Source: Candidatus Gastranaerophilales bacterium (GTDB taxonomy: Bacteria; Cyanobacteriota; Vampirovibrionia; Gastranaerophilales; Gastranaerophilaceae). Taken from it: a stretch of 44,135 bases of DNA. The first letter of the stretch is position 1. The number at the start of each line of letters is the position of its first letter. A model generated the notes under the pieces. That model had not been told where the DNA came from, ran no database searches, and saw only the letters and a list, made by a program, of their open reading frames with translations. The translations under genes were made by a program, and so were the position numbers. Where the stretch lies: assembly GCA_944323275.1 (NCBI GenBank), contig CALUSA010000010.1, forward strand, positions 1-44,135. The letters run 5' to 3'. Positions 1-44,135 of this stretch are shown piece by piece.

Positions 1-4
1 AAAT

Positions 5-32
5 CTTGACTCATATTTTAATATTATTATAA
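5..32 (+). promoter_or_regulatory. possible sigma-70-type promoter at the left edge
   Basis: TTGACT at 5-10 is followed 16 bases later by TTATAA at 27-32. It may start a transcript running into the gene at 137. The whole segment is AT-rich, so chance matches are easy. The extended -10 at 92-100 is the stronger candidate. Confidence 0.3.
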
Positions 33-91
33 AAAATAAAAAATACAATTTTAATCAGGCTCTTTAGAGTTATGAATCCCCCCCGGCAGAT

Positions 92-100
92 TGTTATAAT
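92..100 (+). promoter_or_regulatory. extended -10 promoter before the first gene
   Basis: The string TGTTATAAT matches the extended -10 form (TG, one base, TATAAT). No convincing -35 lies 17 bases upstream, as is usual for extended -10 promoters. Transcription would start near 107, about 30 bases before the ATG at 137. A run of seven C (78-84), rare in this AT-rich DNA, lies just upstream. Confidence 0.5.
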
Positions 101-136
101 AGAATTAATATAATTTATATATAAAGGAGAAAAGAA

Positions 137-490
137 ATGGTTAATTCTATCAGTTCATATTCTGCATCTGGCGTACAATCAACGGGTGCAAGCCAATTGA
201 GTGAAGAAGAAAAGAAAAAAAAGGAAGCTCAAGAAGATGGCTTGTACTCATATAACAATCAACAAAATCAAACTTTAGAAAATACAGCTTCATCTCAAAT
301 AACAGAAGACACGGCAAGAACAACCGCACAATCGTATATTGCGAGTCTAAAAGCTCAATATCCTCAGTTAGCCTCAAAACTTGATGCTTATTATTCAGGT
401 TTAGATTTTACTTCATTAGCAGCAGATGCGACTTCGATTTCAGATATAAGGGCATATATTTATAGCGAAACTCAAGGCTTTCTAAAATAA
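137..490 (+). CDS. small hypothetical protein, 117 aa
   Basis: The gene starts at ATG 137 behind a good ribosome-binding site (AAGGAGA, 124-130) and ends just before a hairpin terminator, so it is a single-gene unit. The protein has no signal peptide or membrane segment. Its first 20 residues are rich in Ser, Gly and Ala. A strongly charged Glu/Lys stretch follows (about residues 22-32), then a Gln/Asn-rich part, and a C-terminal half that looks helical. I recognise no family. The low-complexity N-terminus with a more ordered C-terminus would suit a small soluble or exported protein, but the sequence does not tell its function. Confidence 0.75.
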   Translation: MVNSISSYSASGVQSTGASQLSEEEKKKKEAQEDGLYSYNNQQNQTLENTASSQITEDTARTTAQSYIASLKAQYPQLASKLDAYYSGLDFTSLAADATSISDIRAYIYSETQGFLK

Positions 491-517
491 TTTTGTATTA
501 TGCAAACACAACCGAAG

Positions 518-559
518 ATATCCTCGCTAAATTTTTAACAAGCGGGGATATTATTTTTT
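518..559 (+). terminator. rho-independent terminator
   Basis: Arms 518-528 and 541-551 pair over 11 positions with G-U wobbles, with a 12-base loop, and are followed by a T-rich tail (ATTTTTT). It lies 28 bases after the stop of the 117-aa gene. Confidence 0.75.
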
Positions 560-655
560 GTCTGCAGTTTTCTTTACAAAATGTGTTTAACTTTTTATTA
601 AATAGCAAATTTTTTGTATGTCATGTTTTATAATTAATGAAGGTAAGTAGTAAGT

Positions 656-1507
656 ATGTTTCCTATAAGTTCAAACAATTTTGTAAATAATCCATATACT
701 GTTGATTACAATCAGCAAAAATACTGGCTGAATACCCATAGTCAACCTGCATACAATACTGCTTACGGATATTATGAACAACCATCTGTGAATAATGCAG
801 ACACTGCAGCTAAAACAGTTGTCATGGCAGGTGTGCTCGAAGCGGTTTCACTCGGCTTGAAAAAAGCTTCTAACTGGTTTTCTAATAAACTTGCAGCAGG
901 CAAAGAGTTTACCTCTGCAGAAAATGTTCATCGTGTAGCCGATGAAATGGTCAGAAAAAATAATCTGGATGTGCACGTCGGATATATAAATGATTCTAAT
1001 AAATACGCATACTCTAAGTATTACAACCTTGGTAATCAGCTTGAAGAAGTAGCACGTGGAAAAAATGCTTTCTTTACTGACGAGCTAAAACTTGCTGTTG
1101 CACCATCTAACAAACCTTCTTTGATTCTGCACGAACTCGGGCATGCAATCAATTCAAAAAATGTTATTACGAAATTTTTGCAAAACACAAGACGCTATGC
1201 ACACAACGCTCCAGCCGCATTATTATTTGCAAATGCTTTGTTGTCCGATAAAAATGACGGGAAAAAATCATTTATTGAACGCAATGCAGGTATTCTGGGT
1301 TTTGCCGCATTCTTGCCGACAATTATAGAGGAAGGCTTGGCTTCTTTTAGAGGGGTTAAAGCAGCTAAAAAAGTTTTAAATAATCCGGCAGGATTAAATA
1401 TATTAAAGAAAAATTATCTGCTTGCCTTATCGACTTATATTATAGCGGGTCTTGGTCTGGGCGTTGCTGCCAAATATACTATGTTAGAAAATTCTGTAAA
1501 TAAGTAG
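656..1507 (+). CDS. membrane-associated zinc metallopeptidase-like protein, 283 aa
   Basis: The central feature is an HELGH motif at residues 159-163, preceded by hydrophobic residues (LIL), the usual HExxH zinc site of gluzincin metallopeptidases. A second acidic motif, EEGLAS (225-230), could supply the third zinc ligand, as a downstream Glu does in M48-type enzymes. Hydrophobic stretches lie at about 211-224 and 254-273, so the C-terminal part probably sits in the membrane. The first 50 residues are Asn/Tyr/Gln-rich and look disordered. The gene stands alone. The ribosome-binding site is weak (GAAGG about 15 bases before ATG 656). Zinc-peptidase activity is inferred from the motif; the family is not identified and no substrate can be named. 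Confidence 0.7.
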   Translation: MFPISSNNFVNNPYTVDYNQQKYWLNTHSQPAYNTAYGYYEQPSVNNADTAAKTVVMAGVLEAVSLGLKKASNWFSNKLAAGKEFTSAENVHRVADEMVRKNNLDVHVGYINDSNKYAYSKYYNLGNQLEEVARGKNAFFTDELKLAVAPSNKPSLILHELGHAINSKNVITKFLQNTRRYAHNAPAALLFANALLSDKNDGKKSFIERNAGILGFAAFLPTIIEEGLASFRGVKAAKKVLNNPAGLNILKKNYLLALSTYIIAGLGLGVAAKYTMLENSVNK

Positions 1508-1699
1508 GATTTTGGTTAAAAATTTGAACTACAATAAAATATTTTTGGGGGTACTATTTTATTTCGGTTCAAAATCCGTCACATAATAAATATTACTGCT
1601 GCTGAAAATCTTTTCGTTTTAAAATTCCGTATTTAATATTAGTGTGTTTGTATTATAATTATCGTACTTAATTATAATCAACAGAGGTTTGTAAATTGT

Positions 1700-3727
1700 A
1701 TGAATAAATATTTACTGGAAATAGGAACGGAAGAATTACCTTATAAATTTGTAAGCTGCGGTATTTTACAGCTTAAAACAGCTTTTGAAAAATTATTAAA
1801 TGAAAATCAAATAAAATTTTCTGATATAAAATATTTTTCTACCCCAAGACGTCTTACCTTAATTATTGAAGGTTTTGAAGAAAAACAACCTGATACGGTT
1901 AAAACTGTTAAAGGTCCTATTTTGAACATTGCATACGATGCAAACGGAAATCTTACCAAAGCCGGCGAAGGTTTTGCAAGGAAAAACGGCGTTGATGTGT
2001 CTGCTTTATACAAAGAAGATAATTATGTATGGGCTAAAATAGAGCAAAAAGGTAAAGACATTAAAGATATTCTGCAAGAAAACGTTGAAAAAATTGTTTT
2101 AAAAATGCAGGGACCTTATTTTATGCGTTGGGCAGACCTTGAGGTAAAATTTCAGCGTCCGATAAGATGGGTGGTTTCTTTATTAAATAATGAAGAACTT
2201 AAAATAAAAATTGCAGATGTTGAATCAACAAGATTCTCCAGAGGTCACAGGTTTAAATCTGATAAGGTAGAAATTAAAAATCCAGATTCGTATGAACAGG
2301 CTCTTTATGAAAACAATGTTATTGTAGATTCTAAAAAGAGAAAAGATTGTATCGTTGAATCGGCTAAAGCCGAGGCAAAAAAAATCGGTGCTGAAGTTTA
2401 TTTTGATGATGACCTGCTTGAAGAAGTTACAAATATTTGCGAATGGCCGGTGCCTGTTATTTGCGGTTTTGACGAAAAATATCTGAGTATTCCGGAAAAA
2501 GTTACAGTAACAGTTATGGCAGTGCATCAGCGATACTTCCCGTTGTATAAAGACGGAAAACTCTTAAACAGCTTTATTACAATAACAAACTACATCGGCA
2601 CGAACTTTGAAAATATTAAAGCAGGCAATGAAAGAGTTGTTGTAGCAAGATTAGACGACGCTATTTTCTTCTTTAATGAAGATACTAAAGTTCCTTTTGA
2701 AAGCTATGTTGAAAAATTAAAAGGTATCACTTTCCAAAAAGGAATGGGCTCTGTTTATGACAAGACTCAGCGTATTGTAACGCTTTCCGAGTACCTAGCC
2801 CAAAAGACAAATGCACCTGTAGATTCAGTAAAAAGGACTGCGCTTTTGTGCAAAGCCGACCTTGTAACAAGCCTTGTTTTTGAATTTACTGAACTGCAAG
2901 GATTTATAGGTTCTGATTACGCATTTAATGCAGGTGAGAAAAAAGAAGTTGTACAGGGGATTAAAGAACACTATTACCCGCTGGGTGCTGATTCTGAACT
3001 TGCCACAGGAATTGAAGGGCAGCTTGTAGGTATTGCAGATAAAATAGATACTATTGTTGCCGTGTTTGCCGAAGGCAAAAAACCGACAGGCTCTGCCGAC
3101 CCTCTCGGGGTAAGGAGAGCAACGCTCGGTATTATCAAGACAGTTATTCAAAAAGCATTAAATATTGATTTGTTAGAACTTATAAATAAGTCTATTGATT
3201 TAATGCCGGTTGAAATTGCAGATAAAACCGCTTTATATAATGATGTAAAAACTTTCTTTGAACAGAGATTGAGTATTTATTATACAGAAAAATACCGGCA
3301 TGATGTCGTTGAAGCATGTATTGCAGGCGGAAATTCTCTTTCAGACTTGAAAGATTTTGCTGACAGAGTTGAATTTATATCAGACAAAATAAAGACACCT
3401 GAGTTTGCAAAACTAAATGAAGCTGCAAACAGAATAATAAGAATAGTTAAAGACTATAAATCTGAACAATTGCCCGATGAGGCTTTATTTAACTGCCCGC
3501 AGGAAAAACAGTTGTGGGATTGTAGTGCGTTAATAAATATTGATAAATTAAATTATAAAGAAATTTTTGCAGAGTTATCAAAAACAGTAAACACAATTGA
3601 CGACTTTTTTGAAAAAGTTCTAGTAATGGATAAAGACGAAAAAGTTAAACAAAACAGACTCAATCTTCTTTATTCTTTAAAAAGAAAATTTGATAAAATT
3701 GCGGATTTTTCTAAATTAGTAGTTTAA
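1700..3727 (+). CDS. glyS: glycyl-tRNA synthetase beta subunit
   Basis: The 675-aa protein has the expected length for bacterial GlyS and begins with the family signature LLEIGTEELP. The body contains the family block SADPLGVRRATLGII, and the C-terminal region (about 570-670) corresponds to the DALR-type anticodon-binding domain. In the alpha2-beta2 enzyme the beta subunit recognises tRNA-Gly and the alpha subunit (GlyQ) carries the catalytic core. glyQ is not in this window, so the two subunits are encoded apart. The start is ATG 1700 with AGAGG about 15 bases upstream; a TATAAT sits at 1654-1659. A PDZ-protein gene follows after 13 bases and is probably co-transcribed. Confidence 0.96.
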   Translation: MNKYLLEIGTEELPYKFVSCGILQLKTAFEKLLNENQIKFSDIKYFSTPRRLTLIIEGFEEKQPDTVKTVKGPILNIAYDANGNLTKAGEGFARKNGVDVSALYKEDNYVWAKIEQKGKDIKDILQENVEKIVLKMQGPYFMRWADLEVKFQRPIRWVVSLLNNEELKIKIADVESTRFSRGHRFKSDKVEIKNPDSYEQALYENNVIVDSKKRKDCIVESAKAEAKKIGAEVYFDDDLLEEVTNICEWPVPVICGFDEKYLSIPEKVTVTVMAVHQRYFPLYKDGKLLNSFITITNYIGTNFENIKAGNERVVVARLDDAIFFFNEDTKVPFESYVEKLKGITFQKGMGSVYDKTQRIVTLSEYLAQKTNAPVDSVKRTALLCKADLVTSLVFEFTELQGFIGSDYAFNAGEKKEVVQGIKEHYYPLGADSELATGIEGQLVGIADKIDTIVAVFAEGKKPTGSADPLGVRRATLGIIKTVIQKALNIDLLELINKSIDLMPVEIADKTALYNDVKTFFEQRLSIYYTEKYRHDVVEACIAGGNSLSDLKDFADRVEFISDKIKTPEFAKLNEAANRIIRIVKDYKSEQLPDEALFNCPQEKQLWDCSALINIDKLNYKEIFAELSKTVNTIDDFFEKVLVMDKDEKVKQNRLNLLYSLKRKFDKIADFSKLVV

Positions 3728-3740
3728 TTTATAGAATTTT

Positions 3741-4139
3741 ATGCAGTATATAAGACTTTTTACAGGCATATTACTTGTAGTATGCCTGATTTTAAACATA
3801 AATTTTAGTGCGGTTAAAAATTTTCTTGATGAAAGAATGTCGATAAGACATGAGATTGAAGCCTCATCGCCGCTTGGTCTGTTTGTGGAAGATTATAAAG
3901 GTAAGGTAAAAATTGTCGATGTGCTCGATTATACGCCTGCTATGAACGCAGGTCTTGAACCCGGTGACAGAATCCTCAAGGTTAACGGAAAAAAGGTCGA
4001 AGATGTCTCTGCTTTTTTTGAAACAATGGAGAGTGTAAATTTAGATAAGCCCATAAATTTTTGGGTTTACAGAGTCGATAGCTGTTCGACTTTTCCTGTT
4101 GAAATTAAAGCGTTTGAGTGCGGTTGTAAACAAAATTAA
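3741..4139 (+). CDS. membrane-anchored single PDZ-domain protein, 132 aa
   Basis: An N-terminal hydrophobic segment (residues 4-22) is followed by a PDZ domain (about 45-125). The motifs LGLF, PAMNAGLEPGDRILKVNG and the following valine-rich strand are typical of HtrA/RseP-type PDZ modules. There is no protease domain, so it probably binds C-terminal peptides of envelope proteins and would face the periplasm. It starts 13 bases after glyS, suggesting one transcript. It lacks the serine-protease domain of DegP and the HExxH of RseP, so it would act only as an adaptor. Confidence 0.8.
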   Translation: MQYIRLFTGILLVVCLILNINFSAVKNFLDERMSIRHEIEASSPLGLFVEDYKGKVKIVDVLDYTPAMNAGLEPGDRILKVNGKKVEDVSAFFETMESVNLDKPINFWVYRVDSCSTFPVEIKAFECGCKQN

Positions 4140-4147
4140 CTTTTTTA

Positions 4148-4195
4148 TTGCATTTATGCTATGTTGTTGATATAAATTAAACTGCACGTGGTGCA
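4148..4195 (+). promoter_or_regulatory. glgP promoter with a possible operator
   Basis: TTGCAT (4148-4153) and TATAAA (4171-4176) are 17 bases apart, a good sigma-70 match. The start of transcription should fall near 4183. Exactly there lies an inverted repeat TGCAC-GTG-GTGCA (4183-4195), which could be an operator for a repressor. The gene codes for a carbohydrate enzyme, so a sugar-responsive regulator would be reasonable, but none is encoded nearby. Confidence 0.55.
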
Positions 4196-4227
4196 CAAGG
4201 TAGATTAGTGATGAAAAAGGAGAATCA

Positions 4228-5940
4228 ATGGGATTACCTAAAGTAGCATATTTCTCAATGGAAATTGCATTAGACCAATCATTGAGCACATATTCAGGCG
4301 GTTTAGGCTTCTTAGCCGGCTCACACATGCTTTCAGCAGGTTATTTGCAGCTGCCTATGGTCGGAGTCACAATGTTGTGGTCCTTCGGCTATTACAACCA
4401 GAGAATTAACGAAGAAGGCAATGTAGAAGTTGCTTATATAAGAAAACATTATGACTTCTTACAGGAAGTTGATGCTCAGGTTACACTCGATATCTTCGGT
4501 GAAAAAGTTATCGTTAAAGCTTTCCGTGTTGACCCTGATTTATTCGGCTCATGCCCTGTTTATCTGTTAACAACCGATGTTGACGGAAACTCTGAATGGG
4601 CACGTTCAATTTCTCACAAACTTTATGATGGAAACGAAAAAATCAGAATCGCTCAGGAAGTTGTACTCGGTGTAGGCGGTGTCAGACTGTTGCAGCAAAT
4701 CAAATATGATTTTGAATGCGTTCACATGAATGAAGGTCATGCTCTGCCGGCAGCATTTGAATTGTTAAGACAGAACAACGGCGACCTTGAAAAAACAAAA
4801 AGACAGGTTGTATTTACTACACACACACCTGTTGCTGCAGGTAACGAAGTTCACTGGGTTGATACACTTATGGAAGGCGGCTTCTTTGCAGGCTGCTCAA
4901 GAGAAAGAGCTATTGAACTCGGCGGCGAACACTTCTCATTAACAGTTGCAGCATTAAGAATGAGCCGTATTGCCAACGCTGTATCTCAGCTTCACGGTCT
5001 TGTTTCTAACAAAATGTGGAACTGGGTTGAAGGCAGATGCCCGATTAGAGCTATTACTAACGCTGTTAACCTTCATTACTGGCAAGATCCGAGAATGGCT
5101 AACGCTAAATCTCTGCAGGAATTGTTAGATGCTAAGATTGAAATGAAAAAAGAGGTATTTAGCTTTATTGCTAATGCTACTGGTAAAAGATTTGATCCTA
5201 ACGTTTTAACAATTACCTGGGCAAGAAGATTTGCCGATTACAAACGTGCATGGCTTATCTTTATGGATATGGACAGAATCTTAAAACTGTTAAACGCTGA
5301 CAAAGTTCAATTAATCTTTGCAGGTAAATTCCATCCGGATGATGCTAACGGACGTGAAATGTTCAACAACATTTTACACAAATCCTACAACATTAAAAAC
5401 GTTGCAGTACTTGCAGGTTATGAACTCGATTTAAGTGCTAAATTAAAAAGAGCTACAGATGTTTGGTTAAATACACCTATCAGACCGCTTGAAGCTTCTG
5501 GTACTTCCGGCATGTCTGCTAACGCAAACGGTGCATTACACCTTTCTATCTATGACGGCTGGGCTGTAGAAGGCACATTCCCGGGCATTAACGGTTATAC
5601 TGTTGAGTATCCGGGTCTTGATGACGATATTCCGTGGGAAGAAAGACACTGGAAAGACCACGATTGCATTATGGATATCATCGAAAATCAAATCATTCCT
5701 ACATACTATGATAACAAAATGGAATGGGCTAGAATGATGCGTCAGGCAATCAGAACATCAGAAGCTTACTTCAACTCTGACAGAATGGTTATAGAATACT
5801 TTAACAGAATCTATAAACCTATCGCTCACGAAAGTCCGAAAGAAGGCGGTTTGAATACAAACGCTTCCGATATGACGGTTGATCCTTCTCAAAAAGAAGC
5901 TCCGAATATGGATGCATGGACTTATTCAAATATTAAGTAA
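4228..5940 (+). CDS. GT35 alpha-glucan phosphorylase homologue lacking the PLP lysine, 570 aa
   Basis: The N-terminus (YFSMEIALDQS...YSGGLGFLAG), the basic WARRFADYKR segment and the AGKFHPDDANG loop identify the short-form alpha-glucan phosphorylases, which release glucose-1-phosphate from glycogen or maltodextrin. The block EASGTSGM is present, but the next residue, normally the lysine holding pyridoxal phosphate, is Ser430 (TCT at 5515-5517). No lysine lies nearby to replace it. The protein is 570 aa, shorter than most family members. It has a strong ribosome-binding site (AAAGGAGA) and codon choice rich in AAC and TTC, unlike most neighbours, which suggests high expression. It may be inactive as a phosphorylase or catalyse another glucosyl transfer. 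Fold assignment is firm; function is open. Confidence 0.88.
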   Translation: MGLPKVAYFSMEIALDQSLSTYSGGLGFLAGSHMLSAGYLQLPMVGVTMLWSFGYYNQRINEEGNVEVAYIRKHYDFLQEVDAQVTLDIFGEKVIVKAFRVDPDLFGSCPVYLLTTDVDGNSEWARSISHKLYDGNEKIRIAQEVVLGVGGVRLLQQIKYDFECVHMNEGHALPAAFELLRQNNGDLEKTKRQVVFTTHTPVAAGNEVHWVDTLMEGGFFAGCSRERAIELGGEHFSLTVAALRMSRIANAVSQLHGLVSNKMWNWVEGRCPIRAITNAVNLHYWQDPRMANAKSLQELLDAKIEMKKEVFSFIANATGKRFDPNVLTITWARRFADYKRAWLIFMDMDRILKLLNADKVQLIFAGKFHPDDANGREMFNNILHKSYNIKNVAVLAGYELDLSAKLKRATDVWLNTPIRPLEASGTSGMSANANGALHLSIYDGWAVEGTFPGINGYTVEYPGLDDDIPWEERHWKDHDCIMDIIENQIIPTYYDNKMEWARMMRQAIRTSEAYFNSDRMVIEYFNRIYKPIAHESPKEGGLNTNASDMTVDPSQKEAPNMDAWTYSNIK

Positions 5941-5960
5941 GCTTTCATAACTAATTTATT

Positions 5961-6000
5961 AGAAGGGCTTTTGATTTTTCAAAAGCCCTTCTTGTTTTAT
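5961..6000 (+). terminator. strong terminator after the phosphorylase homologue
   Basis: Arms 5961-5974 and 5979-5992 are perfectly complementary over 14 bases with a 4-base loop, followed by a T-rich tail. It is also nearly symmetrical, so it could stop transcripts coming from the gene on the other strand. Confidence 0.9.
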
Positions 6001-6024
6001 TTATTTTTCAGCATTTTAAAAAAT

Positions 6025-6537
6025 TTAGCGTGTTTCTTCTTTGCGTGCCTGCTTTTTAGCTTCCTTGCGTGCATAGTGTTCTTTTGTTGATTCTTTTAGG
6101 TGACATCTTTTTAAAATTTTTTCATAAGCCTTGGCACGTTCCTGCGGGTCTTCAATTAAATTAGCTTCTGCAATTTTTTCATCAAAAATTTTTTTTCGAT
6201 TTGCATAAGATACCATTTTAACTCTGGTTGTACCGTGTATTACCATTGGTATCCCGACAGGTGCTGTTATAATTAATGCCGTTAAAACTCCGCCGATTGA
6301 AAGCTCTGTGATAGAGCCGGCTCTGCTAAAGTCTGTGCGTGGATTGCGATATTTTGGTGCAACATATTCTTCCCATTTAGGGGCAGCATCATAAGAGATT
6401 TCAGTTTGCTTAGATTTATCGGAACTAATTTGCTTAGAATCAGTTGCTATTGACTCCTGAGTGCTATTCAGGGCTAAAGCTGCATAATTTGTATTTAAAA
6501 TACAAATTGTTAAAATAAACAGAAATAATTTTTTCAT
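6025..6537 (-). CDS. hypothetical membrane protein with signal peptide, 170 aa
   Basis: I place the start at the ATG at 6537, because the three upstream codons begin only with TTG. The protein opens with a typical signal peptide (MKKLFLFILTICIL...ALA). It then has a polar stretch and a second hydrophobic segment at about residues 75-97 (GGVLTALIITAPVGIPMVIHG). It ends in a strongly basic and acidic helical tail (KKQARKEE). The layout suggests a protein with one membrane segment and a charged tail. No family is recognised. It converges with the phosphorylase gene, with a terminator between, and has no strong ribosome-binding site. Confidence 0.65.
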   Translation of the reverse strand: MKKLFLFILTICILNTNYAALALNSTQESIATDSKQISSDKSKQTEISYDAAPKWEEYVAPKYRNPRTDFSRAGSITELSIGGVLTALIITAPVGIPMVIHGTTRVKMVSYANRKKIFDEKIAEANLIEDPQERAKAYEKILKRCHLKESTKEHYARKEAKKQARKEETR

Positions 6538-6643
6538 ACCACACAATTTTTATAAAAGTAACTTGTAGAACAAGTGTAATATAAAATACTATGTATTCAA
6601 AGTTATTACGCATAAATGTAATAAATCATAACAATATGTTTTG

Positions 6644-7444
6644 TTAATCAATCAGCCGGTTTTCTGCGTTAAATTTGTGGTTTAAATCAGAGTGCCAGAT
6701 TATATTTCTTTTTATAACTTTAGCCGGATTGCCGGCAATAATTGTGTTTTCTTCACAGAATTCTTTTGTTACTACACTGTCTATGCCGACAATGGTATTT
6801 GGCGGAAGCTTTGCATTTTTGGTTATTTTAACACCTTCGCCAATCCAGCAGTGTTCTCCGATTTCTACTGGTCTTTTTATCGTGTTAAGCCTATGTTTTG
6901 TATCTTTGTCAAAAATAGGATGTCCGTCCGTTGCCCAGATAGAAATGCTGTTTGAAAATATGCAGTTGTCTTTTACAATCAGTGAGGCGTTTTCTTCATC
7001 AAGATGTATATTTACTGAAGCAGTTACAAGATTTTTACCGAGTGAAATTTTTTGATTATTGCCGCCGTTTATATGTATATTTACAAAATTTAAAGTTGAA
7101 TTTTCGTCTATAAATATCTCTGTGTTATCAGCATTTATTGATATTGAGCATTTGTTAAACACTGTATTCTTAGCAACTTTAATTATATTGTTGTTGCCTT
7201 TAATCCTGACAGACAAGCCTGAACAATTTCGTTTTCTTTTATATTTTTTAGCATTACCAAAGAAAGTTATCTTGTTGTTTTTACCTTCATCTAAATATAA
7301 ACCTGTTTTAAATAACCTGTTGATTAATTTGCACCATTCGTTTTTAAAGCTCACAGAATATTTCTCCCTAGATTGATTAAACTTTTTTATATTATATAAC
7401 AAATCTTTAGTGAACAATTTTGATTGTTTATCGTTTATAATCAT
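6644..7444 (-). CDS. left-handed beta-helix (hexapeptide-repeat) acyltransferase, 266 aa
   Basis: The C-terminal third carries the signature of hexapeptide acyltransferases: HCWIGEGVKI, NTIVGIDSVVTKEF and IAGNPAKVIKRNI. The middle is a long beta-helix of short repeats such as NNIIKVAKNTVF. Such enzymes usually move an acetyl group from acetyl-CoA to a sugar or sugar nucleotide, most often for capsule, lipopolysaccharide or other surface glycans. The frame stays open upstream to 7618, but that part lies inside the oppositely oriented SIMPL gene. I therefore use the ATG at 7444, which has no clear ribosome-binding site. The first 90 residues are helical and not a known domain. It is not in a visible glycan cluster, so the acceptor is unknown. 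Confidence 0.8.
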   Translation of the reverse strand: MIINDKQSKLFTKDLLYNIKKFNQSREKYSVSFKNEWCKLINRLFKTGLYLDEGKNNKITFFGNAKKYKRKRNCSGLSVRIKGNNNIIKVAKNTVFNKCSISINADNTEIFIDENSTLNFVNIHINGGNNQKISLGKNLVTASVNIHLDEENASLIVKDNCIFSNSISIWATDGHPIFDKDTKHRLNTIKRPVEIGEHCWIGEGVKITKNAKLPPNTIVGIDSVVTKEFCEENTIIAGNPAKVIKRNIIWHSDLNHKFNAENRLID

Positions 7445-7472
7445 GTAGGTATATTTTTGAGAAGGAGAAAAT

Positions 7473-8219
7473 ATGAAAAAATATTTTACAGCTGTACTTA
7501 TTGCGGCAATGACTGCTGCTTTTATTTCATCAGGAACATTAAAAGCTTGCGCTGACGCTGTCGAAAGAGGATTTGTGTCTGTTTCTACCTCTGCTAATAC
7601 TGAGCTTCCGCCTGACATTGTCGAAATTAATATAGCAGTGCAAACCGAAGATGCAAAATCATTGCAAAAAGCTACGGAAGAAAATAAATTAATATCTGAT
7701 AAAGTTTATAGTGAGCTTTCTTCAATGATTAACACACAGAACGGTGATTTTGTGAAAACTGCAAACTTTAACGCTTCACCTGTGTACTCCTATAAAAATA
7801 ACAAACAGAACCTCATTAAATATGAAGTATCAAATAATGTGATTGTTCATACAAAGAATATTAAAGACGCAGGCAAAATGATTGATAAAGCAATAGCCTC
7901 AGGAGCTACAAATATTAATAACATCAGTTTTTCAATTTCGTCTTATGACAAACAGTGCGATGAATTACTTTCAATTGCTGCAAAAAAAGCCTACACAAGA
8001 GCCGGCATACTTGCTTCCAGTGCAGGTAATACACTTAACGGCATAAAAAATATCAACGGAAGCTGCTCAACTTCAAGTGCAATGCCTCAATACAGAATGC
8101 TGGCGAAAAACATGTCAATGGCAGCTTCTGCTGATGCAGCTGCGGAAAGTTCAAGCCCTATACAAGGCGGAGTTATAAAACTTTTTGCTAATTTAAACGC
8201 TTCTTATTTTGTAAAATAG
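7473..8219 (+). CDS. exported SIMPL (DUF541) domain protein, 248 aa
   Basis: A signal peptide (MKKYFTAVLIAAMTAAF) precedes a SIMPL domain that fills the protein. Its hallmarks are GFVSVSTSANTELPPDIVEI near the start and the pattern of paired beta strands with helices containing KSLQKATEENKL. SIMPL/DUF541 proteins are periplasmic or outer-membrane proteins whose role is poorly known; one member has been linked to oxidative-stress tolerance. The start is ATG 7473 with AGAAGGAG 8 bases upstream. It is divergent from the acyltransferase gene with only 28 bases between the ATGs, so their promoters overlap the coding ends. A second SIMPL gene lies at 28643. Confidence 0.88.
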   Translation: MKKYFTAVLIAAMTAAFISSGTLKACADAVERGFVSVSTSANTELPPDIVEINIAVQTEDAKSLQKATEENKLISDKVYSELSSMINTQNGDFVKTANFNASPVYSYKNNKQNLIKYEVSNNVIVHTKNIKDAGKMIDKAIASGATNINNISFSISSYDKQCDELLSIAAKKAYTRAGILASSAGNTLNGIKNINGSCSTSSAMPQYRMLAKNMSMAASADAAAESSSPIQGGVIKLFANLNASYFVK

Positions 8220-8238
8220 CCTCTCATACGCATATATT

Positions 8239-8275
8239 AAAAGCCCTGTTTTAATTACAAACAGGGCTTTTGGGT
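8239..8275. terminator. bidirectional terminator between convergent genes
   Basis: Arms 8239-8251 and 8259-8271 pair perfectly (13 bases) with a 7-base loop, and runs of A and T on either side serve both strands. It lies between the SIMPL gene (+) and the symporter gene (-). Confidence 0.85.
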
Positions 8276-8288
8276 ATAATAAATTTTA

Positions 8289-9542
8289 TTAAACGTCTTT
8301 AGATTCAAGATAGGCATTCATTTTGTCGTAGTCAAATTCGTTTTCCCATCTTGCGATAAAAATTGTAGCAATGCAGTTGCCTACAAGGTTAACAGTGGTT
8401 CTTCCCATATCCAGAATCTGGTCTATACCTAGCAATATGGCAACACCTATTAACGGATAGTTTAAACTTGATAAGGTACCTGCCAGCACGACCAGTGCTG
8501 CTCTCGGAACACCTGCAACGCCTTTGCTTGTGAACATAAGGGCAAACATTATTATCAACTGGTGCTGCAAAGAAAGGTCTATACCGACAAGCTGGGTTGC
8601 AAACAAAACCGCCATGGAAAGATAAAGCGTGCTGCCGTCAAGATTAAATGTGTATCCTGTCGGCATAACAAAACCTACAACATTTTTAGGAACCCCAAAA
8701 CGTTCCATCTGCTCCATTGCTTTAGGCAATGCAGCTTCTGAGCTTGCTGTTGAAAATGCTAGCAGTGCAGGATCTTTTAAAACTCTTATCAGACCTTTTA
8801 CCGGTATTTTTACAACTTTGCATACAAATAAGATTATTACAATTAAAAAGATAATTAATGCAAAATATAGTGAAAATACTATTTTTACATAATTTTTGAG
8901 TATTCCGATACCGCTGCTGCCGATTGTGCTGGCTATTGCGGCAAAAACCCCGATAGGCGCAAACCACATGACGTATTCCGTAAATTTAAACATGATCTCG
9001 GACAGTGAGTTCAATAAATCCATCATTGGTTTTGCTTTTTGTCCGACAGCGCAAATGGCAAGCGCAAAAAACAGGCTGAAAACAACTATTTGCAGCAGGT
9101 TCCCGTCCGCCATTGATTTTACAACACTTGACGGAAAAATATTAATAACAAGCTCCTGCAATGAGGAATGCGTTGTATGTCCCATTGCCGTAACCGCATC
9201 CATATATGAGGACGAAACATTTGTTGTTACGTTGTCTAATCCCGCACCCGGCTGTGTAAAGTGACCGACGCCTAAACCTATTATCAAAGCCGCAATTGTT
9301 ACCACTTCAAAATAAATAATCGTCTTGATACCGATTTTACCGAGGCTTTTAATATCTCCGTGACCGGCAATACCGATGACAAGGGTTGCAAAAAGCAGTG
9401 GCGCAATAATCATTTTAACCATGTTTAAAAACATCATGGCTAACGGAGATAATTTAACTGCAAATTTCGGACATACAATTCCGACTATTATGCCCAAAAT
9501 CAGGGATATTATTATGTATCTAGTAAGTTTTATATTTTGCAA
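8289..9542 (-). CDS. DAACS-family dicarboxylate/amino acid:cation symporter, 417 aa
   Basis: This is a complete member of the GltP/DctA family, inner-membrane carriers that take up glutamate, aspartate or C4-dicarboxylates with protons or sodium. Family hallmarks are MIIAPLLFATLV near the N-terminus, the loop TQPGAG, the motif GYTFNLDGSTLY that forms part of the binding site, and TSKGVAGVPRAALVVLAG in the hairpin loop. About eight membrane segments and two re-entrant loops are expected. The likely start is TTG at 9542, because the ribosome-binding site AAAGGGA lies 8 bases upstream and no ATG is placed better. The substrate cannot be fixed from the sequence. It follows motB on the same strand with 68 bases between. 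Confidence 0.93.
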   Translation of the reverse strand: MQNIKLTRYIIISLILGIIVGIVCPKFAVKLSPLAMMFLNMVKMIIAPLLFATLVIGIAGHGDIKSLGKIGIKTIIYFEVVTIAALIIGLGVGHFTQPGAGLDNVTTNVSSSYMDAVTAMGHTTHSSLQELVINIFPSSVVKSMADGNLLQIVVFSLFFALAICAVGQKAKPMMDLLNSLSEIMFKFTEYVMWFAPIGVFAAIASTIGSSGIGILKNYVKIVFSLYFALIIFLIVIILFVCKVVKIPVKGLIRVLKDPALLAFSTASSEAALPKAMEQMERFGVPKNVVGFVMPTGYTFNLDGSTLYLSMAVLFATQLVGIDLSLQHQLIIMFALMFTSKGVAGVPRAALVVLAGTLSSLNYPLIGVAILLGIDQILDMGRTTVNLVGNCIATIFIARWENEFDYDKMNAYLESKDV

Positions 9543-9610
9543 TAAATTTATCCCTTTTTGAATATTACCAGACGAGATTTATTATAAGACAAACAAAAAT
9601 ATTTTTTTAA

Positions 9611-10585
9611 CTAATTAGGTGTGGACAATTCTTCCAGTCTTTTTGATTCTTCAAGAAAGGAGGTGCCTGTAACCTCGAGCAAATTGTTGTTGCGTACATC
9701 TTCGCCCAGAGATTCCAATTCCTGATTATCGATTTCTTTTATAATTCTTATTTGTTCGTTACGTCTTCTCTGTTGTTCCATTTTATCCATTTTTAGATAA
9801 GAATTTTGGAAGTGGTCTAAGTTTTTAAACTGGTTTCTTTGTACAACAATTTCAACCCTTCTGTTTTGTGCAAGCGTTGACGCATCAGAGCCTTTTTCTG
9901 CGGGTCTGGTGTCTGCATAGCCTATTGCAGCCATCAGGTTAGGCATGATTTTAAATCTGTCAATTAAAAATCTGACTATTGAAGATGATCTTGCTGTTGA
10001 CAATTCCCAGTTAGAAGGATATCTGCCGCCTGAAATAGGCATGCTGTCAGTGTGACCTTCGACTTTAATTATGTGCATTGCAAATTTTTCAACAATAAGT
10101 TTGCCGACTTTTTCGAGTATTTTTTTTGCCTGCGGTGTCAATTCTGCAGAACCAGAGCCAAATAACAAATCTTTATCAGAGATTACAATAACAAGACCTC
10201 TTTCGTCTATTTTTGCATTAACACCGTTTAAGTCACCGGCTTTTGTCATGTTATCGATTTCTTTTTTTATTTGTTCATAAGATTCCTGTTCGTATTTCTG
10301 GCTTATAAACTCCATCATAAGGGAATCTATAACCGTATCGGCAGAAGAATTAGGTTCAAATAAATTTTGACCTGACGACATTACACCGCTGCCGCCGTCC
10401 AGTATTGACTGAACAGAAAAGGCTTTTCTTAATGATTCTTCTACCTTTTTAAATTCGTTTACATTAATTTGAGAAAGCGCATACAAAACAACAAACGTGG
10501 CAAAAAGCAGCGTCATAAAATCCGCATAAGAAACGAGCCAACGCTCTAAATTTTCATGTTCTTCTGGTTTCTTTTTTCTTGCCAT
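9611..10585 (-). CDS. motB: flagellar motor stator protein MotB
   Basis: The short basic N-terminus is followed by one membrane helix containing SYADFMTLLFATFVVLYALS. Asp22 in this helix is the conserved proton- or ion-binding residue of the stator. The C-terminal half is an OmpA-like peptidoglycan-binding domain (VEGHTDSMPI, and NRRVEIVV at its end). MotB anchors the stator to the cell wall and, with MotA, converts ion flow into flagellar torque. The region after the OmpA domain (about 270-324) is a charged helical extension longer than in many MotB proteins. motA lies two bases upstream, so the pair is coupled. No other flagellar gene is in the window. Confidence 0.95.
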   Translation of the reverse strand: MARKKKPEEHENLERWLVSYADFMTLLFATFVVLYALSQINVNEFKKVEESLRKAFSVQSILDGGSGVMSSGQNLFEPNSSADTVIDSLMMEFISQKYEQESYEQIKKEIDNMTKAGDLNGVNAKIDERGLVIVISDKDLLFGSGSAELTPQAKKILEKVGKLIVEKFAMHIIKVEGHTDSMPISGGRYPSNWELSTARSSSIVRFLIDRFKIMPNLMAAIGYADTRPAEKGSDASTLAQNRRVEIVVQRNQFKNLDHFQNSYLKMDKMEQQRRRNEQIRIIKEIDNQELESLGEDVRNNNLLEVTGTSFLEESKRLEELSTPN

Positions 10586-10587
10586 AT

Positions 10588-11355
10588 TTATTTTTCTTCT
10601 TCTCTCATGTGGCTGTCAAGTATGTACGCCTGCAGCTTTCTTTCAATTAACGCAGGAGATTCGCCTGCTTGTATCGAAAGAATACCTTCTATTATCATTT
10701 CTTTTTTTAGAAATACTTTTTTGAATTTTGTCTTTAATTTTGTTGAAAACGGAATTAGTATAAGGTTTGCCGCACCAACACCATAAACTGTTGCAACGAA
10801 AGCAACCGCAATACCGGCACCGAGTTTTGACGGGTCAGAGAGGTTCTGCATTACCTGAATCAAACCTAATACCGCACCGATGATACCGATTGTCGGTGAA
10901 AAACCGCCGGCTGATTCCCAGACTTTTGCACCGCTTGCAACTTTGTCTTCAAGCAATGACAGCTGCGTTTCCATCATTTGCCTTACAAGCGCAGGGTCTG
11001 TTCCGTCTGCAACAGCTTCAAGCCCCAGTACCATAAGACTGTCAGAGGCTGTTCTTGCTTCTTTTTCAAGAGAAATTGCGCCTTCACGTCTTGCTTTTGT
11101 TGCAAATTTTATAATTTCTGCAATTAAATCGTCAAAATTGATTTTTTCACCGAAGAAAACGTCTTTTAACAGAACAAGAGCGGTTTTTAAATCTTCTACC
11201 GAAAAACTTAAAATTACAGCACCGCCTGTGCCGCCGAATACGATAAATGCCGCTGTAATCTGTAACAGCTGCCCTATATTACCGCCTTCCAGAGCCTGTC
11301 CTATTAAGATACACACTATCCCGAAAAATACGCCTATCAGCGATGTAAAATCCAT
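10588..11355 (-). CDS. motA: flagellar motor stator protein MotA
   Basis: The 255-aa protein has four hydrophobic segments with the long cytoplasmic loop between the second and third, as in MotA/PomA. Conserved prolines in GFSPTIGIIGAVLGLI (Pro154) and in ANLILIPF (Pro202) match the two functional prolines of the family. The cytoplasmic loop carries many charged residues (KARREGAISLEKEA) of the type that contacts the rotor protein FliG. The start is ATG 11355 with a GGAG box about 11 bases upstream. The stop is separated from motB by two bases. Whether the ion is H+ or Na+ cannot be judged by eye. Confidence 0.95.
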   Translation of the reverse strand: MDFTSLIGVFFGIVCILIGQALEGGNIGQLLQITAAFIVFGGTGGAVILSFSVEDLKTALVLLKDVFFGEKINFDDLIAEIIKFATKARREGAISLEKEARTASDSLMVLGLEAVADGTDPALVRQMMETQLSLLEDKVASGAKVWESAGGFSPTIGIIGAVLGLIQVMQNLSDPSKLGAGIAVAFVATVYGVGAANLILIPFSTKLKTKFKKVFLKKEMIIEGILSIQAGESPALIERKLQAYILDSHMREEEK

Positions 11356-11433
11356 ACTAATCTAATCTCCAAATTTATCATTATTTATTATCATTAAATA
11401 ATAATCTTTGGATTTTGAAATCGTTTATTTATA

Positions 11434-12117
11434 CTAGGCTTGTGACGGTTGGTTTTTTGAAGATATTGTGACAGGCGGTGCCTGTAAATACAATGGTTTT
11501 AGTTTTGACCATAAAAAAGTATTTTCATCAGCACTAGATATTTTATCTGATACGATGTTGTTAAGATATTTGCCTAAGTCAGCGTTTGTGTCAGTATAAA
11601 TAATCGAGTTTATGCCATTTTCGTTTAATATGTCATGCGAAAATTTATCCGCAATTACATTAGCATTGTTGAAGTCAAGTTTAAGCAGGTCTTCATTTGA
11701 AATAAGTACCGGAGCCTGTATTTCTTTTGAATTTTCATAAATTGCGTTGTAAAAATGTTGTTTTCTTGCGTCTAATACAACTATTGTTTTGTTGTTGTTT
11801 TGAGAAATTTTAGAAAGTATTTCAAGAGAACTAACCCCGACGAGCGGAATATTAAGCTGTTGTGCCATGACTCTTGCCACTGTGACACATGCTCTTATTC
11901 CCGTAAAACTTCCCGGTCCGGCATTTGTTCCTATAACATCAATATCCTGCATTGTTATTTGGTTATTTTTTAATATGGAAACAATAGTCGGAATCAAAAA
12001 AGCAGAATGATATTTTTCATTATGGTTTTCAATTATTTCGTCAGATAAAAAAATTCCGTTATCCGATAGTGTTACATAGGTTTTGTCCAAACTGGTATCA
12101 AAAGTTAGAATTTTCAC
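11434..12117 (-). CDS. tsaB: tRNA t6A biosynthesis protein TsaB
   Basis: The N-terminus ILTFDTSLDKTYVTL and the segment IGTNAGPGSFTGIRACV are the signature of TsaB (YeaZ), an ASKHA-fold protein. With TsaD and TsaE it transfers the threonylcarbamoyl group onto A37 of tRNAs that read ANN codons. TsaB itself is not catalytic but holds the TsaD dimer. The length (227 aa) is normal. Its ATG overlaps the last four bases of tsaE, so the two are translationally coupled. tsaD and tsaC are not in the window. Confidence 0.95.
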   Translation of the reverse strand: MKILTFDTSLDKTYVTLSDNGIFLSDEIIENHNEKYHSAFLIPTIVSILKNNQITMQDIDVIGTNAGPGSFTGIRACVTVARVMAQQLNIPLVGVSSLEILSKISQNNNKTIVVLDARKQHFYNAIYENSKEIQAPVLISNEDLLKLDFNNANVIADKFSHDILNENGINSIIYTDTNADLGKYLNNIVSDKISSADENTFLWSKLKPLYLQAPPVTISSKNQPSQA

Positions 12118-12587
12118 TGTTTTAGTCCTTCCAGTGCTTTTTTATATTCGTCACCAACAGCATAAAAGTCGAATTTACGTTTGTTTTCGTCTATATATTC
12201 AATTTTTATTTCGATTCTGTCAAACGGAAGCTCGCAATCGGAAAATTCAGCCCACTCTACCATTGTTAACACATCAGGTTTTGAGTATTCGGTAAGTTCG
12301 TCGATAATTGTTTTAACGCCTTCGTTTTCAAGCCTGTACAGGTCAAAATGATAAACCGGTAAATCTCCTGACAGGTATTCGTTTATAATAACAAAACTCG
12401 GGCTTGTTACTTTTTCTTTTACGTTTAAATACTTGGCAACAAGTTTTGTAAAGGCGGTTTTGCCTGCGCCTATATCTCCGTACAGGCAAACAAATGCCCC
12501 GTGTTTTCTAATCGCATTTGAAAATTTACCTGCCAGAATATCTGTTTCTTCTAAACTATTTACGGTGATTGAAAAAATCTTGTCCAT
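12114..12587 (-). CDS. tsaE: tRNA t6A biosynthesis ATPase TsaE
   Basis: A Walker A motif GDIGAGKT, the family block TSPSFVIINEY, HFDLYRLEN and the motif VEWAE identify TsaE (YjeE). This small P-loop ATPase drives turnover of the TsaBD complex in t6A synthesis. I chose the ATG at 12587 (157 aa), which fits the family length; another ATG in frame at 12611 would add eight residues. Neither has a clear ribosome-binding site. The gene is divergent from the one at 12645 with a short gap, so both promoters share this AT-rich spacer. It overlaps tsaB by four bases. Confidence 0.93.
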   Translation of the reverse strand: MDKIFSITVNSLEETDILAGKFSNAIRKHGAFVCLYGDIGAGKTAFTKLVAKYLNVKEKVTSPSFVIINEYLSGDLPVYHFDLYRLENEGVKTIIDELTEYSKPDVLTMVEWAEFSDCELPFDRIEIKIEYIDENKRKFDFYAVGDEYKKALEGLKQ

Positions 12588-12644
12588 AATCAAAGAATAA
12601 CATAAAAACATGGAAAAATTTTTAAAGATTCTTATATATAATTT

Positions 12645-13166
12645 ATGAAATATTTTTGGGTAATAGTGTTAATATTTTTATTCATTGTTCCTGCATTACA
12701 GGTCAATGCGGAAGGCATGGTATTAAAAGGCGGAGTGTCTTTAAGTGATAAAGTACCGAAAGGTTTTTTCGGTACATGGAAAATAAAATCCGTCATGACT
12801 TACAGTAACAACAAAAAAATATTTAACGAACAAACAACTGACTATTGGAACTTATCCAAAGACGGTGACGTCATAACATTATCTAACCCTGTATCGGGAG
12901 CGGAAGCTTCCGTCACTGTTGAGGACGTTCAGGGAAACCAAATTAAATTTACTCATATAAGCGAAGATAACAATGCCAAAATGACTGAAACACCAACTTT
13001 AACATTAAGTGGTGAAAATTTTCATGGAACTGATAAAATAGTTATAGATAAATTTAAAAACGGGGAAAAAATAAGCACCGATATAGTGATATACGATATA
13101 AGTGCACAAAAAATTACCGGCAGTGATATTCTTGACCTGTTTTATTCAAAAGCAAACGGTTACTAA
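12645..13166 (+). CDS. secreted hypothetical protein, 173 aa
   Basis: A clear signal peptide (MKYFWVIVLIFLFIVPALQVNA) is followed by about 150 residues dominated by beta strands. Patterns such as FFGTWKIKSVMTYS, DYWNLSKDGDVITLSNP and TPTLTLSGENFHG are reminiscent of lipocalin-like beta-barrels, but no family is recognised. No Shine-Dalgarno sequence precedes ATG 12645. Instead TATAAT lies at 12636-12641, so the promoter may end almost at the start codon and the message may be leaderless or translated from an alternative start. The gene for thioredoxin reductase starts 23 bases downstream and may share its transcript. Confidence 0.65.
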   Translation: MKYFWVIVLIFLFIVPALQVNAEGMVLKGGVSLSDKVPKGFFGTWKIKSVMTYSNNKKIFNEQTTDYWNLSKDGDVITLSNPVSGAEASVTVEDVQGNQIKFTHISEDNNAKMTETPTLTLSGENFHGTDKIVIDKFKNGEKISTDIVIYDISAQKITGSDILDLFYSKANGY

Positions 13167-13189
13167 TTTACAGTTGAGAGAGTATAAAA

Positions 13190-14143
13190 ATGAGCGAGAA
13201 AAAAGTTTTACAATACGAAGTAGTTATTTTAGGCGGTGGTCCTGCAGGGCTTTCGGCTGCAATTTATGCGGCACGTGGCGAAGCAAAAACTGCTGTTGTA
13301 GATATATCAATGTTTGGCGGTCAGCCTTCAAATTATCTTGAACTTGAAAATTATCCTGCACTCGGAAAAATCGGCGGCTACGATATGATGGAAAAATTTG
13401 AAGAACATGCCGACATGTTCAATATTGATAAATACCCTATGCAGGAGATTGTTAAAATCGATTTAATTCCGGATACAAAGATTATTGAAACCAATGATGC
13501 TGTATTTGAAACAAAGACAGTAATAATAGCAACAGGTGCCCAGGCAAGAAAACTCGGTATTAAAGGAGAAAAAGAGTTTGCCGGCAGAGGTGTGAGCTAT
13601 TGTGCAGTGTGCGACGGAGCATTTTACAAAGATAAAACCGTTGCTGTTGTCGGCGGCGGCAATGCTGCTGTAGAAGAAGGCTGCTATTTGACAAAATTTG
13701 CAAACAAAGTTTATATCATTCATCGCAGAGATACTCTTAGAGCCGACAAAATAGTTCAGCAGCGTGCTTTTAACAATGATAAAGTTGAGTTTATTTTTGA
13801 TACCGTGCCTGTTGAAATAAAAGGCAGCGGCAATGTTGAGTCTTTTGTTGTTAAAAATGTCAAAACCAACGAGCTGACAGAGCTTAATGTTGACGGTGTA
13901 TTCCCTTACATAGGTTTTGCACCTAATGTTGAATATGTAAATGCACAGCTAAATCAGGATGAAGCAGGATTTATAATTACTGATGAATATATGCAGACTT
14001 CGATTAAAGGAGTTTATGCAGCAGGTGATGTAAGACATACTCCGTTAAGACAGGTCATAACAGCAGCATCAGACGGTGCAATAGCTGGATGTTTTGCAAC
14101 CAGATATCTTGATGAAATCAAGGAAAAGACTCTGTCTGTATAG
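13190..14143 (+). CDS. trxB: thioredoxin reductase (NADPH, FAD)
   Basis: The 317-aa protein has the low-molecular-weight thioredoxin reductase layout. An FAD Rossmann motif (GGGPAGLSAAIYAA, residues 15-28) is followed by the redox-active pair CAVC (138-141), an NADPH-binding GGGNAAVEEG, and the second FAD motif GVYAAGDVRH. It reduces thioredoxin, or a related small redox protein, with NADPH. No thioredoxin gene is next to it. It starts at ATG 13190 with GAGAGAG upstream and ends before a terminator. A flavin reductase-rubredoxin protein is encoded convergently just beyond, which may be a redox partner, though position alone does not show this. Confidence 0.94.
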   Translation: MSEKKVLQYEVVILGGGPAGLSAAIYAARGEAKTAVVDISMFGGQPSNYLELENYPALGKIGGYDMMEKFEEHADMFNIDKYPMQEIVKIDLIPDTKIIETNDAVFETKTVIIATGAQARKLGIKGEKEFAGRGVSYCAVCDGAFYKDKTVAVVGGGNAAVEEGCYLTKFANKVYIIHRRDTLRADKIVQQRAFNNDKVEFIFDTVPVEIKGSGNVESFVVKNVKTNELTELNVDGVFPYIGFAPNVEYVNAQLNQDEAGFIITDEYMQTSIKGVYAAGDVRHTPLRQVITAASDGAIAGCFATRYLDEIKEKTLSV

Positions 14144-14157
14144 TTTATAACTAAAAT

Positions 14158-14190
14158 AAAAAGGAGCTTTTTAAAAAGGCTCCTTTTTTA
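14158..14190 (+). terminator. terminator after trxB
   Basis: Arms 14158-14167 and 14179-14188 (AAAAAGGAGC/GCTCCTTTTT) pair perfectly with an 11-base loop and end in a T-run. It can also act for the convergent gene on the other strand because the 5' arm starts with an A-run. Confidence 0.85.
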
Positions 14191-14254
14191 TTTATAATAC
14201 ATTTTTATTATGCTATTTTTTGTGGTTTGGCTGTATAGAGCATTGAGCTGCTGA

Positions 14255-14881
14255 TTATATTCTTTCAAAGAAAGATTTATCTTTTTTACATATCGGGCAT
14301 ACGTATGTGTCAGGCTCTTGCGAGATATCACCTTCATAAATATAGCCGCAGATTTTGCAGCGGTATGCAATTTTATCCGATTCTGATTTTTCTTCTACAT
14401 AAGTAGGTGCGGCTTTAGGACTTTTGCCTTTTTTTACTTTGTGATAGTAGTCATAGGTCATTGGTACATCTTTGTTAATAATATCACCGTCAAGAATTTT
14501 GCCTATAAATACTGTGTGAGTTTCTGTTTCAAACTTTCCTGAAAGCTCACAGATTATATAACCGACAGAATCCTCAAGAACCTCAAGTCCGTCTTTTGTT
14601 AATGTTTTTATCTTTTCAAATTTATTTATATCCCTGCCCGAGTTGAATCCGAAGGTCGGGATAATATTGTCCTCAACGTGTTCACCGAGTATGGACACAG
14701 CAAACTTTTTGCTCATATCAATACATTCATTTGTGAAATTGTTATGGTTAACGCTTATGCATAATGTATCGCAGGTAATTTGCATAACACAATTTACAAC
14801 ACAGCCTACAGGTTTATTGCCGCAGTTCGCCGTTACTACATAAACCCCGTAAGACAATTTGGTCAAAATTTCATTATTCAT
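14255..14881 (-). CDS. flavin reductase-like domain fused to rubredoxin (Hrb-type), 208 aa
   Basis: Residues 1 to about 155 form a flavin reductase-like FMN-binding split barrel (LTKLSYGVYVVTA and SVNHNNFTNECI). After a short charged linker, residues 172-208 form a rubredoxin with iron-ligand cysteines C175/C178 and C195/C198. This is the layout of the acetogen high-molecular-weight rubredoxin, which passes electrons from NADH dehydrogenases to flavodiiron proteins that remove O2 or NO. A similar role against oxidative or nitrosative stress is likely here. The ATG at 14881 has AAAGGGG six bases upstream and is preferred over a longer frame opening inside the neighbouring gene. The SIS isomerase gene lies 17 bases upstream on the same strand. 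Confidence 0.88.
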   Translation of the reverse strand: MNNEILTKLSYGVYVVTANCGNKPVGCVVNCVMQITCDTLCISVNHNNFTNECIDMSKKFAVSILGEHVEDNIIPTFGFNSGRDINKFEKIKTLTKDGLEVLEDSVGYIICELSGKFETETHTVFIGKILDGDIINKDVPMTYDYYHKVKKGKSPKAAPTYVEEKSESDKIAYRCKICGYIYEGDISQEPDTYVCPICKKDKSFFERI

Positions 14882-14898
14882 ATAAACCCCTTTAACTG

Positions 14899-15462
14899 TT
14901 AATTTTGTGCACAAGATATCTGCATAAGCAGGTGGCACAAAACAAGATGTATATCTTCTGCAATCTGTTTGTCATTAATGTTAGCATTAACGGAAAATTT
15001 TGCAATCTGTTTTAATTTGCCGCCGTCGCAGCCTGTCAAACCTATTGTTGTTATATTATTTTGGTTTGCATATTCAATTGCTTTTATAATGTTTTTGGAA
15101 TTACCGCTGCTTGATAAGGCTATTAGAATGTCCTCAGGTTGAACAAAATTTTTCAGCTGTTCAACAAAAATGTCCTCATAACAGACATCGTTTGAATATG
15201 ACATAACTGTGGCAATGTTGTCGCTAAGACAGATAAATTTAAAACGTTTTTTATTGTCATATCCGTAGCTTGCGACTTTATTAAAGTCACAGCAAAAATG
15301 GCTGGCAGTTGCTGCAGACCCGCCGTTGCCGATAATAAATATATTTGAACCTTTATCTCTGGCTTGGTTTATTATTTGTGCAAATTGTTCAATTTCTTTT
15401 CTGTCAAGGTTATCCAGGGCTTTTTTTAACCTGTTAATATAGCTGTTAATCTGTTCTATCAT
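14899..15462 (-). CDS. SIS-domain sugar-phosphate isomerase, GmhA-like
   Basis: The 187-aa protein is a single SIS domain with GNGGSA (45-50), ALSSSGNS (115-122) and the C-terminal AEDIHLVLCHLL (from 168), the pattern of sedoheptulose-7-phosphate isomerases. The segment after the first motif reads ASHFCCDFNK, which differs from classical GmhA (AMHFAEEL) and resembles the SIS proteins found in sugar-nucleotide clusters. Heptose or another phosphosugar isomerisation for a surface glycan is likely. A GGAG box precedes ATG 15462. An extended -10 (TGGTATAAT on this strand, 15498-15506) gives a promoter. It leads an operon with the rubredoxin fusion, an unusual pair. Confidence 0.82.
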   Translation of the reverse strand: MIEQINSYINRLKKALDNLDRKEIEQFAQIINQARDKGSNIFIIGNGGSAATASHFCCDFNKVASYGYDNKKRFKFICLSDNIATVMSYSNDVCYEDIFVEQLKNFVQPEDILIALSSSGNSKNIIKAIEYANQNNITTIGLTGCDGGKLKQIAKFSVNANINDKQIAEDIHLVLCHLLMQISCAQN

Positions 15463-15497
15463 TAAAACTCCGTTGTAACAAAATTAGCGGTAGTATG

Positions 15498-15506
15498 ATT
15501 ATACCA
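15498..15506 (-). promoter_or_regulatory. extended -10 promoter of the SIS isomerase operon
   Basis: On the minus strand the bases read TGGTATAAT, an extended -10 element, about 36 bases before the ATG at 15462. No good -35 is seen, as is common for this promoter type. GGTA and TACC flank it as a short inverted repeat. Confidence 0.5.
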
Positions 15507-15563
15507 CAACGGAGCAATTATTCTTAAATAAAATGGTTTGTAACCTTAAAATAGGGTATAATC

Positions 15564-17066
15564 TTATTGTTTCTGGCAGGAATCCGTCATTTTATCTATA
15601 AGTCGAATTAAATCGCTAAAGTCTGCTGTATATTCAAATTTATTTTTTTCAAGTCCGAGTATTTTATTTTTGCTGTTAACAAGAGCCTCAAACGGAAAAT
15701 GCTCTAATCTGAATAAATCAACACCTTCTATTAAAACCGGCATATCATTTTGTAGATTTTCTATATATTTAATTAAATCGCCTCTTGTTATTTGCTGAGG
15801 GGTATAGCCAAAGTTTGAATTTTGAATTTTTTGTTTGACTGCATTAATTGTTCTTGAATCAGGTTGCAAAATTTTTTCTCTGATATCTTTTGGGGCAACA
15901 AATTTTTCAAGCGTAAAAATTGCTCTCAAACCTTCTTTTATCTTTCCCTGATACATATTAGACAGGAACATATCAAAAAGGTCCCCTATTCTTTCTCCTT
16001 TTTCTTTAGTCATGGGTTCATATATTTTTGACAATTCAAAAAGATTGAAGGTAGATTCGGGATGTAATTCATCAAGGAAAACTACTTTTTTTATGCCTGC
16101 AGTCCTTAATTCTGATGCTGTTGGAAGTTTTGTTGTATCTAGCCTTGCTGTTCTGTGAAAGTCTAGCCCGAGATATTTTGTCCCGATTCCCTGCGTAATC
16201 TGGCTTAATGTCGAAGGATATGTGAAATTTTGATTGTTGATTCTTTCACTACATTCCCGTAATTCTCTCAAATATTCATCAAGAAGTGCCTGTTGTCCTG
16301 TATCCGGAGATAAAATGTGTTTTTTAAACCGTGTAATTTTTTCGTTTATGATACGTGAATCTTCTCTTGAAAGACCTGCAGCTTTTGCTTTGCCTTTGGC
16401 AAATAATTCTAATATCCCTTTAACTTTATCAGTCATTAAAGGAAAAGAATCACGGCTAAATTCAAGAACACCGTTTACATTGCCGAGATGTTTGTTTTGT
16501 CTGAGTTGATATGCTATTGGTATATTGTGACCGGTATGAGCAATAACAAGTGTAGACTTATCGATAATACCTAAATCAACCAGTCTTTGCGCCCCCATCA
16601 TAAAACGTAAATCCATATCTTTTCCACTCATGCCGTCAATATTACCATTTATAAAATTTTCTACCCAAAAATCTCTGCCACGGGGATTTAATAAATTAGC
16701 CATATTTTTTTCAAGATTTTCCCGTAATATTGACCATTCTCCTCTGTCAACTGGAGTTGATTTTATATCAACAATAATTGTTTCTTTGTTAATTCTCGAG
16801 AACAGATTTTTTATTTTATTCTGCTGCAAAGACAGTTCTACCTGTGCTCGGGCAGAAACCTCAGAAGCGGTCTGCGGCAGTTTGGATTGTAAATAAGCTT
16901 TTACGTTTTGTGCTATGTTCTGTTCATAAGGTGCAAGATTTTTTATTCCGGATTCTATTAAGGACACGGCTTCTTTAAGCTGACCGTTTTGTTCAGCTCT
17001 GTTTACTAAGTTTAATAAATCATTCAATTGGAATTTTATGTTCATACTTTTTATAAGTACAAACAT
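15564..17066 (-). CDS. large protein of unknown function, 500 aa
   Basis: A soluble protein without signal peptide or membrane segment. The N-terminal 90 residues are helical and TPR-like (ALIESGIKNLAPYEQN type pattern). The middle holds VIAHTGHNIPIAYQL (HxxxH at 176-181 region) and, further on, KKVVFLDELHPESTFNLF (326-343). Separate His/Glu loops of this kind recall the erythromycin-esterase/ChaN-like proteins, but the order of the two motifs is not that of EreA, so this is only a hint. The gene can start at ATG 17066 or at ATG 17045; neither has a clear ribosome-binding site. It is a single gene between the isomerase and a hydrolase. No function is assigned. Confidence 0.7.
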   Translation of the reverse strand: MFVLIKSMNIKFQLNDLLNLVNRAEQNGQLKEAVSLIESGIKNLAPYEQNIAQNVKAYLQSKLPQTASEVSARAQVELSLQQNKIKNLFSRINKETIIVDIKSTPVDRGEWSILRENLEKNMANLLNPRGRDFWVENFINGNIDGMSGKDMDLRFMMGAQRLVDLGIIDKSTLVIAHTGHNIPIAYQLRQNKHLGNVNGVLEFSRDSFPLMTDKVKGILELFAKGKAKAAGLSREDSRIINEKITRFKKHILSPDTGQQALLDEYLRELRECSERINNQNFTYPSTLSQITQGIGTKYLGLDFHRTARLDTTKLPTASELRTAGIKKVVFLDELHPESTFNLFELSKIYEPMTKEKGERIGDLFDMFLSNMYQGKIKEGLRAIFTLEKFVAPKDIREKILQPDSRTINAVKQKIQNSNFGYTPQQITRGDLIKYIENLQNDMPVLIEGVDLFRLEHFPFEALVNSKNKILGLEKNKFEYTADFSDLIRLIDKMTDSCQKQ

Positions 17067-17095
17067 AATTTTTTTTGTCAGTGATGTTTGCGGTT

Positions 17096-17986
17096 TTAGT
17101 TTTTAATTAATTTTTTTATAAATTTTATACAACACTCAAGTTTTTCATCGTTTAGTTCATGGTCACATCCGTAAAGTTCTGTGTAATAAATGCCGCTGCG
17201 CATACCCGACAGTTTTCTTGCCTGCTGTACGGGGATTATTGTGTCATTTTGGGTGTGAATAATGCAAAGGGGTGCCTTTATTTGTTTTATTGCTTTTTCA
17301 TTATTAAAAGAGTTTTGTAACGGTATTAAAAATGGCGGCAGATTCCGGATAATTTTTCTTACAATTTCCGGCATGTCTGCTTTTTGTGCAATATTTTTTA
17401 CCATATCAGCCGCTTTGGTAAAAGGGTTTATGAGAATGGTAAAACCTGTTGTATGCTTTGTGCTGAAATCTGCTGCTACAGCACTGCCCAATGAGTGTCC
17501 TATTATTCCGATATTTTGGGGTGCTATGTTTTTGTTAAGCAAATATTTATAAACAGTTTCCACATCAATTCTTGCGCCTGATTGGGAAAACTGTCCGCTG
17601 CTTTTGCCTCTGCCTCTGTAATCCAAGGTTATTACCCCGTAACCTGCGTGTATTAAGTTAAGGTAAGCTTTTTGCGATAAAGGATTACTTTTTTCATGAC
17701 CGATACCAGCGCAAAATATCACATACTTTGCACTGTTAAATGGATTTAAATCCCAAATTTTTATTTTTATATTGTCTTGTGTTGTTAGTGTTAGCGAAAC
17801 AACATAATCTTTTAATTCTTTCAACGGCGGATAGCTGCTTTGCTTTGTGTAATTTGCATTTGTATTATAAAAATTTTGTTCGTAGCTTTTTACTGAATTA
17901 ATAATGGAAGGAAGGTTAAATATGTGTTTTTTATTAAAAAGCCGGAGTTTATCAACCTCTTTTATCGAACAGTCTATTGTGTACAT
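17096..17986 (-). CDS. alpha/beta hydrolase (serine aminopeptidase-like), 296 aa
   Basis: Residues 70-290 form an alpha/beta hydrolase domain. The nucleophile elbow is GHSLG with Ser165, the likely acid is Asp in IHTQNDTIIPVQ, and the histidine is in YGCDHELND. LDYRGRGKSSG is the strand-loop typical of the S33/BAAT-like esterases. No signal peptide is present; the first 60 residues are an extra N-terminal part of unclear role. The start is ATG 17986, behind a strong GAGGAG box. The substrate is unknown: an esterase, lipase or peptidase is possible. It is transcribed alone or with the 500-aa gene downstream, 29 bases away. Confidence 0.85.
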   Translation of the reverse strand: MYTIDCSIKEVDKLRLFNKKHIFNLPSIINSVKSYEQNFYNTNANYTKQSSYPPLKELKDYVVSLTLTTQDNIKIKIWDLNPFNSAKYVIFCAGIGHEKSNPLSQKAYLNLIHAGYGVITLDYRGRGKSSGQFSQSGARIDVETVYKYLLNKNIAPQNIGIIGHSLGSAVAADFSTKHTTGFTILINPFTKAADMVKNIAQKADMPEIVRKIIRNLPPFLIPLQNSFNNEKAIKQIKAPLCIIHTQNDTIIPVQQARKLSGMRSGIYYTELYGCDHELNDEKLECCIKFIKKLIKN

Positions 17987-18071
17987 TTTTTCTCCTCATA
18001 TTGATACAACAGTATAAACTCTGTTTTAAAATTTTTGTATAAAATCTTTGATAAAAATTACTCTTTAGGGC

Positions 18072-18100
18072 TTGACGATATTAACTTAAAAGGGCATAAT
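18072..18100 (+). promoter_or_regulatory. promoter of the SLH protein gene
   Basis: TTGACG (18072-18077) and CATAAT (18095-18100) are separated by exactly 17 bases, a good sigma-70 promoter. The 5' leader would be about 43 bases and ends in an AGGAGA ribosome-binding site. Confidence 0.7.
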
Positions 18101-18149
18101 AAGGTGTGGTTTTCTGTAAAAGGAAAATGAGTATAGTTAGGAGAAGTCT

Positions 18150-19607
18150 ATGAAAAATTTTAAAATCTTGCTTGCTTCTACGCTGGTAGTTTTGGTGTCT
18201 GCTTCTTGTGCAATGGCAAAAGATTGTGCAAAACAGTGTGACAAAAACAAACCTACACACAAAATGGAAGCTTACGCACACCCGACAATGTTCGGCTCAC
18301 AGGCTCAACAGTTGAACACTGCTAAAGAAACTTATATTGTCGGCGGAAAAGTTTACAAAAAGAAAAATCACATGGGCATTACAAACAAAGAAAATGTTAT
18401 TGTTGGCTCAAGAGTTGATGCTTTAATGAATCTTTTGGAAAAGAAACAAAAATCATCTAACTTTAACGCCAAAATGCCTGTTTTACGTTCAGAACTCGCA
18501 GTTATTCTTTCAGAAGAATTTGGTTTAACAAACAATTCTGTGTCTAAAAAATACAAAGACATTCCTTCTGATTACTGGGCAAAAGACTGGATTTACGGTG
18601 CTTTAAACGGCGGAGTTATGATTGGTTATCCTGACAAAAAATTCAGACCGGATCAGCCTGTTACTAAAGCAGAAGTTTTTGCTACAATAGCACAGCTTAT
18701 TGATGTTGCTACAGACAAAAGTTTGATTGTTCCTGAATTTAACGGCAAAGATATCAACAATATTCCCCGCTGGGCAATCGCTCCTACAAAAGAAGTTGTT
18801 GCTTCAGATTTATTGAACGATATCCCGAATCCGGATAAAGTAAATTCTGACGAATATCTTTCTAAAGAACAGGTTGCATACCTTATCTGCTCTTTAAAAC
18901 AAAACTGGACAGGTAAGAATTCAATTGCAAAAGACAAAAATGCTCCTGATGCAATTAAAAACTACAACCCGGTTGTTTTGAATGTTAAAATTTTAGACAG
19001 ACTTTCAGCCAGAACATCCAACGCAGGCGATAGATTTACTGCTAAAACGACTTCAGATGTTACTATAAATGGACAAACCTTTAAAGCCGGTTCTAAAGTA
19101 AAAGGTGAAGTGGTTCAAGTTGTAAGACCCGGTATAAAAAATCCAGGTTATATAAAAGTAAAATTTGTTAAGATTAAAGACGGTGACAAATGTGCAGAGT
19201 TCCCGAAAGAAATTTCTCAGGCACAGGTTGATGCTTTGAAAAATCCTAACATCATAGCAAGATTATTAGGTGCACCATGGAGTGCAGCAGGTAGAGTTGT
19301 CGGTGTAGCCGTAAGAACAGTAGGTTCCGGTGTTGATGTCGCCGGCAACAGCCTTGAAGAATTCGGTGATGAATTATCAACAGCATTCGTTGATACATTT
19401 ACACTTCATCCGGGTGCAGGTGTCATCAATATCGGTAAATCAGTAGCTACTCTGGGTATCGGTACTTATGATCTTTGCAAATTGATTGTAAGCGGTACAT
19501 TCGGTGTAATTTATGAATTTACTGACGAAGTAAGATACTTAATTGTACCTAAATACTCAAATGATTCAAGCTTGAATCCAAATGAGGAGTTGAAAATTGT
19601 ATTTTAA
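18150..19607 (+). CDS. SLH-domain surface protein with a C-terminal exported domain, 485 aa
   Basis: A signal peptide ending near residue 24 is followed by about 80 residues of linker and then up to three S-layer homology units. The clearest is YKDIPSDYWAKDWIYGAL with GVMIGYPDKKFRPDQPVTKAE (about 137-175), and a degenerate one lies around 195-250. SLH domains bind wall polysaccharide or peptidoglycan and fix the protein at the cell surface. Residues 278-345 form a second, beta-rich domain, followed by the segment PWSAAGRVVGVAVRTVGSG. The same two parts occur in the protein at 41554. Codon choice and the near-ideal promoter point to high expression, as for an abundant envelope protein. It ends before a terminator. 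Confidence 0.87.
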   Translation: MKNFKILLASTLVVLVSASCAMAKDCAKQCDKNKPTHKMEAYAHPTMFGSQAQQLNTAKETYIVGGKVYKKKNHMGITNKENVIVGSRVDALMNLLEKKQKSSNFNAKMPVLRSELAVILSEEFGLTNNSVSKKYKDIPSDYWAKDWIYGALNGGVMIGYPDKKFRPDQPVTKAEVFATIAQLIDVATDKSLIVPEFNGKDINNIPRWAIAPTKEVVASDLLNDIPNPDKVNSDEYLSKEQVAYLICSLKQNWTGKNSIAKDKNAPDAIKNYNPVVLNVKILDRLSARTSNAGDRFTAKTTSDVTINGQTFKAGSKVKGEVVQVVRPGIKNPGYIKVKFVKIKDGDKCAEFPKEISQAQVDALKNPNIIARLLGAPWSAAGRVVGVAVRTVGSGVDVAGNSLEEFGDELSTAFVDTFTLHPGAGVINIGKSVATLGIGTYDLCKLIVSGTFGVIYEFTDEVRYLIVPKYSNDSSLNPNEELKIVF

Positions 19608-19626
19608 TTAATGCAAACAACTTAAA

Positions 19627-19661
19627 TAAAAAAGGAGAATATTTATATTCTCCTTTTTTTA
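19627..19661 (+). terminator. terminator after the SLH protein gene
   Basis: A hairpin built from AAAAAGGAGAATAT and ATTCTCCTTTTT (arms about 19628-19641 and 19646-19658) ends in seven T. The 5' arm mimics a ribosome-binding site, so it could also matter for translation, but termination is the simple reading. Confidence 0.85.
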
Positions 19662-19800
19662 TATTTTTAGAAATCCGCCGGTTATTTTAAAATTATAAAG
19701 ATATTTAGCTATTGTTTATATTTTGTTGCCTTTGTTATTTTTCTGCTGCTGTGCAGTGTGTCACTGCGCTTAAATCGTGTATTAGTTATTTGTAGTCTTT

Positions 19801-19846
19801 TAATAAAAAAACAGAGCCCTTAACTGTAAGCTAAGGACTCTGTTTT
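19801..19846 (-). terminator. terminator of the HU gene
   Basis: On the minus strand arms 19832-19846 and 19808-19822 pair over 15 positions with one G-U, a 9-base loop and a following T-run. It sits just after the stop of the HU gene. Confidence 0.85.
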
Positions 19847-19859
19847 CAAAAGTTTTAAA

Positions 19860-20132
19860 CTACTTAACAGCTTCTTTGAATTTTTTACCAGCTGAGAAAG
19901 CAGGAACTGTTTTAGCAGCAATTTTGATTGTAGCACCTGTTTGAGGGTTACGACCTGAGCGAGCTGCTCTTTTTCTTGGTTCAAAAGTACCGAAACCAAC
20001 CAATGTAACTTTTTGACCTTTAGATACAGTCTTAGTAACAGTTTCTAAAGTAGCTGCGATTACGTCAGCAGCAGCTTTTTGAGAAACTTTTGCTTTTTTT
20101 GCAACTTCTTTTACTAATTCTTCTTTGTTCAT
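19860..20132 (-). CDS. HU-family DNA-binding protein
   Basis: The 90-aa protein begins MNKEELVKEVAKKAKVSQ and carries the HU signature GFGTFEPRKRAARSGRNPQTG, with the DNA-clasping arm proline and the C-terminal FSAGKKFKEAV. HU bends and compacts DNA in the nucleoid. The open frame continues upstream by 66 codons, but the extension is hydrophobic and lies between genes. The ATG at 20132 has AAGGAGG just upstream, so it is the start. It has its own promoter and terminator and is a highly expressed single gene, as its codon use also suggests. Confidence 0.96.
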   Translation of the reverse strand: MNKEELVKEVAKKAKVSQKAAADVIAATLETVTKTVSKGQKVTLVGFGTFEPRKRAARSGRNPQTGATIKIAAKTVPAFSAGKKFKEAVK

Positions 20133-20160
20133 AAGAACCTCCTTTTTGTTAACATAGACT

Positions 20161-20188
20161 ATTATATCTATTTTCCTTAATTTAGCAA
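20161..20188 (-). promoter_or_regulatory. promoter of the HU gene
   Basis: On the minus strand TTGCTA (20183-20188) and TATAAT (20161-20166) are 16 bases apart. The start of transcription falls about 20 bases before the AAGGAGG box. Confidence 0.65.
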
Positions 20189-20289
20189 GACTTTTTATGT
20201 AAAAATAATCAAATATTACATTTATGATTAGTTTTACAAGTATAGCAAAAGTATAAAACCAGTATTGATAAGCGTTTTCGGGGGAGAGT

Positions 20290-21180
20290 TTATAAAGCCC
20301 ACGCCGGATCAATTTTACCAAATTTAACATTATTGTAATAATAAGTTAAGATTTGATAAGCATTGTAGCCGCTTTGAGCAAGTCTGTTGGCACCATGCTG
20401 GCTCATCCCGAGTCCATGCCCGTTCTTTTTGATACCTTCATCAAATGATGGTACTGATTTTAAGAACGGCAAATCTTTGTTCCATACTGCACCTGAGTTC
20501 GTTGTATGTCCGCCGGCAGAGGCTGAGTAATATGCGGGGATAACTTTTTGGTTATAAGTTAAAACTTCGCCTTTAGTTTCTATAACCGCACTGTTAGTAG
20601 GTGCTGTTTCCGCTGATGCGCCGCCGTATGCTTGATCTTCGGGCGTGTCTTTGAGGTCGTAGCCATGAGATGCACGTTTGCCTTTGTTGGCTATAGCATA
20701 GCTTCTCGCTGCAATTGCCTGCGCTTTGAGGGCTTCATAGCACCATTTGGAAGGCATTTCTGCTGGTACGACACCTAATAAGTAATCTTCTAACGGTAAA
20801 TTGTTTATTACCACAAGTTTTCCGTTTCTGTTTTCGATAATGAATTCGCCTCTGTACCACCTTCTTTTGGTAGAAATAAAGCCTTTGTCATTAGGTTTTA
20901 TAACGACTCTGTTGATATTGAGATTAAACCACTGGTTTTGCAGTTCTATTGATATGGTGCTGCCTGAGGCTTTGAAGGGATAAGCTTTCATGGCTGAAAG
21001 TTTATAAAAAGATTTGTTATGCAACGGGCTGATAAGTTGTGCATCTTTGCTGGTTCCGATACTAACCTGTTGTACACCGTCTATAAGACCAATTTTCATT
21101 GCCATTGCTCTTGACTGGGTAAAAAAAGGCATTACTACAGCAGTTAATATGATTAATAATAAAAGTCTGTTGAATTTCAT
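20290..21180 (-). CDS. SpoIID/LytB-domain protein, secreted, 296 aa
   Basis: A signal peptide (MKFNRLLLLIILTAVVMPFF) is followed by a SpoIID domain. Its conserved blocks are NLPLEDYLLGVVPAEMP, WCYEALKAQAIAARSYA, AYYSASAGGHTTNS and the C-terminal GLGMSQHGANRLA. SpoIID in spore formers is a lytic transglycosylase; LytB in others modifies a wall amidase. Outside spore formers such proteins act in cell-wall or daughter-cell remodelling, which is likely here. The ATG at 21180 follows one base after the stop of the 100-aa gene, so its translation is coupled. A TTG further upstream is an unlikely start. Confidence 0.9.
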   Translation of the reverse strand: MKFNRLLLLIILTAVVMPFFTQSRAMAMKIGLIDGVQQVSIGTSKDAQLISPLHNKSFYKLSAMKAYPFKASGSTISIELQNQWFNLNINRVVIKPNDKGFISTKRRWYRGEFIIENRNGKLVVINNLPLEDYLLGVVPAEMPSKWCYEALKAQAIAARSYAIANKGKRASHGYDLKDTPEDQAYGGASAETAPTNSAVIETKGEVLTYNQKVIPAYYSASAGGHTTNSGAVWNKDLPFLKSVPSFDEGIKKNGHGLGMSQHGANRLAQSGYNAYQILTYYYNNVKFGKIDPAWAL

Positions 21181-21181
21181 T

Positions 21182-21484
21182 TTATAACGTTTCTGCTTTT
21201 TCAAGAAATCCGATTATATCTATAGCAATTTGTTTTCTGGTTTCATCATCAGCTTCTTGTAAATATCCGAAAGCTTCGGCAAGTTGTTCGTCCGTATCGT
21301 ACCATCTGTTTAAAACATAATTAAAAGCACCGAGTAAATTGCTTTGTAAAATTATTCCGTAATCCTGAGCTTTTGCTTTAATAAACTTTGCACACTCTAT
21401 CTGGGTGTCGTATTTTGAATTTTTTATAAGGCTGACTGCCAGACTGATTGTGGGCTCCTGGTCGTACCAACGTTTATTATTCAT
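21182..21484 (-). CDS. small soluble hypothetical protein, 100 aa
   Basis: A compact, mostly helical acidic protein (RWYDQEPTISLAVSLIKN, DEQLAEAFGYLQEADDET) with no signal peptide and no known motif. It starts at ATG 21484 behind a GGAG box and ends one base before the ATG of the SpoIID-like gene, so the two form a coupled pair. It may help or regulate the wall protein; this is inferred from coupling only. Confidence 0.75.
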   Translation of the reverse strand: MNNKRWYDQEPTISLAVSLIKNSKYDTQIECAKFIKAKAQDYGIILQSNLLGAFNYVLNRWYDTDEQLAEAFGYLQEADDETRKQIAIDIIGFLEKAETL

Positions 21485-21582
21485 GATGATTCTCCAACTT
21501 TTAATATTATAGCATTAAATTTTAACATGATAAATTTCTTAAAATTTATCATGTTAGCTTTATTTTATATGTTGAAATAAGT

Positions 21583-22704
21583 CTAAAAACCGATTAACAT
21601 TGATAGCTCAGAAAATGGCTTGCCGAGTGTTTTGGCAACATCTTCGTTGGTAAGTTTGCCCTGAAAAGTGTTTACCCCTTTGTAAAGTTCTGGAGTTGAT
21701 TTTACTGCAGCAATAAACCCTTTGTTAACAAGCTTTTGTATGTACGGCATGGTGTAATTATTCAATGATACTGTGGCTGTTCTCGCAACACAGCTTGGAA
21801 TGTTCGGTACTGCGTAATGAATAACTCCGTATTTTTTAAATACCGGATTGTCCAGAGAAGCCGGTTCTTTAATTGTTTCAAAAATTCCGCCTTCGTCAAT
21901 TGATACATCTACGATAACAGAACCTTTTTTCATAGTTTGAACCATATAATCTTTTACAATTACCGGAGGTTTTCTAGACGGAGTAAGTACAGCACCTATT
22001 ACAATATCTGCTGTTTTTATAAATTTTTCTATATTGTAATCGTTGCAAATAACAGTGCTTATTTTACCGTTGAATTCCTTGTCAAGCTCTTTCAGTTTGT
22101 TGGGGCATATATCCGTAACAACCACGTTAGCACCAAGACCGGAGGCAACCCTCGCAGCACTTGTCCCCACAACACCGGCACCTATTATGAACACATTTGC
22201 AGGATATACACCGGGAACGCCGCCTAGCAGTTTGCCTACACCGCCAAAATCACAGCCTAAATATCTTCCGCCTATATGAACAGACATTTTGCCGGCGATT
22301 TCGCTCATCGGATAAAGTACCGGCAGTGAGCCGTCTTCTTTCTCTATTGTTTCATAGGCGATTGCCGTAATTTTCTTTTTTAACAGTACATCAACAAGCT
22401 CGGGCTCAACTGCAAGGTGAAAATATGTTATAACGGTCTGACCGTTCTTGAGCATGTCATATTCTTCTTTTTGCAGTTCTTTTACTTTAACGATAATTTC
22501 TGATTTATCGTAAACTTCCTGTGGGGTTTCAACAATTTTTGCACCGCATTGCGTGTACATTTCATCACTGAAACCTATTTTTTCACCGGCACCTTTTTCA
22601 ACATAGACGACATTGCCGCCGTCACAAAGAGTTTTTACCGATGACGGTATTAATGATACTCTGTTTTCACATCTTTTTACTTCTTTGGGTACACCGATAA
22701 TCAT
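21583..22704 (-). CDS. ald: alanine dehydrogenase
   Basis: The 373-aa protein matches alanine dehydrogenase along its whole length. The N-terminus MIIGVPKEVKRCENRV is typical; the catalytic residues Lys75 (IVKVKELQ) and His96 (YFHLA) fall at the classical numbers. The NAD-binding motif is GAGVVGTSAARVA. It catalyses the reversible NAD-dependent conversion of L-alanine to pyruvate and ammonia. The start is ATG 22704, five bases after GGAGG. It could feed pyruvate from alanine during growth on amino acids, or supply alanine for wall synthesis. A pyrF gene lies 25 bases upstream, so they may be co-transcribed. Confidence 0.95.
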   Translation of the reverse strand: MIIGVPKEVKRCENRVSLIPSSVKTLCDGGNVVYVEKGAGEKIGFSDEMYTQCGAKIVETPQEVYDKSEIIVKVKELQKEEYDMLKNGQTVITYFHLAVEPELVDVLLKKKITAIAYETIEKEDGSLPVLYPMSEIAGKMSVHIGGRYLGCDFGGVGKLLGGVPGVYPANVFIIGAGVVGTSAARVASGLGANVVVTDICPNKLKELDKEFNGKISTVICNDYNIEKFIKTADIVIGAVLTPSRKPPVIVKDYMVQTMKKGSVIVDVSIDEGGIFETIKEPASLDNPVFKKYGVIHYAVPNIPSCVARTATVSLNNYTMPYIQKLVNKGFIAAVKSTPELYKGVNTFQGKLTNEDVAKTLGKPFSELSMLIGF

Positions 22705-22729
22705 CAATACCTCCGGTTAAATAAAATTA

Positions 22730-23488
22730 TTATACTTCTATTATTTTAGATGCTTCTTCAATTTCGTCAATAATTAAATTGGCTGCAGCAATAGGATCAT
22801 CTGCTGCCGTAATTGGTCTGCCTACAACCATGTAATCTACACCTGCTCTTATTGCATCTGCAGGTGTAACAACACGTATTTGGTCGTTTACAACAGACCA
22901 GGTAGGACGTATTGCAGGACAGAGAATAATAAATTCGTCAGAAAATTCTTTTCTTATTTTGCGTGCTTCCGAAGCACTTGCAATAACTCCGTCAATCTGT
23001 GATTCCTGTGCTAAATAAGTAAGATGAGAAACATACTCGTCTATGTTCATTCTGACATTTAATTCTTCGGTAAGCGTTCTTTGTCCAAAACTGGATAATA
23101 AAGTTACACCGAGTATTGTCGGTTCGGGCTGGTTAAATTTTTTTGCTGTTTCTCTTGCCACTTTAGACATTGTTTTAAGCATTTTTGAACCGCCGGCGAG
23201 ATGTGCACTGAAGGTTGTTACCCCTTTTTTTACAAGATTTGATGCAGCTTTGGCTACCGTAGACGGTATATCATGAAATTTTGCATCAAAATATACGTGT
23301 GCACCTTCATTTTTAATTAAATTAATTGCATCATACCCGCACGACAAAAATACTTGTGGACCGATTTTAAAACACCCTACATAATCTTTAAGCTGTTTTA
23401 CCAATCGTTCTACTTCCTCAATTGAGTCAGTGTCAAGAGCAAGAACAATCCTATCTTTTGCCGATAAATTTTTATTATTAAAACCCAT
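22730..23488 (-). CDS. pyrF: orotidine-5'-phosphate decarboxylase
   Basis: The catalytic core DAKFHDIPST, the strand IVLALDTD near the start, and YMVVGRPITAADDP at the C-terminus identify PyrF, which makes UMP from OMP in pyrimidine synthesis. I chose ATG 23488, where the family N-terminus begins; the upstream frame to 23530 starts with a hydrophobic stretch not seen in the family. The ribosome-binding site is weak. No other pyrimidine gene lies in the window. Confidence 0.94.
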   Translation of the reverse strand: MGFNNKNLSAKDRIVLALDTDSIEEVERLVKQLKDYVGCFKIGPQVFLSCGYDAINLIKNEGAHVYFDAKFHDIPSTVAKAASNLVKKGVTTFSAHLAGGSKMLKTMSKVARETAKKFNQPEPTILGVTLLSSFGQRTLTEELNVRMNIDEYVSHLTYLAQESQIDGVIASASEARKIRKEFSDEFIILCPAIRPTWSVVNDQIRVVTPADAIRAGVDYMVVGRPITAADDPIAAANLIIDEIEEASKIIEV

Positions 23489-23572
23489 ACCCAATCCAAT
23501 AAAATTACTATAGCCCTTCAAATATAGCATTATATTTAGCTATTTGCAAGCCTCTGATTTATAGATGGTTTA

Positions 23573-24073
23573 TTATCTGTAATTCTGGAATTGCAAAGGT
23601 ATGTCATAAGAGTCTTCATTGCTTTTTAGTAATTTTATTACATCTTGTAAATCATCTTTACTTTTGCCTGAAACTCTGACCTGATCTCCCTGTATTGAAG
23701 CCTGAACTTTGATTTTGGAATTTTTTATATCAGCTACAATTTTTTTTGCCAGTTCAGCTGTAAGTCCTTTTTTTAGATTAAATACCTGTCTTACATTGCC
23801 CCCGAGTGCATTTTCTACAGGCTGTGGATCAAGGATTTTTATATTAAGATTTCTTTTTACAAGCTTTGTTTGTAATATGTCAAGGATATTTCTTAATTTC
23901 ATATCATCGCTTGTTGTTATTGTTATACATTTGTCAGCTTCAAGCTTTATATCGGAATTTGTATTTTTTAAATCAAATCTTGATGTTAATTCTCTTTGAG
24001 TCTGGTCAACCGCATTAACAAGCTCTTGTTTGTCGAACTCGGAAACAACATCGAAACTGCATTCTTTTGCCAT
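23573..24073 (-). CDS. yajQ: YajQ family nucleotide-binding protein
   Basis: The whole 166-aa sequence fits YajQ: CSFDVVSEFDKQELVNA at the start, SRFDLKNT and DIKNSKIKVQASIQGDQVRVSGKSKDDLQ. The family has two ferredoxin-like halves and binds nucleotides; one Xanthomonas member is reported to bind cyclic di-GMP. It is common in Gram-negative bacteria. The start has an AGGAGG box seven bases upstream of ATG 24073. The role of this copy is not known. Confidence 0.94.
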   Translation of the reverse strand: MAKECSFDVVSEFDKQELVNAVDQTQRELTSRFDLKNTNSDIKLEADKCITITTSDDMKLRNILDILQTKLVKRNLNIKILDPQPVENALGGNVRQVFNLKKGLTAELAKKIVADIKNSKIKVQASIQGDQVRVSGKSKDDLQDVIKLLKSNEDSYDIPLQFQNYR

Positions 24074-24127
24074 AATAACCTCCTGAATAAACTAATTGAT
24101 TCTGTTATTATAGCAAATTTTTTTTAG

Positions 24128-24976
24128 TTAGTCTAAAATTCTGATTCTCGAGCCGCTGCCGTAGTTGCGATTTCTTATGTAACTTCTTGTGTTGCTGTTG
24201 TATTCGTTGCGTAATCCCATGCCCGGGTCAAACTGGCTGTACGGGTCATAAATAGGCGGAGTGTAGCCTGTCATTGTTCCGTATCCGCCGTTAAACACAG
24301 TACCTATCATATTTTTTAAAAAACCGCCAAGACCTCTGCCCCTACTTTGGTTCCAATTTCCGTACGAAGGCGGATAATATCCCATTTGCATCGGCATTGT
24401 TCCATATTGCTGCGGATAAATTGTTTGCGGGGTTATTGTTTGTGATTGTAATATTTCAGGATACGAATTGTAATGCTTGGATGCAGTTTTTATTGTTTCA
24501 AGTCTTGTTTTTAAGTTTCCGCTCTGCATTGCCCCGAGCATTTCTTTTTCCATACGGGTTATTCGTGATTCTGTATCATCTGCCTCGTACGTTCTGCCGA
24601 GAACTTTTCGTTCAAGCTTTGAAAGTTCTTTGCTTGAAATATTGTACATTACACCGGAATCCATATTATTTGTAATGTTTTCCATTCTTGCTGCCAGAGG
24701 AAGTTTGTTAAAAGTTTTTTTAAAAAGCTTTCTTTCTATGCGTGACAAGCGGTTATAAATATTTTGTTTTTCGTAATTTCGTTTGAACAATGCATACTCT
24801 ATTTGAGTAATTTTGGGATAACTTTCATTTAGTCCTGGTGCTTGATACGGGTTGTACGGTACAGAAAGCGGATTTATCCTCAACGGCTGGAAAGTTTTTA
24901 CTTTATAAGCTTCTGCCGGTGCGTTAAGTAACAAGAATGCGGCAATAGCCGCCAGCACAGAAATATTTTTACGCAT
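24128..24976 (-). CDS. secreted protein with RLERLE-type repeats, 282 aa
   Basis: A signal peptide (first 23 residues) is followed by four short helical repeats between about residues 55 and 170. They share the pattern of a hydrophobic-x-x-hydrophobic-Glu-x-x-hydrophobic core with a spaced Arg. Examples are ITQIEYALFKRNYEKQNI, NRLSRIERKLFKKTFNKL, LSKLERKVLGRTYEADD and SRITRMEKEMLGAMQSG. The C-terminal third is Gly/Tyr/Gln/Pro-rich (YPQQYGTMPMQMGYYPP) and looks disordered or glycan-binding. No family name is known to me. An AGGGGA box precedes ATG 24976. Single transcription unit, probably of the envelope. Confidence 0.75.
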   Translation of the reverse strand: MRKNISVLAAIAAFLLLNAPAEAYKVKTFQPLRINPLSVPYNPYQAPGLNESYPKITQIEYALFKRNYEKQNIYNRLSRIERKLFKKTFNKLPLAARMENITNNMDSGVMYNISSKELSKLERKVLGRTYEADDTESRITRMEKEMLGAMQSGNLKTRLETIKTASKHYNSYPEILQSQTITPQTIYPQQYGTMPMQMGYYPPSYGNWNQSRGRGLGGFLKNMIGTVFNGGYGTMTGYTPPIYDPYSQFDPGMGLRNEYNSNTRSYIRNRNYGSGSRIRILD

Positions 24977-25065
24977 GATAATCCCCTGTCTAAAGATTGT
25001 TTTACATTACAAAGTTAGACAGAATTAATATTCTTTGAATCCGACAGGTTTATATTAATCGGGAA

Positions 25066-25674
25066 TTATGTTGAATCTTTTAAAATTTTAATCGTTATAT
25101 CAAGTTCGTGCTCAAGCATGTCAATTTGTTGCTGCAGGCTGTCTTTGCTGTATATTTGCCCTTCGCCCTGCGCTGCAAGATATTTTATGTAAACAAGTGC
25201 TTCGCACCTTAGTGTTGCAACACTTCTTACCTGTGCTGCAATGTTTTGGAGTTTTGAAAAAGATATATAATATCGTTCAGGTCTGTCAGAGTATTTTTGT
25301 GCAATGTAATCTGCGTGGTCAATTATAGAGCTTGAAATAGCATTGAATTTTTGTATGCTTCCATCTGTTTGTATGCATTTTTGCAGTTTTTCAAGAAGCG
25401 GTATTACATCATTAAGATCATTGATATAAGGTGAAGATTTGTCTTTTTTTAATATTATATCAATGTATGCAGGATTTTCCCTTGGAACATTTTTGAACTG
25501 TGCAGGGTGGTCAAATTCGTCTATTGTACGGTAAAAAGGCTGTGATTCTTCGACGGAATTGCGTTTGTATTCAAATTGCAGGTTAATATCGGGCAGAGTT
25601 CCTTTGTATCCGTAGCCGCTGCATATTATTATGCATAATGTAAGTATTAAAAGTTTTGAAAAAGACTTTTTCAT
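25066..25674 (-). CDS. secreted hypothetical protein, 202 aa
   Basis: The N-terminus has a signal peptide (MKKSFSKLLILTLCIIICSGYG). A cysteine lies near its end, so a lipoprotein is possible, although the residues before it are not a good lipobox. The rest is mostly helical with several Cys-free acidic/basic stretches (LNDVIPLLEKLQKC, QQIDMLEHELDITIKIL). It is divergent from rarA, with the TATAAT-like bases of the spacer close to both starts. No function is recognised. Confidence 0.65.
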   Translation of the reverse strand: MKKSFSKLLILTLCIIICSGYGYKGTLPDINLQFEYKRNSVEESQPFYRTIDEFDHPAQFKNVPRENPAYIDIILKKDKSSPYINDLNDVIPLLEKLQKCIQTDGSIQKFNAISSSIIDHADYIAQKYSDRPERYYISFSKLQNIAAQVRSVATLRCEALVYIKYLAAQGEGQIYSKDSLQQQIDMLEHELDITIKILKDST

Positions 25675-25746
25675 AATTTTATTATAACTAAATTTTGCTC
25701 TGTGTCATATTTTGACTTTAGTATCCTTCCAACTTATCATGTGTTT

Positions 25747-26976
25747 ATGAATTTATTTGACTCTCTGGAAAATTCTAATAAACAGGTTCCGCTTGCGGAA
25801 TTGCTGCGTCCGAAAACACTTGACGAATATTTGGGGCAAAATCAGATAGTAGGTGACAGCGCAGCATTTATAAATTTGCTGCGTTCCGGCAGGTTGTTTT
25901 CCTGTATTTTCTGGGGTCCGCCGGGCTGCGGCAAAACAACGCTTGCACGGCTTATCGCTTCAAATACCAACAGCGAATTTATTGAAATAAGTGCTGTAAA
26001 TTCAGGCATTAAAGATATAAAAGATTGTGTTGAAAAAGCAAAAGAAAATTTACGTTACAATAAAAAAACTATTCTTTTTATTGATGAAATACACAGATAT
26101 AGCAAGACCCAGCAGGATGCTCTGCTGCCGTATCTGGAAAACGGTACCCTGTATTTAATAGGTTCTACAACCGAAAATCCTTCTTTTCAGGTTGTTCCTG
26201 CTTTGATTTCACGTGTGCAGGTGTTAATGCTTCAGCCTATTGATGAGGACAATATGTACTCAATTGTAAATAAAGGTTTTACATACCTTTCTGACAAATA
26301 CGGGGCAATAATTTTGAAACAGCAGGTGATAGATTTTATTGTTAAATACTCTGGCGGTGATGCCAGACTTGCCTTGAACCTTGTTGAAAATTCATATTTT
26401 GCTGCAGATTACAAAGATAATAAAAGAACCTTATCCATAGAAATACTTGAAAGTCTTGCACAGGAAAAAACAATAAAATACTCACGACAGGAACATTATG
26501 ATATGGCGTCTGCTTTTCAAAAAAGTATGAGAGGCTCCGATAAAAACGCTGCAATATACTGGCTTGCTAAAATGATTGCAGGCGGAGAAGACCCGAGATT
26601 TATAGCCAGACGAATGATAGTGTGTGCTGCCGAGGATGTCGGGCTTGCCGACCCTAATGCGTTTAATATTGCAACAAATGCTTATAAAGCGGTCGAGCTT
26701 TTGGGACTTCCCGAGGGGCGAATACCTCTTGCTCTTGCAGTTGCATATATATGCGATGCACCAAAATCCAACAAAGCAATTTGTGCGGTAGATGCTGCGT
26801 TAGGTGACATTATGAGCGGTTTGGATTATCCGCCGCCTATGCATTTAAGAGATTCTCATTACAAAGATGCTCAAAAATACGGTTTTGGCAAAGGTTATGT
26901 TTATACTCACGACAATCCCGATTATAAACAACAGTTCATGCCTGATGAACTCGTTAATAAAAAATATTTTGACTGA
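25747..26976 (+). CDS. rarA: replication-associated recombination ATPase RarA/MgsA
   Basis: The 409-aa protein is a clamp-loader-like AAA+ ATPase. It opens with a conserved [17 protein letters not shown], followed by Walker A GPPGCGKT, Walker B LFIDEIHR, sensor GSTTENPSF and the C-terminal family block [23 protein letters not shown]. RarA acts at stalled replication forks and with recombination proteins. I use ATG 25747, since the frame further upstream begins with GTG and has no family similarity. No strong ribosome-binding site is seen. The gene stands alone and ends before a terminator. Confidence 0.93.
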
Positions 26977-26987
26977 GATAAATAAGT

Positions 26988-27028
26988 AAAAAGCCAAATT
27001 CAAATTTGTTGAATCTGGCTTTATTTTT
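26988..27028. terminator. bidirectional terminator after rarA
   Basis: Arms 26990-27003 and 27009-27022 pair with one mismatch over 14 positions and end in a T-run on the plus strand; the A-run before it serves the minus strand. It lies between two convergent genes. Confidence 0.75.
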
Positions 27029-27065
27029 GGTGTATTTGTGATTAATTTTAAACTTTTTGCATCTC

Positions 27066-27602
27066 TTATGCGAACTTCGGTGCGGCATTTTCGATATTTT
27101 TGCTTTCTTGTTCTTCGACAGATTTCAATTCGGCTTGAGCTGCCTTCAATTGTGTTTCCAGAGATTTCATTTCCAGTTCTATCTGGTTTTCCATATCTTT
27201 TATCTGCTGCATTTTGCTTTGATTTATTGCATCCATAGTCTGGCTGGTCATTGCCATAAACATGCCGGCAGGTGTTGTCATAAAGTTTGCACCTCCGTTT
27301 AGCAGACTTCCCATCGAAGCAAGAGCACTTTGCATTGTTGCTTGGTCAATTTGACCGTCATTGTTTTTCATTGCTTCAAAAATTTGAGCATTAATTTGCT
27401 GCTGCCTCATATTGAAGCCCATCTGGAACATATTACCAATATTAGAAAAGAGGGTGCGTGTATTAGCCATCGCACGTTCCAACCTTCCGGCGTTGTCGGA
27501 TAAGGTTTGCTGCTGCTGGCTCAACTGCATCATCCTTGCGTTAATTTGGTTAATGCGGTTGGTCAACATCAATTTTCTTGCTGTGAAAATTGCATAACCC
27601 AT
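27066..27602 (-). CDS. coiled-coil protein of unknown function, 178 aa
   Basis: Two long heptad-rich helices (about residues 8-65 and 125-170) flank a Met/Gly/Gln-rich middle (NMFQMGFNMRQQQ, MTTPAGMFMAMTSQTM). There is no signal peptide; the start GYAIFTARKLMLTNRINQ is amphipathic. The layout resembles helical-hairpin secretion substrates or filament caps, but no export apparatus is present here, so this is only a comparison of shape. It starts at ATG 27602 after a GAGAGGA box and is transcribed alone. I have the impression that similar proteins are common in Gastranaerophilales, but I cannot verify this. Confidence 0.7.
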   Translation of the reverse strand: MGYAIFTARKLMLTNRINQINARMMQLSQQQQTLSDNAGRLERAMANTRTLFSNIGNMFQMGFNMRQQQINAQIFEAMKNNDGQIDQATMQSALASMGSLLNGGANFMTTPAGMFMAMTSQTMDAINQSKMQQIKDMENQIELEMKSLETQLKAAQAELKSVEEQESKNIENAAPKFA

Positions 27603-27720
27603 TGTTGGTGTTCCTCTCGTGTTTAGTAATTAATTCCTCGTATATAAATAAAAACATTCTGCTTTCAAGAATTGCCTATTTTTTTCATTTTTTGTAAAGA
27701 TTTCTTAACAATTATTGTTT

Positions 27721-28137
27721 TCAGAAATTTTGATTTTGCCCGCATCTGCCAGTTATATGTAAGTCTTGCGGTGTTATAGTCCATATTTTTATGTTGTGTT
27801 TCTCTGCAATATATTTTAGTCTTTGTAAATATTTTAAATCTTTTTTCGGATTTTCCAGTATTAAAACTATTCCGGCATTTTTCCCAGTACAATGTGCATA
27901 ATAAAGCGATTGCCCGACAGATTCCGCCCATTTGTTTGCAAAGTCAAATTCTATTGCGTATTCATCTGTAAGACAATCTATCCTTGTTCTGTCGGCAAGT
28001 CTTACTTCTGTTTTACCTTTATTCGCATAGCACCAGTGGCTTTGATATTCTTTTTCGCTATAAATATGCGCAGATGCTGCGCTAATGTATAAGAGGGATA
28101 ATAACAACGGAGTTAATATTGTAATTACCTTTTGCAT
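27721..28137 (-). CDS. secreted protein with a nuclease-like motif, 138 aa
   Basis: A signal peptide (residues 1-23) precedes a small domain with E43, D54 and E63-x-D65 spaced like a PD-(D/E)xK nuclease core, followed by KWAESVGQSLYYAH. That second strand-helix pattern with a conserved Gln also fits the restriction-endonuclease-like fold. The final Lys of the classical motif is replaced by Asp (EFD). It also has Cys36, Cys55 and two further Cys that could form disulfides. A periplasmic nuclease or an inactive relative is possible. ATG 28137 has GAGGG upstream. Confidence 0.65.
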   Translation of the reverse strand: MQKVITILTPLLLSLLYISAASAHIYSEKEYQSHWCYANKGKTEVRLADRTRIDCLTDEYAIEFDFANKWAESVGQSLYYAHCTGKNAGIVLILENPKKDLKYLQRLKYIAEKHNIKIWTITPQDLHITGRCGQNQNF

Positions 28138-28227
28138 AAATATCCCTCTATATAATTAATAGAGAATTATATTATTATTAATAAAATGATGTATTACATT
28201 CAGGTAATATTTATGTTTTGATTTAAT

Positions 28228-28572
28228 TTACCATTTTTTGAATATGAAAAACACCGCAAGAATTATAAATAAGAAACCTACTATATAATTCCATTTTAAG
28301 TTTTCTTTAAGATAAAACACGGAAAAAAAGCAAAAAACGACGAGGGTTATAACCTCCTGTATTGTTTTTAAATGTGCGGCGTCATAGAATTCATGCCCTA
28401 TTCTGTTTGCCGGAACCTGAAAACAGTATTCAAAAAAAGCAATACCCCAGCTTATTAGTATAACTGCCCACAGTGCGGTATTTTTATACTTCAAGTGACC
28501 GTACCATGCAAAGGTCATAAATACGTTTGATATGGTTAATAATATTATCGGTGCAAATTGTCTTATTATCAT
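28228..28572 (-). CDS. DMT-family membrane protein (DUF486-like), 114 aa
   Basis: A small membrane protein with four hydrophobic segments. The sequence runs ILLTISNVFMTFAWYGHLK, then WGIAFFEYCFQVPANRIGHE, LKTIQEVITLVVFCFFSVFYL and NYIVGFLFIILAVFFIF. This is the DUF486 branch of the drug/metabolite transporter superfamily, whose substrates are unknown. ATG 28572 lacks a clear ribosome-binding site. It is divergent from the SIMPL gene at 28643. Confidence 0.8.
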   Translation of the reverse strand: MIIRQFAPIILLTISNVFMTFAWYGHLKYKNTALWAVILISWGIAFFEYCFQVPANRIGHEFYDAAHLKTIQEVITLVVFCFFSVFYLKENLKWNYIVGFLFIILAVFFIFKKW

Positions 28573-28642
28573 AAAATAATACTAACAAAAAATAAAAAAA
28601 TATTTTATAATATATTTTATAGTTTTACATAAGGAGGTTATT

Positions 28643-29392
28643 ATGAAGGATATAAAAGAAGTAAAAGACTATCAGATAATTATTCTCGGACTCGTCATTG
28701 CGTTAGGGGCAATTATTTCTACATATATTTTATCTAATGCAGTTATTTCTTATCAAAAAATGAATACTCAAACGCTTTCTGTAACAGGTTCTGCAAGTCA
28801 GGAGATTAAGTCTGATCTTGCTGTATGGAATTTGTCTTATGAAGTGAGGAGCAAGGATTTAAAAAGCGGTTATGCCAAAATAAATAATGACAAAAAGCTG
28901 ATTGCGGATTTTCTTGTTGAAAACGGATTAGCCTCAGAGGCATATAAATTCACTCCTATTGCTTCATATCCGGTTTACAAAAGAATGCCTAACGGTTATG
29001 ATTCCAACGAGGTAGACGGCTACAGATTGTCGCAGAATGTCGAAGTTACATCAAATGATGTTGACAAGTTAACACAGCTTTCCGAAAACACATCTCAGCT
29101 TGTTAATAAAAATATTGAAGTATCATCCAACAGAATGGATTATTATGTATCTAACCTAGATGAACTCAAAATTAAAATGCTTGCAGAAGCTACAAAGGAC
29201 GCAAAACAAAGAGCTAAAAGTATGGTAGAAAGCACAGGCGGTCATATTGGTGTTATGAATGATGCAAGGATGGGTGTCTTCCAAATAGTATCAAAGAATT
29301 CTACAGACGTGTCTGATTACGGCATTTATAATACCAGTGCAATCGATAAAAAAATTAATGCTGTTGTTAATGCTACTTTTACAATAAAATAG
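28643..29392 (+). CDS. membrane-anchored SIMPL (DUF541) domain protein, 249 aa
   Basis: An N-terminal membrane segment (about residues 11-35, IILGLVIALGAIISTYIL) is followed by a SIMPL domain that starts at LSVTGSASQEIKSDLAVWNL and ends with the conserved C-terminal strand. Here the N-terminus has no cleavable signal peptide and looks like an anchor, unlike the copy at 7473. The domain faces the periplasm. ATG 28643 follows AAGGAGG. The panE homologue starts four bases after its stop, so the two are co-transcribed. Confidence 0.87.
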   Translation: MKDIKEVKDYQIIILGLVIALGAIISTYILSNAVISYQKMNTQTLSVTGSASQEIKSDLAVWNLSYEVRSKDLKSGYAKINNDKKLIADFLVENGLASEAYKFTPIASYPVYKRMPNGYDSNEVDGYRLSQNVEVTSNDVDKLTQLSENTSQLVNKNIEVSSNRMDYYVSNLDELKIKMLAEATKDAKQRAKSMVESTGGHIGVMNDARMGVFQIVSKNSTDVSDYGIYNTSAIDKKINAVVNATFTIK

Positions 29393-29396
29393 TTCT

Positions 29397-30332
29397 ATGA
29401 AACAAATAAATAAAGTGCTTATATGCGGGCTAGGTGCTATCGGCAGCATATATGCCGTTAAAATTTTACAGAATAAAAATATAGATTTGAGCGTGCTTGT
29501 TGATAAAGCACGCTTAAATCGTTATAAGTCAGAACCGTTAAATTTTAATGGTGAAGAATATAATTTTAATTATATAACCTCTGACAGTGCTTATATTGCA
29601 GATTTGATAATTTTTGCCGTAAAAAATAATGCGCTAAATGGCGTTTTGAAAGATATAAAAAATTTCGTCGGGAATAATACAATCATTCTTTCTTTGCTGA
29701 ATGGTTTAAAAAGTGAAGACGATATAGCAAAGATGTTTGGTAAAGATAAAATTCTGTACTCTTATTACATAGGACATACGAGTACCCGCAAAGGAAGAAG
29801 TGTTGTTCATGATGACGTTTATAAAACTGTGTTCGGCGAAAAAGATAATATGCAGTATAGTGAAAATGTTATCGCTGTAAAAGAATTTTTTGATAGAACC
29901 GGTATAAAGTACGAAATTCCTGTTGATATGAATTATTCGAGATGGTGGAAGTTTCTTGTGAATGTCGGTTATAATCAAGCATCTGCAGTATTAAATGCTG
30001 CTTATGGGGATTTTCAACAATCTGATAAGGTTAATCAAATTGCCGTTAATTTAATGAAGGAAGCTGTTGATATAGCAAAAGCCAGCGGTGTAAAAAATAC
30101 GGATAGGTTAATACCTGAGGTGTTAGAGGTTATAAAAACCATGCTGCCTCAAACAAGAACCTCGATGCTGCAGGATGTGGATGCACACAGACAGACCGAG
30201 GTTGATATATTTGCAGGCTATATAAGCGAACTGGGTAAAAAATACAATATAAAAACTCCGTACAATGATATGTTTTATGAAATTATCAGGGCTGTTGATG
30301 ATAAAAACCGCCTGAATAATGATAATAGATAA
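29397..30332 (+). CDS. ketopantoate reductase family protein (PanE-like)
   Basis: An N-terminal NADP Rossmann motif (ICGLGAIGSIYAVKI), SLLNGLKSEDD and the C-terminal catalytic segment RWWKFLVNVGYNQASAV (Lys and Asn of the family) identify the ketopantoate reductase family. Ketopantoate reductase makes pantoate for coenzyme A. Family members of this kind may also reduce other 2-keto acids, so panE is not certain; no panB or panC is here. It follows the SIMPL gene by four bases, an odd pairing. Its stop codon overlaps an ATG of a small open frame (TAATG at 30330-30334). Confidence 0.82.
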   Translation: MKQINKVLICGLGAIGSIYAVKILQNKNIDLSVLVDKARLNRYKSEPLNFNGEEYNFNYITSDSAYIADLIIFAVKNNALNGVLKDIKNFVGNNTIILSLLNGLKSEDDIAKMFGKDKILYSYYIGHTSTRKGRSVVHDDVYKTVFGEKDNMQYSENVIAVKEFFDRTGIKYEIPVDMNYSRWWKFLVNVGYNQASAVLNAAYGDFQQSDKVNQIAVNLMKEAVDIAKASGVKNTDRLIPEVLEVIKTMLPQTRTSMLQDVDAHRQTEVDIFAGYISELGKKYNIKTPYNDMFYEIIRAVDDKNRLNNDNR

Positions 30333-30523
30333 TGTCTGAGTGGGACCTCGCTTGTATGAGTGGTACACGGAGTGCGAGTGGCACCGAGTCTAGCATTTTA
30401 CGGAAGTGACCCCATGTACTTGTTGCGAGTGCCTGGGGTATAAGATGGCGGTTGAACTTGTTTTATGCACTCGTTCAATAAGTTATCGGGGTCAGTTGAC
30501 TATATGAAATAATTTATATCAAA
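30333..30523 (+). other. GAGTG-repeat, GC-richer transcript segment of unknown role
   Basis: This 190-base stretch is visibly richer in G and C than its neighbours. It contains the pentamer GAGTG five times (starting at 30338, 30358, 30370, 30376 and 30427), three of them as GAGTGG followed by N-A-C. Several perfect pairings are possible. TGACCCC (30407-30413) pairs with GGGGTCA (30488-30494), and CGAGTGC (30426-30432) pairs with GCACTCG (30467-30473). TTGAAC and GTTCAA close a smaller stem. The CCCC at 30410 can also pair with GGGG at 30435, an alternative fold. A 25-codon open frame starts at 30332 on the panE stop. It could be a structured RNA, a regulatory 3' end, or a peptide gene. Confidence 0.5.
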
Positions 30524-30550
30524 GAGCGGGGTGATATTCCCCGCCTTTTT
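30524..30550 (+). terminator. terminator closing the SIMPL-panE transcript
   Basis: GCGGGG (30526-30531) and CCCCGC (30539-30544) form a strong G/C stem with a 7-base loop, followed by CTTTTT. It follows the GAGTG-rich segment, showing that this segment is probably transcribed. Confidence 0.85.
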
Positions 30551-30575
30551 AATGAATCTCTTTCTATTTAATAAA

Positions 30576-32093
30576 TTATGACATATTTGCGTGTTTTGAT
30601 TTTTGTGATTTATTTAAATATACTCCGCCGGCAGCAATTGCAGCTACGCCAAGGGCTATAAATATGTTTTTTTTATTGAATAAAGCAGCCTTGCTCATTG
30701 GTCTTTCTTTTATGTCCGAAACATTTTCCGAAACCATTTCAATAATTTTTTCGGATTTTTTGTTAATATTTTCAAAGACTTTTTTAATCAGGTCGTCTTT
30801 TTCTTCAAGTATCGAACCATGATATTTGGGATCTGCCAGTTCAGCTCTGAATGAATCAAGACGTTTTACCATTAAATTAAAGTATTCTTTTTCCGCCCCT
30901 ATTGCTTTTTCTGAAAATTCCTGAGTCTGATTAACAAGTTTGTTAAAATAGTCAAAAGCCTTTGTATGTGCACCCTGATAATCGTTCATAAGCCATTTTA
31001 ACTGAATTTTACCGAGTTCTGTTCTTGCAACATTTTCACCGGGTTCAGCCAGTACATTTTTGAAAACTTTTTCAGCCTCAAGAGCAGAGTTCTTCTGGTT
31101 GGTCTGAGCCAAATCACTGGGCGACATATCCATTTTTTCCAGAAATTCTACCATTGATGTATGATAATTAGCTGATTTCGCTTTTAAGTAATCAATCAAA
31201 AGTTGTTTTGGATTTTCGGCTTTATTGTGTTTTATGTAATCATAAATCGTTCTGAATTCAAAGTTAGAAGCATTGGATTTAATCTTTAAATTCGGATTGT
31301 CAGACAGATTTTTTATGTCATAAATCGGTTCATTGTTATAAAATATTGCTCTAAATTTATCTTTTACCGGTGAATTAATCTCTCCGCCGTTTTTGATAAA
31401 ATTTTCATCAATTGCGTCAGAAGAAATATAAGCACCGTTATTTCTTAAAATATTAAAAGACCCGAAATCAATAAATTTTGCTCTGTTGTCACTTGATAGA
31501 ATTATATTTCCGCTTTGTAAGTCACTGTGAGCAATACCGTTGATATCCATTGAAAAAGTCTTTTTCATAATATCAGATAAATTTTGTTGATTTAATTTTG
31601 CTTCAAAAGGATGTTTACCGTTAAGATTTTCTAAAACAAGATAATTATTATTGTGTCGGTTTATTAAATCTATTGGCTTTACGGCAATATCAGAATCAAT
31701 ATCCTGCATTCTTTTTAATATATGGTACTCTTTGATGTTGTTGTTGCCGTGAATATCGGCATAAGCATCTTTAACTCTGGGATTCGGCGATTTTAACCCG
31801 AATTCTTCATTTATTTTGAAGTATTCGCTCTGGAATCCTTTCCCGTTAGCGGTAGCCTGATTGGAGTTGATTCTGTCAATAAGATTTTCAGCCTCTTGCC
31901 TGTTGTAAACTCCTTTAAACGAAACAGGTTTTGCTTTAAAGTAGTTTGTTTGTGACTTTACAAAAATGTCATGGTCTAAATTTGAAGTTTTACCCAAGAA
32001 TGAAGTATCCACAGCCTGTGTTTGGTAATGCTTAGTCTGGTGTACATTACCAAGCTTTTGCACCGGCAACACGGATATAGATGCAGCTCTCAT
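30576..32093 (-). CDS. kinase-like protein with a C-terminal membrane anchor, 505 aa
   Basis: Residues 80-260 contain the core elements of a protein-kinase fold. A likely ATP-lysine lies in FGLKSPNP (Lys102) and a helix-C glutamate in KEYHILKRM (Glu122). The catalytic loop HSDLQSGN (189-196) supplies Asp191 and Asn196, followed by DFG (209-211). The glycine-rich loop is poor, so it may be an atypical or specialised kinase. A helical TPR-like region (about 340-450) follows, then a hydrophobic segment near the C-terminus (IFIALGVAAIAAGGVYL) that would anchor it in the membrane. The N-terminus is rich in Thr and Ser and carries an SFKG motif at 58-61. AAGGGG precedes ATG 32093. It is divergent from the operon at 32241. 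Confidence 0.8.
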   Translation of the reverse strand: MRAASISVLPVQKLGNVHQTKHYQTQAVDTSFLGKTSNLDHDIFVKSQTNYFKAKPVSFKGVYNRQEAENLIDRINSNQATANGKGFQSEYFKINEEFGLKSPNPRVKDAYADIHGNNNIKEYHILKRMQDIDSDIAVKPIDLINRHNNNYLVLENLNGKHPFEAKLNQQNLSDIMKKTFSMDINGIAHSDLQSGNIILSSDNRAKFIDFGSFNILRNNGAYISSDAIDENFIKNGGEINSPVKDKFRAIFYNNEPIYDIKNLSDNPNLKIKSNASNFEFRTIYDYIKHNKAENPKQLLIDYLKAKSANYHTSMVEFLEKMDMSPSDLAQTNQKNSALEAEKVFKNVLAEPGENVARTELGKIQLKWLMNDYQGAHTKAFDYFNKLVNQTQEFSEKAIGAEKEYFNLMVKRLDSFRAELADPKYHGSILEEKDDLIKKVFENINKKSEKIIEMVSENVSDIKERPMSKAALFNKKNIFIALGVAAIAAGGVYLNKSQKSKHANMS

Positions 32094-32240
32094 ATATTCG
32101 TCCCCTTTTGTTGTAATTTATTATAAACCAAATTTTAATTTTTGTGTATTACTCTTGTAACATTTTGTAAAACTAAACGAATTACTTCTTTTAATCAGTT
32201 ATCTTTTTTTTTATTATCAGAAAAAGTATTGAGGTACCTT

Positions 32241-33521
32241 GTGTTTATTAATCCCGTAAAATTTAATATAATCCCCAAATCCAACATATCTTTTAAAGCC
32301 GGTCAAACCAGTATATACGCTGACTTTGATAAGACTTATACACCATTTTCTCATGTTGAAATGTGTAACAGAAATTTGCTGCCTGAAGGTAGTGAAAGAA
32401 GAAAAGAATTCAATGAGTATTTCCAAAAATTTAAAGATTTTTATGACACTGCAAAAGGTAAAGTTTTGTTAACAATTACAACGGGAAGAAATTTACCTGA
32501 ATATAAATATGTTGAAGAAAATCTTAAAGATAAGCATTTAACGTACTTTTCGCCTGACGCAATAATTACAAAAGACGGCGGTGACCGATTTGTTAAAAAA
32601 GACGGAAAATGGCAAAAAGATACTGCAAAATCCCTTGAAATCGCAGATAAAACAAACGGTTGGGATTCTTTAAAAGTTAAAATAGATATTAAAAATATAA
32701 TCCGGCAGGAATATAAAAATCCTGTATTTATCGAATCTTATGTAAACAGAACCAGAGATGACTATGGATCTATTTCACTTGAGCGTGTGTTTGATACTTT
32801 GACACCCGAGCAGGCGGAGAATTATGTTTCTTTTACAAAAGATGAGGATAATGCGATAGAAATCGCTTTTTCTAATAATATTCCAACTGAGCGTATAAAA
32901 GAAAGAATTGAAGACTATTTTAAAAAGAACAATATTAAAGCTGTCGTAAAACATTATCCGCAGGATTATAACGGTTTTTGTCCGCAAATCTATAACGGGC
33001 AAAAAGAAATAGCTCCCGGTAATAAAATGTTTATAAAACCTGCTCCTGATGATGTACCGATTTCCAAATTATACGATGTAAAAAAAGCACTTAAAAAAGT
33101 TATTGATGATAATACCAATGATTTAATAATTGCAGCCGGTGACGAAGGTAATGATGAGAAAATGCTCAATCCTCTGAATTATCTTAGTTTATACGGCATT
33201 AATGTTGATAAAAGTGTTCCTTACAGAGTATTGTTCAGGGATGAAAAAATACTGTCAGCCATAGATAAAATGCCGTTTTATTCAATTGTTGTCGGTAACA
33301 GCCCAAAGCTTGACCATTTAAGAAAAATGGATACTGCATTAAGAGAAAGAGGTATCAATAAAATAATATGCATACCCGATTCTCTCGATAAAGAAAACGG
33401 GCTGTTAAAGTCAATTAAAACCGCAATGTATGACTATGCCGATAAAAATCTTGAGTATTCTTTTGAAATGGGCATGGATTTATATACCTCACTAATGGAC
33501 GGAGGTTCGATATGGCTATAG
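32241..33521 (+). CDS. HAD-superfamily phosphatase with SFKA N-terminal motif, 426 aa
   Basis: DFDKT (Asp28 and Asp30 of the DxDxT motif) and the later GDEGND (300-305) are the catalytic ends of the HAD fold; the cap between them is large, as in HAD-IIB/sucrose-phosphatase-like enzymes. A phosphosugar or another phosphate ester is the likely substrate. The frame opens at TTG 32142, but the start is probably GTG 32241, with GAGG six bases upstream; this also removes an unlikely N-terminus. An SFKA motif lies at 17-20, just before the catalytic core. The radical SAM gene starts ten bases before its stop, so the two are coupled. It heads the four-gene operon. Confidence 0.82.
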   Translation: MFINPVKFNIIPKSNISFKAGQTSIYADFDKTYTPFSHVEMCNRNLLPEGSERRKEFNEYFQKFKDFYDTAKGKVLLTITTGRNLPEYKYVEENLKDKHLTYFSPDAIITKDGGDRFVKKDGKWQKDTAKSLEIADKTNGWDSLKVKIDIKNIIRQEYKNPVFIESYVNRTRDDYGSISLERVFDTLTPEQAENYVSFTKDEDNAIEIAFSNNIPTERIKERIEDYFKKNNIKAVVKHYPQDYNGFCPQIYNGQKEIAPGNKMFIKPAPDDVPISKLYDVKKALKKVIDDNTNDLIIAAGDEGNDEKMLNPLNYLSLYGINVDKSVPYRVLFRDEKILSAIDKMPFYSIVVGNSPKLDHLRKMDTALRERGINKIICIPDSLDKENGLLKSIKTAMYDYADKNLEYSFEMGMDLYTSLMDGGSIWL

Positions 33522-34777
33522 AGCTTCCGTTTGAAATGGAATTTATCTTAAGTCTTACATACAGGTGCAATCTTAACTGTTCAATGTGTACTCAATACGG
33601 CGACGGGTTTAAACAAAACGCACCGGCAGATATGAGTGTTGAACAATGGGGAAATTTTTTTGAAACCGTATCAGACGTTTCTCCGAAGCCTAAAATGCTT
33701 TTGATGGGCGGTGAACCTTTATTATATAAAGATTTTGAAAAACTTTTTGCTCTTACACAAAAGCATGGTTTTAGTGTCCAGATAGTTACAAACGGAGTAT
33801 TGCTTGATAAATACCTGCCGCAAATTGCCGGGACTGATGCTACAATAACGATAAGTCTTGACGGTCTTGAAAATACGCATGATTCTATAAGAAATAAAAA
33901 AGGTACATTTAAAAAAGTTTTAGAAAATATTGACAGAATAGAACAGTACCAGAAGTCAGGCAGTAAGATAGAACTTTGTATAAACTGTGTTATGTTGCCC
34001 GATAACGTTGATGAGTTATCGGATTTTTTAAAATTTATACAGCAAAAGAATATAAAAACTCTTACTTTCCAGCATTTGCAGTTTTCTTCCGCTGAATTGA
34101 ATAAACTTACAGACAGTCAGTGGCGGCAAAGATTGGGAAATAATTATGCCGGCGGACTTATTCCGCCAAAGCAGTATAAAATAGACAAAAATTATGTTGA
34201 CAGATTAATCAATGCTATTGAAAAATTAAAAAATATCTGCACTACAACGGCTTTTGTCTTTCCTGCATTAGAAGATGAGGAGATAGAAAATTATTATCTG
34301 GATAAAGAACTTGATTCAATCAGAGCAGGAAGAATCTGTACAACTCTATGGGTGAATCCTACAATACATTCAAACGGTGATGTTTCTAACTGTATAGGTA
34401 ATATTATCGGCAATATTAATCAAGAAGATTTTTGGACGATATGGAATAATGAAAAAGCTAATAACTTAAGGCATGCGCTTTGCCGTTACGGTAAGTTCAC
34501 CATTTGTTCAAAATGCTGTAATTTTTATAAAGGCAATTTTATTTATGCACCTGACTCATTATTACAGATTAACGGCAAGCTGCTAAGCCTGCCTGATGAA
34601 ATTAATTATATTAAATCATCTAAAAATGGCGTATTTATTTTAGACAAATTCAGGGAAAAGACATTAAATAGTGCAACACCTGTTATACCGGTAGAAACCT
34701 TCTCACCTGCATCTGTCAGAAATCTGCAAAATACTGAAACTATCATCGCAACATTCAGCGAATTAAAAGGAGCTTAA
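33512..34777 (+). CDS. radical SAM protein with SPASM-like C-terminus, 421 aa
   Basis: CNLNCSMC (Cys19, 23, 26) binds the [4Fe-4S] cluster that cleaves S-adenosylmethionine, and GGEP (66-69) contacts it. The C-terminal part has six cysteines (276, 294, 324, 332, 335, 336) with RICTTLW and FWTIWNNEKA, typical of the SPASM/twitch region that holds one or two extra Fe-S clusters. Such enzymes modify peptides or proteins or perform other radical chemistry. The start at ATG 33512 has GGAGG upstream and overlaps the HAD gene by ten bases. The coiled-coil gene starts one base after its stop. The substrate may be one of the neighbours; no precursor peptide is obvious. Confidence 0.9.
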   Translation: MAIELPFEMEFILSLTYRCNLNCSMCTQYGDGFKQNAPADMSVEQWGNFFETVSDVSPKPKMLLMGGEPLLYKDFEKLFALTQKHGFSVQIVTNGVLLDKYLPQIAGTDATITISLDGLENTHDSIRNKKGTFKKVLENIDRIEQYQKSGSKIELCINCVMLPDNVDELSDFLKFIQQKNIKTLTFQHLQFSSAELNKLTDSQWRQRLGNNYAGGLIPPKQYKIDKNYVDRLINAIEKLKNICTTTAFVFPALEDEEIENYYLDKELDSIRAGRICTTLWVNPTIHSNGDVSNCIGNIIGNINQEDFWTIWNNEKANNLRHALCRYGKFTICSKCCNFYKGNFIYAPDSLLQINGKLLSLPDEINYIKSSKNGVFILDKFREKTLNSATPVIPVETFSPASVRNLQNTETIIATFSELKGA

Positions 34778-34778
34778 T

Positions 34779-36128
34779 ATGAAAATAAGTAAAATTTCTC
34801 CACAAAATGTAAAAAGAACAAGAGCAAATTCTCAGCATAAAGAACAGGATTTAACAAGCTTTGGCGCAAATGAAAATAAAACAGTTGTAGAAACAAAGAA
34901 TGCCTCTGATGCAATAAAAAGCAATTTCCTCTCGGGTATATCTTTTAAAGGTCAGACGCAGGATATTGTACACAAAAGAATCGGTACGGCAGGATGTATC
35001 GCCATTGGCAGAGAACCTAACTATAATGATTCTTTCTGTTCAATTGAACAAAAAATCGGTGAAACTCCGTTGAGTCATGCCAATTCATCTATTGAAAAAA
35101 CACATAACGCTTATACCACAAACAGAGTTTATTTTGCTGATCCCGAAGAATACGTATCCGAGCAGACAAAGCATGATCATGATTATATAGTTTATGACAA
35201 TCAGCCTAAATACCCGAGGCTGGAAGAAGTTAGAGAAAATTATTTCAATATAAATCGTAATGCCAAAAACTACGGGCAGAATTTTAAAACGCTTGCGGAA
35301 TACTACTACAGATTAGAGCTGGCTGATAAAAAAGAATTGCAAAAATTAATAGATGAAAAAAACAGTTTCCAGCACGAATATGATATTTCTGCAGGATACA
35401 AACACGACCTTGATGAAAAAGCTAATGAGTACCCTTGGCAGTCTGAAGATTTGAGAAGGGATAAAGAAAAGGCAGATTATTTCTATAGTATAAATTCTGA
35501 AAAATATGAAAATCTTAACCGGAAAATAGGTTATTATACGGACAGAATTAATCATTCTAAAATGCAGCAAAGAAAAGCTATACAGGCTTTTAAAATTTTT
35601 GATGAAGTCGGTTTGATGTTTTTTGAGCGTGATAATGCAAGGAATCAGATTGAGTATAAAAAATGGTGTATGCGCAATTCTCAAGAGGCAATAACCAAAA
35701 ATAACAAACTCTTAAACGATTTTAGAAGACAAAAAGCCGAGCTTGAAAAACAAATTAAGGGCACTCAGGAATGGAAAGACCTTAATGATGAAAAAGTTAA
35801 TGCACCTGATACTGACTACAGCCAGTACGGTTATGATGAAGCTCAGAGAAGAAGAAGTGAAGAAATAAGAGAAAAGGACGAAGCAAAAGAAGAAAGCAAA
35901 AGGGTCGCTAAAAAATTGGTTATTTTGCACGACAGATTAAATAAAATAGATATGAATCTAAAACAGGGGGAAAGGGCAAACAGAGAGCACCAGCTGTTGA
36001 TTGACAGATACAGAAAAGTACTCCCCGAATTGGAAGCAGGATTTAAATATAAATCTGAAGAAATCCAAAAATTCTATCCTAAAATGGAACAATTCTATCG
36101 TGATAATATAGAAGAATGGCAGTATTAA
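34779..36128 (+). CDS. long coiled-coil protein with SFKG motif, 449 aa
   Basis: The first 80 residues are polar and contain SFGA and, further on, GISFKGQTQ. From about residue 150 to the end the protein is predicted to be long charged helices with heptads (KKELQKLIDEKNSFQHEYD, KAELEKQIKGTQEWKDL), that is, a coiled coil of about 300 residues. No enzyme motif, membrane segment or signal peptide is visible. AAAGGAG inside the end of the radical SAM gene precedes ATG 34779, which lies one base after that gene's stop. The GH13-like gene starts 13 bases before its stop. It might be a scaffold or a substrate of its neighbours. Confidence 0.75.
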   Translation: MKISKISPQNVKRTRANSQHKEQDLTSFGANENKTVVETKNASDAIKSNFLSGISFKGQTQDIVHKRIGTAGCIAIGREPNYNDSFCSIEQKIGETPLSHANSSIEKTHNAYTTNRVYFADPEEYVSEQTKHDHDYIVYDNQPKYPRLEEVRENYFNINRNAKNYGQNFKTLAEYYYRLELADKKELQKLIDEKNSFQHEYDISAGYKHDLDEKANEYPWQSEDLRRDKEKADYFYSINSEKYENLNRKIGYYTDRINHSKMQQRKAIQAFKIFDEVGLMFFERDNARNQIEYKKWCMRNSQEAITKNNKLLNDFRRQKAELEKQIKGTQEWKDLNDEKVNAPDTDYSQYGYDEAQRRRSEEIREKDEAKEESKRVAKKLVILHDRLNKIDMNLKQGERANREHQLLIDRYRKVLPELEAGFKYKSEEIQKFYPKMEQFYRDNIEEWQY

Positions 36129-37987
36129 ATCAGTATAAATTTTATAATATAAACCCGAAAGATTGTTTGGACCTGCCGTTTGAACAATCTTTCTCAATGT
36201 TGAAAGAACTTTTAGGCGAGTCAACATTAAATAATGCTTTGGATATATCATCGTCCTATCCGTCACCGCTGGCAGACTGTAAAGATACTCAATGGTGTAA
36301 AACAATAAAAATAATCGGTATTAACCCTAGATTAACCAAAACCTTCTGGGGGATTGTAAAATATGCAATGACTTTCCCCGAGTCAGGTATTCACCTTATG
36401 CCGCTTTGGACAACTGGGGATAAGGGCAGTCTTTATGTACAAACCTCTTGGCGGCTTAATGAAGAATTTTTAGATACAGATTTGGCTAAGTCGGGCTATG
36501 ATACTGCCGAAAAACAATTGAAGCTTGTTATTAATATATTACATGCTCTGGGCAAAATTGTCGGTTTTGATGCTTTGCCGCATGTTGATAATTTTTCTGA
36601 AATTACGTTGCTTAATCCGGGATTTTTTGAATGGGCGAAACTTAATAAGCAAAAAAACTCTCAGCTTTTTTATCCCGATGTTGATTATAACTTTATCTAC
36701 AAAGAGGTTGAAAACATTATAATTTCCACTCTTAACGCACATGATAACCTTTTTGAGCTGCAGGAAAATGAACGGGAAAGTATTATTTTTCCTCAAAACA
36801 CAGATAGAACTGCTGTTAGAATAAAATTAATGAAAAAAATCAGGGCTGCAGGGCTTGAACCTTTGCCTGTTACGGAACATTCGCCTATGCGACCTGTAGT
36901 ATTTCAAAAAATAAAAAAATCCGGCTCTAACAGCTGGGCTGTTTTTGATGTGAAAAATCGTTCCAATGCAGCAAAAGTTATAGGCTGCATTACCCCTTAT
37001 AAATGGTATAAAATCGATACTCAGGGATATCCTGTTAAAAATGCACCGGAAGATGATGTTTGGAGCTATTATTCCGGAAAAATAGCCGATTTTCAAAACG
37101 AATATAATTTTGATTTTTTAAGAGCCGACATGGCTCACAATCAAATTTCGCATTCGCATATTTCAAATGAAAAAGACGAAAATGAAAAGCAGGAAATGTG
37201 GGCGTATCTAAAAAATAAAATTTCTTCTCAAAAACCCTATTTTGCCCTTCTTGCTGAGGCTTTTTATAATACTTATTACATAAACGGTATCTCGGATATG
37301 ATTAATAAAAAAGCCGATATTGTCCTTGGTAATATGAACTTTAAATACCTTAATAACGAATTTATTGACACTATCGATGACTTTTTAAAACCCTTTAGAG
37401 AAAACTTCCCGTTTTATCCGTGTATTTGTACTTTTTCAAATGACGGTGATTTAAAAGAGCATTCTAAGTATTTTCAATCAGAAGAAGCTAACGAGGTCAG
37501 ATTCTTTATTTCAATGTTTTTAAATTTGCCGTCTTATACCGGCATGGGATATGAAACAAAATCATTAAAGCCTCAAAAATCAAATGAGTTTTCTAACGAA
37601 TATGTTAAAAATCAATCCAAACCTTATCAATGGGGCAAAAATGCAGTTCTGTACGGACAGATTACGAAAATGCGTGAGTTGTACGTAAAATACAAATCAA
37701 TAATTGATAATTGCAGGCTGGATTTAATAAATAGTGAGAATAATGCTCTTGTCTGGTGTTATTATTCTGATAATGAGCCAAAGCTTTTGTTTGCAGTAAA
37801 TTTGAATCCTAACAAGCACGATATAAAAATCAAGCTGCCCTGTAATGTTGAATATGCAACCCTGTCTTATACCAACTCAAAATATGATGAAATTTGTATT
37901 GACTTAAATTCGTACAATATTGATATTGAAAACATTTACATTGGCGAATGTCTGATATTAGAACTTGATAAAGCTCTAGTTATTTGA
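36116..37987 (+). CDS. divergent GH13-like (alpha-amylase clan) protein, 623 aa
   Basis: Four regions follow the order of the alpha-amylase fold. Region I is GFDALPHVDNF (151-160); region II is FLRADMAH with Asp338 as the likely nucleophile; region III is LLAEAFYN with Glu381; region IV is TFSNDGD with Asp443. The block MPLWTTGDKGSLYVQTSW resembles the early loops of GH13. Overall similarity is weak, so the substrate, hydrolase or transferase activity is open. There is no signal peptide; it should act inside the cell. It overlaps the coiled-coil gene by 13 bases and its 3' end overlaps the convergent YkgJ-type gene by 12 bases. Confidence 0.75.
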   Translation: MAVLNQYKFYNINPKDCLDLPFEQSFSMLKELLGESTLNNALDISSSYPSPLADCKDTQWCKTIKIIGINPRLTKTFWGIVKYAMTFPESGIHLMPLWTTGDKGSLYVQTSWRLNEEFLDTDLAKSGYDTAEKQLKLVINILHALGKIVGFDALPHVDNFSEITLLNPGFFEWAKLNKQKNSQLFYPDVDYNFIYKEVENIIISTLNAHDNLFELQENERESIIFPQNTDRTAVRIKLMKKIRAAGLEPLPVTEHSPMRPVVFQKIKKSGSNSWAVFDVKNRSNAAKVIGCITPYKWYKIDTQGYPVKNAPEDDVWSYYSGKIADFQNEYNFDFLRADMAHNQISHSHISNEKDENEKQEMWAYLKNKISSQKPYFALLAEAFYNTYYINGISDMINKKADIVLGNMNFKYLNNEFIDTIDDFLKPFRENFPFYPCICTFSNDGDLKEHSKYFQSEEANEVRFFISMFLNLPSYTGMGYETKSLKPQKSNEFSNEYVKNQSKPYQWGKNAVLYGQITKMRELYVKYKSIIDNCRLDLINSENNALVWCYYSDNEPKLLFAVNLNPNKHDIKIKLPCNVEYATLSYTNSKYDEICIDLNSYNIDIENIYIGECLILELDKALVI

Positions 37988-38593
37988 TTCTGCCTGCTTG
38001 TCGTCAATTTCAACAAACCAGTCAATCAACGGTTTTTTTTCACCGAAGGCAAAATTGAATTTTTGTTCAAAGCTGGATTCTGTTAAAAATCCGTACCTTA
38101 TGTTAAATGCTACCGGTTCTGCTTCTATGCCAGAGGCTTTATATTTTTCAGCGGATATAGTGCTTTTGTCGTCAGCAAGAACATTGGCGTAGTTCAATCC
38201 CTGAAAACTGCAAAAAGGAACCTGTGTTTTTCCGTTTGTACCTATATACAATAAACCGAAGGTTCTGCAAATTATGCCTCTGTATTCATAAACGCAGCAT
38301 TTGTTATTTATTAAAAACGGGCAATCATACAGAAATTTACCTTCTCCGTTAAAGTTGCGCTTAGCCTCTTTTACCTTTTTTACATTTTCTGCAATAATAT
38401 TTTTTGTTGCTTCGTCAAGCTTGCTCACACCGTTCATAAGATATATTACTTCCATTTGTGAAAATGGAAATTCTGCATTCTGACAGCATTTGGCGCAGCC
38501 TTCTTTGCAGCAGATATAAGGTTTTTGTTTGTGAAAAAAAGTAGTTAGTTTTTCGTTTAAAAACTCCAGATATTTTTTATAATTTTCAATCAT
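37976..38593 (-). CDS. YkgJ-type cysteine-cluster protein, 205 aa
   Basis: Near the N-terminus lies a cysteine cluster (C28, C29, C33, C36, C37 in YICCKEGCAKCC), followed by CPFLINNKCCVYEYRGIICRTFG, the pattern of the YkgJ/UPF0153 family that binds zinc or iron-sulfur. Its function is unknown. The start is ATG 38593 with GGGA upstream; a GTG further up is less likely. Its last 12 bases overlap the convergent GH13-like gene, so transcripts may interfere. A perfect 9-base inverted repeat lies at 38621-38644 before it. Confidence 0.85.
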   Translation of the reverse strand: MIENYKKYLEFLNEKLTTFFHKQKPYICCKEGCAKCCQNAEFPFSQMEVIYLMNGVSKLDEATKNIIAENVKKVKEAKRNFNGEGKFLYDCPFLINNKCCVYEYRGIICRTFGLLYIGTNGKTQVPFCSFQGLNYANVLADDKSTISAEKYKASGIEAEPVAFNIRYGFLTESSFEQKFNFAFGEKKPLIDWFVEIDDKQAESNN

Positions 38594-38620
38594 TTTGTCC
38601 CTGTACACAGCTCACATATC

Positions 38621-38644
38621 CTTTAATCTCTTTTTAGATTAAAG
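38621..38644 (-). promoter_or_regulatory. inverted repeat before the YkgJ-type gene
   Basis: CTTTAATCT (38621-38629) and AGATTAAAG (38636-38644) pair perfectly with a 6-base loop, 28 bases before the ATG. No T-run follows on the minus strand, so it may be an operator or a leader hairpin instead of a terminator. Confidence 0.4.
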
Positions 38645-38674
38645 GTATGGAAATTGATTTTAACTATCACATCG

Positions 38675-38712
38675 ATAAAAAACTGCTGTTATTCCCTGTG
38701 TAAACAGCAGTT
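38675..38712 (-). terminator. terminator of the secreted hydrolase gene
   Basis: On the minus strand AACTGCTGTT (38703-38712 arm) and AACAGCAGTT (38681-38690 arm) pair perfectly over ten bases with a 12-base loop and are followed by a T-run. Confidence 0.85.
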
Positions 38713-38759
38713 CTTTATTTTATTTTAGATACTGTTAGCAGATTTAGTCAAGCTTTTAG

Positions 38760-40049
38760 TTATAATGACCATTCCTGATGGTTGGAAAGATATTTTGAGT
38801 AGAACTCGCCGAGCTTTTCTACCGCAGGTGCAATATACTCTGTTTTGTCAAACAGACCAAAGTGTGAGGCATTTGGTATAACAAAATATTCTTTGGGTGC
38901 TTGTGCTTTATCATAGGCTTCTTTGCTAAAGTAGGCTGTTTCTGCGTTCCCGCCAACAATAAACATTACGGCTCGTGGTGAAATACTTTCCGGTTTGTCA
39001 AAAGCAGTAAACGCCATTTGTTTATCAAGACTTGTGTAGAGATATTTGTTTACAGCTCTCGGGTGTGCACCACGTGTGGTTTTATAGTATTCGTATCCTT
39101 CTTTGTACATCGCCGAAGCGTTCGAGGGGATTTCTTTTTTTGAATCTGGTACATATTCAACGTATTTATATGATTTTCCGTTAACTTCTCTTGTCCTTTG
39201 TTCTGCTATGTTTTTAAGCTTTTGTTTTTGTTGATCTTCCGTTAATGTATCACCAAGCCCCTGACGTCTTGCCCTGCCTAAATCGAAGGCTGAAACAGTT
39301 GCAACGGCTTTTATTCGCATTTCTGTTTCTGCCGCATTAAAGGCATAGCCGCCGCCTGAGCATATACCTAAAACTCCGATATTATCTTTATCAACAAAAG
39401 GCAATGTTGTCAGGTAATCAACAGCACTACGCACATCTTCTACCCGTGAAGCAGGATCTTCGACATATCTCGGTTCACCGCCGCTTTCGCCCTGATATGC
39501 AGCGTCATACGCAAGTGTTACAAAACCTTTTGCAGCAAGTTTTTGTGCATACAAGCCTGCTGTCTGTTCTTTTACCCCGCCGGACGGTGGAACAACGATA
39601 ATTGCCGGATATTCTCTTTCTTTATCAAAATCTTTAGGTACGTATATTTCTGCTGCAATTTTTATATTGTCACACTGTTTTAAGTAAAAGACTTTTTCTT
39701 TCATATATTGTGCTTCTTGTTTTACGGGTTTAACCTGTTCTTCTTTTTTAACAGCATCTTTTGTTTTGTCTTTTTTAGCTTTTGATTTTTCTGTTTTTGG
39801 GACATTTTTATCCGTTGTAGAAGTTTGTGCTGCCGTAACAGGTTTTATAGCTTCTTGCTGCTCTGGTTTCGCTGATTTTTGTTCTGTTTCGTTTTGGAAA
39901 TTCTCCTTCATTGCCGGCGAATCAATTTTTAATTCAATCTGTTCCTGCGTTTTACTTTTTGCAGGTGCTTTTTGTTTTGCAGAAGCACTAAATTGAACGA
40001 GTGACATAAGCATACATGCTGCAAGAGCTGCTGTTAGTGTTTTTTTCAT
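38760..40049 (-). CDS. secreted alpha/beta hydrolase with a low-complexity linker, 429 aa
   Basis: A signal peptide (residues 1-25) is followed by about 90 residues made mostly of Lys, Glu, Gln, Ala and Thr (KTEKSKAKKDKTKDAVKKEE), which should be unfolded and may bind the wall. Residues 117-425 form an alpha/beta hydrolase of the dienelactone-hydrolase type. Ser231 lies in LGICSGGGYA, the histidine in NASHFGLFD, and the acid is probably in the region VGGNAET, where Glu would replace Asp. An esterase or deacylase in the envelope is the likely role. The start is ATG 40049 with AAAGG upstream. It lies 29 bases after the DUF1893-DUF362 gene, so the two are probably co-transcribed. Confidence 0.85.
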   Translation of the reverse strand: MKKTLTAALAACMLMSLVQFSASAKQKAPAKSKTQEQIELKIDSPAMKENFQNETEQKSAKPEQQEAIKPVTAAQTSTTDKNVPKTEKSKAKKDKTKDAVKKEEQVKPVKQEAQYMKEKVFYLKQCDNIKIAAEIYVPKDFDKEREYPAIIVVPPSGGVKEQTAGLYAQKLAAKGFVTLAYDAAYQGESGGEPRYVEDPASRVEDVRSAVDYLTTLPFVDKDNIGVLGICSGGGYAFNAAETEMRIKAVATVSAFDLGRARRQGLGDTLTEDQQKQKLKNIAEQRTREVNGKSYKYVEYVPDSKKEIPSNASAMYKEGYEYYKTTRGAHPRAVNKYLYTSLDKQMAFTAFDKPESISPRAVMFIVGGNAETAYFSKEAYDKAQAPKEYFVIPNASHFGLFDKTEYIAPAVEKLGEFYSKYLSNHQEWSL

Positions 40050-40078
40050 CAAATAAACCTTTCTTCATACTTTTATTA

Positions 40079-41437
40079 CTAATTATTTACCGGTATTAAT
40101 TTATATTTTCTTACACCGACACCGAGTTCAGAGGCTGCTTCTACAGTGTGGATACCGTGCCTTGATTCGATGCGTTGAATTAAAGAAGCTTTGCCTGTGT
40201 CATCAGAGTTATAGACTAAATCTACGCAAGCCTGATCAAGTGCAACAGGGTCATCTGATGCAAGTATTCCGATATCTGCCATTTCCGGCGGTGACGGATT
40301 GTTGTTGCAATCGCAATCAACTGACATTTTGCTCATGACATTAATAAAAGTAATATTACCCTTCATATAGTCCATAACTGATTTGTCTGCATCTGCCATT
40401 GCTTCTAAAAATTTGTCCTGTTCGCAGGTCCATATTTTATCAGGCTCGCCTGCTCCGTGAATACAGGCTTTGCCGTGCGAAGATGCAATACCTATAGACA
40501 TATTTTTGAGTGCTCCGCCAAAGCCGCCCATTTGGTGTCCTTTAAAGTGCGACAATACAAGCATTGAATCATAATTTTTGAGATGCGAGCCTACATAATT
40601 AACTTTTATTTGTTTGCCGTTTTTTACAGGCAGCTCCATTTCTCCGTCTTCATCCATAATATCTACTTTTGCAATTTTATCAAAGCCGTGTTCTTTTATA
40701 ACCTGTTTGTGTTCTTCCGTTGTATCTCTCCTGCCTGCGTATGCTGTATTGCATTCGACAATTGTTCCGTTAAGGTAATCAATAAGCGGTTTCATAAATT
40801 CAGGTTGTAAGAAATTATGCCCGCCTGGTTCGCCTGAATGTACTTTTACTGCGACCTTTCCTGAAAGCTTTTTACCAAGCGTTTTGTATATTTCAACAAG
40901 TGCCTCAGGTGTTATATCACTTGTGTAATATACAATTGCCGTATCAGGATAAACTTTTTTGTAAATCAAACCGTAAGCCTGTGCCGGACTTGTAGCATTT
41001 TTTGTCAGATCTTCAAACGGACACAAGCCTGTTTTGGTTCTGTTTTGAATTTCGTTTACTACGTGTTTTGCTTCATATTTAACATTGTTTTTCTTTAAAA
41101 TTTCTATAGCCGGTTTTGAGATTGTGTCGGCATAAACATATTTTGCATGTCCGTAAACATAAAGGTATGCAGCAGCTCTGCCAACAGTTTTGTCAAAAGC
41201 AAATGAGTCTTTAAAATCATCATTTTCCAAATACAATAAAAGAGGTACAAGACCGTGCTGTGAGTATGTTTTTATTTGGTCGTTGTCGCTGTATATAACA
41301 AGTGATTCTGTGTTGAGTTTATCAATAAGCATTGATTTTGTTTTTGTACTGAGTTTGCTTTCTTTGCATAAAACAGGGGCACAAAAAAGTAATATACCCA
41401 TTAGCGAAAGCAAAGTTATTTTCAATATTTTGTACAT
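40079..41437 (-). CDS. secreted DUF1893-DUF362 fusion protein, 452 aa
   Basis: A signal peptide (about 24 residues) precedes a DUF1893 domain (about 40-145) with LVIYSDNDQIKTYSQ, FDKTVGRAAAYLYV and NRTKTGLCPFEDLTKN. A DUF362 domain (about 190-445) follows, with VKVHSGEPGGHNFLQPEF and the hallmark SHFKGHQMGGFGGALKN. DUF362 proteins are usually linked to iron-sulfur clusters, and here the region near CDCNNNP could hold one; no ferredoxin domain is present. Both parts are of unknown function. ATG 41437 follows GAGGAGG. Linked to the hydrolase gene downstream by a short gap. Confidence 0.85.
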   Translation of the reverse strand: MYKILKITLLSLMGILLFCAPVLCKESKLSTKTKSMLIDKLNTESLVIYSDNDQIKTYSQHGLVPLLLYLENDDFKDSFAFDKTVGRAAAYLYVYGHAKYVYADTISKPAIEILKKNNVKYEAKHVVNEIQNRTKTGLCPFEDLTKNATSPAQAYGLIYKKVYPDTAIVYYTSDITPEALVEIYKTLGKKLSGKVAVKVHSGEPGGHNFLQPEFMKPLIDYLNGTIVECNTAYAGRRDTTEEHKQVIKEHGFDKIAKVDIMDEDGEMELPVKNGKQIKVNYVGSHLKNYDSMLVLSHFKGHQMGGFGGALKNMSIGIASSHGKACIHGAGEPDKIWTCEQDKFLEAMADADKSVMDYMKGNITFINVMSKMSVDCDCNNNPSPPEMADIGILASDDPVALDQACVDLVYNSDDTGKASLIQRIESRHGIHTVEAASELGVGVRKYKLIPVNN

Positions 41438-41504
41438 ATAACCTCCTCATTGCTTACAGTATATAATAAAATTTTAATATACAGCAAATCTTTAATTTAT
41501 AGAT

Positions 41505-41536
41505 AAAAAGCGGTTGTCATAAAACAACCGCTTTTG
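41505..41536 (-). terminator. terminator of the 250-aa secreted protein gene
   Basis: Arms 41506-41517 and 41524-41535 pair perfectly over 12 bases with a 6-base loop and end in a T-run on the minus strand. Confidence 0.88.
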
Positions 41537-41553
41537 GTAATTTTGTTTCAGAT

Positions 41554-42306
41554 TTATTTTGTTTGTGCTTTTTTCAGACATAAATCTTTGCATAAAATAA
41601 TTTTTATTGCTTCGCCTGCTTTGGCGTGGTATTTAAGCCCCGGGGTAACAAGACCCGTAATCAACCCTACAGTACAGCCGACAGGGATACCTATTGCAAA
41701 TCCTGTACCGAGTTTTGCAGGGTTGGGTATAAAGGCAAAGCCGACACCCGCACCTGCGCCAACAGCACCGAGTCCTACTGTAGAAGCGGCAAGTTTACCG
41801 GCAGTCATCCAGGGACCTTCTTTAAGTGCACCGTCTTTTGTAAACGGTTTAGCTGACATAGCCATGGCAGAACCGTCAGGGAATACAATGCATTCAAAGT
41901 TTAAGTAAACTCTTGCATTTTTGTTAAACCATTTTGGTTTTTCTATTTTTAACACCGTTGCAACTACTTTAGAGTTTGCCGGTATCAATAAAGTCCCTTC
42001 TTGGGTATAAATAGCCTCAGGTGCAACAAAGTTTACTCTTTCGCCTGCTTTAGCATTTTCAGACCATAATTTGCAGTCGAACACAACCTGCATAACGTTG
42101 CCTTTTGTGATGATATTGTTGTTTTTTGTAATCAAAACAAGGTCAGACTGGGCTTTTCTTTCTTTAAACATGTGTTCTTCGGCAATTACTCCGGGGTAAT
42201 TGGCAGCACCTGCCGCAAAGACCTGTGCCCCTAAGAGCATAATCATAAATGTTGAAACGACTTTTTGGGATAAATTCTTTGTAAAAGTTGTTTTTAACGA
42301 TTTCAT
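41554..42306 (-). CDS. secreted protein homologous to the C-terminal part of the SLH protein, 250 aa
   Basis: A signal peptide (about 35 residues) is followed by a beta-rich domain (about 60-155) with LWSENAKAGERVNFVAPE and LIPANSKVVATVLKIEKP, then EGPWMTAGKLAASTVG and a Gly/Ala-rich hydrophobic tail (GAVGAGAGVGFAFIPNP). The same domain and PW-containing segment occur in the SLH protein at 18150. The start is ATG 42306, with GGAGG nine bases upstream; the TTG at 42321 lies within that box and is rejected. Function unknown, probably an envelope protein. It precedes a terminator. Confidence 0.78.
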   Translation of the reverse strand: MKSLKTTFTKNLSQKVVSTFMIMLLGAQVFAAGAANYPGVIAEEHMFKERKAQSDLVLITKNNNIITKGNVMQVVFDCKLWSENAKAGERVNFVAPEAIYTQEGTLLIPANSKVVATVLKIEKPKWFNKNARVYLNFECIVFPDGSAMAMSAKPFTKDGALKEGPWMTAGKLAASTVGLGAVGAGAGVGFAFIPNPAKLGTGFAIGIPVGCTVGLITGLVTPGLKYHAKAGEAIKIILCKDLCLKKAQTK

Positions 42307-42453
42307 AATTTTATCCTCCAATTTTGGATTTAGGGAAATATCCGTACACTCATAATTTTGTAGTTATATTAGCATAATGTTGTGATAATAACAATATTTT
42401 TTGCTGATATTTAAATGTATATTACAAAATAGAATAGAATTGTAAATTACTCT

Positions 42454-43491
42454 TTAGTCATATTTTACGGCTACTTTAAGGCAGTTATCACATTTTGTTT
42501 TAAAGTAGTCATAGGCTTTTTCTATATTGTCAAAATCAAAGTATTTTGATATTAACACATCTGTTGAAATTTCTTTCTTTTCTATCATTTGAAGCAGTTT
42601 TGTGCAATGTATTGCGTCAACTCCTCCTGTTTTGAAAATGAGATTTTTTCCGTACATTTCAGGCAGCGGTAAGGTTTGATTTTCTTCATACATTGCTACT
42701 ATTGCAACAGTGGCATTAGCTCTTGCAATCTGCCAGGCTGTTTGAAAAGTATTTTTTCCGCCAGCAGCTTCAATTACACAGTCTGCACCTCTGTTGCTGG
42801 TATGTTTTAAAATTTCATCATTAATGTTTTGTGTGTCAGGATTGATTATTATGTCAGCATAACCTTTATTTATTGCAAGTTTTAGTCTGTAATCATCAAT
42901 ATCAATGCCGATTATAGGTTTTGCACCCATTGCCCTGGCTGATTGCATTGCACAAATGCCGACAGGTCCGCAGCCGATTACTGCAACGGTGTCTTCGGGT
43001 TTAACTTCACAAAGTTCGGCACCGAAGTATCCGCTGGAAAGTATGTCGCCGACGAATAATGCATCACTGTAACTTAAAGAGTCGGGGATTTTTGTTAATC
43101 CTGTATCTGCAAACTGTACACGCACATACTCTGCCTGACATCCGTCTATGCTGCAGCCGAGTTTCCAGCCGCCGTTTTGACAGTTATTAATATAGCCGTG
43201 TTTACAAAAATAGCATTCGCCGCAGAAGGTTTCGCAATTTGCACTAACTCTGTCACCTGCAGAGAGGTCTTTTATATCGCTTCCAATTTCAACAATTTCA
43301 CCCACAAATTCGTGCCCCAGGGTTACGCCTTTAATGGCATTTGGCACAGCACCGTTTATTATATGCAGGTCGCTGGTGCAAATTGAGGACATTGTGACTT
43401 TGACAATTGCGTCACGGGCGTCAATAATTTTCGGCTCAGGCTTTTTCACGAGTTTTGTTTTGTGTAAGTCGTCCCAGATGAGTGCTTTCAT
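42454..43491 (-). CDS. zinc-dependent medium-chain alcohol dehydrogenase, 345 aa
   Basis: Catalytic zinc ligands are Cys38 (ICTSDLH) and His60-Glu61 (LGHEFVG). The structural zinc site is Cys90, 93, 96 and 104 (CGECYFC...NC). An NAD-binding Rossmann motif, VIGCGPVGICAMQSA, lies in the middle. It belongs with threonine/sorbitol/alcohol dehydrogenase-like MDR enzymes, which oxidise or reduce alcohols with NAD(P). The substrate is unknown; fermentation of sugars to alcohols would fit. Transcribed on its own, its 5' end faces the tRNA-Arg region. Confidence 0.93.
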   Translation of the reverse strand: MKALIWDDLHKTKLVKKPEPKIIDARDAIVKVTMSSICTSDLHIINGAVPNAIKGVTLGHEFVGEIVEIGSDIKDLSAGDRVSANCETFCGECYFCKHGYINNCQNGGWKLGCSIDGCQAEYVRVQFADTGLTKIPDSLSYSDALFVGDILSSGYFGAELCEVKPEDTVAVIGCGPVGICAMQSARAMGAKPIIGIDIDDYRLKLAINKGYADIIINPDTQNINDEILKHTSNRGADCVIEAAGGKNTFQTAWQIARANATVAIVAMYEENQTLPLPEMYGKNLIFKTGGVDAIHCTKLLQMIEKKEISTDVLISKYFDFDNIEKAYDYFKTKCDNCLKVAVKYD

Positions 43492-43621
43492 AATTTACCC
43501 TCTATATTTGTAATGCAAATTTATTATACACGATTAAACTGACTTGTGTTTTTGAAATTTTTTATATTATTATATGAGTATATTTAGTTTTGTCGCTGTG
43601 GTATGTCCACCTGCAACTGGA

Positions 43622-43704
43622 AACTAAATTTGCCTCGGTAGCCGGAGCGAGCGAAGCTTGCGAGTTAAAAATTAAAACGGCAGCTCTATCCAACCACACG
43701 AGGC
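43622..43704. repeat. partial direct and inverted copies of the tRNA-Arg 5' region
   Basis: Bases 43622-43642 are identical over 21 bases to 43710-43730, which cover ten bases of the tRNA leader and the first 11 bases of the tRNA. Bases 43683-43704, read on the minus strand, resemble tRNA positions 1-26 (GCCTCG at the start and TTGGATAGAGC at the end), with a shorter, changed middle. The two fragments point at each other, so GCCTCG...CGAGGC can close a hairpin. Neither fragment makes a complete tRNA. This is a rearranged remnant, perhaps from insertion or recombination at the tRNA. Confidence 0.7.
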
Positions 43705-43719
43705 TAAACAACTAAATTT

Positions 43720-43793
43720 GCCTCGGTAGCTCAGTTGGATAGAGCGATAGCGTCCTAAGCTGTGCGTCGTTGGTTCGAGTCCAATCCGGGGCA
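43720..43793 (+). tRNA. tRNA-Arg (anticodon CCU)
   Basis: The 74-base cloverleaf has a 7-base-pair acceptor stem (GCCTCGG with CCGGGGC, one U-G), a D-arm GCTC/GAGC, an anticodon stem ATAGC/GCTGT with loop GTCCTAA (anticodon CCT), and a T-arm GTTGG/CCAAT around TTCGAGT. Discriminator base A. The 3' CCA is not encoded and must be added by enzyme. It reads AGG codons. tRNA genes of this kind are common integration sites of phages and islands. Confidence 0.95.
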
Positions 43794-44135
43794 AGTTTTT
43801 TATTTGTTCATCTTTTGTATTTGCGGACTCTCACGATTCGGATTTTCTGTTGGAAAATCCTCACTGGTTGTAATTTAACGACCGGTTTTATTTGTACGGA
43901 TACTTTGATTATTTTGGACAGCCCGCTCTGCGAGGGCGTTTTCAGGTCGGAAAATTAGGTTTACCAAAAAAATCAAACTGCCGAAATGGACTTTTTTCGG
44001 ACTGTACGGATAGTTTGAGATTTTCGTAATATAGCTGAATTACGCACCGATTTTGAATTGTACGGATAAAATGATTATTTTGGTAAAGTCCAGTTCCGCA
44101 AATAATTAAATTTTTGGTTCCTCTTTTTTTAGAAA
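43794..44135. other. gene-free 342 bases after the tRNA
   Basis: No credible gene is present. The only open frame (43770-43958) starts inside the tRNA and shows no protein-like pattern. The stretch holds the TGTACGGATA repeats described separately, short hairpin-capable bases (CCGAAA at 43981 with TTTCGG at 43995-44000) and AT-rich ends. No attL or integrase is visible; the window ends before the next feature. Confidence 0.6.
43893..44068 (+). repeat. three direct repeats of TGTACGGATA
   Basis: TGTACGGATA occurs at 43893-43902, 44003-44012 and 44059-44068. Copies one and three are followed, after three bases, by TGATTATTTTGG, giving units of 25 bases that agree at all but the three spacer bases; copy two diverges after GTTTGA. 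The spacing is 110 and 56 bases. They may be protein-binding sites or traces of a duplicated element. Confidence 0.75.

Follow-up and report, generated by a model that had tools for sequence, protein, structure and literature searches.

The window considered here is a 44,135-bp stretch of contig CALUSA010000010.1 (GCA_944323275.1) from a Candidatus Gastranaerophilales bacterium, the genome of which comprises 2.27 Mb in 165 contigs. A gene for a protein-kinase-fold protein is transcribed away from four closely packed genes, and this set (hereafter, the cassette) is laid out as follows:

30576..32093, minus strand: KIN, protein-kinase-fold protein of 505 aa, with a Pkinase match, the N-terminal tag PVSFKGV and a C-terminal transmembrane anchor
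32094..32240, no strand: divergent intergenic region of 147 bp, delimited on the sequence and presumably with both promoters inside
32241..33521, plus strand: HAD, HAD-IIB phosphatase-like protein of 426 aa, with the N-terminal tag ISFKAG, a TIGR01484 match and HAD motifs
33512..34777, plus strand: rSAM, radical SAM enzyme, with a Radical_SAM match, CX3CX2C and a C-terminal SPASM/Twitch-type domain
34779..36128, plus strand: COIL, 449 aa, with helices in the AlphaFold model, no family and two SF[KG][GA]-type tags
36116..37987, plus strand: GH, predicted GH13-type, maltosyltransferase-like alpha-glucan enzyme of 623 aa, by profile and fold match

HAD and rSAM overlap by 10 bp, rSAM and COIL lie 1 bp apart, and COIL and GH overlap by 13 bp. 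The re-derived reading frames and spacings agree with the preliminary description of this locus, which reported a tightly coupled four-gene operon and a kinase-like gene diverging from it across a 147-base spacer. The HAD reading frame is listed from TTG 32142. GAGGT precedes GTG 32241, and the HAD orthologues share their start residue with the window at this GTG (MFINP[VI]K), which is likely the true start and leaves 147 bp between the kinase and HAD. A promoter scan of 32094..32240 returned matches near the number expected by chance, and hence no promoter claim is made for the spacer. The membrane anchor ascribed to the kinase is present (residues ~477-493) and conserved in the cassette kinases; it was not seen in the divergent kinase of locus L192, and most relatives outside the cassette are without it.

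The cassette recurs in related bacteria. The non-redundant GH loci of Gastranaerophilales number 29; 20 of them contain the full set of five genes, and in each of these 20 the kinase is divergent from HAD. Among 118 related genomes (one genome per species; the MAGs are fragmented), full-length orthologues of KIN, HAD, rSAM, and GH occur jointly in 11, while 105 have none of the four; taken singly, GH orthologues are found in 13 genomes, rSAM in 12, and HAD and KIN in 11 each. The Fisher p-values for co-occurrence range from 1e-13 to 1e-15 in a test that ignores shared ancestry. It had been proposed to search for the five genes together and to regard genes mostly apart, or a kinase never adjacent to the other four, as evidence against a single unit. 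That outcome did not occur, and the claim that the five genes belong to one unit holds. Relatives in named genomes are mostly from Candidatus Gastranaerophilales MAGs, and the GH homologues of Emticicia (~30% identity) lie outside any such cassette.

The cassette comes in several layouts. In type A (the window and loci L115-L120), KIN diverges from HAD, which is followed by rSAM, COIL, and GH. Type B (L122-L124 and L178) is split into rSAM, in part with COIL, GH, a methyltransferase and a pseudo-rSAM on the one hand and divergent KIN and HAD with one or two COIL genes on the other; the methyltransferase is missing in L124, and the rSAM-GH interval is without a coil gene in L122, L124, and L178. 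In type C (L126, L184-L188, L190, and L200), a tagged protein of ~190-210 aa replaces COIL. Other loci are partial (L121, L125, L182, L177, L175, L198, L191, and L199), and COIL and GH stay side by side in L121, L125, and L198, from which rSAM, HAD, and the kinase have disappeared.

Identity to the window is about 65-84% across the type A members and 42-52% across type B, and in G057 it amounts to 49% for GH, 44% for rSAM, 33% for HAD, and 23% for KIN. This parallel fall across the cassette genes fits joint inheritance. For the housekeeping protein GlyS, identity to the window is 81% in the type-B genomes and 71% in G040; the corresponding GH values are 50-53% and 62-63%. Moreover, a single GH clade for the genus is rejected (p-AU 1e-6), and the full cassette is present in 10 of 22 other genus members, with a part in one more (G013). 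Both the shape of the GH tree and the scattered occurrence of the cassette suggest either horizontal transfer or ancient paralogues, and the data are compatible with each; as judged from these comparisons, the cassette is gained and lost as a unit.

The family calls for the kinase and the phosphatase stand. The window KIN matches Pkinase with E=2.6e-8, above the Pfam cut-off; all 10 KIN orthologues match this family, which, counted by members, ranks first among the Pfam matches of these kinases. In their alignment, E122, D191, N196, and D209-F-G are invariant and K101 is nearly so, and HxDLQxGN and IDFG are kept throughout, i.e., KIN has the Lys/Glu pair, the HxD...N and the DFG of eukaryotic-like kinases. 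KIN also matches Bud32, KDO kinase, and choline kinase. In the case of HAD, 9 of 10 members match TIGR01484 (E=7e-7, below that model's cut-off), and the motifs DFDxTY, ITTGRN, K266, and GDEGNDE are all conserved in the 10 orthologues, in agreement with the DxDxT, S/T motif, Lys, and GDxxND of the HAD-IIB class. Sucrose-phosphatase-like matches are seen as well.

The preliminary description suggested opposing kinase and phosphatase activities for KIN and HAD. Where rSAM and GH are lacking, KIN and HAD are adjacent (within 6 kb) in 9 of the 10 non-cassette genomes having both families, which argues that the pair is functionally tied, whatever its substrate. Sugar phosphates are often the substrates of HAD-IIB enzymes, so opposition on a protein is one option among others; for PK-fold kinases and HAD-IIB enzymes alike, sugars instead of proteins are possible substrates. 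Hence, the pairing of the two is upheld, but not a protein as its sole target.

rSAM matches Radical_SAM (E=3.4e-26) and SPASM (E=8.7e-8). Eight cysteines, at positions 19, 23, and 26 and at 276, 294, 332, 335, and 336, are invariant in all full-length members and form the pattern CX3CX2C plus CX12GX4C...CX2C, which matches the ligand complement for one auxiliary cluster. A SPASM domain has the seven-Cys motif CX9-15GX4C-gap-CX2CX5CX3C-gap-C and two auxiliary clusters, while a Twitch domain has one (PMC6231123). Outside the SAM motif of rSAM, only C276, C294, C332, and C335 (plus C336) are conserved; this set is too small for the two-cluster SPASM domain and agrees in its Cys ligands with the one-cluster Twitch domain, suggesting "Twitch" as the better label. 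Of the original "radical SAM/SPASM-like" assignment, the radical SAM enzyme with a SPASM-family domain is thus retained, and the full SPASM is not. Among solved structures, the peptide-modifying SkfB is the best match (E=3.6e-21), and BtrN and cytosylglucuronate decarboxylase are also matched. SkfB, BtrN, MoaA, and BlsE share CX3CX2C and the one-cluster ligands with rSAM, but their gene neighbours are unlike those in the window. Moreover, the similarity of rSAM to radical SAM families is diffuse, with every NCBIfam score far under its cut-off, and no RRE model matched it.

No Pfam family matches GH, and the Pfam GH13 models are silent. The only credible solved relative in hmmsearch is the maltosyltransferase of Thermotoga maritima (1gju, E=2.3e-4), which is also the best Foldseek match (E=2.1e-17, from a moderate fold model with a mean pLDDT of 68), and the listed Foldseek matches are alpha-amylase-superfamily enzymes. 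R336, D338, H341, E381, and D443 are invariant in 12 sequences, and the model is consistent with the TIM barrel, the R-x-D-x-x-H, and the catalytic E and D of the GH13/alpha-amylase superfamily. Sequence profile and fold agree with the earlier GH13-like call and refine it to maltosyltransferase-like. The GH13 catalytic region of the T. maritima enzyme (1gju/1gjw) aligns with GH around R336/D338/H341; identity between the two is, however, 15%, and maltosyl transfer by the window protein is predicted only. In L199, Pfam detects a GT5 starch-synthase domain in fusion with a GH relative, and another GT5 gene follows; L191 has the same layout as judged by ORF size and start. Together with the relation to maltosyltransferase, this fusion and its neighbour suggest that GH is engaged in alpha-glucan chemistry.

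COIL matched no protein family. Its AlphaFold model (mean pLDDT 77; residues 1-57 below 50, i.e., a disordered N-terminus) has a small beta region followed by helices at 166-217, 223-340, and 352-448, in keeping with its description as a coiled-coil protein, and a search of this fold against the PDB returned generic coiled coils only (E>0.03, none confident). The position-4 proteins of the cassettes are 182-498 aa long and have an N-terminal element in common, AIKxxFL[SA]x[IV]SFxG, while the remainder diverges, which is what a substrate- or docking-like protein might look like. One short and one divergent position-4 form show clear homology to COIL by profile, and a 196-aa form matches COIL over the N-terminal element only. 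In L175, a tagged helical protein of 341 aa, the gene for which overlaps GH, may be a distant COIL homologue, although the hhalign match is weak (E=0.009, probability 4.6%). Coil-family genes are found beside GH in some variants and beside rSAM or HAD in others, in up to four copies, making COIL a plausible hub. Its C-terminal tail, KMEEFYxNNxEEWQY, is highly conserved as KMEEFYxNNxEEWQ[YFI] in the long-coil group (degenerate in L198), and the short position-4 protein of the G057-type cassettes is without the long coil and the tail. The tail was considered as an rSAM crosslink site, and this idea was dropped: it is kept in L121, which has no rSAM, and is thus no evidence for modification by rSAM.

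KIN, HAD, and COIL have an N-terminal SF[KG][GA] tag in common, on which a literature search returned nothing. In a 444-kb sample of the window genome (403 ORFs), SF[KG][GAS] occurs 20 times within residues 1-80 and twice elsewhere, a ~30-fold N-terminal enrichment (Fisher p 8.7e-11). Samples from genera or families other than that of the window showed no such enrichment; the tag is thus genus-enriched and, in this strict form, not order-wide. Non-cassette KIN-HAD pairs often adjoin other tagged proteins.

The five-gene set, inherited together, matches no system described so far. Starting from the observed gene linkage, active-site conservation, membrane anchor, N-terminal tag and coil-GH linkage, we infer its reactions, substrate, and direction of regulation as follows. 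Our preferred reading, which we put forward tentatively as a possibility, is that of an alpha-glucan enzyme under a phospho-switch, placed on a tagged coiled-coil scaffold which rSAM modifies. The cassette would operate as a single system with COIL and GH as its core, in which the tagged scaffold would serve as the site of action or the attachment point of an alpha-glucan-transferring enzyme. KIN, with its anchor, and the phosphatase HAD would constitute an antagonistic phosphorylation switch controlling the scaffold or the enzyme at the membrane, and rSAM would introduce one more covalent change, most likely in COIL, the gene of which usually comes next after that of rSAM. Some variants add a methyltransferase and a partner retaining only the auxiliary-cluster domain.

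Kinase control of a GH13 maltosyltransferase has precedent in Actinobacteria, where GlgE is a phosphorylation target of the Ser/Thr kinase PknB (PMC11046441). GlgE/PknB and the cassette have in common a GH13 maltosyltransferase-type enzyme, an anchored protein-kinase-fold protein and an alpha-glucan context. In contrast, the cassette unites kinase, phosphatase, and GH with rSAM and a tagged COIL, and the window GH is nearer to the T. maritima enzyme than to GlgE; the cassette showed neither a TreS nor a maltokinase gene. Several observations speak against the scaffold model: the ability of HAD-IIB enzymes and PK-fold kinases to act on sugars, the three type-B loci without a coil gene between rSAM and GH, the short position-4 protein of G057-type cassettes, the failure to detect an RRE in rSAM and the moderate pLDDT of the GH model. 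A more far-reaching version, which we consider quite unlikely, holds that coiled-coil proteins with the SF[KG]G tag are joint targets of the membrane kinase/HAD switch, the Twitch rSAM and the GH13 glucan transferase and receive a radical modification, glucosylation, and phosphorylation; in this undescribed system, the tag, on ~4% of the proteome, would label a compartment or an export route specific to the lineage.

The same genes can be read as a peptide maturation system, with the position-4 proteins as precursors with a leader tag, rSAM crosslinking or similarly altering them, GH and the optional methyltransferase decorating them and kinase and HAD in control. The adjacency of rSAM and position-4 genes in most cassettes, the common N-terminal element followed by a diverged or duplicated remainder, the high conservation of the tail in the long-coil group and the relation to SkfB favour such a scheme. 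RiPP clusters, however, have a short precursor and an RRE or leader-binding domain, while the position-4 proteins are large and mostly helical, no RRE was found in rSAM, its family resemblance is diffuse, with NCBIfam scores far under the cut-offs, and the tail persists without rSAM in L121 and is missing from the short forms; we regard this scheme as somewhat unlikely. A carbohydrate pathway, in which a sugar kinase, a sugar-phosphate HAD, a BtrN/BlsE-like sugar oxidase rSAM, and GH with the optional methyltransferase, building or altering an alpha-glucan-derived molecule, would act together with COIL as scaffold only, also appears rather improbable. It would accommodate the HAD-IIB class with its sucrose-phosphatase-like matches, the KIN matches to Bud32, KDO kinase, and choline kinase, the four-Cys one-cluster set of rSAM with its BtrN and cytosylglucuronate decarboxylase matches, and a GH in GH13 with a GT5-fused relative. 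Yet many genomes have KIN-HAD without GH, rSAM, or methyltransferase alongside, the protein-kinase family leads the Pfam matches of the ten kinases in number of members, and KIN and HAD carry the tag of COIL.

Some prokaryotic viperins (pVip) pair with a kinase, and viperins are without an auxiliary-cluster domain. An anti-phage cassette with a viperin-like rSAM and a PD-T4-6-like kinase is suggested by the PADLOC matches to pVip (rSAM, E=5.8e-24) and PD-T4-6 (KIN, 8.6e-7), the kinase gene near an rSAM core in both settings, and the patchy distribution in a genus for which the gene tree rejects a single clade. However, rSAM is about equally similar to many other radical SAM families, has an auxiliary-cluster domain, and scores 73.9 bits with the NCBIfam viperin model (cut-off 180), and the kinase is protein-kinase-like. 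On these scores and the domain content, a viperin/defence identity was rejected. In addition, the PADLOC matches are to a generic kinase and rSAM and not to components in a defining arrangement, GH, HAD, and COIL have no defence match, and no defence island was seen in an unsystematic look at the flanks; a defence role is thus very improbable. That the genes merely share an operon without a common function is strongly disfavoured and hardly credible: taken one by one, the families are all common, and proximity is all that the window itself shows, but joint presence and absence in 118 genomes, parallel divergence, and recurrence in 20/29 loci, in more than one genus and at varying places in the genome, argue against it.

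Members of the Gastranaerophilales, relatives of cyanobacteria that live in the gut, are common and uncultured, and almost none of their genes have been studied experimentally. The cassette, whole across genera yet gained and lost as a unit, provides a defined target that would link phosphorylation control, radical chemistry, and alpha-glucan metabolism. It also exposes the genus-enriched N-terminal tag, which is directly testable in a heterologous host. The tag was considered as a flagellar/type III export signal tracking FlhB, which is not claimed here: FlhB is present in 112 of 118 genomes, while the strict tag is abundant in the window genus only and rare or absent in the other lineages sampled, FlhB-bearing or not, and the idea is uninformative here. 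L115 and L127 lie in a flagellar neighbourhood, and since the cassette is found at other sites elsewhere, this arrangement is read as synteny shared by two genomes.

The N-terminal SF[KG][GAS] tag is carried by approximately 18 of 403 ORFs surveyed in 444 kb of the window's genome, with an enrichment of about 30-fold in residues 1-80. Within the genus, its carriers include AAA ATPases, a protease-like protein, kinases, and HADs. At least one of the three motif-bearing proteins next to the cassette of genome G057 has a clear P-loop ATPase motif.

Tag- or motif-bearing regions
window 30576-36128 and relatives' loci L148-L167: SF[KG][GAS] at the N-terminus
L126:12362-16359, + strand: three motif-bearing proteins in a row, adjoining the G057 cassette

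In other Gastranaerophilales, kinase-HAD pairs occur without the radical SAM enzyme or GH (L128, L129, L130, L133, L134, L137, L138, L139, and L141), often with an extra tagged protein between or adjoining the two. At least one FlhB (PF01312) gene is present in 112 of the 118 related genomes, and the export/flagellar machinery is therefore nearly universal among them; nearly all members of the window's genus, G000 included, have two per genome.

At four loci, a small methyltransferase gene is directly followed by a pseudo-radical-SAM paralogue, which has lost CX3CX2C and kept the auxiliary-cluster cysteines.

Pseudo-radical-SAM paralogues
L116:12950-13900, + strand
L122:8207-9151, - strand
L123:12248-13156, + strand
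L125:13020-13919, + strand

A GH-type domain also occurs in proteins of ~1220 residues, with a starch synthase of GT5 type (579 aa) encoded next to it on the downstream side. Pfam confirms a GT5 fusion in the L199 protein, and the same layout suggests one at L191. In Emticicia (Bacteroidota), single-gene relatives of ~30% identity (L194, L195, L196, L197, and L201) lie in a conserved, unrelated neighbourhood; the one tested against Pfam (L194) matched no family.

GH relatives
L191:9007-12651, + strand: ~1220-aa protein with GH-type domain
L199:8992-12654, + strand: ~1220-aa protein with GH-type domain
L194:4963-6972, + strand: Emticicia relative

The window also encodes a short (570 aa), divergent carbohydrate phosphorylase (4228-5940, + strand), possibly belonging to the same glucan metabolism as the cassette. 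Elsewhere (40079-41437, - strand), DUF1893 (TM1506) and DUF362 domains are fused in one protein, preceded by a signal-like N-terminus.
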